The notes under the pieces are model-generated. The model searched no databases and was not told the origin of the DNA. It saw nothing but the letters and a program-made list of their open reading frames with translations. Source: Hyphomonas pacifica (lineage in GTDB: Bacteria > Pseudomonadota > Alphaproteobacteria > Caulobacterales > Hyphomonadaceae). Taken from it: 64,000 nt of DNA. This document shows positions 1-64,000 of the stretch, piece after piece (within the stretch, counting starts at the first letter, position 1; every line of letters starts with the position of its first letter). A program made the translations under genes and the position numbers. The stretch spans positions 1 through 64,000 of the forward strand of contig NZ_AWFA01000008.1 of NCBI RefSeq assembly GCF_000682675.1, in the 5' to 3' direction.

Positions 1-39
1 GCTCGAACCGCTGACCCTCTCGGTGTAAACGGAATGCTC
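1..39 (-). repeat. Partial tRNA-Val copy, putative att site (distal end of island)
   Basis: Bases 1-31 are identical to 6870-6900 inside the intact tRNA-Val(TAC) gene. After two mismatches, six more bases match (34-39 with 6903-6908). The shared block runs from the anticodon stem/loop into the T arm, the segment that tyrosine-recombinase elements usually duplicate on insertion. The copy continues beyond the left window edge, so its true length is unknown. It lacks the tRNA 5' half within the window and cannot be a functional tRNA. Confidence 0.75.
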
Positions 40-58
40 CCTTAATAACTACAACAGA

Positions 59-80
59 TTCGCTGTAAACTATGAGCGAA
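59..80. repeat. Inverted repeat, possible recombinase arm-type site (left)
   Basis: Arms ttcgct and agcgaa flank ten bases. The sequence gctgtaaacta (62-72) recurs at 6778-6788, just inside the other end of the island, in both cases followed by an agcga or agcgag block. Two similar short repeats just inside both ends of a tRNA-bounded segment resemble integrase arm sites. No integrase is present here, so this is inference only. Confidence 0.3.
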
Positions 81-139
81 TTTAGACTGAAACCTTGCGC
101 GAACATGTAAACCAACAAATCTGTCGGTAATCATCCCCG

Positions 140-1075
140 TCAATGCACGTTAATCTGATCGATCCTTCGCTCCGGTTCACTCCCATTTGGACAGCGAAGA
201 ATGCCTCCTCCTTGAAATGAGGCAAGATACTCGGTCGAAAATGGCGAAATGTTTCCAGGGTAGTAGTCCGTTGAGATGAACTGCGCTCCGGAATCAATTG
301 CGGCGCGCAGCCGCCGCTTGTCGTTGGTTCGGGCTTCCTTCGTACCGATGTCCGCTGCAACACGAACCAGAAATCCCTGAGCAACCAGCTTCTGTATCTC
401 TTCCTCATGTCCAAACAGATCCCAGAACATCATGAACGACGCCTCATCATCGGTAGTCGGGTATTGGGCAAACATGACCCGCCCCCTGAGAGACGGATGT
501 CCTTGTCTGTAGACTTTCGATGCCTTCGGCTTGTCTTCATCAAGAACGAACATAAATTTCTGCTGCGTATCAGCCAGACGCGGCCAACCCTTTTCAAGAA
601 TCGCTTGCCGGAGAGAGTCGGAATCGCCACGAACGTCATCCGGAACCAGCAACCGGCCTGGCCCGAATACTTCCAACAAGAGCTCGTCTATATCTGCTAG
701 CAATTCAGCATCAAAATTCGGTGGTACGAGCAGTCCACTGAATATATGATCATCTTTTAAATTGAGTGTTACAGTGATCAGCGTGTGCTCCGGATGCTGA
801 TCTGACCACTGCTTCAATGCGATCAGGCAATCCCGAAATGCCAAACAATGCGAGTAGTTGTCATACCCTTGAATGTGCATGACTTTGAAGCCTGTCTCAT
901 TGATGGAGGTCTTGCTGTACGGTGGGGGATCCCCTTCCCGCAAAAATTTCAAATTGGGTGGCTGCTCATACAAGCCACCCTCTGGGTCTGCGTAAAAGTC
1001 GAGCTCAAGCAATCGCAGTCCCAGGTCCAGTTGCACGTCCAGCGGGGGGTGCTCATACTCCAGCTTGCTCTTCAA
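140..1075 (-). pseudogene. PI-PLC (Ca2+-dependent, C1 type)-like protein, 5'-truncated
   Basis: The 311-residue frame resembles the Ca2+-dependent phosphatidylinositol phospholipase C1 family: LDLGLRLLELDFYADPEGG near residues 17-34 (metal-binding Glu/Asp region) and GFKVMHIQGYDN with a conserved His near residue 67. Family members normally begin with a signal peptide and a THNSY motif carrying the first catalytic His. Here the frame opens on a TTG immediately before the LEYEHPPL block. The 22 in-frame codons upstream contain no ATG, no recognisable THNSY and end at a TAG. The gene therefore lacks both export signal and one catalytic His and is probably a decaying remnant. It lies directly downstream of the TonB receptor on the same strand, so it was probably co-transcribed with it. 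The family assignment rests on motif memory, not a search. Confidence 0.6.
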
Positions 1076-1226
1076 GCCGGGCCGCAGGCGGGCAGGCCGA
1101 CCAAGCTCCCCGCAATAATTGTGTATTTTCCAAGTCGCGCTAAACCCAAACTATCAATCCCTTGTTCCAAAGCTAAAGACAGGAACCGGGGGCATCGCCC
1201 CGGCTCCCTTGAAGCATGCATCGTTG

Positions 1227-4001
1227 CTAAAATTGGTAGGTGAAACCGACCCAGTGCAGGGTTCCGGAGTCCCGCTCCTGGCGGAAATTACCAAAGCCGG
1301 TCTTCGAATCGATCGGCTCACCTGTCAGGTTGTTGGACCTCGCCTGTATGATGAGATGATCTGTCAGATTGTACCGCAATTGCGCACTGATGATGCCTCG
1401 AGCATTCCAGATGTCGTCGTCGGCGGGCGAACCTGACAATGTGTACAGGTACTCCGATTGGTAATTGTACGCCAACCTTGCTTCCAATTTTCCGTATTGG
1501 GCAAAGAGAGAAGCATTGAATATGTTTTCCGGTTGGCCAATGAGCGTCGGCAGCTTCCGCGTGTCTCCACCACTTCTAGTAACCGTCGCATCTGAACCAA
1601 CATAGGTGTAGTTCGCCGAGGCGCCCAGGAAGCCGAGAGTTGGATGGATGAAACTCAGATCGTTCAATACAGTTCCGATTTCAAAGCCCTCGATCTTATA
1701 GGTATCGAGGTTGATCGGAATACTTTCTGTCAGATCAACTGTTACGGCGTCTGCACCGGTACCACCGAAGGTAAAGGCACCATCGGGCGTCGGCGTAATG
1801 ATGACCCCTTGAGTTGTTACTCGAGGTGTTGCGATCTCATTTGAAATGTCCTTCCGGAACACAGCAACGGAGAAGAGGCCGTCGACCCACTTGGGATAAT
1901 ACTCCAACGAGATGTCGAAATTATCCGACGTTCGCGGTTCGAGGTCTGTATTTCCGCCTGTGATCGATGCCGTATTGAAAACCGGATCATACCGCAATGT
2001 GCTCTTGTTGGCCCGGAGGTCGTAATAACTCGGGCGGCTCACCGATTTTGAGACCGATGCCTTCGCAACAAGACCACTCGTCAAATCGTAAGTCACAAGC
2101 GCCCGCGGCAACCAATTGTCATAGCTGTTGCTGTCGGAGATCGAAACGAAACCATCATCATCCGCAGTGTCGGTCGTTGGACGGAAGCCTGTCGATTTTT
2201 CTTCGGTCTTTTCATAGCGGACGCCGCCGATGAACTCAAAAGGTCCAGCCTCATACTCCGCCTGAACATATCCAGAATAGACCGACTCCTCGACCGTAAA
2301 GTCATCGACAATGGAATTGCTGATCGAGCTTGCACGGGCAGTGAAATTTTCAGGATGCGCATCAAAATAACCTTGGATCGCATTCTGATCGGTGATCCAA
2401 AGAGGGTAGTTGTGCGTGCCGGTTGGTAACGTGAAAGACGTGCTCCCCACGAACAGACCGAGATTGTATTCGGACAGGGGAACGTCGCTGTTCAGGTCAT
2501 AGTCGACCCAGTCCTGATCCTGTTCCCTTTTGGTGTTCGAAGCCTTTACGCCAAACTTAATAGCGAAATCGCCCGTACCGATATCGAATGGCTTGCGATA
2601 ATCAATTTTGGCTTCGAGCGTTGTCTCTGTATTGTCGCTGCCCCAATATCGGTGCCCAGGCAGCGCGCCGTAAAGTGACAGGTCATTATACGCCGTTTCG
2701 TCCAGCAACGTCCGCACAGGGAAGTTTTCATTGTCGCCATGAAAGTCGTAGGTGTAGGCGAGACGTGTGTCACCAGTGGCTGTTGCATCAAAGCCAGTCC
2801 TGTACTGGGAAGTCGGATCGCTGAATTTTCCGACCCCATACAACGCATTGAACGACAACTCGTCGCGATCAAACAATGTATACTCACCACCTGATTGCAG
2901 GGACCATAGCTTGTTCGTCGTATCCCATGTCACGAGGGCCGGCGTTGACCTGACCTTCGCATCGACCAGGCCAGTATATTGCGTCTGGCCGATCGGCTGC
3001 GTATTCGCCCGCCAGTCCCATTCAACGCCTTGCCGGTCCGATTTCTCGAAAAAGTCGTAATAAAATCCCTGCACAAATGTGTAGGCATCGTCTGTCGGTT
3101 TCCATTCGAGTTTGGACAACGCGCCGGAATACTCACGATCATACCGCCAGGCAAACTGTGCATCGACCCGGTCAGCTGAATAGACATCCGAGGTCGACGC
3201 GAATGCATCGTCCGACGACAGTCGGGCGCCAGTTGCCGCATCGTAATAGTAATAGGTTCGAACTGCAGGATTGTAGAGAAACCGATCTTCCTTCGCATGA
3301 GTCCCCGCAAACGTGAAGCCAAATGCATCATTCTTACCGAACGTGTTTGAGTATGTTCCGGTCAGGCGATAGGTCGGACCTTTATCGGTTCAGCCCTCAT
3401 TACTGGAGAAGCCATAATCTGCTGACACATTGGCGAATGCATCTTCACTATCGAATGCACTGCGCGTCTTGAGGCTGATATAGCCGCCAATCGCCTGCCC
3501 CTCCAGGTCTGGGGTAAATGATTTGAAGACCTCGGCTCGCTTGAGCACGGATGACGGAATGACATCCAGAAGAACCGTGCGTTCATTATTGGCTGTCGAA
3601 GCAATGATCCCACCATCGAGCTGGGTGTAGTTGTATGTCGAATTCAGTCCACGGACCGATACATAGCCTTCCCGGTCAAACCTGAAATCCAGCTGAAGCG
3701 ATACGCCCGGAATGCGCCGCAGTGCTTCGGCGATATTGAAATCCGGCAGCTGTGCGATGTCATCGGCCGTCACGAAATCTGCAACAGCGTCTGTGTTTCG
3801 TTTTGCTTCAATGATCTCTTGGTTCTGGAGGCGCGCTCCGCGAACGACAACGACATCCTGAATAAATTCGGGATTTTCTTCCGCCTTTGAAATCACCCCT
3901 GTCTCATCATCAGCAAACGCGGCACCCGCAACGAATGCAATTGCTACAGGCGAAATGGCTCCGATGCACGTGAGCCGGCGAAAAGTCTTTCTTCCCAACA
4001 T
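1227..4001 (-). pseudogene. TonB-dependent outer-membrane receptor interrupted by one in-frame TGA
   Basis: Residues 1-203 carry a signal peptide (MLGRKTFRRLT... ending near AFA) and a TonB plug (RGARLQNQEI, ALRRIPGVSLQ, VSVRGLNSTYNYTQLDGG). The frame stops at TGA 3390-3392. The same frame then stays open for 90 codons with barrel-like sequence and continues through 630 residues ending HWVGFTYQF, a typical terminal aromatic strand. Total length is 924 codons including the TGA, normal for the Caulobacter/Xanthomonas receptor type. There is no frameshift: both halves are in one frame, so one base change explains the break. Options are a nonsense mutation (CGA or TGG to TGA), readthrough, or a sequencing error. 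The palindrome upstream and the divergent ROK gene suggest substrate-controlled expression. Confidence 0.85.
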
Positions 4002-4058
4002 AATCCCCTCCAGAGGTCTGAGTTAACCGATGGAAAGGCCCATAGCATCGGTATGCGA

Positions 4059-4087
4059 CAATTCAATTACATTACGTAATTGAATTG
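4059..4087. promoter_or_regulatory. Palindromic operator between TonB receptor and ROK regulator
   Basis: caattcaattac (4059-4070) and gtaattgaattg (4076-4087) are perfect 12-bp inverted arms around five bases. The centre also contains the self-complementary attacgtaat at 4071-4080. It sits in the 154-bp divergent gap, about 60 bp upstream of the receptor start and about 70 bp upstream of the ROK GTG. AT-rich palindromes of this kind are typical targets of ROK/NagC/Mlc-type repressors. The likely binder is the adjacent regulator, giving auto-control and control of the receptor. Confidence 0.65.
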
Positions 4088-4155
4088 ATAATTGTTGTCC
4101 CTGTATGAAACGTGTAGCAGTTAGGCCACGGCAAATGATTTGGAGGTGTAAGCGA

Positions 4156-5313
4156 GTGACTCAGACGTCGGCCCCACAGCTGTCATCCAATGAACGACGC
4201 GTGCTCGACGTGATCTGGCGAGAAGGCCCAATCGCGCGCCAGGATATTGCCAGACTGACTGGGCTCACGGCAGCATCCATTACCCGTTTGACAAAGCAAC
4301 TCGATGATGAGGGACTTCTAGCCACAAGTCTTGAAAAGACGGGATCCCGAGGCAATCAACGCCAGCCGATTTCGATCAATGCAGACGGCGCGCTCTCATT
4401 CGGCGTGAGCTTCTCCCATACCTTTGTTGATGTGGGCCTGATGAACCTGGGGGGCGAACTGCTGCAGACCATCAGGTCCCCCCTTTCAAAGCCGACGGTG
4501 GAGAATGTCGCCAGCGCTGCGAAAGCCGGGGTCGCCAAACTCTTGTCGTCCAGTCGCCGAGATAGAAACAAAATCATCGGGATCGGCTTTGCGCTTCCGG
4601 GCGATTTTGCATCTGAGCCACCTTACCTGCAGGCCCACGCATATTTTCCAGCACTCCGAGGGGTCGATATCCTGAAGAGCCTGGAACCGCACTTTGAGTT
4701 TCCCTGCTTTGTCGAGAATGATTGCAACACCGCCGCTTTCGGTGAACGCGTGCTCGGCTTCGGGAAGCTTTACAGCACATTTCTTTCAGTATTCGTGGGT
4801 CACGGAATTGGAAGCGGGCTTATCATTGACGGAAATCTGTTACGTGGCGTTCACGGAAACGCCGGAGCCATCGGTTATATGTATCCCATGGATCAGCCAC
4901 GCCCCTCCGGACAGGATTTATTCGAAACCGCTCAGAAAAACGGCGTTGCCGCACAAGACTTTTCCGACTTCGAAAAACTGCCCTTCGAAAAAAATCCACC
5001 GATCACGAAATGGTGCGAACGTGCCGGTAGTCAACTGTGCGAAGGTCTTAGCATTGCAGCGCGCCTTTTCGATCCCGAGGCAATCATCATCGGCGGGCGC
5101 CTGCCCCCGCCCTATCTCGACGCTCTTGTTCGATGGATCGATGTCGACGCTTTCTGTGCGGCCGGCGCTCCATTGCGCAAACCCGTCATTCGCGCGTCGG
5201 ACCTGGGCGCCAGAGCAGGTGTGATCGGAGCCGCTGCCTTGCCGATTTACCATACATATCTAAGGTCAGACATGACGCTCGCGAGTGACAACTATGTCAA
5301 CGGCAGACGTTAA
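4156..5313 (+). CDS. ROK-family transcriptional regulator
   Basis: Start chosen at GTG 4156 (385 aa) because GGAGGT at 4142-4147 lies eight bases upstream. The ATG at 4105 in the same frame has no such site and lies close to the operator. Residues 12-58 form a MarR-like winged helix-turn-helix (NERRVLDVIWREGPIARQDI, then LTGLTAASITRLTKQL). The rest is a ROK sugar-kinase-like domain with GIGFALPGD (about 142-150), VENDCNTAAFGE (about 186-197) and GHGIGSGLI. The usual zinc motif CxCGxxGC is absent: where relatives have a GH followed by cysteines, this protein has GYMYPMDQPRPSG. It is therefore probably a ligand-sensing repressor and not a sugar kinase. It overlaps the symporter gene by 20 bp, so the two form an operon, and it probably controls the divergent TonB receptor as well. 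Confidence 0.85.
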   Translation: MTQTSAPQLSSNERRVLDVIWREGPIARQDIARLTGLTAASITRLTKQLDDEGLLATSLEKTGSRGNQRQPISINADGALSFGVSFSHTFVDVGLMNLGGELLQTIRSPLSKPTVENVASAAKAGVAKLLSSSRRDRNKIIGIGFALPGDFASEPPYLQAHAYFPALRGVDILKSLEPHFEFPCFVENDCNTAAFGERVLGFGKLYSTFLSVFVGHGIGSGLIIDGNLLRGVHGNAGAIGYMYPMDQPRPSGQDLFETAQKNGVAAQDFSDFEKLPFEKNPPITKWCERAGSQLCEGLSIAARLFDPEAIIIGGRLPPPYLDALVRWIDVDAFCAAGAPLRKPVIRASDLGARAGVIGAAALPIYHTYLRSDMTLASDNYVNGRR

Positions 5314-6616
5314 AAAGATTGCTGCGTCTGGAGAGACTATTTCTCGTCTCGCCCTCGCCGGCTTTTCCACAGCCAACTTTGGTAAGTCGGTTTTCTGGTC
5401 GGCTGCGGATACATTCTGTCTGGTATTCGCAACCGACACTTTGGGGATCGAGCCGACGATTGCTGGTTCGATTATTTTGCTGACAATCGTCTGGGATGCA
5501 GTTTCAGACCCCTTGGCTGGCACGATGATTGACCGTGTTCAATGGCTCCACAAGCGCTATGGAACCCTCATCGCCGTTTCAGCACCTGTCAGTGCAATCC
5601 TTTTGTTACTTACCTTTGCAACTCAATTTCTGCCTGTCCCGGCGAGAGGTCTTTGTTTTGCTGCCTCACTCTTGGGATTCCGGACCGCTTTCACCCTGAT
5701 CGATATTCCTGAAAATGCTCTGTTCTCCAGGATTGCCCGAACCAAGGGTCATCGAATATTTGGCGCTGCCATCCGCAAGCTGATGGCGACTTTCGCGGCT
5801 GTATCCATCTCAATGAGCACCGGTTGGATATTCGTAGAAACAGCCCCATTTACGGAAGGCACCCGCATCTTCATCGGTGTTTGTGTCTTTGCACCAATTG
5901 GCGTCTTGGCTATTTACTGCGGCACAAAGAGCATCGGCAAATGGGATCGAGCGATTTCAACCACTGTGACACGCCGCCGGATTGGGTTCGCAAGCTTAAA
6001 ACCCACTCACCCCGCCTTTGGACTAACGATTCATGTACTTCTGGTGTCCCTCGGCATGTCATTGTTTATGGCCGCGTTGGTCTACTATGCGAGGTTCATC
6101 CTTGGAGACAATGCATGGTTTGCATCGGCCATGACAACGCTACTGATTGCGCAGACTGCTGGTATATTCCTGTGGGGATATCTTGCGACCCGATGGACGA
6201 CGACTTTAGCATTGATGTTGGCGACTTGCTTGGCGTCATTCTCATGTATTTTCTTTCTGGCACCTCCATCATCCGAAGTGCTTATTTTTTCCTGCTGTGT
6301 TTTTGGGGTATCCGCTGGCGGACTGAATTCACTTCGATGGGCCCTTGCACCGACCGCAATTGATCAAGCTGAAGAAATCCTTGGGTACCGAGATGAAGCC
6401 GCCACAATGGCATTGCTGAGTCTGTCGATAAAATCCGCGATCGGACTTGCGTCTGTTTTTCTAGGAATGGCCTTATCGGCTTCCGGATATGAAAGCGGCG
6501 CAGTTGCGGATGAGGCGCAATCAATGACGTTCAGATTGGCCGTTGCAGCCATATCGACCCTGGTCATTCTCGCTGCAATCGTACCGCTTAGACAAAAGAA
6601 CTTTGTTGTTCACTAG
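5294..6616 (+). CDS. MFS sugar symporter, GPH (glycoside-pentoside-hexuronide) type
   Basis: The 440-residue, strongly hydrophobic protein has about twelve membrane helices. Its N-terminal region NFGKSVFWSAADTFCLVFAT followed by WDAVSDPLAGTMIDR matches the GPH/MelB arrangement, in which the WDAxxDPxxG segment lies in helix 2 and its Asp helps cation-coupled sugar uptake. The start is the ATG at 5294; a GTG at 5285 is an alternative. Translation is coupled to the ROK gene by overlap. With the TonB receptor it would complete uptake: outer-membrane receptor, then inner-membrane symporter. The substrate cannot be read from sequence. Base composition is visibly AT-richer than the chromosome to the right: line 6061-6120 has 28 G/C of 60, against 44 of 60 for 16381-16440. 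Confidence 0.75.
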   Translation: MSTADVKKIAASGETISRLALAGFSTANFGKSVFWSAADTFCLVFATDTLGIEPTIAGSIILLTIVWDAVSDPLAGTMIDRVQWLHKRYGTLIAVSAPVSAILLLLTFATQFLPVPARGLCFAASLLGFRTAFTLIDIPENALFSRIARTKGHRIFGAAIRKLMATFAAVSISMSTGWIFVETAPFTEGTRIFIGVCVFAPIGVLAIYCGTKSIGKWDRAISTTVTRRRIGFASLKPTHPAFGLTIHVLLVSLGMSLFMAALVYYARFILGDNAWFASAMTTLLIAQTAGIFLWGYLATRWTTTLALMLATCLASFSCIFFLAPPSSEVLIFSCCVFGVSAGGLNSLRWALAPTAIDQAEEILGYRDEAATMALLSLSIKSAIGLASVFLGMALSASGYESGAVADEAQSMTFRLAVAAISTLVILAAIVPLRQKNFVVH

Positions 6617-6777
6617 CAGAGCCCAATTAAACCAAGTTGCCCTGCGCTATGATCCGCTCCGTGCCACAAATCGCCTGCAAATTTTGTTCACAACATCGCA
6701 CAAGATAAAAACGGGGATGAATGCCCCTTAAGGGACCAAGTGCGGATCGCGCAGCACGTGCACTTACCCTGCTTCGA

Positions 6778-6804
6778 GCTGTAAACTAGCGAGCCAGTTT
6801 ACAG
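6778..6804. repeat. Inverted repeat, possible recombinase arm-type site (right)
   Basis: ctgtaaact (6779-6787) and agtttacag (6796-6804) are perfect 9-bp arms around eight bases. The left arm is shared with the repeat at 62-72. The element lies about 50 bp inside the 3' end of tRNA-Val. The surrounding 6617-6853 holds no gene that I can support. Confidence 0.3.
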
Positions 6805-6853
6805 TTCAGATACACAGCGAATAACCCACAACACCTTGTAATACTTTAGTTTA

Positions 6854-6929
6854 TGGTGGGCGGTAACGGGCTCGAACCGCTGACCCTCTCGGTGTAAACG
6901 AGATGCTCTACCAACTGAGCTAACCGCCC
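6854..6929 (-). tRNA. tRNA-Val (anticodon TAC), intact, with encoded CCA
   Basis: Read on the minus strand, the 76-nt gene has acceptor GGGCGGT/ACCGCCC, a D arm AGCTCAGTTGGTAGAGC, an anticodon arm with stem TCTCG/CGAGA and loop TTTACAC (anticodon TAC, valine), a T arm with GGTTCGAGCCC, discriminator A and encoded CCA at 6856-6854. The 3' half is duplicated at the window start, which marks this gene as an insertion target. Confidence 0.95.
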
Positions 6930-6956
6930 CTTCGCGCCCAAATGCACGGGCTTGAG

Positions 6957-6997
6957 GAAAAAAGCAAGACGGCCATTCAGTGTTTGAATGGCCGTCT
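6957..6997 (-). terminator. Rho-independent terminator of lon
   Basis: agacggccattca (6967-6979) pairs with tgaatggccgtct (6985-6997): 13 bp with a 5-nt loop. On the minus strand the hairpin is followed by TGCTTTTTT. It lies 24 bases after the lon stop codon. Confidence 0.9.
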
Positions 6998-7021
6998 GCA
7001 GTTTAGGGGTGTGGATAGGCC

Positions 7022-9451
7022 TTAATGCGGCCCTTGGTGCGGGCGGGCCGGATCAGCCGCACCGGCACCTGGCTGGCCCGCGAGCGAGGCCTGCAGGGCC
7101 GCCTCATCGGCTTCCGACCACTCGATCGGCGTCAGCGGACGTGTCAGCGCGATCTTCAGCACTTCATTGATGTCCGACACAGGCACAATCTTCAGGCCGG
7201 TTTTCACATTCTCCGGAATTTCCTCGAGATCCTTCTCGTTCTCTTCCGGGATGAGCACCGTCTTGATGCCGCCACGCAGGGCCGCGAGGAGCTTCTCCTT
7301 CAGGCCGCCAATCGGCAGAACACGTCCCCGCAGGCTGATCTCGCCGGTCATGGCCACTTCCCGGTCGACCGGATTGCCGGTGAGCAGGGAGACAATAGCG
7401 GTCGTCATGGCGACACCGGCTGACGGGCCATCCTTCGGCGTCGCGCCATCCGGCACGTGCACGTGGATGTCGGTCGTGTTGAACACGGTCGGCTTGATGC
7501 CCAGCATGACCGAACGCGAGCGCACCAGCGAGCTGGCCGCCTGGATCGATTCCTTCATCACATCGCGCAGATTGCCCGTGACCTTCATATTGCCACGTCC
7601 CGGCATCTTGACCGCCTCAATGGTGAGCAGGTCGCCGCCGGTTTCCGTCCAGGCGAGGCCTGTGACCGCGCCCAGCTGGTCGGTCTCATCTGCCAGGCCG
7701 TAGCGGAATTTCCGCACGCCTGCGAACTCGGCAAGATTGTCGGACGTGATGGCCAGCGTTGCGCCATCCTGATCGGCCAGCTTGCGCACGGCCTTGCGGG
7801 CAAGGCGTGCAATCTCGCGTTTCAGGCTACGGACACCGGCTTCGCGGGTGTAGTAGCGGACGAGGTCGCGGATCGCTTCATCGGACACCGTCCACTCACC
7901 TTCCTTCAGGCCGTGATCCTCACGAACCTGCGGGATGAGGTGACGCTTGGTGATCTCCACCTTCTCGTCTTCCGTGTAGCCGGCAATGCGGATGATCTCC
8001 ATCCGGTCCAGAAGCGGCTGGGGCATGTTGAGCGAGTTCGCCGTCGTCACGAACATCACGTCTGAAAGGTCATAGTCGACTTCCAGATAATGGTCGTTGA
8101 ATGTCGAATTCTGCTCAGGGTCCAGCACCTCCAGCAGCGCAGACGCCGGATCGCCGCGATGGTCCATGCCCATCTTGTCGATCTCGTCCAGCAGGAAGAG
8201 CGGGTTGCCCGATTTCGTCTTCTTCAGGGACTGGATGATCCGTCCCGGCATGGAGCCGATATAGGTCCGGCGGTGGCCGCGGATCTCGCTCTCGTCGCGC
8301 ACGCCGCCCAGCGACACGCGCACAAAGTCGCGTCCCGTGGCTTCGGCAATGGAGCGGCCCAGCGAGGTTTTACCCACGCCCGGAGGGCCAACGAGGCATA
8401 GGATCGGGCCCTTCATCTTGCCCGTGCGTTTCTGCACGGCGAGATATTCCAGAATCCGCTCTTTCACCTTGTCGAGACCATAATGGTCATCGTCGAGCTG
8501 TGTCTCGGCCTTCTCCAGATTGGTCTGGATGTCCTTGCGCTGCCCCCATGGCAGGGCGAGCAGCCAGTCGAGATAATTGCGCACAACGGTCGACTCGGCA
8601 GACATCGGAGACATCTGACGCAGCTTCTTGATCTCGGCCTCGGCCTTGGTGCGCGCCTCTTCCGACAGCGGGGCGTCAGCAATCTTCTGCTCCAGCTCGG
8701 CCAGCTCATCGCGTTCACCGCCATCGCCGCCTTGCTCACCCAGCTCGCGCTGGATCGCCTTCATCTGCTCGTTGAGGTAATATTCGCGCTGGGTTTTCTC
8801 CATCTGCCGCTTGACGCGGTTTTTGATCTTCCGCTCCATCTGCAGCATGCCCATCTCGCCTTCCATCAGCGCGAAGACCTTCTCAAGACGGTCCTTCACA
8901 TCCGGAAGTTCAAGCAATTCCTGCTTTTCAGACAGTTTGACAGACAGGTTCGAGGCGACCGCATCGGCCAGGCGGCCAGGCTCGGTCAGCGCGGCAATCG
9001 TGGTAACGGATTCCGGCGGAATCTTGCGGTTCAGCTTCACATAATTCTCGAACTGCTCCTGAACGGCGCGCATCAGGGCCTGCACGTCTCCGTCAGCACC
9101 TTCAGCCTCGTCCAGACGCTCAACCTCGGCTTCGAAATAGTCGCCGCGATCGTGCAGCTGGTTGAGGCGCGCACGGGTCTGGCCTTCGACCAGCACTTTG
9201 ACCGTGCCGTCCGGCAGCTTCAGCAATTGAAGAATGGTGGCAATCGTACCGACCGCGTGCACGTCATCGGCGCCCGGATCGTCTATCGCTGCGTCGCGCT
9301 GGGCGACGAGCATGATTTCATTATCGGCTTCCTCGATCATTTCGAGGGCGCGCACGGATTTGTCACGTCCCACGAAAAGGGGCGCAACCATGTCTGGAAA
9401 CACAACGATGTCCCGAAGCGGCAACACCGGAAGGTTTTTGATTCTTGGCAT
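7022..9451 (-). CDS. lon: ATP-dependent protease Lon
   Basis: The 809-residue protein has the full Lon layout: N-terminal substrate-binding LON domain (about 1-200), coiled-coil linker (about 200-260), AAA+ ATPase with Walker A GPPGVGKT (355-362) and Walker B FLLDEID (419-425), and a C-terminal serine-lysine protease domain. The catalytic Ser677 sits in PKDGPSAG and Lys720 in GGLKEKLL. It degrades misfolded and regulatory proteins in the cytosol as a hexamer. In Caulobacterales, Lon also degrades cell-cycle factors such as DnaA and CcrM (established for Caulobacter). The ATG is preceded by GGAGGC. A strong terminator follows, so it is a single-gene unit or the end of one. The last residues ([14 protein letters not shown]) form a low-complexity tail. 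Confidence 0.98.
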
Positions 9452-9552
9452 ATCCTATGCCTCCTTCATTATGGTGAGCCCCGACTGGGCGGCGGCTCGG
9501 CATACCCTATTCCCTAAACGTCAATCATGTCGGGAGTCGGGCGTTTCACCAG

Positions 9553-9581
9553 ATGTGGAGCGCGAGGGGGGGCTCTTCAAG
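9553..9581 (-). promoter_or_regulatory. Possible heat-shock (sigma-32) promoter of lon
   Basis: On the minus strand CTTGAA (9581-9576) resembles the sigma-32 -35 element. At an 18-base gap from CTTG lies TCCACAT (9559-9553), a poor -10 match. It is about 100 bp upstream of the lon start, and lon is heat-shock controlled in many bacteria. The -35 match is good and the -10 match weak. Confidence 0.25.
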
Positions 9582-9628
9582 CCAAAGGATGCGCTGGACC
9601 GCTCATCAATTGTGGAAACTGATGACAA

Positions 9629-10930
9629 TTATGACATTGCCGCCTTGCGGGCTTTCTCTGTGGCGACTTCCTTGCGCTGGTTGGACAGGAAGGCAGACAA
9701 GAGGCCCATATCCGGGTCCGTCGACTTCCCTGCCCCCAAAAGGCGCAATTGCTCGTAAAACCACCCCATTGCGCCGAAGCCATTGAGGGTCTTGATCAGC
9801 TTGAACGGCGAATTTGGGCCGAAAATTCCGGGCCCCAACTGCAAAGTCTTCTCCCAGCTTTTGGCCTCTTCCAGCTCTCCGGACAAAAGTTTCGCCGGCA
9901 CATCCGTATCGACGCAAAGCGGCCGGCCAATCCCGATCAGATCCGCTTCCCCTTCCGCAAGCGCCGAATTCATCGCCGCCGCCGTGCGGAAGCCTCCGGT
10001 CACCATCAGGGGCAGCTGGCTGCGCGCCTGTACACCCTTGGCATAATTTAGGAAATACGCCTCGCGCTTGCGCGTGGACTCGCGCACCTCTTCCTCAAAC
10101 ACCGGCTGCAAGCCTTCGAGGTCCATCATGCGCGGCTGCTCATAATTGCCGCCGGAAATCTCGACAAAGTCGATCTCCAGCCCGTTCAGAATGTCAATCA
10201 CAGCCAGGCAATCCTCAAAACTGAAACCGCCTTTCTGGAAATCGGCCGAATTCAGCTTCACCGAGATTGAAAGGCCTACACCGCCTGCACGCTTGGCTTC
10301 CTCCACGCACTCGACCAGCAGACGCGCCCGGTTTGCCAGCGGGCCGCCATACTCATCCTCGCGCTGGTTCGCCAATGGCGACAGGAAGGAGGAGAGTAAA
10401 TAGCCATGCGCGCCATGCACCTGAACGCCGTCAAACCCGGCCTTTTGCGCCACGCTTGCGGCGCGGCCAAAGCCCTCGACCACGGCGCGGATTTCCTCTG
10501 CCGTCATCGCGCGCGGCTCGCCGAACTGGCCCCCAGGCAGGCCCAGCGCCACCGGGCTCGGCGCTGCAGGGCGTGGATTGATCAGTTTCGGCGTCTGCCG
10601 CCCGGCATGGCTTACCTGCATGATCATCACCCCGCCCTGTGACTTGCCCGCCTCTGCCCAGCGCGACAGGCGGCCCATCTCATCCCCGGAGGGCGTACGA
10701 TCTATGACCACATTCCCGGCACGTTCGAGATGATTGCGCTCAATCTGCACATTTCCTGTGATCATCCCGCCAATACCACCTTCCGCCCAGCGGCGATACA
10801 ATGTCAGATGTGCTTCAGTTACCTGGTTGCGGGGATTTGCGAGTCCCTCTGTCATGGCCGCCTTCACAAGACGGTTTGGGAGTGTGACACCACTCACCAG
10901 GGTTAACGGGGTATTAATCGAGGCAGTCAT
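9629..10930 (-). CDS. NADH:flavin oxidoreductase, Old Yellow Enzyme family
   Basis: Start chosen at ATG 10930 (433 aa): GGGAGGA lies six bases upstream, and the upstream extension of the open frame has no such site. The protein is a single TIM-barrel FMN domain: NRLVKAAMTEGL (19-30), GGIGGMITGN (51-60), QVSHAGRQ (105-112), and the substrate/FMN motif VHGAHGYLLSSFLSP with His172 and His175, followed by DEYGG. There is no C-terminal iron-sulphur/FAD extension, so this is a short OYE type and not a 2,4-dienoyl-CoA reductase. It reduces activated C=C bonds; the natural substrate is unknown. It is divergent from parE, and a CtrA box lies within its first codons. Confidence 0.85.
   Translation of the reverse strand: MTASINTPLTLVSGVTLPNRLVKAAMTEGLANPRNQVTEAHLTLYRRWAEGGIGGMITGNVQIERNHLERAGNVVIDRTPSGDEMGRLSRWAEAGKSQGGVMIMQVSHAGRQTPKLINPRPAAPSPVALGLPGGQFGEPRAMTAEEIRAVVEGFGRAASVAQKAGFDGVQVHGAHGYLLSSFLSPLANQREDEYGGPLANRARLLVECVEEAKRAGGVGLSISVKLNSADFQKGGFSFEDCLAVIDILNGLEIDFVEISGGNYEQPRMMDLEGLQPVFEEEVRESTRKREAYFLNYAKGVQARSQLPLMVTGGFRTAAAMNSALAEGEADLIGIGRPLCVDTDVPAKLLSGELEEAKSWEKTLQLGPGIFGPNSPFKLIKTLNGFGAMGWFYEQLRLLGAGKSTDPDMGLLSAFLSNQRKEVATEKARKAAMS
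10903..10917 (+). promoter_or_regulatory. CtrA-type box upstream of parE
   Basis: TTAA-CGGGGTA-TTAA is a perfect match to TTAA-N7-TTAA, the binding consensus of the cell-cycle regulator CtrA. It lies 67-81 bp upstream of the parE ATG and inside codons 5-9 of the divergent oxidoreductase, a plausible -35 position for parE. Occupancy is inferred. Confidence 0.45.
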
Positions 10931-10983
10931 CTTATGTCCTCCCATATCGACACTGAGTCGTTCGCCCTTTACGGAGACATCAT

Positions 10984-12981
10984 ATGGCTGCCGCCAAGCA
11001 AGCAAAGCTGTTTGACCAAATGAGTACAGAAAGTACCGGCTATTCGGCGAAGGATATTGAAGTCCTTGAAGGCCTTGAACCTGTCCGCAAGCGGCCAGGT
11101 ATGTATATCGGCGGCACGGATGAGCGCGCCTATCACCATCTCTTTGCCGAGGTGCTCGATAACTCCATGGACGAAGCAGTGGCGGGCCATGCCAGCCGCA
11201 TCGAGATCAAGCTCGACACCCAGGGCTTCATCACGGTGACGGATAATGGCCGCGGTATTCCGGTTGATCCGCACCCGAAATTCCCCAAGAAATCCGCGCT
11301 CGAAGTCATCATGACGACACTACATGCGGGCGGTAAATTCTCAGACAAGGCCTACGAGACCGCTGGCGGTCTGCACGGCGTCGGTATTTCCGTCGTCAAC
11401 GCCCTCTCGGAACTGGTCGAAGTGGAAGTTGCCCGCGACAAGGTGCTTTACCGGCAGACCTTTTCTCGCGGCATTCCGCAGGACAAGCTGAAAAAGGTCG
11501 GCAGCGCACCGAACCGCCGGGGCACGTCTGTCCGCTTCAAGCCGGACTTCCAGATCTTTGGGGATAAGCTGCGCTTCCGCCCGGCCCGCCTGTTCCAGAT
11601 GGCACGTTCGAAAGCCTATCTCTATCGCGGCGTTGAAGTACGCTGGAGCTGTGACCCGGACCTGCTGCCGGAAGATTCCAAGGTGCCCGCCGAAGCGACC
11701 CTCTCCTATCCGAATGGCCTTGCCGATCAGCTGGACGAGGTGTTCAAGGGCAAGGCGACGATCACCGATGCGGCCTTTACCGGCCTCGTCGACCAACGCG
11801 GCGAAGGCAAGGTTGAATGGGCGATTGCCTGGACACGCGCCGGATTTGGAGAAGCGGACGGCTTTGCCCGCTCCTATTGTAACACCATTCCGACCCCGGA
11901 CGGTGGCACGCATGAGGCGGGCTTCCGCTCAGCCATTACAAAAGGTCTGCGCAATTTCGGCGAATTGACCGGTAACAAGAAAGCTGCGGAGATTACGGCG
12001 GAAGACATTATGGGCCATTCCGGTCTGCTCTTGTCTGTCTTCATCAAGGGCCCGGAATTTGTCGGGCAAACCAAGGACAAGCTTTCCACCACGGCGGCCT
12101 TCCGCCTTGTTGAAAACTCCGTGCGCGACCGGTTTGACCACTGGCTTGCCGGCTCTCCGAAAGAGGCTGACAAGCTGCTCGGCTGGGCCGTTGAGCGCGC
12201 CGAAGAGCGACAGCGCCGCCGCAAACAGAAAGAGATTTCGCGCAAATCCGCCACCAAAAAACTTCGCCTGCCGGGCAAGCTGGCCGACTGTTCCGACAAA
12301 GGCCCGGAAGGCACGGAACTGTTCCTGGTCGAGGGTGATTCCGCTGGCGGCTCTGCCAAGCAGGCACGTGACCGGAAATCCCAGGCCATTCTGCCCCTGC
12401 GCGGCAAGATTCTGAACGTCGAAAGCGCCTCGCTCGACAAGATGATGAACAATCAGGAGATCAATGATCTGGCCCTTGCTCTGGGTACGGCGCTTGGCAA
12501 GAAGTTCAACATGGATGATCTGCGCTATGACCGCATCATCATCATGACGGATGCTGACGTTGATGGCGCCCACATTGCCAGCCTGCTGATCACTTTTTTC
12601 TATCGGATGACGCCGGGCCTGATCGAAAACGGACGTCTGTTCCTGGCCATGCCGCCACTCTACAAGCTCTCCAACAAAGGCACGATCGTCTATGCCATGG
12701 ATGATGCAGACCGGGCACAGAAAATGAAGGAGCATTTCAAACCGAACCAGAAGGTCGACATGACCCGCTTCAAAGGTCTCGGCGAGATGAACCCGTCCCA
12801 GTTGAAGGAAACCACCATGAACCCTGCCACACGCACGCTGGCTAGGGTGACTTTGGAGGCCATTGATGATGTTGAAATTCCGGCCGAGGAACTGATTAAC
12901 ACATTGATGGGCAAGAAGGCTGAATTGCGCTTCCGATTCATCCAGGAGAATGCCGCCTTCGTCGAAGAGCTGGATATCTAG
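10984..12981 (+). CDS. parE: DNA topoisomerase IV subunit B (ParE)
   Basis: The 665-residue GyrB/ParE-type ATPase has the GHKL domain with EVLDNSMDEAV (ATP/Mg binding), DNGRGIPVDPHPK and GGLHGVGISVVNALS, a transducer domain, and a TOPRIM domain with LVEGDSAGGSAKQAR and ITDAD-like MTDADVDGAHI, ending in the usual C-terminal GLGEMNPSQLKETTMNP block. Its length and the PHPKFPKKSALEVIMTTLHAGGKF segment favour ParE over GyrB, which is about 800 residues. With ParC (not in this window) it decatenates daughter chromosomes. It is divergent from the oxidoreductase, with a 53-bp gap between start codons, and a CtrA box lies upstream. Confidence 0.93.
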   Translation: MAAAKQAKLFDQMSTESTGYSAKDIEVLEGLEPVRKRPGMYIGGTDERAYHHLFAEVLDNSMDEAVAGHASRIEIKLDTQGFITVTDNGRGIPVDPHPKFPKKSALEVIMTTLHAGGKFSDKAYETAGGLHGVGISVVNALSELVEVEVARDKVLYRQTFSRGIPQDKLKKVGSAPNRRGTSVRFKPDFQIFGDKLRFRPARLFQMARSKAYLYRGVEVRWSCDPDLLPEDSKVPAEATLSYPNGLADQLDEVFKGKATITDAAFTGLVDQRGEGKVEWAIAWTRAGFGEADGFARSYCNTIPTPDGGTHEAGFRSAITKGLRNFGELTGNKKAAEITAEDIMGHSGLLLSVFIKGPEFVGQTKDKLSTTAAFRLVENSVRDRFDHWLAGSPKEADKLLGWAVERAEERQRRRKQKEISRKSATKKLRLPGKLADCSDKGPEGTELFLVEGDSAGGSAKQARDRKSQAILPLRGKILNVESASLDKMMNNQEINDLALALGTALGKKFNMDDLRYDRIIIMTDADVDGAHIASLLITFFYRMTPGLIENGRLFLAMPPLYKLSNKGTIVYAMDDADRAQKMKEHFKPNQKVDMTRFKGLGEMNPSQLKETTMNPATRTLARVTLEAIDDVEIPAEELINTLMGKKAELRFRFIQENAAFVEELDI

Positions 12982-13063
12982 GTTAACAAATTCTGACACA
13001 CGGCCCGGCAATTATTCCCGGAAACCAAAGTTGACCCTAACCCTGTTTAGGTAAACTTGGGCT

Positions 13064-14659
13064 ATGTCATCTAACGGGCCAAAACTTCAGTTCAGGAAAA
13101 GGACGCGGCCGCGGAAGCTGATGCGGCTGGAAACCTTTTGGCATCGCTATGTTGTCGCCCTTAGCCTGATTCTGGGCCTGTTGCTGACCAGCCATGTATT
13201 CTCGCTCGCCGAACTGCGCCATGGCGCGCATGACGCGGCAGCAATCAATATGAGCGGCAGCCAGCGTATGCTGTTGCAACAAATTGCGCATGTGATGCAC
13301 GACTATGTTGAAACGCCAACTGAAACGTCGCGCACAAGGCTGAAAGACAGTATCGAACTGTTCGAAAGCTCGCACTACGAACTGGTCAAACTGAGCCAAG
13401 AAGACGCTGCGCTCAAAAGGCTATACTCGACCGGAGAGGCTCCAATTCACACGAAGGTCCTGCGCCTGATCAATGACGTGAACTGGATACTCGTGGATGC
13501 GCGCGGAACGGAGTTTGCCATTCGGGATATCGAACAGATGGCCGATGGAGAACTGAGTGCGCAGCTGGGCGAAGCCGCGGATGCTTTTGAAGCCCTTGCC
13601 CGCCGCCGCTCGATTCAACTTACAGCCATTCAGGACTTTTCCCTCTACGCGGCCGTTCTGACAATTATCGGTGAAATGCTGCTGATCTTCTGGCCAGCCC
13701 ACAAGACCATCAAGCGAAGCTTTGCCCAGCTGAGGGAAGAGCATGACGCCACCGAAGCGGCTCTGAAGAGACTGTCCAACTTTGCCAGCCTGGCTTCCGA
13801 CCTGTTCTGGGAGACCGATCTGGAAGGCCGTGTAACCTATGCGGAAGGGCGAGCACTGACCTATTTCAAGGGCGGACGCGACACGATTCAGGGCTGTGAC
13901 TATCTGGACATCATCCAGATGGATGACAAGAACCTCGCCATTATTGCCAAAGCCATCAGCATGCTGAGAGACTATAAAGATGTTCGCGGCATCTTCACGG
14001 ATGCCAGCGGGCGCAATTACAGCATGCGCCTGGCGGGAATGCCGCGCTTTGACAAAAATGGAAACCTGGCCGGCTATTTGGGCACAGCCGATGACATCAC
14101 GAGCGATGTGGAAGAACAGGAAGAAGTCCGCAAACTTGCCTATACGGACCCGCTGACCGGCCTGTCGAACAAGCGGGCCTATGATGAGGCCATTCCGGAT
14201 CTGGTAGCGACCTCCTCACCGGCCAGACCGATTTACCTGCTGGCCCTGGACCTGGATGGTTTCAAGGCGGTCAACGACACTTACGGCCATGGCGCAGGCG
14301 ATGAAGTGTTGAAGGTCGTCGCGGCGCGGATCAGATCCATCATCCGGGATGACGATATGGCCGTGCGTGTGGGCGGCGATGAGTTCTTCATCATCTGCAA
14401 TGCGATGCCGTCTCACCTGGCCATCATGGGCCTGGCCCAGCGCCTGAACGACCGGCTGAGCGCGCCCTATTCCCTGTCTCATGGTACAACCGTGCGTGTC
14501 AGCGCCTCTATCGGGGTGGCCTGCGCGCCGCATGATGCGACCGAGCATGTCGCGCTCTGCGAGGCTGCCGACCAGGCACTCTACGCGGCCAAGAAACGCG
14601 GCCGCAACCAGACCTGCTTCGCCCGCGACCTGGAACAGGGCGAATTGCAAGCCTCATAA
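13064..14659 (+). CDS. Membrane diguanylate cyclase (NarX/PilJ-like sensor-PAS-GGDEF)
   Basis: The 531-residue protein has a short basic N-terminus, TM1 (about 29-50), a periplasmic region with NMSGSQRMLLQQIAHV (62-77), which is the P-box-like signature of NarX/PilJ-type sensor domains, TM2 (about 193-211), a short coiled coil, a PAS domain (about 238-345) and a GGDEF domain. The active site is intact: RVGGDEFF with GGDEF at 437-441. The inhibitory I-site RDDD (428-431) lies five residues upstream as in PleD, so product inhibition is expected. There is no EAL domain. It should make cyclic di-GMP in response to a periplasmic signal, controlling motility or attachment. It is 82 bp downstream of parE and has no strong ribosome-binding site. 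Confidence 0.92.
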   Translation: MSSNGPKLQFRKRTRPRKLMRLETFWHRYVVALSLILGLLLTSHVFSLAELRHGAHDAAAINMSGSQRMLLQQIAHVMHDYVETPTETSRTRLKDSIELFESSHYELVKLSQEDAALKRLYSTGEAPIHTKVLRLINDVNWILVDARGTEFAIRDIEQMADGELSAQLGEAADAFEALARRRSIQLTAIQDFSLYAAVLTIIGEMLLIFWPAHKTIKRSFAQLREEHDATEAALKRLSNFASLASDLFWETDLEGRVTYAEGRALTYFKGGRDTIQGCDYLDIIQMDDKNLAIIAKAISMLRDYKDVRGIFTDASGRNYSMRLAGMPRFDKNGNLAGYLGTADDITSDVEEQEEVRKLAYTDPLTGLSNKRAYDEAIPDLVATSSPARPIYLLALDLDGFKAVNDTYGHGAGDEVLKVVAARIRSIIRDDDMAVRVGGDEFFIICNAMPSHLAIMGLAQRLNDRLSAPYSLSHGTTVRVSASIGVACAPHDATEHVALCEAADQALYAAKKRGRNQTCFARDLEQGELQAS

Positions 14660-15070
14660 GGCCGCCTCAGCCATGTGCCAGCAGATGCGACCGGAAATGC
14701 GGCCTGCGTTCCGGCTCTCAATCTTGAATTTTTCAGGAAATTCAGCCGGAGCCTTCCCAGCCTTCCAGACCGGCGCGGATCATGCCGGGCAAAAGGCTGG
14801 CAATCGCGCCAAGCTCCGGCGATAGACGAAAGGCGCTATCCACCGGCCCGGTCATGGGCTTTGGCTCTCACTTCGCCTGCGCCGCTTCAGGCTGCGCGCG
14901 CGGCGATTGCGGCGTGAGGCCAATACGCCGAGATCATCTATTTGGCGTTGTGACGGAGGCGCTCGGTTTGTGAGACAGCTTTTGCGGAAAATGCGTTCCG
15001 TCTCACCCCGGCCCCTCTCCCGAGGGGGAGGGGTGAGTCTTCAATTGATAATCCCGGCGCATCCGCCTAA
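14660..15070. other. Intergenic region with no supported gene
   Basis: These 411 bases between the GGDEF gene and nadE contain only short open frames with no convincing start signals. The one clear element is the inverted repeat at 15002-15037. Confidence 0.5.
15002..15037. repeat. REP-like inverted repeat
   Basis: ctcacccc (15002-15009) and ggggtgag (15030-15037) flank an inner GC-rich segment, cccctctcccgaggggga, that is itself partly self-complementary. CCTCTCCC-GAGG palindromes of this kind are common dispersed intergenic elements in alphaproteobacteria. No second copy was noticed in this window. Confidence 0.5.
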
Positions 15071-15079
15071 ATGCTCCCC

Positions 15080-16729
15080 ATGAGCAAAAAGCTGAAAATT
15101 CTGGTCGCGCAATTCAATCCCGTTGTTGGGGATATTTCGGGCAATCTGGGGCTGGCGCGGCAGGCGCTGATGGAGGGCAAGGCCCGCGGGGCGGATCTGG
15201 TCGTGCTGTCAGAGCTGTTCATTCTGGGCTATCCGGCGGAAGACCTGGTGCTGAAATCTGCCGCGGTGGAAGATTCCATGAAGGCCGTTCAGGCGCTGGC
15301 CACGGATACGGCAGACGGCCCGGCCGTTCTGATCGGCAGCCCCTGGGCCGAAAATGGCAAGCGGCACAACAGCGTCGTCTGGCTGGCCGGCGGCAAGATC
15401 ACCGGGCGCTATGACAAACGCGAGCTGCCCAATTATGGCGTATTCGACGAGAAGCGCATCTTCGATGCCGGCGAAGGCCCCCCGCCCCTTTTCGAGCTGA
15501 ACGGCGTGACGCTGGGCATCGCGATCTGTGAGGATATCTGGTATCCGCGCGTGCCGGGCCAGCTGGCCGAGGCGGGCGCGGAAATGCTGATCGTGCCGAA
15601 TGGCAGCCCCTGGCGGCGCACCGTGCAGGTGGAGCGCCACACCAGTTTTTCCGCCTGGCACAAGACGGGCGTGCCCTACCTGTTCGTCAATCAGGTGGGC
15701 GGGCAGGACGAACTGGTCTTCGATGGTAGTTCGTATGCGGTTGATCATGACGGGACGGAGCATCAGTTACTAGGCGATTTCGTCACCGGCACGGCGATGG
15801 TCACCTATGATGGCGAAACGCACCGCTTCGACAGCGACGCGCAGGCGAAGCTGACCGGCGGCTGGGAAGCGGAATATCGCGCGGCGACGCTGGCGCTGGG
15901 CGATTATGTCAACAAGAACAAATTTCCCGGCGTCGTGCTGGGCATGTCGGGCGGGATCGACTCGGCGCTGACGGCGGCGATTGCCGTGGATGCTCTGGGG
16001 GCGGATCGTGTCTGGTGCGTGATGATGCCGTCAAAATACACGTCCAGCGAAAGCCTGGAGGATGCCAAGGCCTGCGCCGAGGCGCTGGGCGTGCGCTATG
16101 ATATCATCAATATCCGCCCCGGCGTGGACGCGATGGACGAGATGCTATCGGGCGCCTTTGCCGAGACCCAGCCCGACACGACGGAAGAGAACATCCAGTC
16201 CCGCCTGCGCGGGGTGACGCTGATGGCACTGTCTAACAAGTTCGGCCACATGGTGGTGACAACCGGCAACAAGAGCGAGATGGCCGTCGGCTATGCGACG
16301 CTGTATGGCGACATGTGCGGCGGCTACAATGCGCTGAAGGATTTCTACAAGACCGAAGTGTTCGAACTGGCCAAGTGGCGCAACACGGCGGTGCCGAAGG
16401 GCGCGCTCGGCCCCGGCGGCGAAGTGATCCCGGAACGGATCATTACCAAGCCGCCCTCGGCTGAGCTGCGCGAGGACCAGAAGGATGAGGATTCCCTGCC
16501 GCCCTATGACGTGCTGGACGACATTCTGCGCGGGCTGGTGGATCTGGAAGAGCCGATCGAGGCGATCCTGGCACGCGGGCATGATCGGGCGTTGGTCAAA
16601 CGGATCGAACATCTGCTCTACATTGCCGAATACAAGCGCCGTCAGGCCCCGCCGGGCGTGAAAGTGGGCGGCAAGAATTTCGGCCGTGACCGGCGCTATC
16701 CGATCACGAACCGCTTCCGGGATGATTGA
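15080..16729 (+). CDS. nadE: Glutamine-dependent NAD+ synthetase
   Basis: The 549-residue protein has two domains. The N-terminal nitrilase-type amidase (about 1-250) carries the Glu45-Lys113-Cys150 triad (LSELFILGYP, YDKRELPNYGVFDE, AICEDIWYP) and releases ammonia from glutamine. The C-terminal N-type ATP pyrophosphatase has the P-loop SGGIDS (290-295) and GNKSEMAVGYATLYGD, and amidates deamido-NAD to NAD+. Length is typical for the bacterial two-domain form. ATG 15080 is chosen because MSKKLKILVAQFNP matches family N-termini; ATG 15071 is possible. It appears to be transcribed alone. Confidence 0.95.
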   Translation: MSKKLKILVAQFNPVVGDISGNLGLARQALMEGKARGADLVVLSELFILGYPAEDLVLKSAAVEDSMKAVQALATDTADGPAVLIGSPWAENGKRHNSVVWLAGGKITGRYDKRELPNYGVFDEKRIFDAGEGPPPLFELNGVTLGIAICEDIWYPRVPGQLAEAGAEMLIVPNGSPWRRTVQVERHTSFSAWHKTGVPYLFVNQVGGQDELVFDGSSYAVDHDGTEHQLLGDFVTGTAMVTYDGETHRFDSDAQAKLTGGWEAEYRAATLALGDYVNKNKFPGVVLGMSGGIDSALTAAIAVDALGADRVWCVMMPSKYTSSESLEDAKACAEALGVRYDIINIRPGVDAMDEMLSGAFAETQPDTTEENIQSRLRGVTLMALSNKFGHMVVTTGNKSEMAVGYATLYGDMCGGYNALKDFYKTEVFELAKWRNTAVPKGALGPGGEVIPERIITKPPSAELREDQKDEDSLPPYDVLDDILRGLVDLEEPIEAILARGHDRALVKRIEHLLYIAEYKRRQAPPGVKVGGKNFGRDRRYPITNRFRDD

Positions 16730-16773
16730 GGGCTGAGGTTTTGCTTCGGGTCAGGGCGGCTCAAAAGCCGACG

Positions 16774-17598
16774 CTATTCCTGGTCCGGCAGTGCGGCCTC
16801 GGGCTCTATCCCTTCATAGGCGTTGGCCATGGCCGCCGCACCGGCGCGCACCTCTGCCACATCATCGGGCGCAATGTCTGACGCCTCGCCATAGCCCATG
16901 ATCGGAGACGCGACGACGCCCGGCAGGTCCACCATGGTAGAATAGAGCAACCAAGCGCGGCTGCCATCCTCGCACTCGACATTGACCCATTGGTCTTCCG
17001 TCGGCGCTGGCAGGCTGGAAATATCGCTGATCTCGCGCAGCTCGGCCTCGTTGATGTCATACTCTTCGCCGCCAAAGGAGACGATGGTGAACCCCTCCCC
17101 CAGATAGCGCAGATAGGTCAGCTGGTCGCCGGTCTTGAGGTCCAGCGTCTTGATGCCGGTATCGGAAACATATTCGATGGACGCATCCTGGGAGAGCGTT
17201 ACCGGGAAGGTCTTCGTGGCGACGAAGAAATCGAGATCGTCCTTCTCGACCCGATCGCGGTTCCACAACTGGTAGTTGGCATATTGCGGCAGCGGGCATT
17301 CAAGGTCTGCCGGTACGCCGGAATTGGGCTGTGACCAGCCATTCACTACAACACCGGGGTCCAGCACAGCAAATCCGGCGGGATATTCGCCCGGCCAGCC
17401 AGGGCTGACATACCATCCCTCGCCATAGCCGGAGACGGCCTGGTAATCCGTCTCGCCATCCGACTTTGCAATTTCTGCAGGCGTTTCAATCGGGTCGGGG
17501 GCTTCCACCACCGTTACGTCCGGTTCGACCGGCTCTTCAACCCGTTCCCCACAGGCCGCCAGCAGCCCTGCTGCAGCCAAAATCCAGCCCCGTCTCAT
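16774..17598 (-). CDS. Hypothetical lipoprotein
   Basis: I do not recognise a family. The 274-residue product from ATG 17598 (GAGGAG lies just upstream of it) has a short basic N-terminus, a hydrophobic stretch and the lipobox LLAAC with Cys16, so it is probably a periplasm-facing lipoprotein. It is acidic just after the Cys (a spacer rich in Pro, Glu and Val) and then has a globular region with many aromatics (SGYGEGWYVSPGWPGEY). Two cysteine-containing segments (DLECPLPQ, VNVECEDGS) could form a disulfide. The segment DWQ-like EDQWVNVECEDGSRAW with preceding TYLRYLGEGF is faintly SH3-like, which is only an impression. It is divergent from gltX. Confidence 0.75.
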   Translation of the reverse strand: MRRGWILAAAGLLAACGERVEEPVEPDVTVVEAPDPIETPAEIAKSDGETDYQAVSGYGEGWYVSPGWPGEYPAGFAVLDPGVVVNGWSQPNSGVPADLECPLPQYANYQLWNRDRVEKDDLDFFVATKTFPVTLSQDASIEYVSDTGIKTLDLKTGDQLTYLRYLGEGFTIVSFGGEEYDINEAELREISDISSLPAPTEDQWVNVECEDGSRAWLLYSTMVDLPGVVASPIMGYGEASDIAPDDVAEVRAGAAAMANAYEGIEPEAALPDQE

Positions 17599-17732
17599 CC
17601 ACATCTCCTCGATGACGACTCACCTGCCCGTCGCACATTATCATAAACAATAGCAACAATGTGGCATCCCTCCCTTGGCTTTTTCCGCAATTTGATGTCG
17701 AAAGCGGCTTAAGTGACACAGGTTTTGTTCCA

Positions 17733-19073
17733 ATGACTGCACCGATCGTTCGTTTTGCCCCTTCGCCCACCGGCCGCCTGCATGTCGGCAATGTGCGTAC
17801 CGCGCTGATCAACTGGCTGTTTGCCCAAGGCCAGCAGGGGAAATTCATCCTGCGCATCGACGATACCGACGTGGAACGCTCCACAAAAGAACATGAAGAC
17901 GCGCTGAAGGTGGACCTGGAATGGCTGGGCCTTGTCTGGGCCGACACATTCAACCAGTCCGACCGGTTTGGCGAGTATGACGCCGCCGCCGACAAGTTGC
18001 GCGAGATGGGCCTGCTGTATCCCTGCTTCGAGACGGCCGACGAGCTGGAGCGCAAGCGCAAGATCGCGCTGTCGCGTGGCCGCCCGCCGGTCTACGACCG
18101 CGCCGCGCTGGACCTCAGCGATGAGGAGAAAGCCAAGCTGGATGCCGAAGGCCGCAAGCCGCACTGGCGCTTCAAACTGTCCGGCGAGCGCGTCGAGTGG
18201 AACGATTTGGTACGCGGCCCACAGAGCATCGACACGTCCAGCCTGTCCGACCCGATCCTGATACGCGAAGATGGCTCCTACCTGTACACCCTCCCCTCCG
18301 TGGTGGATGATATCGAGGCCGGCATCACGCATGTCGTGCGCGGCGAGGATCATGTCACCAATTCCGGCGCGCAGATCGAGATATTCAAGGCACTCGGCGG
18401 CACGGCGCCGGACATGGCGCATACGCCGCTGCTGATCGGCGCGGATGGTCAGGGCCTGTCGAAGCGGCTCGGCTCTCTGTCCATGGGCGAGCTGCGCGCG
18501 CAAGGCTATGAGCCGATGGCGGTCTGCAGCCTGCTGGCAAAGATCGGCACGTCCGATAATGTCGAAGCGCGCGAAAGCCTGGACCAGCTGGTCGAGGAAT
18601 TCAGCTTTGACAAGATCGGCCGGGCCCCGGCGCGCTTTGACGAGGCCGAGCTGCTGGCCGTCAACGCCACGCTGCTGCACGCCCTGCCCTTTGACGCAGT
18701 GAAGGATCGCCTCGCTGCGGTCGACCCGCGCGCCGCCGATGAGGCCTTCTGGACCGTAGTACGTGAGAACTGCTCCCTGCTGCCGGACGTCGCCGCATGG
18801 GTGGAGACCGTGTTCGGCACAATTACGCCGGTGATCGAGGATGAGGACAAGGACTTTGTCGCCACCGCCGCCACGCTGCTGCCGGACGGCGAACTGACGG
18901 GCGAGACGTGGAGCCAGTGGGCTAATGCCGTGAAGGCAGAGACCGGCCGTAAGGGTCGCGGCCTGTTCATGACACTGCGCAAGGCGCTGACCGGCCAGGA
19001 CCACGGCCCCGACATGGGCGCCTTGCTGCCCCTGATCGGCCGCGAGCGGGCACTGGCGCGGCTGCAGGGCTAG
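17733..19073 (+). CDS. gltX: Glutamyl-tRNA synthetase
   Basis: Start at ATG 17733 (446 aa): MTAPIVRFAPSPTG is the standard N-terminus, and the upstream in-frame extension has no homology features. Class I synthetase motifs are present: HVGN (17-20, the HIGH motif) and LSKRL (242-246, the KMSKS motif), plus RIDDTDVERS and the glutamate-binding VVRGEDHVTNS region. The C-terminal anticodon-binding half is the short alphaproteobacterial form. Many alphaproteobacteria have two GluRS paralogues, one of which may also charge tRNA-Gln. Which one this is cannot be told here. Confidence 0.95.
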   Translation: MTAPIVRFAPSPTGRLHVGNVRTALINWLFAQGQQGKFILRIDDTDVERSTKEHEDALKVDLEWLGLVWADTFNQSDRFGEYDAAADKLREMGLLYPCFETADELERKRKIALSRGRPPVYDRAALDLSDEEKAKLDAEGRKPHWRFKLSGERVEWNDLVRGPQSIDTSSLSDPILIREDGSYLYTLPSVVDDIEAGITHVVRGEDHVTNSGAQIEIFKALGGTAPDMAHTPLLIGADGQGLSKRLGSLSMGELRAQGYEPMAVCSLLAKIGTSDNVEARESLDQLVEEFSFDKIGRAPARFDEAELLAVNATLLHALPFDAVKDRLAAVDPRAADEAFWTVVRENCSLLPDVAAWVETVFGTITPVIEDEDKDFVATAATLLPDGELTGETWSQWANAVKAETGRKGRGLFMTLRKALTGQDHGPDMGALLPLIGRERALARLQG

Positions 19074-19256
19074 GTCATAAAGCGGACTGGAATAAAGCTG
19101 GACGGTTAAGTCCCTGATTTCCAGTGCGTTTTCACTTTTTGGAACAAAGTCAGAACTTTTTCCTTTCCAAAAGATGAATATTCTGCTTATGTTCTCTTAT
19201 TGAAGAACACGCGGAACACGGGGGCCGCAGCCCCCGAAATCTTGAGGAGTTGCACA

Positions 19257-19589
19257 ATGGTACAGTTGGTCATCAAGGGATGTGAGTTTGACCCGGCCCA
19301 TGCGAAGGATGTTGTCTTTGGAGACGGTTTCCGCATGGAACTGGACCAGGCCATTGAGCTGGCCATGGGCGGCATTGAGTTCTGGGCGGCAGAAGCAGAC
19401 GGCTCTGCCGCAAAAGTCAGTGTCGAGAAGAATGAATATGGCGAACTGATCCTCAAGACCGAGCCGAGTGCCCGCGCCGCCAATCATTTCGGCGAGATCT
19501 GCGCCCCGCCCATCGTGCACCGCCGCTATCGCGCCGAAGCCCATCATACGCCGGTGCAGATCCATCACGGTTACGCTGTCGCAGCCTAG
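19257..19589 (+). CDS. Conserved hypothetical protein, 110 aa
   Basis: Start at ATG 19257, preceded by GAGGA at 19244-19248. The acidic cytosolic protein has no signal peptide or membrane helix. It opens MVQLVIKGCEFDPAHAKDV and contains GIEFWAAEADGSAAKVSVEKNEYGELIL and HRRYRAEAHHTPVQIHHGYA. I do not recognise a domain. The leader contains a small GC hairpin (gggggc/gccccc at 19220-19235) just upstream of the ribosome-binding site. It is flanked by 183 bp upstream and 239 bp downstream of apparently non-coding sequence, so it is probably monocistronic and may be well expressed. Confidence 0.75.
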   Translation: MVQLVIKGCEFDPAHAKDVVFGDGFRMELDQAIELAMGGIEFWAAEADGSAAKVSVEKNEYGELILKTEPSARAANHFGEICAPPIVHRRYRAEAHHTPVQIHHGYAVAA

Positions 19590-19828
19590 GTTACGCAGCG
19601 GCCCTCACCTTCCAGACGTTTCTTCCCCTGCGGTCACCACACCCAAGCCATCGGCCGCAGACAGGATATGCCGCTCTCCAAACCGGGACATCCGGGATCA
19701 CACCAGCCTCTGGAAGGTGGGGGTTACTCTGTCGGCCTTGCGCTGTCGCGCGCAGGAAAGGCCCGTTTATCGCCCCTTCCCTACAGCACTCATGCAGAGC
19801 AACGTCGAAGCATGAACGGAACGGAGAC

Positions 19829-21733
19829 TTACTCCGCCTCAAGCGTAACGAGGACATCGCCTTCGGCGACCTGATCGCCTGTGGCTGCCTCGACAGACTC
19901 CACGATGCCGTCGCGCGGGGCGGCGAGCGTGTGTTCCATCTTCATGGCTTCCATCACGGCCACGGCATCGCCCTTGGCCACACTGTCGCCCGGCTTCACA
20001 TTCACGGCGAGCAGCTTGCCCGGCATCGGCGCGCTGACGTTGTCACCGCCCAGAACCGCTTCAACATCGGCGTCATAATCCGGCACCTCGACCAGAACCG
20101 TATCGCCACCGGTCGTCACCGCATAGCGGCGCGGGGAAAGATCCGTCACGAAGGGTAGCGGCGTTTCGGTCGGCAGATCATACGAGGTCGGATCAAGCCA
20201 GTCGGCATCGGCGCCTACGGCGACGGCTGCCTTGCGCACCGGGGCAGCATTGGCCCGGAAACCATCGCGAATGTCCCATGGCATGGCACCGCCTGCATCA
20301 TCCAGCCGAATATCAGCAACCGCCAGAAGCGAAGCGAGTTCATGGTCGCTTTCCGGCTGGGTCAGCGCCTTGTCCTGCTCGGCAATCCAGTTGACATGAT
20401 GCGTGCCCGTCCGGAAGGCCTCCGACAGGGCACACCGGCGCAGAAAGCCCGTATTCGACGGCACACCGGCAAGCTGCGTGTGCGACAGGGCCTCCGTCAA
20501 CTGATCAACCGCGTCATCCCGATGATCGCCATAGACGATCAGTTTGGCAATCATGGAGTCGTAATTCGATGGCACACGGTCGCCCGTTTCAAAGCCGGCA
20601 TCCCAGCGGATCGTCTCACCATCCACGGGCTGCAGCAGGCCGAATTCCAGGATCAGGCCTGCGCCGGGGCGAAAGCCATCAGCCGGGTCTTCGGCGCAGA
20701 TGCGCGCTTCAATGGCATGGCCCATAAGCGGGATTTCCGTCTGGTTGAGCGGCAGCTCCCCGCCGCTCGCGACCAGCAATTGCCAGGCGACCAGGTCTTG
20801 CCCCGTAATCATTTCCGTCACCGGATGTTCCACCTGAAGCCGGGTATTCATTTCAAGGAACCAGAACGTGTCGGTGGCGAGCGGCTTTGATCCGTCCACG
20901 ATGAATTCCACCGTACCGGCGCCTTCATAGCCGACTGCCTGGGCGAGGCGCACGGCTGCATCCGTCATCGCGGCGCGTACCTCTTGCGGCATGCCGGGCG
21001 CGGGCGCCTCTTCAATCACTTTCTGGCGGCGGCGCTGCAGCGAGCAGTCGCGCTCATACAGATGCACGACATTGCCATGGGAATCGCCAAACACCTGCAC
21101 CTCGATATGACGCGGCTGCTGGACCAGTTTTTCCAGCATCACCCGGCCATCGCCGAAGGCGCTTTCGGCCTCGCGCACAGCGCTTTCCAGTTCGGCCTTC
21201 AAGTCTGCGGCCTTGGAGACAAGGCGGATGCCGCGCCCCCCTCCCCCGGCCACGGCCTTGATAAGCAGCGGAAAGCCAATCTCCTTGGCAGCCTTGGTCA
21301 GCGTTTCGGCATCCTGCGCCTCGCCGCGATAGCCGGGCAGCACGGGCACGCCCGCTTCCTCGGCAATGCGCTTGGCCTCATCCTTCGGGCCCATGGAGCG
21401 GATCGCTTTCGGGGATGGCCCGACCCAGATCAGCCCGGCATTGCGCACATCCTCGGCAAAGTCGGCATTCTCGGACAGGAAGCCATACCCCGGATGGATC
21501 GCATCGGCGCCAACCGCCTTGGCTGCCGCGATGATGGCATCGCCCTTCAGATAGCTCTCCGGCGCGGGCGCGGGCCCGATATGCACGGCCTCATCAGCTT
21601 CGCGCACATGTTTGGCGCGGGCATCGGCATCTGAATAGACGGCGACAGTCCCGATGCCGAGCTCCCGGCAGGTTTCAAAGATGCGGCAGGCGATCTCGCC
21701 CCGGTTCGCGACGAGCAGCTTCTGGATCTTCAT
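19829..21733 (-). CDS. liuD: 3-methylcrotonyl-CoA carboxylase alpha subunit
   Basis: Start at ATG 21733 (634 aa), giving the canonical MKIQKLLVANRGEIACRIF; GGGAGG lies about eight bases upstream. Domains run biotin carboxylase (about 1-445: GYGFLSENADFA, AVAGGGGRGIRLV ATP-grasp loop, FLEMNTRLQVEHPVTE), a linker, and a C-terminal biotinyl domain with MEAMKMEH, where the Lys carries biotin. Assignment to methylcrotonyl-CoA rather than propionyl-CoA rests on the neighbours (liuC, liuB and liuA on the same strand) and on a clearly different second carboxylase, PccA, at 37455. It carboxylates biotin for leucine breakdown together with LiuB. Its 5' end overlaps the DUF817 gene by 59 bp, indicating an operon. 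Confidence 0.88.
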   Translation of the reverse strand: MKIQKLLVANRGEIACRIFETCRELGIGTVAVYSDADARAKHVREADEAVHIGPAPAPESYLKGDAIIAAAKAVGADAIHPGYGFLSENADFAEDVRNAGLIWVGPSPKAIRSMGPKDEAKRIAEEAGVPVLPGYRGEAQDAETLTKAAKEIGFPLLIKAVAGGGGRGIRLVSKAADLKAELESAVREAESAFGDGRVMLEKLVQQPRHIEVQVFGDSHGNVVHLYERDCSLQRRRQKVIEEAPAPGMPQEVRAAMTDAAVRLAQAVGYEGAGTVEFIVDGSKPLATDTFWFLEMNTRLQVEHPVTEMITGQDLVAWQLLVASGGELPLNQTEIPLMGHAIEARICAEDPADGFRPGAGLILEFGLLQPVDGETIRWDAGFETGDRVPSNYDSMIAKLIVYGDHRDDAVDQLTEALSHTQLAGVPSNTGFLRRCALSEAFRTGTHHVNWIAEQDKALTQPESDHELASLLAVADIRLDDAGGAMPWDIRDGFRANAAPVRKAAVAVGADADWLDPTSYDLPTETPLPFVTDLSPRRYAVTTGGDTVLVEVPDYDADVEAVLGGDNVSAPMPGKLLAVNVKPGDSVAKGDAVAVMEAMKMEHTLAAPRDGIVESVEAATGDQVAEGDVLVTLEAE

Positions 21734-22613
21734 CTGAGGGCCCTCCCGGCACCCGGCGCGTGCCTTTGTGAATGGCGGCGACCAGGACAAAACTTATGAT
21801 CATCAGCAGATACCACGAACCGAGTTTTGATAAAGAGACCATTTGCCAGCCATGTTCTTGCCCGGGATAGGCCCATGCCCGGGCGAATGTTCCAAGATTT
21901 TCGGCAAGCCAGATAAAAAGCGCCACCAAAAGGAAGCCAATCACCAAGGGCATCGGGCGATGCGTCTCGTCTGCGCGAAACCAAACCAGGCAAGGCCCAT
22001 AGATCAATGCCGTCGCGATGAAGAGCGCAATCCTGATATCCGGCAGCCAGTGATGCGCAAAGAAATTCACATAGATCGCTGTCGCCAGCACGCCCTGCAT
22101 CCAGAGCGGCGGGAAGCGGTCAAACCGGAAATCGAAGATGCGCCACACCCGCGCGAGGTACGAGCCGACGGCAGCGTACATGAAGCCTGTGAACAGAGGC
22201 ACCGCGCCTATGCGCAGCACGCTGTCTTCCGGATAGATCCAGCTGCCATGGGCTGTCTTGAACAGCTCCATCACCGTGCCGACAATGTGGAAGACGAAGA
22301 TGATCTTCGCCTCTTCCCAGGTCTCCAGCCCGGTCCACAGCATCATGATCTGGATGCTCACAGCGCCGAGAACCAGGGCGTCATAGCGCGACAGTGCCGC
22401 ATTTTCCGGATACCAGAGGAATGTGCCCAGCAAGAGGCCCAGCATCAGGCCGCCAAACAGACAGGCCCAAGCCTGCTTGATGCCGAAGGCGACAAGTTCG
22501 AACGCGGCCTGGCTCCATGGGCCCTTCACGCAGCGCGCATGCAGGGCGGCGCGGGCCGCATGCAGATAAGTCTGTGCTCTTGTGGACGTGGTCCCTTCAG
22601 ATGTCATGCCCAC
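21675..22613 (-). CDS. DUF817 family membrane protein
   Basis: The 312-residue protein has about eight membrane helices. Features I associate with DUF817 are WSQAAFELVAFGIKQAWACL, LETWEEAKIIFVFHIVGT, MELFKTAHGSWIYPE and WLAENLGTFARAWAYPGQ. GTG 22613 is preferred because GGGAGG lies seven bases upstream; ATG 22607 is two codons further in. Function is unknown. The 3' end runs 59 bp into liuD, so it is translationally linked to leucine degradation, although no role there is known. Confidence 0.8.
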   Translation of the reverse strand: MGMTSEGTTSTRAQTYLHAARAALHARCVKGPWSQAAFELVAFGIKQAWACLFGGLMLGLLLGTFLWYPENAALSRYDALVLGAVSIQIMMLWTGLETWEEAKIIFVFHIVGTVMELFKTAHGSWIYPEDSVLRIGAVPLFTGFMYAAVGSYLARVWRIFDFRFDRFPPLWMQGVLATAIYVNFFAHHWLPDIRIALFIATALIYGPCLVWFRADETHRPMPLVIGFLLVALFIWLAENLGTFARAWAYPGQEHGWQMVSLSKLGSWYLLMIISFVLVAAIHKGTRRVPGGPSDEDPEAARREPGRDRLPHL

Positions 22614-22750
22614 TCTATCGCCTCCCTTCACGGCGCAAATGCGGCCAGTAGCAAGCGTGGCAAGGCATTTGAGAGGGTCATTTTCCGGCTTTGCCGATAG
22701 CGGGCAAGTGTCGTAAGGATTAACGCACAGAAACCAAGGGGAGTTATCTC

Positions 22751-23071
22751 ATGGCCTATGCTTCAGGTGTGCGCCTCAGCAGTGTTGCAGGCATCGTCGG
22801 CGCCGTGGTGGGCGGCTATATCGGCTACACGCAAGCGCAGGATGTCAGCAATCTTGAGCCTGTGACGGCTGCCATCATTCTGGGCGCCATCGGCATGGTT
22901 GCCGGCAGCGCAGGGGCCTTTATCCTGAAGTCCCTGCTGCAGTTTGCGATCTACATCATTCTCTTCGGCGTGGTCGCCTATGTGTTCCAGAACCAGATAG
23001 AAACGCTGACCGGTATCAATCCGGTCGACGCGACCCTAGCCTTTTTGAGGGATATGGGGATTCCCGTTTAG
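22751..23071 (+). CDS. Small membrane protein, unknown function
   Basis: The 106-residue protein has about three hydrophobic segments. The first is glycine-rich (SVAGIVGAVVGGYIGYTQ), like a glycine-zipper, and is followed by AAIILGAIGMVAGSAGAFIL and LLQFAIYIILFGVVAYVF. GGGGAG lies eight bases before the ATG. It is convergent with liuC and alone on its strand. I do not recognise a family. Confidence 0.75.
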   Translation: MAYASGVRLSSVAGIVGAVVGGYIGYTQAQDVSNLEPVTAAIILGAIGMVAGSAGAFILKSLLQFAIYIILFGVVAYVFQNQIETLTGINPVDATLAFLRDMGIPV

Positions 23072-23099
23072 GGAACCTCCGGCCTCCCAATTCCCGTAC

Positions 23100-23915
23100 C
23101 TAGCGGTTCCAGTCCGGCTTGCGCTTTTCCAGGAAGGCGGAGATGCCTTCCTTGCCCTCATCTGAGGCGCGACGATAGGCAATGCGTTTTGACGTCTCGT
23201 GGCTGACCTCCCGGTCAATGAACACGCCGGCGACATCGCGCACCAATTCCTTGGCGTCAGCAATTGCGCCAGGCGCTGCGGAGAAAACAAGATTGGCGAG
23301 GTGCTCTTCCATGGCGAGCATTGCCTTCTCATCTTCAACGACATACTGGATCAGGCCGATTTTCTCGGCATAGTCGGCATCGAATGTCTCGGCGGTCACA
23401 AACAGGGAGCGGGCAAGCCGCGCGCCAATGGCCTCAATGACATAGGGGCTGATCGTAGCCGGGGTGAGGCCGAGGCGCACTTCGGAAAAGCGGAACTTTG
23501 TGTCCTTCATGGCCACGGCCACATCACAGGCTGCCACCAGACCAGCGCCGCCGCCCATGGCAGCTCCGCGCACAAGAGCGAGCGTCATTTGCGGCATCTC
23601 GTAAAGGGCACGCAGCATCTCTGCCAGATTCATGGCGTCCCGCTCATTATCATCGCGCGTATGGACTTCTGCGGCCAGCTTCATCCAGTTGAGGTCTGCG
23701 CCTGCCGAAAAGCTCTGCCCATTACCGCGCAGGATCATCATGCGGATTGTGCGTTGGTCTGCGATGGATTTGAAAGCGTCCGTCAGCTCGGCAATCAGCT
23801 CCGCATTGAAGGCATTATGTACATCGGGCCGGTTCAGTGTGACGACCGCGAGGCCTTCCTGCGTCATTTCAAGCTGGATAAGATCATATTCGGCGTCGCG
23901 CATGGGGTACTCCAT
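23100..23915 (-). CDS. liuC: Methylglutaconyl-CoA hydratase (enoyl-CoA hydratase family)
   Basis: The 271-residue crotonase-fold protein has the oxyanion-hole segments SAGADLNWMK (about 68-77) and GAAMGGGAGLVAACD (about 116-130). SAGADLNWMK with its Trp-Met is characteristic of AUH/LiuC, which hydrates 3-methylglutaconyl-CoA to HMG-CoA. Catalytic Glu-type residues follow in FRFSEVRLGLTPA. GGAAGG about nine bases before ATG 23915 supports this start; an in-frame ATG four codons in is possible. It lies in the same minus-strand cluster as the carboxylase subunits, which fits the pathway step after LiuB/LiuD. Confidence 0.87.
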   Translation of the reverse strand: MEYPMRDAEYDLIQLEMTQEGLAVVTLNRPDVHNAFNAELIAELTDAFKSIADQRTIRMMILRGNGQSFSAGADLNWMKLAAEVHTRDDNERDAMNLAEMLRALYEMPQMTLALVRGAAMGGGAGLVAACDVAVAMKDTKFRFSEVRLGLTPATISPYVIEAIGARLARSLFVTAETFDADYAEKIGLIQYVVEDEKAMLAMEEHLANLVFSAAPGAIADAKELVRDVAGVFIDREVSHETSKRIAYRRASDEGKEGISAFLEKRKPDWNR

Positions 23916-23985
23916 TGGCTAGAGCCTTCCTTCCTTACATCAGGGCAAGCCAAAGGGAAGAGGGATCGCCGTCTTGTGTGCAGCC

Positions 23986-24219
23986 CTATTCGCCGCACCA
24001 GCGATAGACACGGCCGCCATCATGCTTTTCGCCCGTGTCCTCGACACCGGGGAATTTGCCCGCTCGGACAGCCTCAAGGAAGTTACGGCCCTTGCGGACC
24101 TTGTCGCCAATATAGAGCTGGTCCCAGTCCGGGCCGTAGACATCCGGAAAGTGAAACGGGCCGGGCGCGCGCCGGACAATACGTTTCCGCAAGCGGTTGA
24201 TTTCTTCATCGTCCATCAT
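23986..24219 (-). CDS. Small conserved-looking hypothetical protein, 77 aa
   Basis: The charged cytosolic protein begins MMDDEEINRLRKRIVRRAPG and ends with HDGGRVYRWCGE. FHFPDVYGPDWDQLYIGDKV and AGKFPGVEDTGEKHDGGRVYR recall a DUF1413-like fold, though this is uncertain. The ribosome-binding site is weak. It sits 70 bp upstream of liuC on the same strand and could be the first gene of that unit. Confidence 0.5.
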   Translation of the reverse strand: MMDDEEINRLRKRIVRRAPGPFHFPDVYGPDWDQLYIGDKVRKGRNFLEAVRAGKFPGVEDTGEKHDGGRVYRWCGE

Positions 24220-24261
24220 TTTTCAAGGTGAGGAATCCTGCACGACAATCAAGATATGGGC

Positions 24262-24296
24262 AAAAAAAAGGGGACTCGCAGGACCAGCGAGCCCCC
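24262..24296 (-). terminator. Rho-independent terminator
   Basis: ggggactcgc (24270-24279) pairs with gcgagccccc (24287-24296). The single A/C mismatch on the plus strand becomes a U-G wobble in the minus-strand RNA. Eight T residues follow on the minus strand. It ends the EF-hand gene transcript. Confidence 0.9.
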
Positions 24297-24320
24297 CATT
24301 CAGGAGACAGAGCAGGCAGA

Positions 24321-24629
24321 CTACCAATCAGGCGTCGACACCCTGCTTTCCTCCTTCGAGGTGGACTGTCCCCGCCATGCGTCAAGGGCTTCAGTGAGTT
24401 CTTCTTTGGAGACAGTCCTGTTCGAATTGAGGTCCAGCTTTGTGAATTTCGCTTTCGCTTCAGCCTCGCTGACAATGCCAGCGTTTGCCTTATAGCTCAC
24501 AAACTCATCCTCCGTAATCAGAACATCATCGTCCAGGTCCAGCAACGAGAAGTCAGGCATTTCGCCTGCATGCCCCATCAGGGCGGTCATCATGGCTGCG
24601 GTGACAAGAAAGCTGGTGCGTCTGATCAT
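24321..24629 (-). CDS. Secreted EF-hand calcium-binding protein
   Basis: Start at ATG 24629 (102 aa), which gives an N-terminal signal peptide (MIRRTSFLVTAAMMTALMGHA) with GGAAGG upstream. The mature part contains two EF-hand-type loops: DLDDDVLITEDEF (Asp, Asp, Asp and terminal Glu) and DLNSNRTVSKEEL. The pair would bind Ca2+ in the periplasm. It is a small stand-alone member, followed by a strong terminator, so it is its own transcription unit. Partner and role are unknown. Confidence 0.85.
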   Translation of the reverse strand: MIRRTSFLVTAAMMTALMGHAGEMPDFSLLDLDDDVLITEDEFVSYKANAGIVSEAEAKAKFTKLDLNSNRTVSKEELTEALDAWRGQSTSKEESRVSTPDW

Positions 24630-24745
24630 CTCCGAAATCCTTCCACATTTCCGGCCGCTGACCAGAGCGGCCAGGATCAATTTACGCCAGAAGGCCGGTA
24701 ATGATGCGTGAAAAGGGGTTCACGAACGAATTGTAATGAAGGCAC

Positions 24746-25327
24746 CTAAACCGCGTCTTCGCCAATCTCACGCATGAAGGCGAGCCAAGAATCCACTTTG
24801 GACTCTGTCAGTTCCCCTGCCCCGCCGATGATGGTGTGATGCAGCGGCTTGAAACCGGACAGGCCGAGCACACCGCGCTCAAGACCTTTCGTGGCCGCCG
24901 CATCCATGCCGAAGCGGTAAACGAAATCCGGCATACCCATCGTCACCACAACACGGGCGGACTTTCCCTTCATCATCTGTTCGGGCCATCCGGAAGTCGA
25001 CTGCTGGATGAAGAAATTCCCGCTGGCGGCCAGCTCCAGAAAGGATTTCAGCTTGGCCGGCATTGCGCCCAGCCAGAGCGGAAACGCGATGAACAGATGA
25101 TCGGCATCAGCGATCTTTTCGCGTTCTGTCAGAACCGGCTCCTCCGGCGGAGTATCGAATTCGGCCTGGGAGGTGAGATAGGGCAGGTCCAGCGTAGCGA
25201 TATTAATCCGCTCTACCGCATGGCGTCCTGTGTCTGCGCCTTCGGAATAGGCATTGCACAAGGCATGGATCAAATGCTCAGGCGCCGGGTCTGGATGGCC
25301 GTCTATAATACAGATCTTGTGAGACAT
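24746..25327 (-). CDS. Flavodoxin-fold NAD(P)H:quinone oxidoreductase
   Basis: The 193-residue protein starts at ATG 25327, with GGAGGT eight bases upstream, and opens MSHKICIIDGHPDP, the FMN-phosphate loop region of the NQO1/KefF-type flavodoxin family. FPLWLGAMPAKLKSFLEL (about 98-115) matches the family active-site region, followed by GKSARVVVTMGMP. It probably reduces quinones or electrophiles by two electrons using NAD(P)H in the cytosol. It sits 73 bp downstream of liuB on the same strand but has its own strong ribosome-binding site. Confidence 0.85.
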   Translation of the reverse strand: MSHKICIIDGHPDPAPEHLIHALCNAYSEGADTGRHAVERINIATLDLPYLTSQAEFDTPPEEPVLTEREKIADADHLFIAFPLWLGAMPAKLKSFLELAASGNFFIQQSTSGWPEQMMKGKSARVVVTMGMPDFVYRFGMDAAATKGLERGVLGLSGFKPLHHTIIGGAGELTESKVDSWLAFMREIGEDAV

Positions 25328-25400
25328 GGAAGTTACCTCCTGCCATAACGCAGAAGGCATTCTACCATGCGTTCATGACGGTTGTGCTACGTACGGGTCC

Positions 25401-27008
25401 CTACATCCGAAACACGCCGAAGCCACGGTCCGGGAACGGAGCGTTGAGGCTGGCCGACAGGGCAAGGCCCAGAACGCGGCGTGTGTCTGACGGAGCGATG
25501 ATACCATCATCCCATAGACGCGCGGTCGAGAAGTAGGGCGAGCCTTCGGCCTCGTAGAGATCGCGGATCGGCTGTTTGAAGGTCTCTTCCTCCTCCGTGC
25601 TCCATTCCCTGCCCTTGCGCTCGATGCCGTCGCGCTTAACCGTCGCCAGCACGGAGGCCGCCTGTTCGCCGCCCATGACCGAGATGCGCGCATTCGGCCA
25701 CATGAACAGGAAGCGCGGCGAATAGGCCCGGCCGCACATGCCGTAATTGCCTGCACCGAAGCTGCCGCCGGTCACGACCGTGAATTTCGGCACGCTCGCG
25801 GTGGCGACGGCCGTCACCATCTTGGCGCCATCCTTGGCTATACCGCCAGCCTCATATTTAGAGCCGACCATGAAGCCGGTAATGTTCTGCAGGAAGACGA
25901 GCGGGGTACGGCGCTGATCTGCCAGTTCGATAAAGTGCGCCGCCTTCTGGGCGCTTTCCGAAAACAGGATGCCATTATTAGCGAGGATTGCGACCGGCAT
26001 GCCGTAAAGGCGCGCAAAGCCGCAGACAAGGGTCTCGCCATAGAGCTTCTTGAACTCATGGAATTCCGACCCGTCAACCAGGCGCGCAATCACTTCGCGG
26101 GCATCATAAGGCTCGCGGACATCCTGCGGGACGAGACCATTCAGTTCTGCCGGATCGTAAAGCGGCTCGGCCGGTTCGGTCAGCTCGAAGGGCTGCGGCT
26201 TTGGGGTTGCCAGCGTACGGACAATTGACCGAACGATGGCCAGCGCATGCGCGTCATGGGCGGCATAATGGTCGGCCACGCCGGACTGGCGGGCATGCAC
26301 GTCCGCGCCGCCAAGATCTTCTGCCGAGATCACCTCCCCTGTCGCCGCTTTGACCAACGGCGGACCGCCAAGGAAGATAGTTCCCTGCTTGCGCACGATA
26401 ACCGACTCGTCGCTCATGGCCGGCACATAGGCACCGCCTGCCGTGCAGCTTCCCATGACGGAGGCGATCTGCGGGATGCCCTTCGCGCTCATCTGCGCCT
26501 GATTGTAGAAGATGCGGCCGAAATGCTCGCGGTCCGGGAAGACTTCGGACTGGTGCGGCAGGTTCGCGCCGCCGCTATCGACCAGATAGATACAGGGCAG
26601 ATGGTTCTCCATCGCAATTTCCTGTGCGCGGAGATGTTTCTTCACCGTCATCGGGAAATAGGCCCCGCCCTTCACCGTCGCATCATTGCAGACGATCAGG
26701 CATTCGCGGCCCTCGACACGGCCAATGCCGGTGATCAGGCCCGCGCCGGGGGCCTCATTGTCGTACATGCCATTGGCGGCCAGCGCGCCAATCTCAAGAA
26801 AGGCGCTGCCTGGATCCAGAAGACGCTCAACCCGCTCACGCGGCAGCAGCTTGCCGCGCTCAACATGGCGCTGACGGCTGGCCTCGGGACCACCCAAAGC
26901 GGCCTCTTCCGTCTTTGTATGCAGTTCGGCAAGTAATGCCTGCATCGCGCTTCTATTGGCGGCAAATTTGCTACCGGACACGTCAAGGCTGGATTTCAGA
27001 ACCGGCAT
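25401..27008 (-). CDS. liuB: 3-methylcrotonyl-CoA carboxylase beta subunit
   Basis: Start at ATG 27008 (535 aa), with GGGAGG upstream; the family N-terminus MPVLKSSLD follows. This is a carboxyltransferase with two crotonase-like halves: [17 protein letters not shown] and [16 protein letters not shown] in the N-half (acyl-CoA site), and [30 protein letters not shown] and [16 protein letters not shown] in the C-half (biotin site). These motifs, notably GMCGRAY, are typical of methylcrotonyl-CoA carboxylase beta rather than PccB. It transfers the carboxyl group from LiuD-biotin to 3-methylcrotonyl-CoA. It is divergent from the patatin gene. Confidence 0.93.
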
Positions 27009-27126
27009 AAAGCCTCCCACTGGAATTTTAAGCCTGCTTAACCGCCCGAGCCGCATGTGTCACGCGTGCGTCACGTGAATTTGAAACAGAAGGGCTAAAG
27101 AGAAAGGCTATGAAAAGGATATCAGA

Positions 27127-28923
27127 ATGGGCATGTTCTGGGACATGGGCATAGATATTACTCCCCGTCTCCAGGCGATTTCCTTTCTGAAGGATGTGCC
27201 CGGCCGCGCGATGAAGGCGGCAGGCAAGGAAACCATCTGGTTTTCCATTCCGGCGGGCAAGCCGCTCTTCCTCGCCGGAGAACCTGCCGACACGCTGTAT
27301 TTCGTCATGTCCGGCACGCTGGGCATTTTCCGCCAAGGGCCCCACGGCAAGACCGAATTCATCGGCCATATCCGCTCCGGCGAGCCTGCGGGGGAAATGT
27401 CCCTCTTCCAGGGCGGCATTGACCTGACGGGCGACGGCCTGCCGAATGATGCCCCGCATAACAGTTCCGTCTATGCCATCCGCGATACCGAAGTGGTCGG
27501 CGTCTCCCGCAAGGGGTGGGACCGGATGGTCCGCGCCGAGCCGGAATTGCTGGAATCCATGATTCGCATCATCCTGACGCGTCTTGGCAAGCCGATGGAG
27601 CGGGTGGCGAGCGCCGCGCCGAAAGTCTTCGCGCTGGTGGCTACCTCCCCCACGATTGATCTGTCGCTGCGGGCGCGCGCCCTGAAACAAGCCTGTGACC
27701 GGCTGGGCAAGAAATGCATCATCGTGACCGAGCGCCAAGGCGATGAAAAACCGGCCGCCTATTTCGATGAGCTGGAACAAGCACATGATGTCGTGATCCT
27801 TGTCTCTTCCATTGGTGATAATGCCTGGTACCGCCTGTCGACGCGGCAGGCAGACCGCATCTGGGTTGTGGGCCGCGCCGATGCGCACCCGTCCAATCCG
27901 CTGATGCCGGATGATGAGTCCCCGGCCCGCACCCTGAAGCTGGTCGATGTTGTCTTACTGCACCACGCCGAGGACCGGCCGGGCGCGCCGCCCAGCCGCT
28001 GGCTGTCTGCTGCGGGGGGCAGCCGGATTTTTCACTGGGGCGGCATGGAAGGCAAAGACTGTAACCGTCTGGCACGCATCATGTGCGGTGTCTCGATTGG
28101 CCTGATCCTCTCCGGCGGTGGCGCGCGGGCCTATTCGCACATTGGCGTCGTAAAGGCGCTGCGGGAGTTGGGCATCCCGATCGACTTTGCCGGTGGGGCC
28201 TCCATGGGCTCGGTCGTCGCGGCGTGCGTGGCAATGGGATGGAGCAATGAGGAAATCGAGCGCCGCATCCGCAAGGCCTTTGTCGATTCCAATCCGCTCG
28301 GGGACTATCACCTGCCCGTTGTCGGCATGGTGAAGGGCGCGCGCGTCAACAATCGCCTCAAAGAGCATTTCGGCGATGTGGACATCTGCGACCTCAAAGT
28401 GCCTTTCTTCTGCACGTCGACCAATCTGACCTCTGGCAGTTCACGCATTCACCGCACAGGACTGCTGCGGGACGCGCTGCGAGCGACGATCTCCCTGCCT
28501 GGCATTCTGCCACCGGTCGTGGACGGCAAGGATGTGCTGGTGGATGGCGCAGTGCTGAATAATTTCCCGGCCGATGTGATGCGGGATTTGCATCGCGGCC
28601 TGGTCATCGGCTCTGACGTGACCCGCCAGCCGGACAATATGGATGTCGAAGAATTCGCCAACCCGCCGAGCTTTTTCCAATGGGTGTTCAAGAACGGATT
28701 TTCCAGCGCTCCGCCCATTGCCGGCCTGCTGATGCGCGCGGCAACCATCCGTGCAGATACACAATTCGGCCACGACATGACCGATGTGCTTATCCTGCCC
28801 GACATGGCAGACGTGCAGCTGCGCGATTGGAAGATCTATGATGACGCCGTTCAGGCGGGCTATGACGCCACGATCAACGCCATGAAAGACAAGAACATCA
28901 CAGCCATAAGCGGCGCAGCCTAG
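27127..28923 (+). CDS. cNMP-binding and patatin-like phospholipase (NTE type)
   Basis: The 598-residue protein combines an N-terminal cyclic-nucleotide-binding fold (about 20-150, with GEPADTLYFVMSGTLGIF and GEPAGEMSLFQGG), a middle region and a patatin lipase domain (about 320-590). Catalytic elements are intact: oxyanion loop GGGARAYSHIG (330-340), nucleophile Ser359 in GGASMGS, and Asp473 in VDGAVLNNFP. The order matches bacterial relatives of neuropathy target esterase (RssA/YlbK-like), which hydrolyse phospholipid or lysophospholipid acyl chains. No signal peptide or clear membrane helix is seen. It is divergent from liuB with 118 bp between starts, and convergent with liuA. Confidence 0.92.
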   Translation: MGMFWDMGIDITPRLQAISFLKDVPGRAMKAAGKETIWFSIPAGKPLFLAGEPADTLYFVMSGTLGIFRQGPHGKTEFIGHIRSGEPAGEMSLFQGGIDLTGDGLPNDAPHNSSVYAIRDTEVVGVSRKGWDRMVRAEPELLESMIRIILTRLGKPMERVASAAPKVFALVATSPTIDLSLRARALKQACDRLGKKCIIVTERQGDEKPAAYFDELEQAHDVVILVSSIGDNAWYRLSTRQADRIWVVGRADAHPSNPLMPDDESPARTLKLVDVVLLHHAEDRPGAPPSRWLSAAGGSRIFHWGGMEGKDCNRLARIMCGVSIGLILSGGGARAYSHIGVVKALRELGIPIDFAGGASMGSVVAACVAMGWSNEEIERRIRKAFVDSNPLGDYHLPVVGMVKGARVNNRLKEHFGDVDICDLKVPFFCTSTNLTSGSSRIHRTGLLRDALRATISLPGILPPVVDGKDVLVDGAVLNNFPADVMRDLHRGLVIGSDVTRQPDNMDVEEFANPPSFFQWVFKNGFSSAPPIAGLLMRAATIRADTQFGHDMTDVLILPDMADVQLRDWKIYDDAVQAGYDATINAMKDKNITAISGAA

Positions 28924-28926
28924 ACG

Positions 28927-30099
28927 CTAGGCCGTTTCGCCGAACAGTTCCCGGCCGATCAGCCAGCGGCGGATTTCGCTGGTCCCCGCCCCGATCTCAT
29001 ACAGTTTGGCATCACGCAGCAGGCGCCCGGTCGGGTATTCGTTGATATAGCCATTGCCGCCAAGAATCTGAATTGCATCGAGTGCCAGCTTCGTGGCGGT
29101 TTCTGCCGCATACAGAATGGCACCGGCGGCATCCTTGCGCGTTGTCTCGCCCCGGTCACAGGATTTAGCGACGGCATAGACATAGGCCTTGGCCGCGTTC
29201 ATCTGAACGTACATGTCTGCGACCTTGCCCTGAATCAGCTGGAACTCGCCGATCGACTGGCCGAATTGTTTACGGTCATGGATGTAGGGAATTACGACAT
29301 CCATGCAGGCCTGCATGATGCCGGTCGGCCCCGCCGACAAGACGGCGCGCTCATAATCGAGGCCGCTCATCAGCACGCGGGCTCCGCCATTCAGCGGCCC
29401 CATTATGTTTTCTTCGGGCACTTCGCAATCTTCGAACACAAGCTCACCGGTTTCAGAACCGCGCATGCCCAGCTTGTCGAGCTTCTGCGCAACGGAGAAG
29501 CCCTTCATATCCCGTTCGATCAGGAAAGCGGTGATGCCTTTTGATCCGGCGTCCGGCTCCGTCTTGGCGTAGACAACCAGCGTGTCGGCGTCCGGCGCAT
29601 TGGTGATCCACATCTTGGTGCCGTTCAGCACATAGCGGTCGCCTTTTTTCTCGGCGCGCAGCTTCATGGAAACGACGTCGGAGCCGGCCCCGCTCTCGCT
29701 CATGGCGAGCGAGCCGAGATGCTCTCCGCTCATCAGTTTTGGCAGGTAGCGGGCCTTCTGGTCATCACTGCCCCAGCGGCGGATCTGGTTCACGCAAAGG
29801 TTCGAATGCGCGCCATAGGACAAGCCGACAGACGCAGACGCGCGGGAGATTTCCTCCATCGCCACGACATGCTCAAGATAGCCGAGGCCCGTGCCGCCCC
29901 ATTCCTCTTCAACCGTAATACCCAGCAGGCCCAGCTCACCCATTTTGGGCAGCAGGTCACGCGGGAACGTATCTGTCCGGTCGATCTCAGCGGCGCGAGG
30001 CGCAATTTCATTCTGGGCAAAACTTGCCACAGTTTCGCGGATCATGTCCGCTGTTTCACCGAGATCGAAGTTCAAAGTGGGATATGTGTTCGGAATCAT
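28927..30099 (-). CDS. liuA: Isovaleryl-CoA dehydrogenase
   Basis: The 390-residue acyl-CoA dehydrogenase has the FAD/substrate motifs [16 protein letters not shown] (131-146) and [10 protein letters not shown] (164-173). The catalytic base Glu250 lies in [16 protein letters not shown], the position that marks isovaleryl-CoA dehydrogenases as opposed to straight-chain enzymes with a later Glu. C-terminal [16 protein letters not shown] and [11 protein letters not shown] are present. It oxidises isovaleryl-CoA to 3-methylcrotonyl-CoA and passes electrons to ETF. It is separated from the other liu genes by the oppositely oriented patatin gene, so it must be transcribed independently. Confidence 0.93.
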
Positions 30100-30135
30100 G
30101 GCCCTGCCCTAGCAAGGCTTTTCCGCCCTGTCAGC

Positions 30136-31341
30136 CTATTCTTGATGTGCCAGCATACGATAGAGGTAGTAGACAGACACGAAAAGCAGAAAGCCGCTAC
30201 CCAGAGCGATCAATGGCCCTGCATAGGATTGGCTCGCAGCTTGGCCCATCTGGTTTGCAGCTGTGCCGACAAACCGGCGCATCCCGTCATACAGGCCAAT
30301 CATGCCGAGACCGGCCAGCAAGGCGAACGGCACCCAACGCAGATTGCCCTGTCCCTTGTCAAAGCCAAGCGGGCGATCATCCAGCGGTGGCTCGACCTTG
30401 GCCGGATCCACATAGATCGGGGCCAGATCATCAATCAGGCGTCGGTCTGTTTCCGGCAGGCGCAGAGGCTCCAGGCTGAGCGAGGCATCAAATTCAGGAG
30501 TTGACTGACGTCCGTGGCGACGACGCTCTGACATGGAGGCAGGTGGCGGTGCTTCATTCGTTCCTTCCGGATCAGCCAGTGCAGACACCGCGCGGGTAAT
30601 CTCGTCCACGGTCGGATCACCACTCTCCTGTGCCCCCTGCTCTCCTGAAGCACGCGAGGCATTCTCCCCAAGGATACGCGTCAGGCGCTCTGCAACGGCG
30701 CGGGCGGCGGCTTGCGGTGCTGTCTCCCGATTAACCGTTCGCGCAGCACGAAGGCGGTCTGCTTCCGTTCTTGCCTCGACAATGATGGGGGTTTCACGCG
30801 GAACTGCCGGGCCGGAATGCGGGTCACGCTCCGGCCGCACAAGCGCGCCGGGAATGGCTACGGGGCCATTAGGCTGCGACAGGAAGAGCGCAATTTCAGC
30901 GGCTCGGCGACGTGCCAGCGCATCAATGATGCGCGACTGGCCATCAACACGGCCGCGACGCCAGCTCATCATCGCTTCGCTTGCCAGAATGCGGTCGCCA
31001 GAGTTCAGATAGGCCAGCACATCGGACGACTCAAAGGCCTCTTGCCCGATATTGAAAACAAAGGAGGCCAGCGCGTCGAATTCATTCTGGCTGAGCGGCG
31101 TGAACACACAGGTGTAGAGAGCGTCTTCGATCTTTTTGAGATCGTGGAAGCGCAGAATCAGCTCGGCATCGAAGGCGCCTACGGTCAGGCCAGCCCGCGC
31201 CGTTTCGGTATGGCCATATCCAAGCAGCCACCGCCCATCCGGCAGGCGGCTGGCACGCGCACGGAAGCCCTCGAAGCTCTTGATGAGCTCGACCCCCTTA
31301 TCTGATGTGCGCATTTGCCGAGCCATGCAGCGGCATCCCAT
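30136..31341 (-). CDS. spmX: SpmX-type muramidase with two C-terminal membrane helices
   Basis: The 401-residue protein has an N-terminal GH24 lysozyme-like domain (about 10-160): LIKSFEGFRARASRLPDGRW and WLLGYGHTETARAG, with the Glu and Thr of the fold visible. A long acidic, Pro-rich and low-complexity linker follows (about 165-335), then two hydrophobic helices (about 340-356 and 372-397). This order is that of Caulobacter SpmX, which uses the muramidase domain to mark the stalked pole and recruit or stimulate the kinase DivJ. Phage lysozymes lack the linker and paired helices. ATG 31341 has no clear ribosome-binding site; ATG 31326 and 31314 are alternatives. A sigma-54-type element lies just upstream. 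Confidence 0.85.
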   Translation of the reverse strand: MGCRCMARQMRTSDKGVELIKSFEGFRARASRLPDGRWLLGYGHTETARAGLTVGAFDAELILRFHDLKKIEDALYTCVFTPLSQNEFDALASFVFNIGQEAFESSDVLAYLNSGDRILASEAMMSWRRGRVDGQSRIIDALARRRAAEIALFLSQPNGPVAIPGALVRPERDPHSGPAVPRETPIIVEARTEADRLRAARTVNRETAPQAAARAVAERLTRILGENASRASGEQGAQESGDPTVDEITRAVSALADPEGTNEAPPPASMSERRRHGRQSTPEFDASLSLEPLRLPETDRRLIDDLAPIYVDPAKVEPPLDDRPLGFDKGQGNLRWVPFALLAGLGMIGLYDGMRRFVGTAANQMGQAASQSYAGPLIALGSGFLLFVSVYYLYRMLAHQE

Positions 31342-31377
31342 TTTGAAACACTTGGACTTTTAACTACCCACCAGTGC

Positions 31378-31393
31378 TGCAAAACTCGCGCCC
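31378..31393 (-). promoter_or_regulatory. Sigma-54-type promoter of spmX
   Basis: On the minus strand gGGCgCG-N4-TTGCA (31393 to 31378) matches TGGCACG-N4-TTGCW at all but two defined positions, with the invariant GG and GC ten bases apart. Transcription would start about 25-30 bases before ATG 31341. A TGCGG-N6-CCGCA repeat at 31416-31431 lies further upstream and could bind an activator. In Caulobacter, spmX is driven by sigma-54 with TacA. Confidence 0.6.
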
Positions 31394-31434
31394 ATTCACC
31401 CAAGGGGCGAGAAACTGCGGAAAATCCCGCATGT

Positions 31435-32817
31435 TTACAGCAGAACGAGTGTGGCGAGGCCCAGAAAACTGAAGAAGGCCATCACATCTGTCAGCGTCAG
31501 CACAAAGACGGACGAGGCGACAGCCGGGTCCGCGCCGAGACGCTTGAGACCCAGGGGAACAAGAATGCCGGAAAAGCCTGCCCAGACGAAAGTCGCCATC
31601 ATGGCCACCCCCATGACGAGCGCCAGTTCAATGTCCCGGAACCAGACCAGGGAGATCAGACCGACCCCCACGGCGAAGATCAGACCATTGACCATACCGC
31701 TCATCACCTCGCGCCAGATCGCGCGGCGCGCCGCATCGCCATCCAGCTGGCGTTCTGCAATCGCACGCACGGCAACGGCCAGGCCCTGACTGCCGGCATT
31801 GCCCCCCAGCGCCGCCACAACGGGCATCAGAACCGCCAGCGCCACAATCTGAGCAATCGTCGCCTCGAACAGAGAAATGATTGCTGACGAAATGAACGCC
31901 GTAAACAGATTGACGCCCAGCCAAGGGGCACGGGCCTTCACTGTATCCCATACCGTGTCCGCACCATCGGCCGAATTCACGTTCAAAAGCGAGAGCAGGT
32001 CTTCCGCGTTTTCTTCCTGCATGACGTCGACCATGTCATCGACGGTGATCATACCGACAAGACGGCCGCCATCATCGGTCACCGGCGCGGAAGCCAGCGA
32101 GTATTTGCGGAACTGGAAGGCCACCTCTTCCTGGTCCATCTCCGGCTTCAGGGTGGAGAGCGGGTCTTCCATGATATCTGATAGCTGCACGTCACGCGGA
32201 GTGCGCAGCAACGTGGCCAGCGAGACCGTGCCCAGCAGACGGTGCCCCGGATCGGTCACATAGAGTTCGTAGAACACTTCCGGCAATTCTTCGCCCAACG
32301 CGCGGGCATGGTCGATGGCGTGACCAACGGTCCAGTATTCCGGCGCGGCAACGAATTCCGTCTGCATGAGACGGCCAGCCGTTTCCTCCTCATAGGACAG
32401 GCCGCGTTCCAGCTGGGCCCGTTCAATCGGTGCCAAATCTTCCAGAATGCGTTCGCGGCGTTCATCCTCAAGATCTTCAAGAATGGTCGTCGCGTCATCT
32501 GAATCGAGTTCATCGAGCGCGCTGGCGACGGCGGCGTCCGGCAGAACTTCAACCGCTTCTTCCCGATAGGAATCACGCAGCTCGATCAGAATGTCGGCAG
32601 GCAGTTCTCCGCCGAGCAGCTCCACGGCTTCGGAAAAGGTGTCAAAGGACAGCGCTTCCAGCAGGTCTGCTGCGTCCGCCGGGTGCATGCGCTGAAGTGT
32701 GCGCGCCAGCCAGCGCGTATCATGCTCATCGACCGCATCGATGAGATCATCCAGCAGTACCGGGTCGACATTCGGCATCTCGGCGGTCTGCGTCGGCTGG
32801 GCAGGCGTTTCACTCAT
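31435..32817 (-). CDS. mgtE: Magnesium transporter MgtE
   Basis: The 460-residue protein has the family layout: an N-terminal acidic superhelical MgtE_N domain (about 20-140, with HPADAADLLEAL and LDSDDATTILEDLEDE), a CBS pair (about 150-270) and five membrane helices (about 295-460). The pore region ALGGNAGSQGLAVAVRAIAE and the terminal ADPAVASSVFVLTLTDVMAFF are well preserved. It is a Mg2+-gated channel of the inner membrane in which the cytosolic domains sense Mg2+ and close the pore. It is upstream of spmX on the same strand, but spmX appears to have its own promoter. Confidence 0.95.
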   Translation of the reverse strand: MSETPAQPTQTAEMPNVDPVLLDDLIDAVDEHDTRWLARTLQRMHPADAADLLEALSFDTFSEAVELLGGELPADILIELRDSYREEAVEVLPDAAVASALDELDSDDATTILEDLEDERRERILEDLAPIERAQLERGLSYEEETAGRLMQTEFVAAPEYWTVGHAIDHARALGEELPEVFYELYVTDPGHRLLGTVSLATLLRTPRDVQLSDIMEDPLSTLKPEMDQEEVAFQFRKYSLASAPVTDDGGRLVGMITVDDMVDVMQEENAEDLLSLLNVNSADGADTVWDTVKARAPWLGVNLFTAFISSAIISLFEATIAQIVALAVLMPVVAALGGNAGSQGLAVAVRAIAERQLDGDAARRAIWREVMSGMVNGLIFAVGVGLISLVWFRDIELALVMGVAMMATFVWAGFSGILVPLGLKRLGADPAVASSVFVLTLTDVMAFFSFLGLATLVLL

Positions 32818-32960
32818 GGCATTCTCTTGCCGGGCCTAAGCCATGGCGGCAAGGCCCGATTATCCTGACCTAGCAGGGATTCGCGCGAAATTCACAGGCT
32901 GCCCACAAGGCAAAGAGCATGGCGTGGAAATTGGCCCCTCCCCCGCAGATAGAGACGGGT

Positions 32961-33412
32961 TCAAAGCAGGGTGCGCAAACCCGCCTTCAAACGCCCCAAA
33001 CCTTCTTCCCCCAGACGGGTCTCTGTACGGTTTTGCACTTCCTGCCAGAGCGGATAGACCTCTTCCAGTCGACCTACGCCCAGCGTGGTCAACAGCAGAC
33101 GGCGACGGCGGCCCTCGCTCTCCTCCCCGCGAAAATGAGGCCCGCCTTCTCGAGAGGCTTCAGGTTTCGCGAGAGGGTCGTGCGGTCCAGCGCTAGCAGA
33201 TCCGCCAGTTCCGAAATGGAGTCCGGCTCGTAACGGTCCACAGAATTGAGCAAACCAAACTGGGTGACTGTCAGGCCGACAGGGCGCAGCGCATCATCAT
33301 ATTCCCGGGTGATCCTGCGCGCGGCCCTCAGCAGTCGTCCGGCCATGCACCGCCCAGTTAATGCGCCGATCAGCTGGCACGCACTGATGGGGCTTCCCTG
33401 CGCTTGCTGCAC
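32961..33412 (-). pseudogene. MarR-family regulator with frameshift in the wing
   Basis: The N-terminal frame gives LLRAARRITREYDDALRPVG, TVTQFGLLNSVDRYEPDSIS and LADLLALDRTTLSRNLKPLE, a typical MarR dimerisation helix plus winged helix-turn-helix. It then derails at about 33128-33140 and stops at 33089. A shift of one base restores a convincing MarR end: EGRRRRLLLTTLGVGRLEEV, then YPLWQEVQNRTETRLGEEGL, ending at TGA 32961. The gene is therefore broken by a one-base loss (or two-base gain), or the read has an error there. A true start is not clear; GTG 33412 and an upstream TTG are candidates. Confidence 0.7.
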
Positions 33413-33853
33413 CTTTGCAATAAAGGGGTAGCCCAGCGGGATTTGACCGCGCAAGGCCGCGCCGCTGCCCTGGCCAATGCCGGGAAGGTGCGCCTGCGCC
33501 CCGGAAATCTGGAAGAGGCCGTCATCTACCCCTCCAAAGCGCAGAATCTTGGGGCACCAAAGGGCAGCGTCATCAGCTTGAGCGCCGCCCTGATCCGGAT
33601 GAATCGTCCGGAAGAAGCCATCGAGACCCTATCAGACCTGAATGGCGTATCTACACCGCTGAAGCCGATAGCGCTGCACAATCGCGCCATGGCACAACTG
33701 CAGCGCCACAATGCAAAAGCGGCCTATCTTGATTTGCTGGAAGCTAAGCGGCTCGCACCGGGCTATGCGCCCGCACAGGAATTGCTGACGCATTTCACGC
33801 TGACGCCTTATCCCGCAACGGCGGATACTGGAGAAAGCGCCTTAAAATCCTGA
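33404..33853 (+). CDS. TPR-like protein or remnant
   Basis: The 149-residue frame contains two or three degenerate TPR-like repeats (LSAALIRMNRPEEAIETLSD, and ALHNRAMAQLQRHNAKAAYL followed by DLLEAKRLAPGYAPA). It begins with TTG, has no ribosome-binding site, overlaps the broken marR gene, and starts in the middle of a repeat (GVAQRDL). It is more likely the tail of a larger TPR protein that has lost its front than a complete gene. Confidence 0.4.
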   Translation: MLHLCNKGVAQRDLTAQGRAAALANAGKVRLRPGNLEEAVIYPSKAQNLGAPKGSVISLSAALIRMNRPEEAIETLSDLNGVSTPLKPIALHNRAMAQLQRHNAKAAYLDLLEAKRLAPGYAPAQELLTHFTLTPYPATADTGESALKS

Positions 33854-33863
33854 AATGGGCTGA

Positions 33864-33883
33864 ATGCGCCCCGAATGGCGCAT
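33864..33883 (-). terminator. Possible terminator hairpin of tRNA-Leu(GAG)
   Basis: atgcgcc (33864-33870) and ggcgcat (33877-33883) form a 7-bp stem with a 6-nt loop, 23 bases beyond the tRNA 3' end. The T-tract on the minus strand is poor. Confidence 0.35.
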
Positions 33884-33906
33884 AGCTCTTCATGTCTGGA
33901 AATAAA

Positions 33907-33991
33907 TGGTGCGGTCGAGAGGACTCGAACCTCCACGGGTTGCCCCACAGCGACCTCAACGCTGCGCGTCTACCAATTCCGCCACGACCGC
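33907..33991 (-). tRNA. tRNA-Leu (anticodon GAG)
   Basis: The 85-nt class II tRNA on the minus strand has acceptor GCGGTCG/CGACCGC and D arm GGCGGAATTGGTAGACGC. The anticodon stem is CAGCG/CGCTG with loop TTGAGGT (GAG, leucine). A long variable arm, T arm GGTTCGAGTCC and encoded CCA follow. It is divergent from lipB. Confidence 0.95.
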
Positions 33992-34064
33992 ACATTTCTC
34001 ATTCGAGGCAGACGGGCCGTATAAGGCGACACTAGCCCTTTGTGAAGCCCCGAATGTCGCCTAT

Positions 34065-34787
34065 ATGCCTCCCGTAATGCAGAAATTTCCAGACACCGAA
34101 TGGGCCGTCTCTGACAGCCAAGTCCCTTACGAAGATGCCGTCCAGTTCATGGAGGCCCGCGCCCGCGCAATTCGTGAGGCCGATGCGCCGGATCTGGTGT
34201 GGTTCCTGGAGCATCCACCGCTCTACACGTCCGGCACATCCGCGAAGCCTGAAGACCTGCGCGATGCGACGCGGTTCCCGGTTTTTGATGCCGGGCGTGG
34301 CGGCCAGTACACCTATCACGGCCCCGGCCAGCGGGTGGCCTATGTGATGGTGGATGTCGCCCGGCGCGGGCGCGATGTGCGCGCTTTCGTGCAAAATCTA
34401 GAAGCCTGGATCATTGCTGCGCTCCACGCCTTCAATGTCGAATCAGGTCCCCGAGATGGCCGTGTGGGCGTCTGGGTAGACCGCACACAGGCTGGCGGCC
34501 CGCTGCGTGAAGACAAGATCGCCGCCATCGGCGTGCGCCTGAAGAAATGGGTCAGCTTCCACGGTATTTCGCTGAACGTGGAGCCGGAGCTGGAGCATTT
34601 TTCCGGCATTACCCCGTGCGGCATTGCAGACCCGCGCTATGGCGTGACCAGCCTTGTAGACCTTGGCATTCCCGCCACTCTGGCAGAGGTGGACATGGCC
34701 CTAAAAGCCGCGTTCGAGACGGTCTTCGAAAGCCGCCTCGTGCGGGTTCAGGCGCCGCTGGACGGCAAGGTTCAGGCCGTCGTCTGA
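34065..34787 (+). CDS. lipB: Octanoyl-[acyl-carrier-protein]-protein N-octanoyltransferase
   Basis: From ATG 34065 the protein has 240 residues; ATG 34077 is an alternative. The upstream part of the open frame lies inside tRNA-Leu and is excluded. LipB signatures are [39 protein letters not shown], the catalytic Lys in [14 protein letters not shown] and the catalytic Cys in [17 protein letters not shown]. It transfers octanoyl from ACP to lipoyl domains, the first step of lipoate synthesis. LipA is not in the window. Its 3' end overlaps the convergent membrane-protein gene by 16 bp. Confidence 0.95.
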
Positions 34788-35575
34788 TAGGCTGTCGGCG
34801 CGGTTGCCAGTTTGCGCTGTTCTTCCTGCGTCAAATCACTCCCGGTGCGGACCGGGCCGACGCCGCCATTGGGCAGACGTGCGACATGCAGCAGAGTCCA
34901 CAGCATGACCGGAAGTGCCGCCAAGACCCACAGCGCCGTGGCCATACCCATACCCCCGCCCAGCGCCATTTGCTTCATGGTTGGCGGAGGGCCGCGGCGG
35001 GGTTGTGTCTGCCCTGACTCAGGCTTGGCTTTAGCCTTGTCCGCTGCCGGAACAGCATCTGGGACGGAGCCCTCTTCACTTTCGACCGCCGCCTTGGCGG
35101 CTTGTGCCTTCTGCGCCTCGTAGCCGGCAACCCCCATCGTTACCCCGCCCGCAAAGCCGACCAGGCCAAGGATCAAGGGAATGAGTACGATCATCGCCTT
35201 CAGGGTCGAGCGGTTGGCATCCGCAAAGCGCCGGACATGCGCCACCCAGGAGGTAAAGGCTGTGACAATTGTGAAGATGAAAAACGGCACCAAGAGAGCC
35301 GGAATGGGCAGAGGGAAAAAGCTGAGCGGTTTCCAGGCTGCGGCGAGATTGGCCCCCGCCATGCTGGCGATGGAGGCGGAAAAGACCGGCACGACAAATA
35401 GCAGGACACGGCCCATGAACATGAAAGTCCAGGCCCGGCTGAAGTGCAGCTTCCCGGTCATGCCAAAGGGATTGAACAGGGTTTGCAGCCAGTCCATGCG
35501 CGCAGGATCATCCCGCTCATCCCGGATCCAGGGCCGGTGGTGGTCAATCGGTTCAGCCAGATGATGAGACGACAT
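34772..35575 (-). CDS. DUF805-like membrane protein (divergent member)
   Basis: The 267-residue protein has four or five membrane helices with a charged, Ala/Lys/Glu-rich insert (about 155-200). [20 protein letters not shown] replaces the DUF805 signature RRLHDxGxSGW, suggesting a diverged paralogue of the three genes upstream. It lies 23 bp downstream of the next DUF805 gene with no terminator between, so the two are probably co-transcribed. AAGGA lies ten bases before the ATG. Function is unknown. Confidence 0.7.
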
Positions 35576-35598
35576 GGTCTTGCAGTCCTTTCAGGAAC

Positions 35599-36135
35599 TC
35601 AGGAAAATGTTTGGCTCGCCCCGCCCCTGCCGGGAGGCGGACCATAGCGATTGCTGTCAGGGTCAGAGGGCAGACGGCTGCCGACAAAGCCAAGTACGGC
35701 ACTGCTTAGCAGGAAGCTGGCGATCAGCGTGGGCGACAGCGCACGCGCCAGGACAAACTGGTTTTCCTGCATGAAATTTTCAGCGCTGACGGAGTCTCCG
35801 TTCATCACATAGCTGAAAAATTCCATATACATTTCATAAGCATGCGGCGTCAGCATGGGCAGTAGCACCATGGTGATGATGGTGTTTACGACAATATAGC
35901 CAACCAGGAACAACAGGTAGAGCCAGCCGGATTGCCCTGCATCATGCAGACGTTTGGAAAAGACACACACATACATGTAGATGAAGCCCAGAGAGAGCAG
36001 GCCGAAGACCGGCGCGATAAAGATCTCGCCCAGCTGCATCAGCATGTAACCGCCCGTCAGCAGGATGAAACCGCGCAGAAAGGTGCGCGGGCCAATACGG
36101 CCTTTCGGACTGAGCAGGACAGTTTGTACGTCCAT
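35599..36135 (-). CDS. DUF805 membrane protein
   Basis: The 178-residue protein starts MDVQTVLLSPKGRIGPRTFL, the usual DUF805 opening with its GRIxRxxFW-like segment. It then has four membrane helices, with the signature FSKRLHDAGQSGWLYLLFLV (about 60-79). The C-terminus ends in a flexible SDPDSNRYGPPP tail. DUF805 proteins have no established biochemical role. It is second in a row of four related genes. Confidence 0.85.
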   Translation of the reverse strand: MDVQTVLLSPKGRIGPRTFLRGFILLTGGYMLMQLGEIFIAPVFGLLSLGFIYMYVCVFSKRLHDAGQSGWLYLLFLVGYIVVNTIITMVLLPMLTPHAYEMYMEFFSYVMNGDSVSAENFMQENQFVLARALSPTLIASFLLSSAVLGFVGSRLPSDPDSNRYGPPPGRGGASQTFS

Positions 36136-36224
36136 AGGGTGCAGGTCTCCTGAGGTATGTGCCCGGACAGGGTCATCCCCTCTCTATGCATGCGTCTTAT
36201 CAATAAACGATAAATGCATGCAAC

Positions 36225-36254
36225 AAAAAAGAGCCGGGCACAGGGCCCGGCTCT
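36225..36254 (-). terminator. Rho-independent terminator in the DUF805 array
   Basis: agagccgggc (36230-36239) pairs with gcccggctct (36245-36254): 10 bp with a 5-nt loop. It is followed on the minus strand by six T residues. It closes the gene at 36281-36715, so the gene at 35599-36135 needs its own promoter. Confidence 0.92.
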
Positions 36255-36280
36255 GCAATCCTGTCGATTTGGGACAGCTA

Positions 36281-36715
36281 TTAGACGAAGGTGTCTGCCG
36301 CCATGCCTGGGTTTTTCGGGTCCGGACCATACTTGTTCGGGCCAACCGTACCAGGGATCAGACTGATCACAAAAATGGCAATGCCGACCAAGCTGCCAAT
36401 GAACGGAATGAGCGCGGCCAGCAAAATCCATCCTGTGATGTTTACGTCATGCAGACGGCGCACTGTCAGCGCGATACCTGGGATGAGAACTGCCAAGGCG
36501 TAGAGAACGAGGACAACAAAGACCAGATATGCCAAAGGACCAGGTCCATCACTGGAGGCCCCGATTGAGCCCAGAATGCCTGCAAGCACCATGCCTACAG
36601 CCATCACAAGGAAATTGAACAATTGTACCCACCAATATTCAGACCGGCGCGAACGGCCCTGAAAATCTGTATAACGGGCAAAGAACATTTTTACTGCGTC
36701 TGGAAAACTGACCAT
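36281..36715 (-). CDS. DUF805 membrane protein
   Basis: Start at ATG 36715 (144 aa): MVSFPDAVKMFFARYTDFQG is a standard DUF805 beginning, then GRSRRSEYWWVQLFNFLVMA. Membrane helices follow, with LTVRRLHDVNITGWILLAAL (about 82-101) and an ending GPNKYGPDPK. This is the most canonical of the four. The ribosome-binding GGGGG lies in a small hairpin (36717-36733). It has terminators on both sides, so it is a single-gene unit. Confidence 0.88.
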   Translation of the reverse strand: MVSFPDAVKMFFARYTDFQGRSRRSEYWWVQLFNFLVMAVGMVLAGILGSIGASSDGPGPLAYLVFVVLVLYALAVLIPGIALTVRRLHDVNITGWILLAALIPFIGSLVGIAIFVISLIPGTVGPNKYGPDPKNPGMAADTFV

Positions 36716-36716
36716 C

Positions 36717-36733
36717 TTAAAGGCCCCCTTTAA
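36717..36733 (-). promoter_or_regulatory. Hairpin covering the ribosome-binding site
   Basis: ttaaagg (36717-36723) and cctttaa (36727-36733) are perfect arms around three bases. In the minus-strand RNA this puts the GGGGG ribosome-binding stretch in the stem and loop directly before the AUG of the DUF805 gene. Confidence 0.4.
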
Positions 36734-36739
36734 AATAAT

Positions 36740-36763
36740 GGGTATGGCGCGCGCGCCATACCC
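36740..36763 (-). terminator. Perfect 24-bp palindrome, likely terminator
   Basis: gggtatggcgcgcgcgccataccc style dyad (36740-36763) is exactly self-complementary. On the minus strand it is followed by ATTATTTT. It lies 28 bases after the stop of the DUF805 gene at 36792. Confidence 0.65.
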
Positions 36764-36791
36764 CGACCAATACAATTCAAGAAAATTCTAC

Positions 36792-37304
36792 TCAGGCTGT
36801 TGGTGGACCGTACTGGTTCTCGTTCGGGTCCGACTTGAACAGCCCCATGACAATCCCGACCACGCCCACCGACAGGACGGAGGCAAGGATATTCGGAATA
36901 AGGCTTGCCTGCGCGATGCGGCGGGAATGCTCCATCGTGGCAGCCATCATGGCGGCAGGATCATTACTCGCGGCCATGTCTTCCATGTCGCGCTGCATCT
37001 CAGCCTGCAATCCGGCCATATCGACACCGAAAAGCGGCGGCAGGATAAGGCCAGCTACGAAGGAAACGATGATCGCCAGAACGACCATGGCGACTGTCAG
37101 CCAGCCTGTCTTGCCGGCATCGTGAAACCGCTTTACGTGAACGGCAATCCACGGCCAGATAAGCAAGAGCGACAGGAAGCCCACAAAAGGCGACGCATAG
37201 GCCGAAAGAGCACTAATGAGCACGCTGAGTACCAACAACACGATTACGCCCTGCCAATAAGTTGACTGAGCAATCCGTCCATTCGGACTGAGATAAAGTG
37301 CCAT
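36792..37304 (-). CDS. DUF805 membrane protein
   Basis: Start at ATG 37304 (170 aa) with AGGAGG nine bases upstream. MALYLSPNGRIAQSTYWQGV and IAVHVKRFHDAGKTGWLTVA are the DUF805 elements. Four membrane helices are interrupted by an acidic Met-rich loop (MAGLQAEMQRDMEDMAASND). The tail ends DPNENQYGPPTA, very like the other two. First gene of the array in transcription order. Confidence 0.85.
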   Translation of the reverse strand: MALYLSPNGRIAQSTYWQGVIVLLVLSVLISALSAYASPFVGFLSLLLIWPWIAVHVKRFHDAGKTGWLTVAMVVLAIIVSFVAGLILPPLFGVDMAGLQAEMQRDMEDMAASNDPAAMMAATMEHSRRIAQASLIPNILASVLSVGVVGIVMGLFKSDPNENQYGPPTA

Positions 37305-37454
37305 GACGTCCCTCCTTTTAGGTACAGATCTTTTAGCACAAGTTTTGTGCGCGACCATGACATTCGGGAGACAAAATCGCTTTGCCCCCCACCTGAATGG
37401 AGTGGATACCGACGTAATTCGGTTAGCAGCTGGTTAATCTGCCCAGTTCGGGGG

Positions 37455-39458
37455 TTAGTCGAACTCGACCATCACCTCGTCAGCCGCCACGCTGTCACCT
37501 GCGGCAACATTAATGGCCTTGATCGTGCCCGTGGTCTCGGCGCGGATGATGTTCTGCATCTTCATCGCCTCAACCACGCAAACGGCCTCCCCTTCCTGCA
37601 CTTCCTGTCCGACTTCGACATCCATCGAAACCACAAGGCCAGGCATCGGAGAAATGACCAGTTTGGACATGTCCGGCTTTTCCTTTTCAGGAAGGCGGGC
37701 ATGCAGATCAGCCACCTGAGGCGTGCAGACCAGCGCACGCAGGGCAACGCCGCGATGGCGGAAGAGATAGCCTTCGGTACGGTCTGCGAATTTCACGGCA
37801 TAAGGCTGACCGTCCAGCAGGCCTTCAACCAGGTGCAGGCCCGGATACCAGCCGGTTACCAGCGCGTGGGTCTTGCCGCCATTGATGGTGATTTCGGCTT
37901 CACCCGCATCCCCAAGCTCCAGCGTCACCGGATAATGCTTGTCGCCCAGGATGACGACCCACTCCGTACGCGCCTCATCCGGCGGGGCCAGACGCCCCGT
38001 CACATCGGCTGCGCGGCGTGACATGAAGCCATGCACATAGGCCGCCGAACAGATCAGCTGGGTCAGCTGGCTGTCAGTCGGCTCAACGCCATTGAAGCCT
38101 TCAGGAAACTCGTCCTTTATATAGGCGGTCGTGATCTTGCCGGAGCGGAATCGCGCTTCATCCACAACAGCTGCAATGAAGGGCATGTTGTCCTGAATGC
38201 CTTCGATGTGGAAACGGTCCAGCGCCTCGCCATGCACGTCGAGCGCCGTGTCGCGATCCTTGCCCCAGGTGATCAGCTTGGCGATCATCGGGTCATAGAA
38301 CATAGAAATCTCGTCGCCCTCGCGGACACCGGAATCCATGCGCACTTCCCCATCTGCCAGCTTGCCTTCCGGCGGCGCCTTGAAGCGCTTCAAGCGGCCA
38401 ATGGATGGCAGGAAGTTGCGATACGGATCTTCGGCATAGACTCGGCTTTCGACGGCCCAGCCATTGATGCCGATGTCGGACTGCTTGAGTTTCAGCGTCT
38501 CGCCATAGGCAACAAGCAGCATCTGCTCGACAAGATCCACACCTGTGATCATTTCCGTCACCGGATGCTCAACCTGCAGACGGGTGTTCATTTCAAGGAA
38601 GTAGAAGCCCTTGTCCTTGCCGGAGGCGACGAACTCCACGGTGCCCGCGCTATCATAGTTCACCGCCTTGGCAAGCGCGACGGCCTGCTCGCCCATCTTC
38701 TTGCGGGTTTCCGGATCGAGCAGAGGAGACGGCGCTTCCTCGATCACCTTCTGGTTCCGGCGCTGAATGGAGCATTCGCGCTCGTTCAGATAGATGCAGT
38801 TGCCATGCTTGTCGCCCAGCACTTGGATCTCGATGTGGCGCGGCTCAAGAATGAATTTCTCGATAAAGACGCGGTCGTCACCAAAGGAGGATTTTGCCTC
38901 GGCCTTCACGGCCGGGAAGCCCTCTTCGACTTCCTTGTCATTCTCGGCGATGCGGATGCCCTTGCCGCCACCGCCGGCTGAGGCCTTGATCATGACCGGA
39001 TAGCCGATCTCCCGGGAGATCTTCACCGCTTCCTTGGTGTCTTCAATCAGGCCCATATGGCCCGGAACCGTGGACACACCAGCTTCGGCAGCGAGTTTCT
39101 TGGAGCTGATCTTGTCGCCCATCGCTTCGATCGCGTGTGCATTGGGGCCGATCCAGCCGATGCCCTCTTCCTCAAGGCGTTTGGCAAAGGCCGGGTTTTC
39201 GGACAGAAAGCCAAAGCCTGGATGGATGGCCTCTGCACCTGTTTCTTTCACTGCCGCAATGATCTTGTCGGCCACAAGATAGGATTCAGATGCTGGCGCC
39301 GGACCAATGTGCACGGCTTCATCTGCCATTTCTACAGCCATAGAGCCTGCATCTGCATCCGAATAAACCACGACCGTTTTGACGCCCAGACGTCGGCAGG
39401 TCTTGATTACCCGAACTGCGATTTCTCCCCGGTTGGCGATCAGAATTTTCTTAAACAT
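37455..39458 (-). CDS. pccA: Propionyl-CoA carboxylase alpha subunit
   Basis: Start at ATG 39458 (667 aa): MFKKILIANRGEIAVRVIKT. Biotin carboxylase domain (about 1-450: GFGFLSENPAFA, KASAGGGGKGIRI, FLEMNTRLQVEHPVTE), then the BT coupling domain characteristic of PCC (about 490-590) and a C-terminal biotinyl domain with MEAMKMQN. The length and the BT domain separate it from the shorter LiuD in this window. It carboxylates biotin for conversion of propionyl-CoA to methylmalonyl-CoA. PccB is not in the window, so the two subunits are not adjacent here. Confidence 0.92.
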   Translation of the reverse strand: MFKKILIANRGEIAVRVIKTCRRLGVKTVVVYSDADAGSMAVEMADEAVHIGPAPASESYLVADKIIAAVKETGAEAIHPGFGFLSENPAFAKRLEEEGIGWIGPNAHAIEAMGDKISSKKLAAEAGVSTVPGHMGLIEDTKEAVKISREIGYPVMIKASAGGGGKGIRIAENDKEVEEGFPAVKAEAKSSFGDDRVFIEKFILEPRHIEIQVLGDKHGNCIYLNERECSIQRRNQKVIEEAPSPLLDPETRKKMGEQAVALAKAVNYDSAGTVEFVASGKDKGFYFLEMNTRLQVEHPVTEMITGVDLVEQMLLVAYGETLKLKQSDIGINGWAVESRVYAEDPYRNFLPSIGRLKRFKAPPEGKLADGEVRMDSGVREGDEISMFYDPMIAKLITWGKDRDTALDVHGEALDRFHIEGIQDNMPFIAAVVDEARFRSGKITTAYIKDEFPEGFNGVEPTDSQLTQLICSAAYVHGFMSRRAADVTGRLAPPDEARTEWVVILGDKHYPVTLELGDAGEAEITINGGKTHALVTGWYPGLHLVEGLLDGQPYAVKFADRTEGYLFRHRGVALRALVCTPQVADLHARLPEKEKPDMSKLVISPMPGLVVSMDVEVGQEVQEGEAVCVVEAMKMQNIIRAETTGTIKAINVAAGDSVAADEVMVEFD

Positions 39459-39602
39459 ACTGTCTCTAGCCCACTGCAAACTCTTTCGAGCATTGCACTA
39501 AGCCGCTCTTTTACTGATGTCCACATTTGCCATCGAGGAAACCGTCTTGCTATTACGCCGCAAGCATGTTAGTAAGCGCTCACTATATTAGGGATTGAGA
39601 GC

Positions 39603-40589
39603 ATGAGCCGTATCACCTTGGACCTTGAGAAGCTGGTTGCCGATGGACACCTTGGCCAAGTGGAAGCTGAACGCCTCTCGGGGTTTGCGTTGCCGGACCC
39701 GCGCAACGGCCTGCTCATAAATCTTCTTCTGATCTTCGGCGCAATTTCCGTTGCCGGGGGCACAATTGCCCTTGTTCCGAACGCCATGACAGGGCTGGTC
39801 CTGGCCTTGCTATCGCTGATTGGTGCGGAGGTTCTGCGCCGCAGCGCGAAAGGAAACTCTCTGAAAACTCTTTCAATGGCGCTGGTCCTGATGGGCACAC
39901 TCGGTGTTGCGGGCTGGGTCGGGTGGGAGTTTCAGCATGTCGAAGACGGCACGTTTCCAACCATTCTGATTGCCACCATCATGACAGGGGCGGCCATCTG
40001 GTTCCGGTCAGCTCTTCTGGGGGCGTTTGCGGTTTTCTCCCTTGGCGCGGTTCTGGGCTCCGGCACAGGATACTGGCATGCCAGCTACGCCCTCTTTGTT
40101 GAAGAGCCTACCATCACCATTATCGCCTTCGGGCTGCTAGCTGCCAGTCTCTACAAGGCACGCGACGTGCTGGCGGAAGCGTGGCAGAATCTGCTGACTG
40201 TCTCAGCACGCACCTCCATTTTCATGATGAATTTCGGCTTTTGGGTCGGCTCACTCTGGGGAGACCGTATCGGAGAACACTGGTTTGCGCCTCAGCGCTG
40301 GTCAGATCGGTCTGAGTGGCGCGAAGCAGCCTTCACCATTCCAGATTACATCTTCAGCCTGGGCTGGGCCGGTGCCCTGATCGCCATCATCATCATGGCA
40401 CGTAGCAACAGCTTCCTGTCGATCACTTCCATCGTCTTCCTGGCGATCCATGGCTACACCCAGTACTTTGAATATCTGGGTGCCAATCCGGAAACTCTGG
40501 TCATAGGAGGCCTGGTCCTGGTGGGGCTAGCGGTTGCAGCAGCGCGTTTTCTGATCCGCACGACCGAAGAAGAAACGACCGCAGCTTAA
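39603..40589 (+). CDS. DUF2157-like membrane protein
   Basis: The 328-residue protein has a short N-terminal cytosolic region (LEKLVADGHLGQVEAERLSG) like the start of DUF2157 proteins, followed by about eight or nine hydrophobic helices and a charged C-terminus. It lies 144 bp from the divergent pccA. Its stop overlaps the stop of the convergent channel gene by four bases (ttaa). Function unknown. Confidence 0.7.
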   Translation: MSRITLDLEKLVADGHLGQVEAERLSGFALPDPRNGLLINLLLIFGAISVAGGTIALVPNAMTGLVLALLSLIGAEVLRRSAKGNSLKTLSMALVLMGTLGVAGWVGWEFQHVEDGTFPTILIATIMTGAAIWFRSALLGAFAVFSLGAVLGSGTGYWHASYALFVEEPTITIIAFGLLAASLYKARDVLAEAWQNLLTVSARTSIFMMNFGFWVGSLWGDRIGEHWFAPQRWSDRSEWREAAFTIPDYIFSLGWAGALIAIIIMARSNSFLSITSIVFLAIHGYTQYFEYLGANPETLVIGGLVLVGLAVAAARFLIRTTEEETTAA

Positions 40590-41053
40590 CTGCGATCCTC
40601 GGAGTCTTCTTCCAATTCTTCAATACGCGCTTCCAGAACGCGCACCTTTGCGGTGATGGAGACAAGGAAAGCGGTCGACCAGCCAATCAGCAAGAAACCG
40701 TTCATGCTTTCTGCTGCGCCCAGCATCCGCCAGTCCTTGCCGATAACAACATCGCCAAAGCCAACTGTCGTAAATGCGGATGTGGAGAAATAAACCGCTG
40801 TCCCGATATCCGGAAAAATGCCAAGCATCCTGTAGACGAAAGTGTAGACCCAGATCTCCAAAGAATGCAGTGCAAACAAGCTAAATACGATGAACAGGAT
40901 CGCAGCGCCCTGGCCGGCCACAGTCGAAATATTCACATGATGCACATGACGATTGCGGATCAGGGCTGACAGGCCGACCAGCCCAATAAAGTGTATCAGG
41001 AAGGTGATGAACACCAGAACCGTGGCCACAGCGAGATTCAGAAGCAGCATCAT
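40586..41053 (-). CDS. Two-helix potassium-channel-like protein
   Basis: The 155-residue protein has three hydrophobic stretches and a pore loop with STSAFTTVGFGDVVIG (about 91-106), where TVGFGD matches the potassium selectivity filter TVGYGD with Tyr to Phe. The final helix is followed by a short coiled coil (VRVLEARIEELEEDSED) that could assemble tetramers. It fits the Ion_trans_2 family. There is no RCK domain, so gating is unknown. Confidence 0.85.
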   Translation of the reverse strand: MMLLLNLAVATVLVFITFLIHFIGLVGLSALIRNRHVHHVNISTVAGQGAAILFIVFSLFALHSLEIWVYTFVYRMLGIFPDIGTAVYFSTSAFTTVGFGDVVIGKDWRMLGAAESMNGFLLIGWSTAFLVSITAKVRVLEARIEELEEDSEDRS

Positions 41054-41066
41054 CCCCTCCCCCTGA

Positions 41067-42077
41067 CTATCCAGTCGCGACGACCAGTCCGGTCGTCAAT
41101 CCTGGGGCTTCCTGATTGAGAAAGTCCACTAGTGCCCGGTCTGCCTCCCCGGTTTTCTCCCAGCCAAGCCTGCGACGCAACCAGCTACGCTTCTGACTCT
41201 GAGCGACAGCCTGATCATTGGCAGCCTCACTGGCCATCTGGCGCGCCAGACGGGCCAATTCCGGAGACTGGCTGACGTCTTCAAACCATCGCCCCTTGTT
41301 AAAGCCTAGAGCCAGACAGCCAATATACTGGCCAGGTCGACTATCCGCTGAGCCAATCCAGTTCTTCCGGGCCAGAGCCTGACGGTCGCCCTGAGGATTG
41401 GGATGCGCGCGAGCCATCAAATAATTGCCGACCGCCCGGGCGAACACCCGGCTCCATGCCGTATCATCGCCAGCACGACCCAGACTGTCATTCGTACGCA
41501 GCAACACCACTGCCTCTGCATGGCTGACCCATGGTGTGCCGCCCTTTTCGCCCATGGCCAGAACCGTACCGATGCGCTCAATAATCGGGCCTTCCGCCTT
41601 GCCCGCGGAAATCATCCATTCACACAGACATTCCAGCACGAACAGCCCATACCCTTCTGTGACCGTCTCGGCCTGCCTGTAGAGCACGATGAGGAGATCC
41701 AACTCGCTCAGGGTGCGGACCCGGCCATCCGGGGCAACATGCTGCCTCAGCCAAGCGAGATTGTCTGCCGATACTTCGCCCTCAGGCTCAGTGCGCAGCA
41801 GCAGATAGTCTCTCAAGGCACGTATGAAGAGACCCGGCCAGTCCTCACCCAGCCGGTCCAGCCGGGCATGGCAGTACAGCACCGCCTCGGCCTCTGGTGC
41901 CGTGCGGATACCATCTGCGCACATTTCTGCCGCCAGACGTCTCATGTCTGCCTCGGAAAGTCGCACGGCAGACTGAATGCGCTGCACCAGGTCTCTGGAC
42001 GCCAAGTCCATCAAAGGGTCTCCATAATAGGGAAAATACCTATCAATCAGGTCTTTCCGCTTCCTTGATGAAACCAT
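41067..42077 (-). CDS. Hypothetical protein, 336 aa
   Basis: I do not recognise a family. From ATG 42077 the soluble, alpha-helical, Leu/Arg/Glu-rich protein has no signal peptide or membrane segment. Visible segments are ALRDYLLLRTEPEGEVSADN, WLRQHVAPDGRVRTLSELDL (its SELDLL acidic stretch resembles a TerB-like helix) and ARKNWIGSADSRPGQYIGCL. TerB-like repeats are possible but unproved. It is 13 bp from the channel gene on the same strand, hence a likely operon, and divergent from the SDR gene. Confidence 0.65.
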   Translation of the reverse strand: MVSSRKRKDLIDRYFPYYGDPLMDLASRDLVQRIQSAVRLSEADMRRLAAEMCADGIRTAPEAEAVLYCHARLDRLGEDWPGLFIRALRDYLLLRTEPEGEVSADNLAWLRQHVAPDGRVRTLSELDLLIVLYRQAETVTEGYGLFVLECLCEWMISAGKAEGPIIERIGTVLAMGEKGGTPWVSHAEAVVLLRTNDSLGRAGDDTAWSRVFARAVGNYLMARAHPNPQGDRQALARKNWIGSADSRPGQYIGCLALGFNKGRWFEDVSQSPELARLARQMASEAANDQAVAQSQKRSWLRRRLGWEKTGEADRALVDFLNQEAPGLTTGLVVATG

Positions 42078-42153
42078 GAAACCTGTTGACGGGATTAGCC
42101 TGTTCCTCGCAGGTACGCACGACAAGAAACCATACGAAAAGGGAGCCAACATC

Positions 42154-42969
42154 ATGTCAGACCTGAAAGACCTTGCAGGCCGCAAAGCCCTCGTCACCGG
42201 CTCAGCTACGGGCCTGGGGCGGGAAATTGCCCTGCGACTGGCCCGGCGCGGCGCAGATGTAATCATCAATTGCAGTCGCTCGGTCGAAGATGGCGAAGCC
42301 ACGGTGGCAGACTGCCAGGCGGAGGGCGCCCAGGCCCGTCTGGTACAGGCTGATGTCTCCACCAAAGAAGGCTGCCGCAAGCTGGCCGATGCCGCAGCTC
42401 AATTCGGACGGCTCGATATCCTTGTCAATAATGCAGGCACCACAAAGCACGCCCGCGACCATGCGGATCTCGATGCCCTGAACCGCGAAGACTTCCTGCA
42501 TCTCTACGCCGTCAATGTTGTCGGCCCCTATCTGATGATGCAGGCGTGCAAGCCCCTTCTGGTTGCCAGCCATGAGCAGACAGGACGCGCTGCAGCCGTG
42601 CTGAACACCTCTTCCATCGCAGGCGTTACAGGTATCGGGTCTTCCGTTGCCTATGCGGCAACGAAAGGTGCCCTCAATACCATGACGCTGTCGCTGGCCC
42701 GCGCCCTTGCCCCTGCTATCCGTGTAAACGCGATCTGTCCGGGTTTTATCGGAACACGCTGGTTCAAGGATCAGATGGATGAAGAACAATATCTGAAGAT
42801 GGAAGAAAATGTCGCCGCTTCCGTGCCGCTGAATGTCGCCAGCGGTCCCGAAGACATTGCGGATTCGGCCCTGTTTTTCTTGACGGATGCCTCTCGTCAC
42901 GTCACCGGGGAAACCCTGATCGTGGACGCCGGGATGCATCTTGGATACGCCCCGGCCAAGGCGCGCTAA
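42154..42969 (+). CDS. Short-chain dehydrogenase/reductase
   Basis: Start at ATG 42154 (271 aa) with GGGAG upstream. Classical SDR motifs: TGSATGLGREIA for NAD(P) binding (about 14-25), NNAG (about 91-94), catalytic Ser in TSSIAGVTG and YAATKGA (about 168-174). The end DGTxL-like TGETLIVDAGMHLGYAP is canonical. The segment after the first strand, NCSRSVEDGEAT, has no acidic residue at the end of strand 2, which hints at NADP preference. Substrate unknown. Confidence 0.88.
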   Translation: MSDLKDLAGRKALVTGSATGLGREIALRLARRGADVIINCSRSVEDGEATVADCQAEGAQARLVQADVSTKEGCRKLADAAAQFGRLDILVNNAGTTKHARDHADLDALNREDFLHLYAVNVVGPYLMMQACKPLLVASHEQTGRAAAVLNTSSIAGVTGIGSSVAYAATKGALNTMTLSLARALAPAIRVNAICPGFIGTRWFKDQMDEEQYLKMEENVAASVPLNVASGPEDIADSALFFLTDASRHVTGETLIVDAGMHLGYAPAKAR

Positions 42970-43140
42970 GCCGCAGGACCGCGCACAAAGCTAAGGCATT
43001 GGCGCGGCATGCTGCCCAATTCTGCGGCGTTCCGAAACACCCCGCTCAAACGTTATAAATTTGTTTCCGATCCCGGATGAAGCCGCGCAATTCTTTGTGT
43101 GGCGCTGGCGACAGCGCGTTTTAACAACGGGGTATAAAAA

Positions 43141-43818
43141 ATGAAAAAGCAGCTTTATCGCGCGGGCGTTGCACTGGCAGCCATGCTGGCTGTTGCAGGT
43201 ACAGCAGCCGCTGAGGGAGAATGGTCAGGCAACGTAGCGCTTGGCACGGATTATGTCTGGCGCGGCGTTTCCCAGTCCAATGAGGACATGGCAATCTCCG
43301 GCGGCTTCGACTACGCAAACGGCATTTTCTATGCGGGGACATGGGCATCGAATGTCGACTTTGAAGACGGTGCCGACGATACCAATGTCGAACTTGACTT
43401 CTATGCAGGCTTGGCCAGCGCATTTTCCAATGGCGTGACCTGGGATGTGGGCGTAATCTATTACGCCTATCCGGATGCAGACGATTCTGACTATGACTTT
43501 GTCGAGATCAAAGGTGCCCTGGGCTATGAGTTCGCCAGCGGCTTGGGCATCGGTGGCGAGGTCTACTGGGATCCGGACAACGAGAACATCTACTATCAGG
43601 CCACCGCAGGCTATTCCTTCACGGACAGCTTCTCCGTGGACGGCAGCGTCGGCAATTATGACTATGATGGCGGCGGTGACTACACCAACTGGTCACTTGG
43701 CGGCACCTACTCCACGCCGGTCGGTATCGATATCGACCTGCGTTACTGGGATACTGACATCGACAATTCCGGTATCGCGGATGAGCGGGTCGTGCTGACC
43801 TTTTCGAAAAGCCTCTAG
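43141..43818 (+). CDS. TorF-family putative porin
   Basis: The 225-residue protein has a signal peptide (cleavage after AAAE region, about residue 24) and the family opening GNVALGTDYVWRGVSQSNED. Repeating amphipathic beta strands with aromatic girdles and acidic loops (DADDSDYDF, DYDGGGDYTN) follow. This is the TIGR02001/Gcw_chp outer-membrane barrel type common in Caulobacterales. Transported solute unknown. A strong terminator follows, so it is monocistronic. Confidence 0.85.
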   Translation: MKKQLYRAGVALAAMLAVAGTAAAEGEWSGNVALGTDYVWRGVSQSNEDMAISGGFDYANGIFYAGTWASNVDFEDGADDTNVELDFYAGLASAFSNGVTWDVGVIYYAYPDADDSDYDFVEIKGALGYEFASGLGIGGEVYWDPDNENIYYQATAGYSFTDSFSVDGSVGNYDYDGGGDYTNWSLGGTYSTPVGIDIDLRYWDTDIDNSGIADERVVLTFSKSL

Positions 43819-43882
43819 TCAGGCCTGACATCTTCCCAAACTGCACACGGACATTTGCCCTCCTTCGTGTGCAGCCAGGTGA

Positions 43883-43923
43883 AGGCCGCTGGTTCCCTCA
43901 AGAACCAGCGGCCTTTGTTTTTC
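43883..43923 (+). terminator. Rho-independent terminator of the porin gene
   Basis: aggccgctggttc (43883-43895) pairs with gaaccagcggcct (43902-43914): 13 bp with a 6-nt loop, followed by ttgtttttcc. A second 9-bp stem, ctgcacacg/cgtgtgcag, lies about 40 bases earlier. Confidence 0.92.
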
Positions 43924-43978
43924 CGCAATAAGCCCTTACCTTATACAGGATCACACAAATCCGGAGCCTTTTCCCCAT

Positions 43979-45805
43979 ATGGCAGCTGAACTCAGTCCTG
44001 CAGAAGCCGTTGACGCCCTTGTGCCGGCAATCACCCTGCTGGGCTTTGGGGCTGCAGCGGCTCTGGTTTCGCGCGCGCTGAGCCTCAGTCCAATTGTCGG
44101 CTATCTTCTGGCGGGCATTTTGATAGGCCCGCATATGCTGGGCCTGATCCAGGAAAGCGGCGGCACCCATTTGCTGGCAGAACTGGGCGTGGTGTTCCTG
44201 CTGTTCGATATCGGGATGCATGTTTCACTTCGGGAATTGAAAGAAAGCCGGGGCGACCTTCTGGGCCTGGCACCCATGCATCTGGCATTGACCGGCCTGT
44301 TGAGTGCTGGGGCGCTGTACATGCTGGGCATCTCCTGGCCCATCGCGATTGCCGTAGGCCTGAGCCTTGGCCTGTCCTCAACCGCTGTCGTCGCACGCAT
44401 CCTGACCGAGCGGGAGCAGAATTCCTGCCCCATAGGGCGCACAGCCACACACGTCCTGATCTTCCAGGATATTGTCGCTATCTTCCTGATGATCTTCGCA
44501 ACATCCTTGGGTGAGGAAGAAACTGGCGCGACAGGCTTGGCTGGCCTTGTCTCCGAGCATGTGATGGGCGGGGCCGGCGTGCCGCTGGTTCTGGCCCTGT
44601 TGCTGGCCGTGATTCAGGCCGTGATCGCCTTCGGCGCCGCGATGATGTTCTCGCGCTATCTGCTGAACCCGGTCTTCCGCACGCTGGCCGCAACCCGCAA
44701 CGATGAGGCCTTTACCGCCTTTACCCTGCTTCTGGTGCTCGCTGCAGCCTGCGCGACTGCCGTGATCGGCTTGTCGCTGACACTTGGCGCGTTCCTGGCT
44801 GGGCTTGCAGTTTCAGGCACACGCTTCCGCCATCAGGTACAGACGGAGATGGGGCCATTCCGCGGACTGCTGCTGTCTTTCTTCTTCATCAGTGTCGGAC
44901 TGGCGATCGACCTGCCCAGTCTCATCCGCAATCTGCCGCTGGTGATCCTGGGCGCTGTGGCGATCCTCGTTCTGAAGACCGGGCTTGGCTACATTGCCGC
45001 ACGCGTGAACAAATGGAGCGTACCCGGCGCGGTACAACTCGCCACGCTGCTGGCCCAAGGCTCTGAATTCACGCTGGTTATCCTGTCCCTCTCCTCAATC
45101 ATGGCGGGCATGCCCCCTGCCCTGATGGGCAGCCTGATCGCCGCGATAGCTTTGTCGCTGGCGCTCGCGCCCAGCTGGGCCATTCTTGGTGGCAAGCTGT
45201 CGCGTGAACTTGCCCGCCGCAAACAGGTGACGATGGAAACAGCCAATACGCCGACAGTGGGTCGCCCGGTCATCGTGATCAGTATGACCTCCGCCGGGCG
45301 CCTTGCCATCGACGCACTGATCGATTTTGGCATTCCCTATATCGCTATCGATAATGAGCCGGACCGTTTCCTCGCCGCCGTGGCAGATGGCTACAATGTC
45401 TCCTTTGGCGACGCGACCAACATGAAACTGATCGAGGCCATCGGCGGCAACAATGCCCGTGCGCTGGTGCTGGGCCAGGCGCGCTATGAGGTGTCTGCCG
45501 AAGTGACGCCCACCATCCGCCGCCAGTATCCGGACCTGACCCGCTTTGTCGCTGTCGACAATCACCATGATCTCGACCGCTATCTGGAACTGAACGTTCG
45601 TGCACACCTGCTGGGCGGTGACCCCAAAGGCATCGAGATGGTGGCCGACATGCTGCGCATTTTGGGCGTGCCGGATGACGGCCTGAAAGACTGGCTGAGC
45701 CGCGAAGCTGACCTCTTCACCATCGGGGACGGTTCAGACCGCCATAGCCGCGCGGATGAAGATGACGATGAAGACGTCGAAGATACGGTCGAGGAAGCGG
45801 CCTGA
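43979..45805 (+). CDS. KefB/CPA2-type cation:proton antiporter with TrkA-N domain
   Basis: The 608-residue protein has an N-terminal Na+/H+ exchanger domain of about twelve helices (about 10-400) with LSPIVGYLLAGILIGP, LLFDIGMH and GLSLGLSSTAVVARILTE, the last a CPA2 hallmark. A Rossmann-type RCK/TrkA-N domain follows (about 420-540: RPVIVISMTSAGRLAIDALI). The nucleotide-binding glycines of that motif are partly replaced (MTSAG for GxGxxG). An acidic tail (DEDDDEDVEDTVEEAA) closes it. It probably exports K+ in exchange for protons during electrophile or alkaline stress. Confidence 0.9.
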   Translation: MAAELSPAEAVDALVPAITLLGFGAAAALVSRALSLSPIVGYLLAGILIGPHMLGLIQESGGTHLLAELGVVFLLFDIGMHVSLRELKESRGDLLGLAPMHLALTGLLSAGALYMLGISWPIAIAVGLSLGLSSTAVVARILTEREQNSCPIGRTATHVLIFQDIVAIFLMIFATSLGEEETGATGLAGLVSEHVMGGAGVPLVLALLLAVIQAVIAFGAAMMFSRYLLNPVFRTLAATRNDEAFTAFTLLLVLAAACATAVIGLSLTLGAFLAGLAVSGTRFRHQVQTEMGPFRGLLLSFFFISVGLAIDLPSLIRNLPLVILGAVAILVLKTGLGYIAARVNKWSVPGAVQLATLLAQGSEFTLVILSLSSIMAGMPPALMGSLIAAIALSLALAPSWAILGGKLSRELARRKQVTMETANTPTVGRPVIVISMTSAGRLAIDALIDFGIPYIAIDNEPDRFLAAVADGYNVSFGDATNMKLIEAIGGNNARALVLGQARYEVSAEVTPTIRRQYPDLTRFVAVDNHHDLDRYLELNVRAHLLGGDPKGIEMVADMLRILGVPDDGLKDWLSREADLFTIGDGSDRHSRADEDDDEDVEDTVEEAA

Positions 45806-45914
45806 TCCCTTCCGTGCCGCCTTCAGGGGTGACGGGGAATTGAAATTTGTGTCATCTGTTTCCCATGAAACCAATGGTGAGGTGCGGGGGCGCCACACTC
45901 AGGGAAGGGATAGG

Positions 45915-48815
45915 ATGAAACCGTTCAAATACATGTTGATGGCGGGCGCCGCTGCAGGCCTGCTGGGCGCCTGCGCTACACCGGAAACCGAACTCACAGA
46001 GACGGTCACTGTGGAGCGCGACGCCCCGGAAACCGCACCTAACGAGACCGAGGAAACCGATAGCGGCGAGTTCAAACTGGACTATGAAAAGTTCACCCTG
46101 AACAACGGACTGGAAGTTGTCCTGAACGTTGACCGGTCAGATCCCATCGTCGCCATCTCAACCGTGGTGCACGTCGGTTCCAACCGCGAAAAGCCCGGCC
46201 GCACAGGCTTTGCCCACTTCTTTGAGCACATGTCCTTCAATGATTCCGAAAACGTGCCGCGCGGCTGGAATCGCAAGGCCATTCCGGAATGGGGCGGCCA
46301 GCGCAATGGCGGCACCTGGAGCGACGGCACGATCTATTACGAAGTCGTGCCCACAGACGCTTTCGACAAGATCCTCTGGATCGACTCTGACCGCCTTGGC
46401 TACATGATCAATACGGTCACCCAGCAAGCGCTTGAACGCGAAAAGCAGGTCGTCAAGAATGAAAAGCGCGAGCGCGTGGACAATGCGCCTTATGGCTATA
46501 CGCAGGAAGTGATCCGCAAATCGCTGTACCCGGAAGGCCACCCGTATAGCTGGACCGTGATCGGCGCGCTACCGGACCTTCAGGCGGCCACGCTTGAGGA
46601 TGTGCGAGGCTTCTATGATGAATATTACGGCGCTGCGAACGCCACACTGGTCATCTCGGGCGACATAGACGTTGAGGAGACTAAGGAGAAGGTGCAGCGC
46701 TGGTTTGGCGAAATCCGCTCTGGCGGTGATGTCGAGAGCCTGCCCCCGATGCCGGTCACGCTGAAGGAAACAAAATCCCTCTATTTCGAGGATAATTTCG
46801 CCACCCTCCCGGAACTGAGGATCACCTTCCCCACCGTTGAGGCCTACAGCAAGGACGAGCAGGCGCTAAACGTTCTGGCGCAGCTTCTGGCGGGCAGCAA
46901 GAATTCGCCGCTCTATCGCTCTGTCGTCGAGGAAGAGAAGCTCGCGCCCGAAATCTACAGCTATAATAACAGCATGGAACTGGCAGGCGAGTTCGTCCTG
47001 AGCGTCCGCGCGAATGCTGGCTCGGATCTGGATGATGTCTACACCGCCATCGAACAGGGCCTTGCCGAGTTTGAGACAGACGGGGTCAACGAGACAGACC
47101 TTGCCCGCATCAAAGCGGAGCAGGAAACCATTCTGTACTCGAACCTGTCGACAGTCCTGGATAAGGCGATCCAGATGTCACAGGACAATGAGTTCGCAGG
47201 CGATCCCGCCTATGCCATTAAATCCGCGGAGTTGCTGCGGAACGTCACCGCAGAAGACGTGATGTCCGCCTATGAGACCTATATCAAGAACAAGCCCTCT
47301 GTGATCACCAGCTTTGTGCCGCAAGGTGAAGCTGAGCTCGCTCTGGAAGGCGCAGAGCTGGCGACTGTTTGGATCGAGGAAGTTCGAAATGACGTGACTG
47401 CTGAAGAGGTCAGCCAGGGCGAGGAAGCCGAGTATGAGCGCACGCCCTCCACGCATGACCGCTCTGAGCCGCCCTTCGGAGACCTGCCGCTGTTTGAGAT
47501 GCCGCACATCTGGCATGCCACCCTGCCAAAGGATGTGGACCTGCTGGGCATTGAAAGCGACGAGATCCCGCTCGTCACGTTCGAGATCAGTTTTGATGGC
47601 GGTGCTTGGCTGGACCCAGCCGACAAGAAAGGCACGGCCAATTTGCTGGCCGAGCTGATGAATGAAGGCACAGCCACGCGCACCCCGGCGGAGATGGAAC
47701 AGGCGATCGGCCTGATCGGTTCCGGCATCACGGTCAGTGCGGATACGGATGAAATCACGATCAGCGCAACTACCCTGGCCCGTAATTTCGAAGACACGGT
47801 GGATCTCGTGGAAGAAATCCTCGCCGGCCCGCGCTTCAAGCCTGAAGACTTTGAGCGGGTGAAAACCGCCACCCTGACAGAAATCCGCGACCGGGATGCA
47901 AACCCGACCGCCATCGCCTCATTGGCTTTCAACCGCCTGATCTATGGCGATGCGCATCCGCTCGGCACGTCCAGAAGCGGCACATTGGAAACAGTCGAAG
48001 ACATCACTCTGGCAGATCTGCAGGCCGCCTATTCCACCCTGCTGAACAGTCACGCCACAGTACATGTCGTGGGGGATGTCTCCCCTGCCCGCGCCGAAGC
48101 GGCCTTCACCGGTCTTGCAGACATCGTGCAAACCCAGGATGTCGACTTGCCGGAATACGCCATCCCCGCGCAGAAGAATGCGGGCAAGGTGTTCTTCATT
48201 GATGTTCCGGACAGCAAACAAAGCGTCATCTTCGCCGGCAAGTTGACCGTTGCCTCAGATGAAGAGGACGCGCCGCGTGTCAGCTTCATGAATGAAAAAC
48301 TTGGCGGCGGCATCAGCGGAGATCTGGCCCAGACGCTCCGTATCGAGAAAGGCTACACCTATGGTGCCTATTCCTATATCTCTGACGGACATGTAAAACA
48401 GCCTTGGCGCGCCTATACCAGCGTGCGAGCCAATGCGACGCGGCCATCGCTGGAAATCATCCGTGAGATGATCAGGGACTATGGAGTGACCTTTGATCAG
48501 GCCGCCGTCGACCTGACACAGAACAAGGTGCTGAAAGACAATACCCGCGCCTATGAAAGTCTCAGCGCCAAGCTAGGCATGCTCCGCATGATCAGCAAGT
48601 ATGGCTTTGGAGATGACTATCTGGAAACAGAGCAGCAGGAATTGCTGTCCATGGAAGCAGACGATTTCAAATCCCTGGCTGCCGAATATCTCAGCGAGCC
48701 AGAGATGGTATATGTCATCGTCGGAGACAAGGCGACCCAGTTCGACGCCGTGAAGGACTTTGCGGACGGAGCGGTCACCGAGCTGGATATATATGGCGCA
48801 AAGATCGCCGAATAA
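45915..48815 (+). CDS. M16-family zinc metallopeptidase lipoprotein (two-domain)
   Basis: Start at ATG 45915 (966 aa), giving the lipoprotein signal MKPFKYMLMAGAAAGLLGAC with Cys20; GGGATAGG lies upstream. A low-complexity Thr/Glu linker (20-52) leads to two M16 halves. The inverted zinc motif HFFEH (101-105) is present in the first half, with a downstream Glu ligand in EKQVVKNEKRER. The second half lacks the motif, as in PqqL-type enzymes. It is a periplasmic or surface peptidase. It begins 109 bp after the antiporter, and its leader runs into that gene's end, so transcription may be shared. Confidence 0.9.
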   Translation: MKPFKYMLMAGAAAGLLGACATPETELTETVTVERDAPETAPNETEETDSGEFKLDYEKFTLNNGLEVVLNVDRSDPIVAISTVVHVGSNREKPGRTGFAHFFEHMSFNDSENVPRGWNRKAIPEWGGQRNGGTWSDGTIYYEVVPTDAFDKILWIDSDRLGYMINTVTQQALEREKQVVKNEKRERVDNAPYGYTQEVIRKSLYPEGHPYSWTVIGALPDLQAATLEDVRGFYDEYYGAANATLVISGDIDVEETKEKVQRWFGEIRSGGDVESLPPMPVTLKETKSLYFEDNFATLPELRITFPTVEAYSKDEQALNVLAQLLAGSKNSPLYRSVVEEEKLAPEIYSYNNSMELAGEFVLSVRANAGSDLDDVYTAIEQGLAEFETDGVNETDLARIKAEQETILYSNLSTVLDKAIQMSQDNEFAGDPAYAIKSAELLRNVTAEDVMSAYETYIKNKPSVITSFVPQGEAELALEGAELATVWIEEVRNDVTAEEVSQGEEAEYERTPSTHDRSEPPFGDLPLFEMPHIWHATLPKDVDLLGIESDEIPLVTFEISFDGGAWLDPADKKGTANLLAELMNEGTATRTPAEMEQAIGLIGSGITVSADTDEITISATTLARNFEDTVDLVEEILAGPRFKPEDFERVKTATLTEIRDRDANPTAIASLAFNRLIYGDAHPLGTSRSGTLETVEDITLADLQAAYSTLLNSHATVHVVGDVSPARAEAAFTGLADIVQTQDVDLPEYAIPAQKNAGKVFFIDVPDSKQSVIFAGKLTVASDEEDAPRVSFMNEKLGGGISGDLAQTLRIEKGYTYGAYSYISDGHVKQPWRAYTSVRANATRPSLEIIREMIRDYGVTFDQAAVDLTQNKVLKDNTRAYESLSAKLGMLRMISKYGFGDDYLETEQQELLSMEADDFKSLAAEYLSEPEMVYVIVGDKATQFDAVKDFADGAVTELDIYGAKIAE

Positions 48816-48819
48816 AATC

Positions 48820-48855
48820 GAAAGGGCGGGCGGCCATTCTACCGCTCGCCCTTTC
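48820..48855. terminator. Hairpin between convergent genes, possible bidirectional terminator
   Basis: gaaagggcgggcgg (48820-48833) pairs with ccgctcgccctttc (48842-48855) with one G-T pair and an 8-nt loop. The T-tracts on either side are weak. Confidence 0.5.
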
Positions 48856-48882
48856 TAGCCCTTCAGGTGCCCCTGAAGCGTA

Positions 48883-49419
48883 TCAGGAATTCAGGGCCTT
48901 GATGGCGTCATCAATAGTCGCGTGCGGACGGTCCATGATGGCGGCAATCTGGGCGCGCTGTTCAATGGCCAGCCACAGGCCGGCAACCTCAACATCCACC
49001 ACGCGCCAGTCGTTATCTTTCTTGATCACGCGCCAGCGAACGGTTTCCGGATCTTCACCCGGGCGGTCCACACGGGTTTCCACAATGGAGTCATCATCAC
49101 CGCGATCCTTGGACCCCAGAATGGTGACTTTCGCGTCGCGGAACTGCTCACCATGCCCTTCAAGACTATCCAGCAGATAGTTCTCGAAAGCCTCGACAAA
49201 GCGGGCCCGCTCTTCCTCAGAGACGCGGCGCGCATGTTTGCCAAGTGTGAAATTCGCAACCGTGTCAATGTCGACAGACTCGCGGATAGCCTCGCGGCTT
49301 TTTACGGGATCGCCAATCTGTCTGGCGGCTCCTTCAATGACGGCTTCAGCCTCCGGACCGGCGGCGGCCGGCAGAGCCATCAGGGCCAAAGCAGTTGATG
49401 CAACAAGCGCACGAAACAT
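48883..49419 (-). CDS. MlaC/Ttg2D-family phospholipid-binding periplasmic protein
   Basis: The 178-residue protein has a signal peptide (about 1-20) and the MlaC fold signature: VDIDTVANFTLGKHARRVSE, RFVEAFENYLLDSL, TRVDRPGEDPETVRWRVIKK and WRVVDVEVAGLWLAIEQRAQ. MlaC shuttles phospholipids between the MlaA outer-membrane complex and the MlaFEDB inner-membrane transporter. No other mla genes are in this window, so the partner is elsewhere, or this is a stand-alone paralogue. Confidence 0.87.
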   Translation of the reverse strand: MFRALVASTALALMALPAAAGPEAEAVIEGAARQIGDPVKSREAIRESVDIDTVANFTLGKHARRVSEEERARFVEAFENYLLDSLEGHGEQFRDAKVTILGSKDRGDDDSIVETRVDRPGEDPETVRWRVIKKDNDWRVVDVEVAGLWLAIEQRAQIAAIMDRPHATIDDAIKALNS

Positions 49420-49454
49420 GAGAACAATCCTTCTGCATTATCTCTTATCGTGCC

Positions 49455-49613
49455 CTATCTATGTTCGACCTTGCCGTTTTGTTCCCCGGCAATTTGGATA
49501 TTGCTTATGCGAGACGAGCATGAAACCGGCATCTGGCGGCCGATCAGCAGCTCACCGTTAAGACGGATAACCTTATAGGCCGGGCCCCGGCAGGACAGGA
49601 TGGCTGGGTACAT
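49455..49613 (-). CDS. Small hypothetical protein, 52 aa
   Basis: ATG 49613 is preceded by GAGGAGA at good spacing. The product (MYPAILSCRGPAYKVIRLNG, continuing with ELLIGRQMPVSCSSRI) is basic, with two Cys, no membrane segment and a polar C-terminus. It lies between mlaC and tRNA-Leu(TAA). I recognise no family. The ribosome-binding site is the main argument. Confidence 0.4.
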   Translation of the reverse strand: MYPAILSCRGPAYKVIRLNGELLIGRQMPVSCSSRISNIQIAGEQNGKVEHR

Positions 49614-49764
49614 GACATTTCTCCTCTGAGGCGAGAAATGCAAACCCCATACCAGTCAACAGAGAGTACAAATTTTTACTCAACGCAGGGGAACGGTGTG
49701 GAATTCGAGCGCTCAGTCCGCCTCTGCGCCCCCATGAGACCCGATTCTGGCACAGTTTGGCAGG

Positions 49765-49851
49765 TGGTGCGGGCGGCCGGGATTGAACCGGCAAGGCCTT
49801 GCGGCCGACGGATTTTAAGTCCGTTGCGTTTACCAATTTCGCCACGCCCGC
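49765..49851 (-). tRNA. tRNA-Leu (anticodon TAA)
   Basis: The 87-nt class II tRNA on the minus strand has acceptor GCGGGCG/CGCCCGC, anticodon stem ACGGA/TCCGT with loop CTTAAAA (TAA, leucine), a long variable arm, T arm GGTTCAATCCC and encoded CCA. Confidence 0.95.
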
Positions 49852-49933
49852 GCAGCAAAAACTGGACATAACGGGTTTTGCCCGAGGATGCTATGTGTCA
49901 TCGAACAAACTTGCAGGTAGAGGGTTATTCGAG

Positions 49934-50380
49934 ATGAAAATTGCACTTCCCGCAATCTGGTTTGTCCTGGGGGCCCTTGTCTTTGTGGCCGCTATCGGCA
50001 TCTCCGGCGTAGCCGTTCCGCAGGAAACTATCCCCAGCATGCTGGCCATGAACATGCCGGTCGCAGTATTGACCCTGACAATGTGCGTGGGCATTGGCCT
50101 TGCCTATATGCTGGCGCTAAAAATACGGTCCTCAACACCTCTTCTGGTGTTTGGCGTCCTGCATCTTGTCGCAACAGCATTCAGTCAGGTGTCTGCCGTC
50201 ATGGGCAATATCATCCGCCAGAAGCTGATGTATCAGTCCATGTCCATGCCCGATGGCAGCCAAATGATGAGCCTCTACTATTCCGGTGCTTCACTGCTGG
50301 GCTTTCTCGGGTGGGTCTTCTTCATTATCGCGATGACCATCGCGCTGAATACCAAGCCCCCCGTGGAAGAGACCTTTTAG
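49934..50380 (+). CDS. Hypothetical four-helix membrane protein
   Basis: Start at ATG 49934 (148 aa) with GAGGG upstream. The open frame further upstream runs through tRNA-Leu and is excluded. Four hydrophobic helices: LPAIWFVLGALVFVAAIGIS, MPVAVLTLTMCVGIGLAYML, LLVFGVLHLVATAFSQVSAV and LLGFLGWVFFIIAMTIAL. Family not recognised. It shares a 4-base stop overlap with the convergent thiolase gene. Confidence 0.7.
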   Translation: MKIALPAIWFVLGALVFVAAIGISGVAVPQETIPSMLAMNMPVAVLTLTMCVGIGLAYMLALKIRSSTPLLVFGVLHLVATAFSQVSAVMGNIIRQKLMYQSMSMPDGSQMMSLYYSGASLLGFLGWVFFIIAMTIALNTKPPVEETF

Positions 50381-51588
50381 CTGACCCGTTCAAACACGGC
50401 TGCGAGCCCCTGCCCGCCGCCAATACACATCGTCTCCAGACCATACCGCGCCTCGCGGCGTTCCATCTCGCGCAGCAGAGTCGTCAGGATGCGTACGCCC
50501 GTACAACCGACCGGATGGCCGAGAGAAATGCCGGAGCCATTGACGTTCAGCCGCTCCATGTCGCCGTCGGTCATCTCCAGCGCCTTGATGCAGGCCAGCA
50601 CCTGCGCGGCGAAGGCCTCGTTCAGCTCGATCAAATCAATGTCCTTCATTTCAAGGCCCGCCGTTTTCAGTGCTTTCTGAGAGGACGGAACCGGACCTAT
50701 CCCCATGACTTCCGGCCCAACCCCGGCCACAGACCATGAGACGAGTCGGCCCAGCGGCTTCAGCCCGTATTTATCGGAGACTTCCCGCGTGCAGACGATA
50801 CAAGCCGCAGCGCCATCATTCTGGCCGGAGGCATTGCCCGCCGTGACAGTCGCCTGATCATCCATCTTTCCTCGAATGGCACGCAATGTGGAAAGTTTCT
50901 CCAGCGAGGAATCCGGGCGGATATGCTCGTCTGAATCCACCACCGTGTCAGCCTTGCGCCCTTTCACGGTGTACGGAATGATTTCTTCGGTAAATTTGCC
51001 GGCCTTTTGCGCCGCCGCTGCTTTCATATGGGAATGATAGGCGAATTCGTCCTGCGCCTCACGCGAAATCTGGTATTCCTTGCGCAGGTTTTCTGCCGTC
51101 TCGATCATACCGCCAGGCACGGGATGGTACTTGCCGCCAGCGGTGTATCGCCCGCGTGACAGGCCATCATGCAGCATCAGGCCATCGCCCTTCAGGCCCC
51201 AGCGCATGTCGATGGAGAAGAAAGGCGCATTGGACATGCTCTCTGCCCCACCAGCGATCACGACATCATTAGCCCCGGTCGCAACCTGCATGATGGCATT
51301 GATCACCGCCTGCAGGCCGGAACCACAGCGACGATCTATCTGATAGCCGCCCGTAGATGTCGTCAGCCCGGCATCCAGCGCGATCATGCGTCCAAAGGCC
51401 GGGGCCTCCATCGTCGGATAGCATTGCGCAAAGATACAGTCTTCGACCAACTCGGCTGGCAGTTTCGTCCGGATCATCAGCTCACTGACGACATGGGCTG
51501 CCAGCTCGTGCGCATGGACTGTCTTGAAACCGCCTCCAAAACCACCCACCGCTGTGCGGACCGGTTCACAGATGACAACATCTCTCAT
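50377..51588 (-). CDS. Acetyl-CoA C-acyltransferase (thiolase)
   Basis: The 403-residue thiolase has the acyl-enzyme Cys in QIDRRCGSGLQAV (about residue 88), the His in GISLGHPVGCTG and the second Cys in ETMCIGGGQG, so the active site is complete. NEAFAAQVLACI is the usual helix. It condenses or cleaves 3-ketoacyl-CoA; chain-length preference is not readable. It lies nine bases downstream of the enoyl-CoA hydratase gene, with AGGGGA before the ATG, so the two form a beta-oxidation operon. Confidence 0.93.
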   Translation of the reverse strand: MRDVVICEPVRTAVGGFGGGFKTVHAHELAAHVVSELMIRTKLPAELVEDCIFAQCYPTMEAPAFGRMIALDAGLTTSTGGYQIDRRCGSGLQAVINAIMQVATGANDVVIAGGAESMSNAPFFSIDMRWGLKGDGLMLHDGLSRGRYTAGGKYHPVPGGMIETAENLRKEYQISREAQDEFAYHSHMKAAAAQKAGKFTEEIIPYTVKGRKADTVVDSDEHIRPDSSLEKLSTLRAIRGKMDDQATVTAGNASGQNDGAAACIVCTREVSDKYGLKPLGRLVSWSVAGVGPEVMGIGPVPSSQKALKTAGLEMKDIDLIELNEAFAAQVLACIKALEMTDGDMERLNVNGSGISLGHPVGCTGVRILTTLLREMERREARYGLETMCIGGGQGLAAVFERVS

Positions 51589-51597
51589 GGCGATCCC

Positions 51598-52380
51598 CTA
51601 ACCCTGCTGACCTCGACCGCGTTCGGTCACCTGCTTGCGGGCCTCTTCAACCGCATCGGCAGTCACGGACTCTGAATGCGCAATCGACCGTCGCAACTCT
51701 TCCTTCATGCCCTCGGCGAACGACATGCCAAAGCCGTCATCTATCAGGGCCTTGTACTGCTTCAGCAGATCCGGCTGTGTGCTGCACATATCATGCGCCA
51801 GTTTCATGGCGTGCGGGATCAGTTCGTCAGACGGATAGACGCGGTTCACCAGGCCCCAGCGCTCTGCCGTGTGGGCGTCCAGGAAGTTGCCGCTGAACGA
51901 CAATTCCTTGGCGCGGCTGATACCGATCAGACGGGACAGTTTCTGCGACAGGCCCCAGCCCGGCACGATGCCGACGCGGGCATGGGTGTCGGCAAACTTT
52001 GCATGTTCGGAGGCCAGTAGCACATCGCACATCAGTGCCAGCTCAAACCCGCCAGTAATCGCAAAGCCATTGATCGCGCCAATGATCGGCCATGGATACT
52101 CTTTCAGCGCGCGGGCCATATCAATGGATTTGGAATCCTCATCTGCACCGAGGGCAAAGCCGGTCTGCCCCGCTTCCTTGAGGTCGATCCCCGCCGTGAA
52201 GGCGCGGCCAGAACCAGTCAGCACAACGGCGCGCACATCTTCATCATCTTTCAGCTCTGTGAACACCCGGACAATCTCGGCGCGCAGGGCGCGGCTCAGG
52301 GCGTTCAGCGCATCGGGACGGTTCAGCGTGACCAGAGCCACCGGACCATCGCGCTCTACAAGTACTATTTCTTCTGACAT
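51598..52380 (-). CDS. Enoyl-CoA hydratase
   Basis: The 260-residue crotonase-fold protein has oxyanion-hole segments TAGIDLKEAG (about 62-71) and INGFAITGGFELALMCDV (about 103-120), and ADTHARVGIVPGWGLSQKLS near the catalytic Glu position. That position holds His/Ala-type residues here, so the activity could be hydratase or isomerase. AGGAGG precedes the ATG. It is distinct from LiuC and upstream of the thiolase. Confidence 0.87.
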   Translation of the reverse strand: MSEEIVLVERDGPVALVTLNRPDALNALSRALRAEIVRVFTELKDDEDVRAVVLTGSGRAFTAGIDLKEAGQTGFALGADEDSKSIDMARALKEYPWPIIGAINGFAITGGFELALMCDVLLASEHAKFADTHARVGIVPGWGLSQKLSRLIGISRAKELSFSGNFLDAHTAERWGLVNRVYPSDELIPHAMKLAHDMCSTQPDLLKQYKALIDDGFGMSFAEGMKEELRRSIAHSESVTADAVEEARKQVTERGRGQQG

Positions 52381-52452
52381 GCAATTTCCTCCTGCTACCT
52401 CTTTCTATTAGAGGCCCAAGCGGACTGACACCATGCCTGACGTTGCGGCGTA

Positions 52453-52941
52453 TTATCCGGCCTTGCCCCTGCATACCCTGTTCACAGTGGCGATCAGTAG
52501 CGCCACGAGCGCAATCCCTGCGGCCAGAAAGAACAAGCCAAACTTCAAGGGCGTCAGCCAGACCTTGGCATCCAGCGCATCTACCGCGCCGGACAGGGCC
52601 AGCGCCTGCACCATGTTCTCCGTCAGATCGACCACCACAACGGCCAGCGCTGGCAAGGCGGCCAGCCTGCCATAGCGTCCAAGACAACGCAGCGCCAAAC
52701 CGGCAAACAGCGCGCCATAGGCCAGCGGGTAAGCGGTATCCAGCAGAACCGTCAGCCAGAAATGCGCGCTGCGCTGGGCGGGCGTCATACTGGCGATCAA
52801 AGCGCGGGAGACCTCACCGCCGTCCAGAGTATCAAGATACGCGCCCCCAACAACGCCGCTGAAGATGCCAAACCCGACACCGATCAGAAGGAACAGAATG
52901 AAACTGCCCCACAGAACCGGTGTGCGGGTCAGGAGTACCAT
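52453..52941 (-). CDS. Hypothetical membrane protein
   Basis: The 162-residue protein has four predicted helices, among them LWGSFILFLLIGVGFGIFSG, FWLTVLLDTAYPLAYGALFA and PLKFGLFFLAAGIALVALLI, with an acidic Thr/Glu motif VVVVDLTENMVQALALSG in a helix. Its start codon overlaps the stop of the CinA-like gene (tgatg-type overlap at 52941), so the two are translated together. Family not recognised. Confidence 0.75.
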   Translation of the reverse strand: MVLLTRTPVLWGSFILFLLIGVGFGIFSGVVGGAYLDTLDGGEVSRALIASMTPAQRSAHFWLTVLLDTAYPLAYGALFAGLALRCLGRYGRLAALPALAVVVVDLTENMVQALALSGAVDALDAKVWLTPLKFGLFFLAAGIALVALLIATVNRVCRGKAG

Positions 52942-53711
52942 CAGCCGGCCTCCTCCAGCCGCTCAGCCTGCACACCACAGGCTTTGACAATCTCTTCCAG
53001 CCTGTCCGCCGCCACTTTCAGCTGCGCCTCATCTGTTGAGCGCGCGACAAGATGCACACCGCTATCAGAGATGCTGACAAACCAGGGATAGGAGCCGAGC
53101 GAAACCTCCGGCATTTCCTTTGCCAGCGCGCCCAGCGGCTCGGCAATGTCGCCTTCACGCAGGCCCCTGCCCCGGATCGTTACCTTGTGGACCACCGCAC
53201 CCGTCTCAAGCCGCGGGCCAATGTCTTCCAGCATCGCCCGGGCGACGGAAGGCACGCCGGCCAGGGTAAAGACGTTCCCGGTCTGGAACCCCGGCGCACC
53301 GGAGACGGGGTTTTCCACAATGCTCGCCCCATGCGGCACGCGCGCCATTCGGCGACGGGCGGGCGTGTATTCCGTGCCCATCTCGCGGTAGCGCTCAGCC
53401 AACATGGCTGTCACTTCAGGATGCTCTGAAATGCCGACGCCGAACGCCTTTGCAATTGCGTCTGCCGTGATGTCATCATGGGTTGGGCCTATGCCGCCGG
53501 TCGTGAAGACATAGGTATATTTCGCCCGTAGCGCGTTCACCGCATCGACGATTTCGTCCTCAATATCCGGCACAATCCGCGTTTCGCGCACTGGAATCCC
53601 GAGCGGCGCCAGATAGCTGGCAATCTGTTGCAGATTGATGTCGCGCGTGCGGCCCGACAGCAATTCATCGCCAATCAGAAGGACGGCGGCAGTGGGGGCT
53701 GATTTGATCAT
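52941..53711 (-). CDS. CinA N-terminal/molybdopterin-binding domain protein
   Basis: The 256-residue protein is a stand-alone COG1058 domain: VLLIGDELLSGRTRDINLQQ, VFTTGGIGPTHDDITADAIA and ENPVSGAPGFQTGNVFTLAG. It resembles the N-terminal half of CinA and the eukaryotic FAD-synthetase-type MoCF domain, lacking the C-terminal deamidase. Family members hydrolyse ADP-ribose or related pyrophosphates. The specific substrate here is not known. It is followed in overlap by the membrane protein. Confidence 0.87.
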   Translation of the reverse strand: MIKSAPTAAVLLIGDELLSGRTRDINLQQIASYLAPLGIPVRETRIVPDIEDEIVDAVNALRAKYTYVFTTGGIGPTHDDITADAIAKAFGVGISEHPEVTAMLAERYREMGTEYTPARRRMARVPHGASIVENPVSGAPGFQTGNVFTLAGVPSVARAMLEDIGPRLETGAVVHKVTIRGRGLREGDIAEPLGALAKEMPEVSLGSYPWFVSISDSGVHLVARSTDEAQLKVAADRLEEIVKACGVQAERLEEAG

Positions 53712-53734
53712 CCCTCCACTTTGCCCAGACTGAC

Positions 53735-55078
53735 CTATTCTTCAAGCGCCTCATAGACCAGCCGCATCGATTCCGCGCGGAAATCGGCAGTCTCGCTGGG
53801 TAAAGCGCCGAAGCGCTGGATCATGCCAATGAAGAAAAGATCATTCTCCGGGTCGATCCAGAACCATGTCCCTGCGGCGCCGCCCCAATAATAAGTCCCC
53901 TTCCCTGCAGGAGACTTCATCGCCGCAGGATCGGTGATGATCCCGAAATCCAGCCCGAATTTATGCTGCTGCATGCTCTCCGGCCCGGCCAATGTTCCGT
54001 CAATGCCAATGCCGAGCCCCTCGGGCAACTGGTCAGACCGCATCATCAGGATGGTTTCCGGCTTCAGCACGCGGTGCCCGCTCAGCATGCCGCCATTCAG
54101 CATCATCTGGCAAAAGCGGCCATAGTCATCCATCGAGGAAATCAGGCCGCCTCCACCAGATTCGAACGGGATCGTCTCTTTCCTGAACTGCATATTCTCG
54201 CTGTAGAGCGGGATGAATTTCCCATCCTCAGGCGAATAGAACATAACATCTGCCAGGCGGTCATATTCGGCCTCCGGCACATAAAAGCCGGTATCGTCCA
54301 TGTTCAGAGGCGCGAAGATATTGGTCTTCAGGTAATCTCCGAAAGACATTCCGGAGAATTTCTCAACCAGATAGCCCTGCACATCCACGGCGGCGGAATA
54401 ATACCATTTCGTGCCTGGCTCATAGAGCAGCGGAATGCCCGCCACCTTGTCGATGAACGTGTCCAGATCCGGCGCTCTCAGAACCTCCTGCACGCGGAAT
54501 TGCTCATTGGCATAATCGTCTCCGCCCAGCCCATAGGCAAAGCCGGCCGTGTGGCTCATCAGTTCGCGCATCGTGGCCGGGCGCTGCAGGTCTTTCAGCT
54601 TCGGCGTGCCGTCCTCATTCATCCCGTCCAGAACTTTCAGATTCTCGAATTCAGGAATGTACTTCGTGATCGGATCATTCAGGGAGAACTTGCCCTGCTC
54701 ATGCAGCTGCATCAGCGCGACGCCGGTAATCGGCTTCGCCATGGAATAGATGCGATACAGCGTATCGGGCTTCACCGGAGCACCGGTTTCCACATCGCGC
54801 ACACCATAGCTGCCATATTGCACGACCTGACCGTCCTTAACGAGCAAAGTCTGCATGCCGATCACGCTGCCCTCATCGACAAAGGCCTGCATTCGGTCGG
54901 CCAGCGCCTGCAGGCCTGCGGCATCAAAATCATCCGCTGGCTGGACAGCGGCCAGGGTCGGCCAGCTCTTCGGCAGAGCCATTTCCCGGGGTGCCGGAAC
55001 GCTGGTGCATGCTCCCAAAAGAACAATCGCCGCGCTGCACGCCAACAGGCTTTTACGGCAGAACTGGATTATGGACAT
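53735..55078 (-). CDS. Class C beta-lactamase-type serine hydrolase lipoprotein
   Basis: Start at ATG 55078 (447 aa), because GGGGGA lies just upstream of it; two ATGs precede it in frame. The lipobox is VLLGAC. The hydrolase domain has the nucleophile motif SMAK (in YRIYSMAKPITGVAL), a YSA element (WYYSAAVDVQGY) in place of YxN, and HTAGFAYGLG with a C-terminal WGGAAGTWFWIDP, as in EstB-like esterases. It probably hydrolyses esters or peptides at the cell envelope, and is unlikely to be a true antibiotic lactamase. Confidence 0.88.
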   Translation of the reverse strand: MSIIQFCRKSLLACSAAIVLLGACTSVPAPREMALPKSWPTLAAVQPADDFDAAGLQALADRMQAFVDEGSVIGMQTLLVKDGQVVQYGSYGVRDVETGAPVKPDTLYRIYSMAKPITGVALMQLHEQGKFSLNDPITKYIPEFENLKVLDGMNEDGTPKLKDLQRPATMRELMSHTAGFAYGLGGDDYANEQFRVQEVLRAPDLDTFIDKVAGIPLLYEPGTKWYYSAAVDVQGYLVEKFSGMSFGDYLKTNIFAPLNMDDTGFYVPEAEYDRLADVMFYSPEDGKFIPLYSENMQFRKETIPFESGGGGLISSMDDYGRFCQMMLNGGMLSGHRVLKPETILMMRSDQLPEGLGIGIDGTLAGPESMQQHKFGLDFGIITDPAAMKSPAGKGTYYWGGAAGTWFWIDPENDLFFIGMIQRFGALPSETADFRAESMRLVYEALEE

Positions 55079-55277
55079 CGGCATTTCCCCCATGAGTTTC
55101 CATCATACAACCACACCCTTATTTCGGCGCTCAACTTCGGCAAGCGCTATTTCAATCTGAACCTTCCGATGCAGCAGACATGGCCCCTGCCCGGAACGTT
55201 GCGGCATGGCGCGCATTGATTCCACGAAACCCTGCCTAGCGCAGATTTGTGAAACCTGTTTATCGAAAGGACACGCC

Positions 55278-55718
55278 ATGAAACGCCATGCGACCGCCCA
55301 ATGGAAAGGCAATCTCAAAGAAGGTACCGGATCTCTCGACACCCAAAGCGGCGCGCTGATGGATCACGGCTATTCCTTCAAGGCCCGCTTTGAGGATGAG
55401 AACGGCAAATCCGGCACCAATCCGGAAGAATTGCTCGCCGCGGCCCATGCTGGCTGCTTCACCATGCAGCTGTCACACCTGCTGGCCGAGAACGGGACAC
55501 CGGCTGAAAGCTTGGTCACAAAATCCGAAGTCACGGTCGAGCCTAAGGATGGGGGCGGCTTTGAAATCAAGAGCAGCGCGCTGACGCTGAAGGCCAATGT
55601 ACCGGGCATCGAGAAAGAGGTTTTCGAATCCATTGCCGGCAAGGCGAAGACCGGGTGTCCAGTTTCGGTCGCCCTTGGCGCCATCGACATCAGCCTCGAC
55701 GCGCAGCTGGAATACTGA
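55278..55718 (+). CDS. OsmC-family peroxidase
   Basis: Start at ATG 55278 (146 aa) with GAAAGGA upstream. KRHATAQWKGNLKEGTGSLD, GTNPEELLAAAHAGCFTMQL and KAKTGCPVSVALGAID are the OsmC signatures. The two cysteines (AHAGC and KTGCP) form the thiol pair that reduces organic hydroperoxides. It groups with osmotically inducible OsmC rather than Ohr by the N-terminal pattern. A hairpin terminator follows. Confidence 0.92.
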   Translation: MKRHATAQWKGNLKEGTGSLDTQSGALMDHGYSFKARFEDENGKSGTNPEELLAAAHAGCFTMQLSHLLAENGTPAESLVTKSEVTVEPKDGGGFEIKSSALTLKANVPGIEKEVFESIAGKAKTGCPVSVALGAIDISLDAQLEY

Positions 55719-55728
55719 CGCAGACTGG

Positions 55729-55766
55729 AAATTCCCGGCCATAACTGCCACATTAGCCGGGAATTT
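55729..55766 (+). terminator. Hairpin after osmC-like gene
   Basis: aaattcccggc (55729-55739) pairs with gccgggaattt (55756-55766): 11 bp around a 16-nt loop, with one further T and then ACC. The T-tract is short, so terminator function is likely but not certain. Confidence 0.5.
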
Positions 55767-55780
55767 TACCGGAAAGCCGA

Positions 55781-56605
55781 ATGATGAACGATACAGACCT
55801 CCTCCTGCCCATGCGTACGGGCGAAATCCGTATTCACGATGCCGAAGGCTTCGAAGGCATGCGCAAGGCTGGACGCCTTGTCGCAGAATGCATGGACATG
55901 CTGGTGCCGGAAGTAAAACCGGGCGTCACGACAGAGCATCTGGACACTCTCGTACGCGAATATGTTCTGGACCATGGCGCACAGTCAGCGACGATCGGCT
56001 ATCGCGGTTACCGCCACGCCACCTGTATTTCGGTGAACCATGTCATCTGCCATGGCATTCCCAGCCCGAAACCGCTGAAGGAAGGCGACATTGCCAATAT
56101 CGACATCACGGTCATCATTGATGGCTGGCATGGCGACCATTCCCGCATGTTTGCGGCCGGCGAACTGAAGCGCAAGGCCGAACGTCTGGTGGACGTGACC
56201 TATGAGGCCATGATGGCCGGGATCGCGCAAATCCGCCCCGGTCGCCGCTTTGGCGACATTGGCGGCGCGATCAGCGAGATTGCCCACAAGAACCGGATGT
56301 CCGTCGTGGAGGATTTCTGCGGCCACGGCCTTGGAAAGCTGTTCCATGACGAGCCGAACGTCGTGCACTCAGCCGCCTACAATACCGGACCGGAACTAAA
56401 GCCTGGCATGTTCTTCACCGTGGAGCCTATGCTGAACCTTGGCCGCAAGGATGCGAATATCCTGCCCGATGGCTGGACCGCCGTAACGCGCGACCGCCAG
56501 CTATCGGCTCAGTATGAACATTCCGTCGGCGTGACAGAGGATGGCGTGGAAATCTTCACCACCTCTCCCAAAGGCTGGCACCAACCCCACAAGGTGAAGC
56601 TCTAA
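55781..56605 (+). CDS. map: Methionine aminopeptidase type I
   Basis: The 274-residue protein has the pita-bread fold ligands: YRHATCISVNHVICHGIP, IANIDITVIIDGWHGDHSRM (two Asp), FCGHGLGKLFHDEPNVVH (His), FFTVEPMLNLG (Glu) and AQYEHSVGVTEDG (Glu). These bind two metals and remove N-terminal Met from nascent proteins. The start is ambiguous between two adjacent ATGs. It is followed after four bases by radC, as in many alphaproteobacteria. Confidence 0.95.
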   Translation: MMNDTDLLLPMRTGEIRIHDAEGFEGMRKAGRLVAECMDMLVPEVKPGVTTEHLDTLVREYVLDHGAQSATIGYRGYRHATCISVNHVICHGIPSPKPLKEGDIANIDITVIIDGWHGDHSRMFAAGELKRKAERLVDVTYEAMMAGIAQIRPGRRFGDIGGAISEIAHKNRMSVVEDFCGHGLGKLFHDEPNVVHSAAYNTGPELKPGMFFTVEPMLNLGRKDANILPDGWTAVTRDRQLSAQYEHSVGVTEDGVEIFTTSPKGWHQPHKVKL

Positions 56606-56609
56606 CTCT

Positions 56610-57308
56610 ATGCCGGAGGGCGGTGAGTCTTCGGAAAAACCCCACTGGCAAGGCCATCGTGAACGCCTGCGCGGTAAGCTGTTGAAGCGCGGCGCGGCGG
56701 CACTTGATGATTATGAAGTGCTGGAAGTTTTGCTGATGGCCTTCATTCCGCGCCGAGATGTAAAGCCCATCGCCAAAGCCCTGCAGGCACGTTTCGGCAG
56801 CCTGTCCGCCATCCTCGCAGCCCCATCTGCAGACCTTGTGAAAGTGGACGGCGTGGGCGAAACTGTGGCAGCGTATCTGAAAGCCATAGCTGAACTGAAT
56901 GCCCGCGCATCCCGCGAGACGATTCAGCAAAAGACGGCCATCTCATCCTGGTCTCAACTGATCGATTATGTCCGCATCGAACTGCAGCATGAAAAGCGCG
57001 AGCAGTTCCGCATCCTGTTTCTGGATCGCAAGAACCAGCTGATCGCCGACGAGATCATGGGCCATGGCACTGTAGACCATGCGCCGGTCTATACCCGCGA
57101 AGTGGCCCGGCGCGCACTGGAACTGCAGGCCTCCGCGCTGATCCTGGTCCACAACCATCCATCAGGCGACACGACGCCGTCGCGCGCCGACATAGACATC
57201 ACGCGAGAGATCATCGACGCGCTCGACCCGTTCGACATCACGGTGCATGATCACCTGATTGCCGGAACCGGCGGTGTGACCAGCCTGAAATCTGCCGGCC
57301 TGATCTAG
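56610..57308 (+). CDS. radC: RadC-family JAB/MPN protein
   Basis: The 232-residue protein has N-terminal helix-hairpin-helix elements (LVKVDGVGETVAAYLKAIAE) and a C-terminal MPN/JAMM domain with HNHPSGDTTPSRAD carrying the His-x-His-x10-Asp zinc site. RadC is not the recombination function once proposed; its role is unresolved. It begins four bases after map, so it is in the same operon, and its stop overlaps the convergent hydroxylase stop (ctag). Confidence 0.93.
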   Translation: MPEGGESSEKPHWQGHRERLRGKLLKRGAAALDDYEVLEVLLMAFIPRRDVKPIAKALQARFGSLSAILAAPSADLVKVDGVGETVAAYLKAIAELNARASRETIQQKTAISSWSQLIDYVRIELQHEKREQFRILFLDRKNQLIADEIMGHGTVDHAPVYTREVARRALELQASALILVHNHPSGDTTPSRADIDITREIIDALDPFDITVHDHLIAGTGGVTSLKSAGLI

Positions 57309-57982
57309 CTCTGCCCAAACTGGCGCAGCAGGTTCGAGATCGTCTTTGACAGCACCAGCAGCTCGGGCGATTGCAGATCCATCTTCTTGGCCATGCCGGA
57401 CCGCAGATTTTCCAGATCAAACAGCACTTCCCGTATCGCCTCATCGCGCACGGAACTCTCGATCCAGCCGATGCAGACCAAACGCGCCCCGGCTGTGACA
57501 GGGGCAACGCGGTGCAGACTGGTCGATGGATAGAGCACCATGTCACCCGCCGGCAGTTTGACCGATTGCGTCATGCCTGCCAGTTCGACCTGCAGCTCGC
57601 CGCCTTCATACGTGTCCGGCTCTGACAGGAACAATGTGTAGGACATGTCCGTGCGAATGCGGGTGTCCCCTGCCCCCATAAAAGCATTGTCGACATGGAA
57701 GCCATAGCCCCCGCCAGCTTCCGTCTTGCTGATCATCTGTTTCGAGAAACGCCGGGGCTGGGTCGCGGCCCGCAAGACGGGATGGCGCTCGATCTTTTCC
57801 TTCAGATCTTCGCGCAGCTGTTTGCCGGTGCGGGATGTCAGATCGGCCTGTTGGTTGCGTTTGACCGCGCGCGCCATGCCGCCTGCCGTTTCGGCGCCGT
57901 CGCGCCAGCCCAGCGTGGCGATGAGATCATGGATTTCTGCCAGATCAGAGGTATTGAGAATGCCGGTAAGCGTAAGAAGCAT
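57305..57982 (-). CDS. PKHD-type Fe(II)/2-oxoglutarate hydroxylase (PiuC-like)
   Basis: The 225-residue protein has the facial triad motif FHVDNAFM (His-x-Asp) and the distal His in STSLHRVAPVTAG, with the 2-oxoglutarate Arg in ARLVCIGWIES. PAGDMVLYPS and YEGGELQVELAG are typical. PiuC-type enzymes occur next to iron-uptake receptors in many bacteria, but there is no such receptor next to this gene. The lipoprotein at 58058 is divergent. Confidence 0.9.
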   Translation of the reverse strand: MLLTLTGILNTSDLAEIHDLIATLGWRDGAETAGGMARAVKRNQQADLTSRTGKQLREDLKEKIERHPVLRAATQPRRFSKQMISKTEAGGGYGFHVDNAFMGAGDTRIRTDMSYTLFLSEPDTYEGGELQVELAGMTQSVKLPAGDMVLYPSTSLHRVAPVTAGARLVCIGWIESSVRDEAIREVLFDLENLRSGMAKKMDLQSPELLVLSKTISNLLRQFGQS

Positions 57983-58057
57983 GTCCGCCCCACTTGCGAA
58001 TAAGTTGCATTTGCGTCATTGAAGCTACACTACCCCGCTACCAAGAGGAAAGTCACC

Positions 58058-58942
58058 GTGACATTCGAGACCAAACTGAAACAATGGACCACACTCGGCC
58101 TCGGGACGGTCCTGATGACCGGCGCCCTCGCAGGCTGCAGTGAACCTGCCACACCTTCCAATGAGACGCCCGCCGAAGTGGCGCAGCCCGATAGTGCTGA
58201 AACGCCTGTCACCTCAGCTGCAGAGCCCGCCGCCGTCGTCGGCGAAGGCGAATCCGGCATGGGCGGCGAAGGTGAAGGCGGCGAAGGTGAAGGCGGCGTT
58301 TCGATTGAAGCGGCCTATACCGACCCGGTCGTCTACAAATCCGCGGTTGCTGTGGCCATGGCCCATGTGCTTGCCGCGCGTGACGCCTTTGCAGAGGGTG
58401 AGAAAGAGGCTGCCGCCGAAATGTATGCTCACCCGGTCTCCGAAGTCCTGTTCGACATGGAACCCGTCTTCCAGGCCCAAGGCGTCGCTGACTTCACGGA
58501 TCTTTTCACAGATACATCTGCGGCCGTGTTTGCAGACGAATCGCAGGACCAGATCAATGCGCGTACAGATGCCATTCTGAAAGCGCTTGATGCCGCAGCC
58601 ATCAAGGCCCCGGCAACAGACAAGAGCGAAGGGTATGTCAGCGCACGCGTTGTCGCAGACCAGATTAACCGCGCCAGCGCCATGTACCGCGCCGCGCTGG
58701 AGACAGACCGCTACGAACCTTATCTGGACGGCTACGGCTTCTACCAGACGGCTGAGAAAAAGTTCACTGAGAACGAAGCCGTCATCAAGGCTGACAATGC
58801 CGATGGGGCCGCAGCGATTCGCAGGGCCCTAACCGCCCTGTCTTCCGCCTATCCGACGGCGCTGCGCCCGGATCCGATGACAGGTGATACATCAGCCATC
58901 AGCGTTGCAAACTCAGAAGTGCTACTGACTCTCAGCGAATAG
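58058..58942 (+). CDS. Lipoprotein with Gly/Glu-repeat linker, unknown function
   Basis: GTG 58058 is chosen over the upstream ATG because AAGAGGAAA lies nine bases before it and the product (294 aa) then has a proper lipoprotein signal ending LAGC. After Pro/Glu/Ala-rich linker sequence there is a repeat of Gly-Glu units (GEGESGMGGEGEGGEGEGG) and then a helical globular domain with PVVYKSAVAVAMAHVLAARD and MYAHPVSEVLFDMEPVFQAQ. The latter has an imelysin-like feel, but I would not assign it. It is divergent from a PKHD hydroxylase. Confidence 0.7.
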   Translation: MTFETKLKQWTTLGLGTVLMTGALAGCSEPATPSNETPAEVAQPDSAETPVTSAAEPAAVVGEGESGMGGEGEGGEGEGGVSIEAAYTDPVVYKSAVAVAMAHVLAARDAFAEGEKEAAAEMYAHPVSEVLFDMEPVFQAQGVADFTDLFTDTSAAVFADESQDQINARTDAILKALDAAAIKAPATDKSEGYVSARVVADQINRASAMYRAALETDRYEPYLDGYGFYQTAEKKFTENEAVIKADNADGAAAIRRALTALSSAYPTALRPDPMTGDTSAISVANSEVLLTLSE

Positions 58943-58959
58943 GCCCTCTCCACATGACG

Positions 58960-59011
58960 CCGCCGACGCGCAAACTGTCCTTACTTAGAGTAAGGGCTTG
59001 CGTGTCGGCGG
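58960..59011. repeat. Long nested hairpin in the intergenic gap
   Basis: ccgccgacgcgcaa (58960-58973) pairs with ttgcgtgtcggcgg (58998-59011), 14 bp with one G-T pair. Inside it ccttact (58979-58985) pairs with agtaagg (58989-58995) around a 3-nt loop. No T-tract follows. It may be a terminator-like or structured RNA element between the lipoprotein and the MFS gene. Confidence 0.6.
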
Positions 59012-59088
59012 AACCAGTTTACCGTAGGAGCTACAACAGAGAGGCGCCGCCAGATGCGCCCGCGTGAACACGGGAGGAGCATCGGCGT

Positions 59089-60606
59089 ATGACCGACACC
59101 ACAGCCGGCCAATCAAACACGGGCGGACACATCACAGGTTTCGGATCAAAAGGGTATCGCACCTATGTGCTGATCGCCCTGATGCTGGTCTACACGCTGA
59201 ACTTTATCGACCGGACTTTGATCTCGGTTGTCGCACAGCCGATCATCAACACCTTCCAGCTGAATGACACCCAATGGGGCCTGCTCTCAGGCCCTCCTTT
59301 TGCGCTCTTCTATGCCGCCATGGGTATCCCGATCGCGATGTGGGCCGACCGCGCCAATCGCGTGATGATCATCGCGCTCTGCATTATCATCTGGTCCGTG
59401 ATGACCGCGCTGTGCGGCATGGCAACGGCATTCATCTGGCTGCTCGTCTTCCGTGTTGGCGTGGCCATTGGTGAGGCTGGCTGTACGCCGCCTGCCAACT
59501 CCCTGATCACAGATTACTATCCACCCAAAAGCCGCGCTGGCGCGCTTGGAATTTACTCCATGGGCGTTACGCTGGGCGCTGTTCTGGCCCAGCTGTTCGG
59601 CGGCTCCATCGCCGGCATCAAGGGCGAGGATTTCGGCAACTGGATCGGCTCTCTTGGCCTTGGCGGACTTTTCTCCGGCCTCGACTGGTCAACTGTCGAA
59701 GGCTGGCGGATCGCCTTTGTCGTCGTCGGCGCGCCAGGCGTTATTATCGCGCTGATCCTGATGTTCACGATCAAGGAACCGCCGCGCGGCTATTCCGACC
59801 CGCCCTCTGCCAATAGCGGCAAGAAGGCCCCCTTCTTTGATGCCTTCCGCGAATTTGCCTCCAAGCCGACCTTCTGGTGGCTGTCCCTGGGTGCGGCGCT
59901 GGTGGCCTTTGTCGGCTATGGCCTGATCAGCTTCCAGGCCCCTTTCCTTCAGCGGGTGCACGGCATCGGCGTGCGCGACGCAGCCGTGCTGTATGGCGCG
60001 CCGCTGGCGGCTGTCTCCGCCGTGGGCACCTTCCTGGGCGGCTATATTTCCGAAAAACTTGAAGGCCGCTTCCCGACTATTGCCGCCTGGCTGCCGGGCG
60101 CGGGCCTGATGATCGCCGTGCCAGCCTATATTGCGGCCTTTTTCTCGCCCAGCCTGGAGGTTGCCTTCGGCCTCTGGATCATCGCGGGCATCACGCATTA
60201 TCTTTATCTCAGCGGCCAGTACATGGTGGGCACCGCCATTGTCAGCCCGCAATCCCGCGCCACCACAATCGCCGTGATGCTGCTGATCATCAGCCTCATC
60301 GGTAATGGCATCGGGCCGCTCTTTGTCGGCGCGATGAGCGACTTTTTCATGGGCCAGGAAATTTCCAAGGCTGGCCTCTCCGCCCTTGCGGACACGTTCA
60401 ATCCACGCCTGTGCGGAACAGACCCCGCCGCACTTGGCGCAGACGGCCCGGAACTTTGCCGCGCCTATGCGAATGGCCTGCGCTATTCCATGGCCGCAAC
60501 AGTTCTGTTCTTTGTCGTCGCAGCGGGCTGTTACTTCATGGCGTCCCGCTCATTTGCCCGCGACAGGTATAATCCGGACATGCCTGCCAGCGGTATGGGG
60601 ACATAA
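59089..60606 (+). CDS. MFS transporter, spinster-like (first of tandem pair)
   Basis: The 505-residue protein has twelve helices. The N-terminal region YRTYVLIALMLVYTLNFIDR followed by GLLSGPPFALFYAAMGIPIA matches bacterial spinster-type MFS proteins, with the loop 2-3 motif MWADRANR and RVGVAIGEAGCTPPANSLIT. The loop around residues 245-260 (TIKEPPRGYSDPP) is shared with its neighbour. Substrate unknown. GGAGGAG precedes the ATG. The next gene is 38 bases downstream. Confidence 0.88.
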   Translation: MTDTTAGQSNTGGHITGFGSKGYRTYVLIALMLVYTLNFIDRTLISVVAQPIINTFQLNDTQWGLLSGPPFALFYAAMGIPIAMWADRANRVMIIALCIIIWSVMTALCGMATAFIWLLVFRVGVAIGEAGCTPPANSLITDYYPPKSRAGALGIYSMGVTLGAVLAQLFGGSIAGIKGEDFGNWIGSLGLGGLFSGLDWSTVEGWRIAFVVVGAPGVIIALILMFTIKEPPRGYSDPPSANSGKKAPFFDAFREFASKPTFWWLSLGAALVAFVGYGLISFQAPFLQRVHGIGVRDAAVLYGAPLAAVSAVGTFLGGYISEKLEGRFPTIAAWLPGAGLMIAVPAYIAAFFSPSLEVAFGLWIIAGITHYLYLSGQYMVGTAIVSPQSRATTIAVMLLIISLIGNGIGPLFVGAMSDFFMGQEISKAGLSALADTFNPRLCGTDPAALGADGPELCRAYANGLRYSMAATVLFFVVAAGCYFMASRSFARDRYNPDMPASGMGT

Positions 60607-60644
60607 AAAACAAAAAACAAAGCCGGACTTAGAGGAGACGCCCA

Positions 60645-62123
60645 ATGAGTGACGCCGCCACCGAAGCCCGCCCGGGATACGAAACCGGCTACAAGACCAA
60701 GGGATACCGGGCCTATGTGCTCACCTCCCTTCTGGTGGTCTATATCTTCAATTTCATCGACCGCTCGATCTTCGGCATTCTGACCGATCCGATCCGCAAC
60801 AGCTTGAACCTTGAAGACTGGCAGATGGGTCTGCTGGGTGGTCTGGCCTTTGCGATGTTCTACACGACGCTGGGGATTCCAATTGCGCGCGTCTCCGAAC
60901 GACGCAGCCGGATGATGATAATTGTTGGCTCGCTTACCATCTGGAGCTTGATGACCGTTCTGTGCGGTTTCGCTGTCGGTTTTGCCAGCATGTTCCTGTT
61001 CCGGCTTCTGGTCGGTGTGGGCGAAGCAGGCTGCACGCCCCCGGCGCAATCCGTGCTCGCCGATTATTTCAAGCCCGGCAGCCGCGCGACTGCAGCTTCC
61101 ATTTACGCGCTTGGCGTTCCGCTGGGCGGCATGTTTGCCGGTCTGGCCGCCGGACCGATCAATGATTTTGTCACCGGCGAAAACGTCCACAACCTGTTTG
61201 AGAATCTGGGCTGGAGCTGGGCAACAGGTCTGGTTGACTGGAAAAGCCTTGAGGGCTGGCGCATTGCCTTCATCGCGGTGGGCCTGCCCGGCCTTCTGTT
61301 TGCAGTCATTATCGGCCTGACCGTCAAGGAACCTCCGCGCGGGTATACTGATCCCCCGAATGCCACAAAGCCCGAGGCGGAAAGCTTTCTCGTTGCCCTA
61401 AAAAAACTTGCCCGCAAACCCACCTATGTGCACGTGGTTGCGGGGGCCGCGATTGCCTCCTTTGCGGGCTATGGCGTGGCGGCCTTCTCCACCTCATTCC
61501 TCTTGCGCGTTCATGAGCTGACGCTGACGCAAGCCGCCCTGATCTTCTCCCTGGTTCTTGGCCTGATGGCCGCCATTGGCGTGTTCCTGTCAGGCTTCCT
61601 GGCAGACCGCCTGTCTGTCAGGCATCCAACAGCCCTGTCATGGATGCCGGCACTCGGCATGGGCTTGTCGGTGCCGCTTTACTGGCTCGGCTATCTCAGC
61701 CCCTCTGTTACCCTCATGCTGCCGCCGCTGATGGCCGCCGCGACGCTCCATTACTTCTATCTTGGGCCGATGTATGCCGTGTCCGCCGGTGTGGTGGATG
61801 CCCGAACACGGGCCACAGCCGTGTCGATTACCCTGTTCGCCGTGAATCTGATCGGACTCGGTCTCGGCCCGACGCTGATCGGTTTTCTATCGACCACACT
61901 GAAGTCAATGATGCTGTCAGGCGCTGATGTCGGGGTGACGCTTCAGGTCTGCAAGGACATGGCCCTCCTCACCGCCGAACAGATCGCGGCCTGTTCCAGC
62001 GCAGACGCGCGCGGCCTGCAATGGTCAATACTTGTCTTCACAACCCTCTATGGCTGGGCAGCACTTCATTATCTGCTGGCAGGCAAGACACTACAGCGTG
62101 ACATGGTGGCCAAGACCGCTTAA
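60645..62123 (+). CDS. MFS transporter, spinster-like (second of tandem pair)
   Basis: The 492-residue paralogue of the preceding gene has YRAYVLTSLLVVYIFNFIDR, GLLGGLAFAMFYTTLGIPIA, VGEAGCTPPAQSVLADYFKP and TVKEPPRGYTDPPNA, all alignable with the first. AGAGGAG lies upstream of the ATG. The central loop contains an extra segment (FVTGENVHNLFENLG) at the position of an insert also present in the first. Both end with a charged C-terminus. They probably arose by tandem duplication and diverged. Confidence 0.88.
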   Translation: MSDAATEARPGYETGYKTKGYRAYVLTSLLVVYIFNFIDRSIFGILTDPIRNSLNLEDWQMGLLGGLAFAMFYTTLGIPIARVSERRSRMMIIVGSLTIWSLMTVLCGFAVGFASMFLFRLLVGVGEAGCTPPAQSVLADYFKPGSRATAASIYALGVPLGGMFAGLAAGPINDFVTGENVHNLFENLGWSWATGLVDWKSLEGWRIAFIAVGLPGLLFAVIIGLTVKEPPRGYTDPPNATKPEAESFLVALKKLARKPTYVHVVAGAAIASFAGYGVAAFSTSFLLRVHELTLTQAALIFSLVLGLMAAIGVFLSGFLADRLSVRHPTALSWMPALGMGLSVPLYWLGYLSPSVTLMLPPLMAAATLHYFYLGPMYAVSAGVVDARTRATAVSITLFAVNLIGLGLGPTLIGFLSTTLKSMMLSGADVGVTLQVCKDMALLTAEQIAACSSADARGLQWSILVFTTLYGWAALHYLLAGKTLQRDMVAKTA

Positions 62124-62133
62124 TCGGTCGCGT

Positions 62134-63114
62134 ATGGCTGTTTATACTCAAGTTTCCGACGATGCGCTGGCGGCGTATCTCGATGAATATGATCTCGGCA
62201 AGGCCCTGTCTTTCAAGGGCATTGCCGAGGGTGTGGAGAATTCCAACTATTATCTGGAGACCACAAAAGGTCGCTACATTCTCACCTTGTTCGAGAAACG
62301 CGTGAATGCGGATGACCTGCCCTATTTCATTGGCCTGAAACAGCATCTGGCGGCGGGCGGCTTCCCCTGCCCTGAGCCGATCATGGCCAGGGATGGCAAG
62401 GCGCTGCGCACGCTTGAAGGCCGCCCTGCCGTAATCGTGTCCTTCCTGGACGGCCTGTCGCCCAAACGGCCCAATCCGGTCCAGTGTCGCGGCATTGGTG
62501 AAGGCCTCGCGCGAATGCACGTCGCCCTCGCCGACTATGACAAGACGCGTGAGAACAGTCTCGGCCCTGCCGCCTGGCCGCGCCTCTGGAAAGGCCAGTC
62601 GGAACAGGCCGACGCCCTGCACCCCGGCCTGTCCGGTCTGATCGACGAGGCCCTCACCGACATTGCCGAGGCCAAGCCCCAAAGCCTCAGCCTGCCGCGC
62701 GGCACGATCCATGCCGATCTCTTCCCGGACAATGCCTTTTTTCTGGGGGATGACTTCTCCGGCATCATCGATTTCTATTTCGCCTGCACCGACGCGCTTG
62801 CCTATGATCTGGCCATCTGCCTGAACGCCTGGGCGTTTGAGGATGGCGACGGGCGGATGTCAATCGACTACAATTTCTCCAAAGGCGCCGCCCTGATTGC
62901 TGGCTATGAAAGCGTCCGCCCGCTGGAGCCTGCGGAGCGCGCGGCCCTGCCCCTGCTCGCCCGCGGTGCAGCCCTGCGCTTCTTCCTGACGCGGATGGTC
63001 GACTGGACCACCACACCCGAAGGCGCCCTCGTAAAGCCCAAGAATCCCCTCGAATATGCCGGCCGCCTCGCTTTCCATAGAAAGGTGACCACAGCGGAAG
63101 GATATGGGGCTTGA
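62134..63114 (+). CDS. thrB: Homoserine kinase (ThrB, APH-fold)
   Basis: Start at ATG 62134 (326 aa), the standard MAVYTQVSDDALAAYLDEYD opening. Motifs of the aminoglycoside-phosphotransferase-type homoserine kinase are GIAEGVENSNYYLET, RYILTLFEKRV, the catalytic loop HADLFPDNAFF and the metal-binding GIIDFYFACTDALAYD. It phosphorylates homoserine toward threonine. It starts ten bases after the MFS stop and its stop overlaps the next gene's start. Confidence 0.94.
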   Translation: MAVYTQVSDDALAAYLDEYDLGKALSFKGIAEGVENSNYYLETTKGRYILTLFEKRVNADDLPYFIGLKQHLAAGGFPCPEPIMARDGKALRTLEGRPAVIVSFLDGLSPKRPNPVQCRGIGEGLARMHVALADYDKTRENSLGPAAWPRLWKGQSEQADALHPGLSGLIDEALTDIAEAKPQSLSLPRGTIHADLFPDNAFFLGDDFSGIIDFYFACTDALAYDLAICLNAWAFEDGDGRMSIDYNFSKGAALIAGYESVRPLEPAERAALPLLARGAALRFFLTRMVDWTTTPEGALVKPKNPLEYAGRLAFHRKVTTAEGYGA

Positions 63115-63602
63115 AAGAAGCATGGCGGAGATGGAAGGCGTTGATTGCGGCCAGTCTGATTGCCCCGATCCTCGCGACCACCCTGTCCGCCACACTGCTC
63201 GCCATGCTGGTCTTCCCGGAACTGATCTTTCAGGTTGAGGTCACCTCAGACGTCCATCGCGACGCCAGCCTTCGCGAGGTCGCCACCAGCCTGGTCGGGT
63301 TTGCCCTTATGGGGCTGGCGTTCGGCGTGATGCTCGGCTGGCCCGCCATGATCATTGGCGGAGTGCCCCTGCATGCCTTCCTCGTCCGTATTCACCGGAC
63401 AGGTTTTCTCATCTACGCCCTGAGCGGCGCACTCCTCGGCACGCTCGTCATGCTGGTCTACTTTTTCGGCACAAGCGGGTTTCGCGATCCGGTCAGTGTG
63501 CTGACAAGCGGGCCGATCCTGCTGTCCGGCCCCCTCACCGGCCTGCTGACGGCCGCGCAATTCTGGCTAATCCGCCGTCCAGACCGGATCCTGGTGTCAT
63601 GA
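63111..63602 (+). CDS. Hypothetical membrane protein
   Basis: The 163-residue protein starts with TTG 63111, which overlaps the thrB stop; no closer in-frame ATG is supported. Four hydrophobic helices: LIAPILATTLSATLLAMLVF, LVGFALMGLAFGVMLGWPAM, FLIYALSGALLGTLVMLVYF and GPILLSGPLTGLLTAAQFWL. Family not recognised. The TTG start suggests low or coupled translation. Confidence 0.65.
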   Translation: MKEAWRRWKALIAASLIAPILATTLSATLLAMLVFPELIFQVEVTSDVHRDASLREVATSLVGFALMGLAFGVMLGWPAMIIGGVPLHAFLVRIHRTGFLIYALSGALLGTLVMLVYFFGTSGFRDPVSVLTSGPILLSGPLTGLLTAAQFWLIRRPDRILVS

Positions 63603-64000
63603 CAACTTCCCCCGCCTATGCCAGCCCACAAACGCCACGAAAGATCCAGCGCGTGAAGCTGGGGCTATTGCTCTCGTCTCTTGCGGCCTGTCTCATGGTC
63701 AGCCTGCTGGCAATCATTATCGCTTTTGTCCTGAATACGCTTGGCTTGCTGGGGGACGGTTTGATGCTGGGGTCGCAGCAAGGCTTCTTTAATGGCCTGC
63801 ACTTCGGCCTGATCATGTGCCTTTACAATTTCGTACTGTTCTTCATCACCGTGCCAGCGGCATGGATCGCACTTGGCTTTTCCATCGGGCGCATGCCCCA
63901 CAGACGTATCGCCAAGCGCGGCCCCTATATGCGCTGGGGCGCGATCTGGGGCACAATTCTCGTCGGGGGAACAACCCTAGTTTTCGGCGCCATGGCCGAT
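63599..64000 (+). CDS. Hypothetical membrane protein, partial (runs off window)
   Basis: ATG 63599 overlaps the previous stop (ATGA), and 134 codons stay open to the window edge. The sequence has a short Pro-rich N-terminus, then helices LGLLLSSLAACLMVSLLAII, LIMCLYNFVLFFITVPAAWI and WGAIWGTILVGGTTLVFGAM. It resembles the preceding gene in size class and organisation. The 3' end is not visible. Confidence 0.65.
   Translation, partial: MTTSPAYASPQTPRKIQRVKLGLLLSSLAACLMVSLLAIIIAFVLNTLGLLGDGLMLGSQQGFFNGLHFGLIMCLYNFVLFFITVPAAWIALGFSIGRMPHRRIAKRGPYMRWGAIWGTILVGGTTLVFGAMAD

Follow-up and report, generated by a model that had tools for sequence, protein, structure and literature searches.

The left end of a 64,000-nucleotide stretch of the Hyphomonas pacifica genome raises the question of whether the segment between the contig edge and a tRNA-Val gene is a complete genomic island or one part of a larger one, and of what could have placed it there when it carries no integrase. 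The stretch (the window; bases 1-64,000 of the 80,172-bp contig C8) belongs to an assembly of 3.42 Mb in 93 contigs (genome G000). An intact tRNA-Val(TAC) gene, the target gene, occupies positions 6854-6929 on the minus strand. The native flank on its 5' side holds an 809-aa frame (7022-9451, minus strand) that we take, from its sequence, to be lon; tRNA-Val and the first part of lon were contiguous in at least 17 of 60 relatives (match over query positions 1-735 or more, at least 77%).

The tRNA-Val duplicate and the empty site

Window positions 1-31 (plus strand) were identical to positions 6870-6900, and extension to positions 1-39 introduced two mismatches (95%), just as an earlier note on this DNA had described. 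Position 1 of the window is base 1 of contig C8; the contig edge thus cuts the repeat, and for this reason its remainder was looked for on other contigs. The first 31 bases of contig C3 matched, on the minus strand, positions 1-31 of the tRNA-Val query at 100%, and the C3 and C8 ends have 15 identical bases in common. When the two contigs were joined, the fragment amounted to 47 nt corresponding to tRNA-Val positions 30-76; it starts beside the anticodon loop, in agreement with the claim that the identity block begins at the anticodon region. Positions 1-31 would therefore represent part of an attL-type end, with the remainder of the 47-nt duplicate on C3:1-31, and the 3' part of the intact tRNA-Val the attR-type copy. 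The exact 16-mer of the tRNA-Val 3' end occurred twice (C8:6854-6869 and C3:16-31), with no third exact copy in the G000 assembly. With C3 and C8 joined, ARAGORN detected no tRNA gene spanning the junction, which ruled out that the copy at positions 1-39 is part of a second complete tRNA gene, the circumstance that the earlier note had regarded as fatal to its proposal. Leftward extension had also been expected to uncover an integrase; it yielded the remainder of the duplicate but no integrase (no PF00589 match on C3).

Comparison of the tRNA-Val locus in relatives, which the earlier note had recommended, revealed an empty site. Of the 60 relatives, G016 matched the tRNA-lon stretch best (94%, among the matches listed), and in this genome, which is without the insert, lon lies on one side of tRNA-Val and a homologue of C3 directly on the other. 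C3:1-18690 matched the tRNA-adjacent flank of G016 at 87.7%, and a predicted empty site composed of the C3 flank and the tRNA-lon stretch aligned to G016 over 1,705 bp (90.2%, five small gap openings). The tRNA-adjacent flank of G012 is likewise a C3 homologue, there reached after a 1.25-kb remnant in which the C-terminal part of a related recombinase (66%) lies close to a 19-nt tRNA-Val fragment. The empty site in G016 indicates that the insert forms a single unit, about 6,869 bp when measured from repeat to repeat, rather than a module of a larger island, and that C3 is its old flank. The description of the segment as a genomic island bounded by tRNA-Val was thus borne out by the 47-nt copy of the tRNA 3' end found at its far boundary and by the empty site in a relative; an integrase of its own, usual in such islands but not obligatory, was not present.

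Composition and cargo of the island

The island had been judged by eye to be richer in A+T than the sequence to its right, and the GC content agreed (0.520 for positions 40-6853 versus 0.593 for positions 6930-64000). In 500-bp steps, the mean was 0.521 for the island (n = 14) versus 0.593 outside it (n = 114). Composition by itself is no proof of an island because 17 of the 114 outside steps had a GC content at or below that of the highest island step.

Four genes were recognized in the island. The first (140-1075, minus strand) encodes an N-terminally shortened protein of the PI-PLC-C1 family (PF16670), for which the profile match began at position 36 of 329; its frame has 336 aa versus 401 and 432 aa in its two relatives in the genus. 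The family was found in three of 42 same-genus genomes, G000 included, and the other two proteins were 31% identical. The second gene (1227-4001, minus strand) corresponds to a TIGR01782-like TonB-dependent receptor whose frame is interrupted by a single in-frame stop at 3390-3392; separate searches with the two open pieces each gave a score below the TIGR01782 cut-off. The stop may be a nonsense change or a sequencing error, which the sequence cannot distinguish. Together, the broken receptor and the shortened PI-PLC suggest decay of the cargo. The third gene (4156-5313, plus strand) encodes a ROK-family protein with a MarR-type helix-turn-helix, NagC/Mlc-like but below the cut-offs of those models, that is probably a sugar-responsive regulator. 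The fourth (5285-6616, plus strand) encodes an MFS_2/GPH-like sugar symporter below the cut-off of the GPH model. Symporter matches were obtained in 62 of 385 genomes of the class, G000 included, the best others by E-value being 29-30% identical, and no relatives were found in the genome-contig collection. The receptor and the symporter agree with the claim of accessory uptake genes without an integrase, and all five open pieces of the island matched non-recombinase families, none of them a recombinase or transfer family. Neither protein family searches nor BLAST against the element described below for G025 recognized any part of an integrase or transfer gene in the island, and the seven PF00589 matches in G000 included none on C8 or C3.

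Recombinases and element ends at tRNA-Val in relatives

In G025, a tyrosine recombinase (378-aa frame) adjoins tRNA-Val, and its use as a query gave matches in 18 of 42 same-genus genomes. Full-length copies of 96-100% identity were present in six (G025, G005, G014, G031, G003, and G002), in all of which the recombinase lies 1.5-2.1 kb from tRNA-Val; the search of the 42 genomes gave no match in G000. The G035 recombinase was 57% identical to the G025 type. All six carriers possessed a fragment of the tRNA-Val 3' end elsewhere (48 nt, exact, in five and 32 nt at a contig edge in G002). Across the other 36 genomes, where counts are to be read as lower bounds, the matches listed included fragments of at least 24 nt in G000, G036 (40 nt, 97.5%), G004 (46 nt, 95.7%), and G011 (24 nt), and a nearly full, degenerate tRNA-Val copy in G007.

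The distance from tRNA-Val to the fragment in G025 was 59,762 bp (∼59.8 kb). Ten proteins scanned in this interval corresponded to the recombinase, Fic, TrbI, CagX, VirB4-like, VirB11-like, a coupling protein, a helicase-like protein, DUF3363, and ParB_N, with the DUF3363 protein giving a relaxase match just under the cut-off. This gene content indicates that the G025 element is, in all likelihood, an integrative conjugative element; the conjugation genes were read in G025 only among the six carriers, and the distal part (L069, L046) was compared by BLAST alone. No genes were common to the island and the G025 element, BLAST over the whole element finding the tRNA copies only, and two weak receptor matches in G025 fell in the flank, outside the element. 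Descent of the island by simple deletion from a G025-type element was not borne out because of this lack of common genes over the whole element.

Several further observations were made on the recombinase. The plasmid collection contained only weak relatives (10 records, all <60% identity). A copy of 97% identity was found in a Henriciella MAG and one of 64% in a Mizugakiibacter MAG (L089 and L091, both MAG matches), and because of these matches the conjugative element may cross genera if the MAG binning is right. In G014:C10 (L073:613-1545), a 48-nt tRNA fragment is followed by a second, truncated recombinase relative (66%), an arrangement that looks like tandem accretion.

The ends of the island carry repeated copies of TGTAAAC. 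The left end (32-120, plus strand) has this motif at 64-70 and 106-112, and the right end (6770-6853, plus strand) has it at 6780-6786 and its reverse complement, GTTTACA, at 6797-6803. Of eight copies in the 64-kb window, six start at 24, 64, 106, 6780, 6797 (minus strand), and 6893; those at 24 and 6893 belong to the tRNA core and the four at the island ends are non-core. The background in G000 was four copies in 159,794 bp, which gives a post hoc Poisson P of 7e-11 for four non-core copies in about 260 bp. The left-end copies lie 40 and 82 bp from the core TGTAAAC at 24, and the 40-bp spacing recurred in four of the six recombinase-bearing elements (G025, G003, G005, and G002). All six have TGTAAAC at −64 and −52 from tRNA-Val and, at the opposite end, 92 bp away from the core; the right-end motifs differ in that the island has an inverted pair at −74/−57, whereas the elements have the direct pair at −64/−52. 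We surveyed the right (R) ends in 23 of the 24 same-genus genomes with an identical tRNA-Val among the matches listed (G026 was left out). TGTAAAC occurred within 150 bp in eight of the 23 R ends (the island, G006, and the six elements), TGTTAAG took its place in two (G035 and G012), and 13 had neither motif. These data are consistent with TGTAAAC being a putative arm-binding site of the recombinase.

The R end of the island was most similar to that of G006 (z = 13) and to a distant copy in G004 (z = 8-9.5), followed by G036 (z = 5-6), G064 (about 4), and G007 (about 3.6), in a comparison that leaves out G004 at its tRNA, G032, and G027. Seven other non-element R ends gave z values of −1.1 to 1.6, and similarity to the ends of the conjugative element was weak (R end, z = 1.6-1.9; L end, z = −0.0 to 3.4), as was that of the left island end to G004 (z = 3.4-3.9). 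A z near 4 is not strong because pairs that look unrelated reached 3.6 (G036/G019), 3.3 (G016/G007), and 4.8 (G028/G033). Since unlinked pairs reach z = 3.6, G064 and G007 count mainly through their links to G006 (G064-G006, z = 23-27) and G036 (G007-G036, z = 16-18). The R ends of G036, G007, and G064 are without an exact TGTAAAC, and the G004 copy carries TGTTAAG on its left side. No recombinase was recognized in the parts read of those islands whose R end is similar (G006, G064, G036, G007, and the G004 copy), and no PF00589 match fell inside the G064, G036, or G007 islands. A search for PF00239 serine recombinases in seven genomes found none inside the tRNA-Val islands of G000, G006 (covered to 5.3 kb beyond tRNA-Val), G064, G036, and G007; in G035, a match was located at C31:13616, on the element side and about 12 kb away from tRNA-Val.

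The gene content of these islands was also read. G036 (L047:6002-18272) harbors a second tRNA-Val island without a recognized recombinase, 12.2 kb in length with a 40-nt tRNA fragment, whose genes relate to zinc/metal uptake (CobN-like, TonB receptor, CobW, MerC, FUR-like below the cut-off, ZrgA, and DUF3299) and whose outer flank adjoins tRNA-Val in G032 and G018. By eye, the gene set at tRNA-Val in G007 is similar. An element common to G064 (L076:7751-18606), G006 (L057), and G004 (L070:8873-17789), with DNA pieces 77-94% alike, consists mostly of unknown genes, LprI being the sole recognized one among the proteins scanned; it sits at tRNA-Val in two genomes, and the right-end copy of G004 is 617 kb from its tRNA-Val. 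The same right-end sequence was encountered far from the lon-linked tRNA-Val at G007:C2:305683, where it adjoins the degenerate, nearly full tRNA-Val copy, and at G036:C1:1508981 and 1507837 (L105, L106).

Origin of the island and comparison with known systems

We favor the reading, with a probability of about 0.78, that window positions 1-6853 together with the 3' part of tRNA-Val form one complete, integrase-less, CIME-like island, probably placed by a G025-type recombinase. It draws on the target-site duplicate, the empty site, the lack of a recombinase in the island, the recombinase-bearing elements at the same site in relatives, the common end motif, the resemblance of its R end to that of other islands, and the rarity of its cargo. 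Counting against it are the C3-C8 join, which is based on the 15-nt overlap and synteny, the inverted orientation of the right-hand motif pair, the weak overall similarity of the ends to those of the conjugative element, the lack of genes in common with the G025 element, the absence of TGTAAAC from several of the similar R ends, the signs of decay in the cargo, and the presence of TGTAAAC in the anticodon loop of the tRNA-Val target itself; the seven PF00589 proteins elsewhere in G000 count against naming the G025-type recombinase. The enzyme that made the island most probably belonged to the same type as the recombinase of the tRNA-Val conjugative element found in relatives. Such a tyrosine recombinase would cross the attachment site of the element with the anticodon-loop region of tRNA-Val(TAC), so that the element would restore the 3' part of tRNA-Val at one end and the original 47-nt 3' end would be displaced to the other. 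The island ends may still work, and the island would move only with a recombinase of this type supplied from outside because it has both att copies and the end motifs but is devoid of recombinase and transfer genes. As to whether it is a fossil or still movable, the apparent decay of two cargo genes would favor the former and the kept ends the latter.

A different history, to which we assign somewhat less than even odds, is that an autonomous conjugative or mobilizable element was stripped of its integrase and transfer genes through internal deletion, so that part of its cargo is all that is left, between att sites that are unusable. It overlaps with the favored reading, which does not depend on the origin of the island or on its present activity. 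The in-frame stop in the receptor and the shortened PI-PLC are consistent with such a remnant, and G012 exhibits decay of this kind at the same site, with its recombinase piece and 19-nt fragment; however, both end copies and the four non-core TGTAAAC motifs are present in the island, no integrase or transfer-gene piece was recognized in it, and its R end is nearer to those of islands without a recognized recombinase than to that of the known conjugative element.

It is also conceivable, although we consider it unlikely, that the island lineage is non-autonomous by design and depends for its movement on the recombinase of the tRNA-Val integrative conjugative element, acting in trans, its members being cargo satellites rather than decayed elements of that type. 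The observations behind this proposal are the common right end, with no recognized recombinase, in G000, G006, G064, G036, and G007 at tRNA-Val and in G004 elsewhere, together with cargo that differs among them (sugar uptake, zinc uptake, unknown genes); some copy the end motif of the conjugative element.

The suggestion of the earlier note that the segment belongs as a module to a larger or tandem island, the recombinase being located past the left edge of the window, is now very improbable. Accretion does seem to occur at this tRNA in relatives, as illustrated by the fragment and truncated second recombinase relative in G014 and by G064, which has an internal degenerate core (seen by eye and absent from the blastn-short listing) and a second R-end copy. 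In G000, however, the sequence that joins at position 1 is C3, the tRNA-adjacent flank in G016, the exact 16-mer is found at two genome places only, and C3 and C8 are devoid of PF00589 matches; the larger or tandem island was rejected on these grounds. Homologous recombination in the flanks or an assembly artifact, with an incidental tRNA fragment, is scarcely credible, for although the fragment coincides exactly with a contig edge, C3 and C8 agree over 15 nt and the 47-nt boundary is nearly that of the 48-nt fragments in five relatives.

If the favored reading of one complete, recombinase-placed island is correct, the empty site records how a small nutrient-uptake cassette that lacks its own recombinase entered a Hyphomonas-group bacterium at one tRNA gene, and the relatives point to the likely recombinase and conjugative element. 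Should the ends still work, the locus would be a modest natural system for asking whether islands without an integrase persist as live passengers or as fossils. No title on this tRNA-Val site was found among the Hyphomonas papers listed, which is not proof of absence.

The island is a fresh example of an already known kind of integrase-less island. It has the same target as the Hyphomonas tRNA-Val conjugative element, a duplicate of nearly the same length (47/48 nt), and the TGTAAAC end motif. Unlike the ∼59.8-kb G025 element, it has neither a recombinase nor type IV secretion genes, and the integrase, relaxase, and conjugation genes of an ICE are accordingly absent from it. CIMEs, in one account, keep attL and attR and have no integration or transfer genes (PMC5704250). 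The island resembles them in that both copies are retained as predicted sites, its five open pieces match families other than those for integration or transfer, and a conjugative element with the same target exists in relatives. For descent from an ICE/IME, the site and motif are in common with the G025 element but no genes are. Accretion and cis-mobilization are reported for other CIMEs there and in titles that it cites (PMC5704250); for the present island both would be hypothetical, and its inner sequence is unrelated to the conjugative element. In Dehalococcoides, 15 ssrA islands without an integration module are reported and are offered as possible cis-mobilizable elements (PMC3146451). 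The island is like these in having no integration genes, a stable-RNA gene with direct repeats of its 3' end, and metabolic cargo; it differs in its target, tRNA-Val rather than ssrA, and probably in its enzyme, a tyrosine rather than a serine recombinase (PMC3146451).
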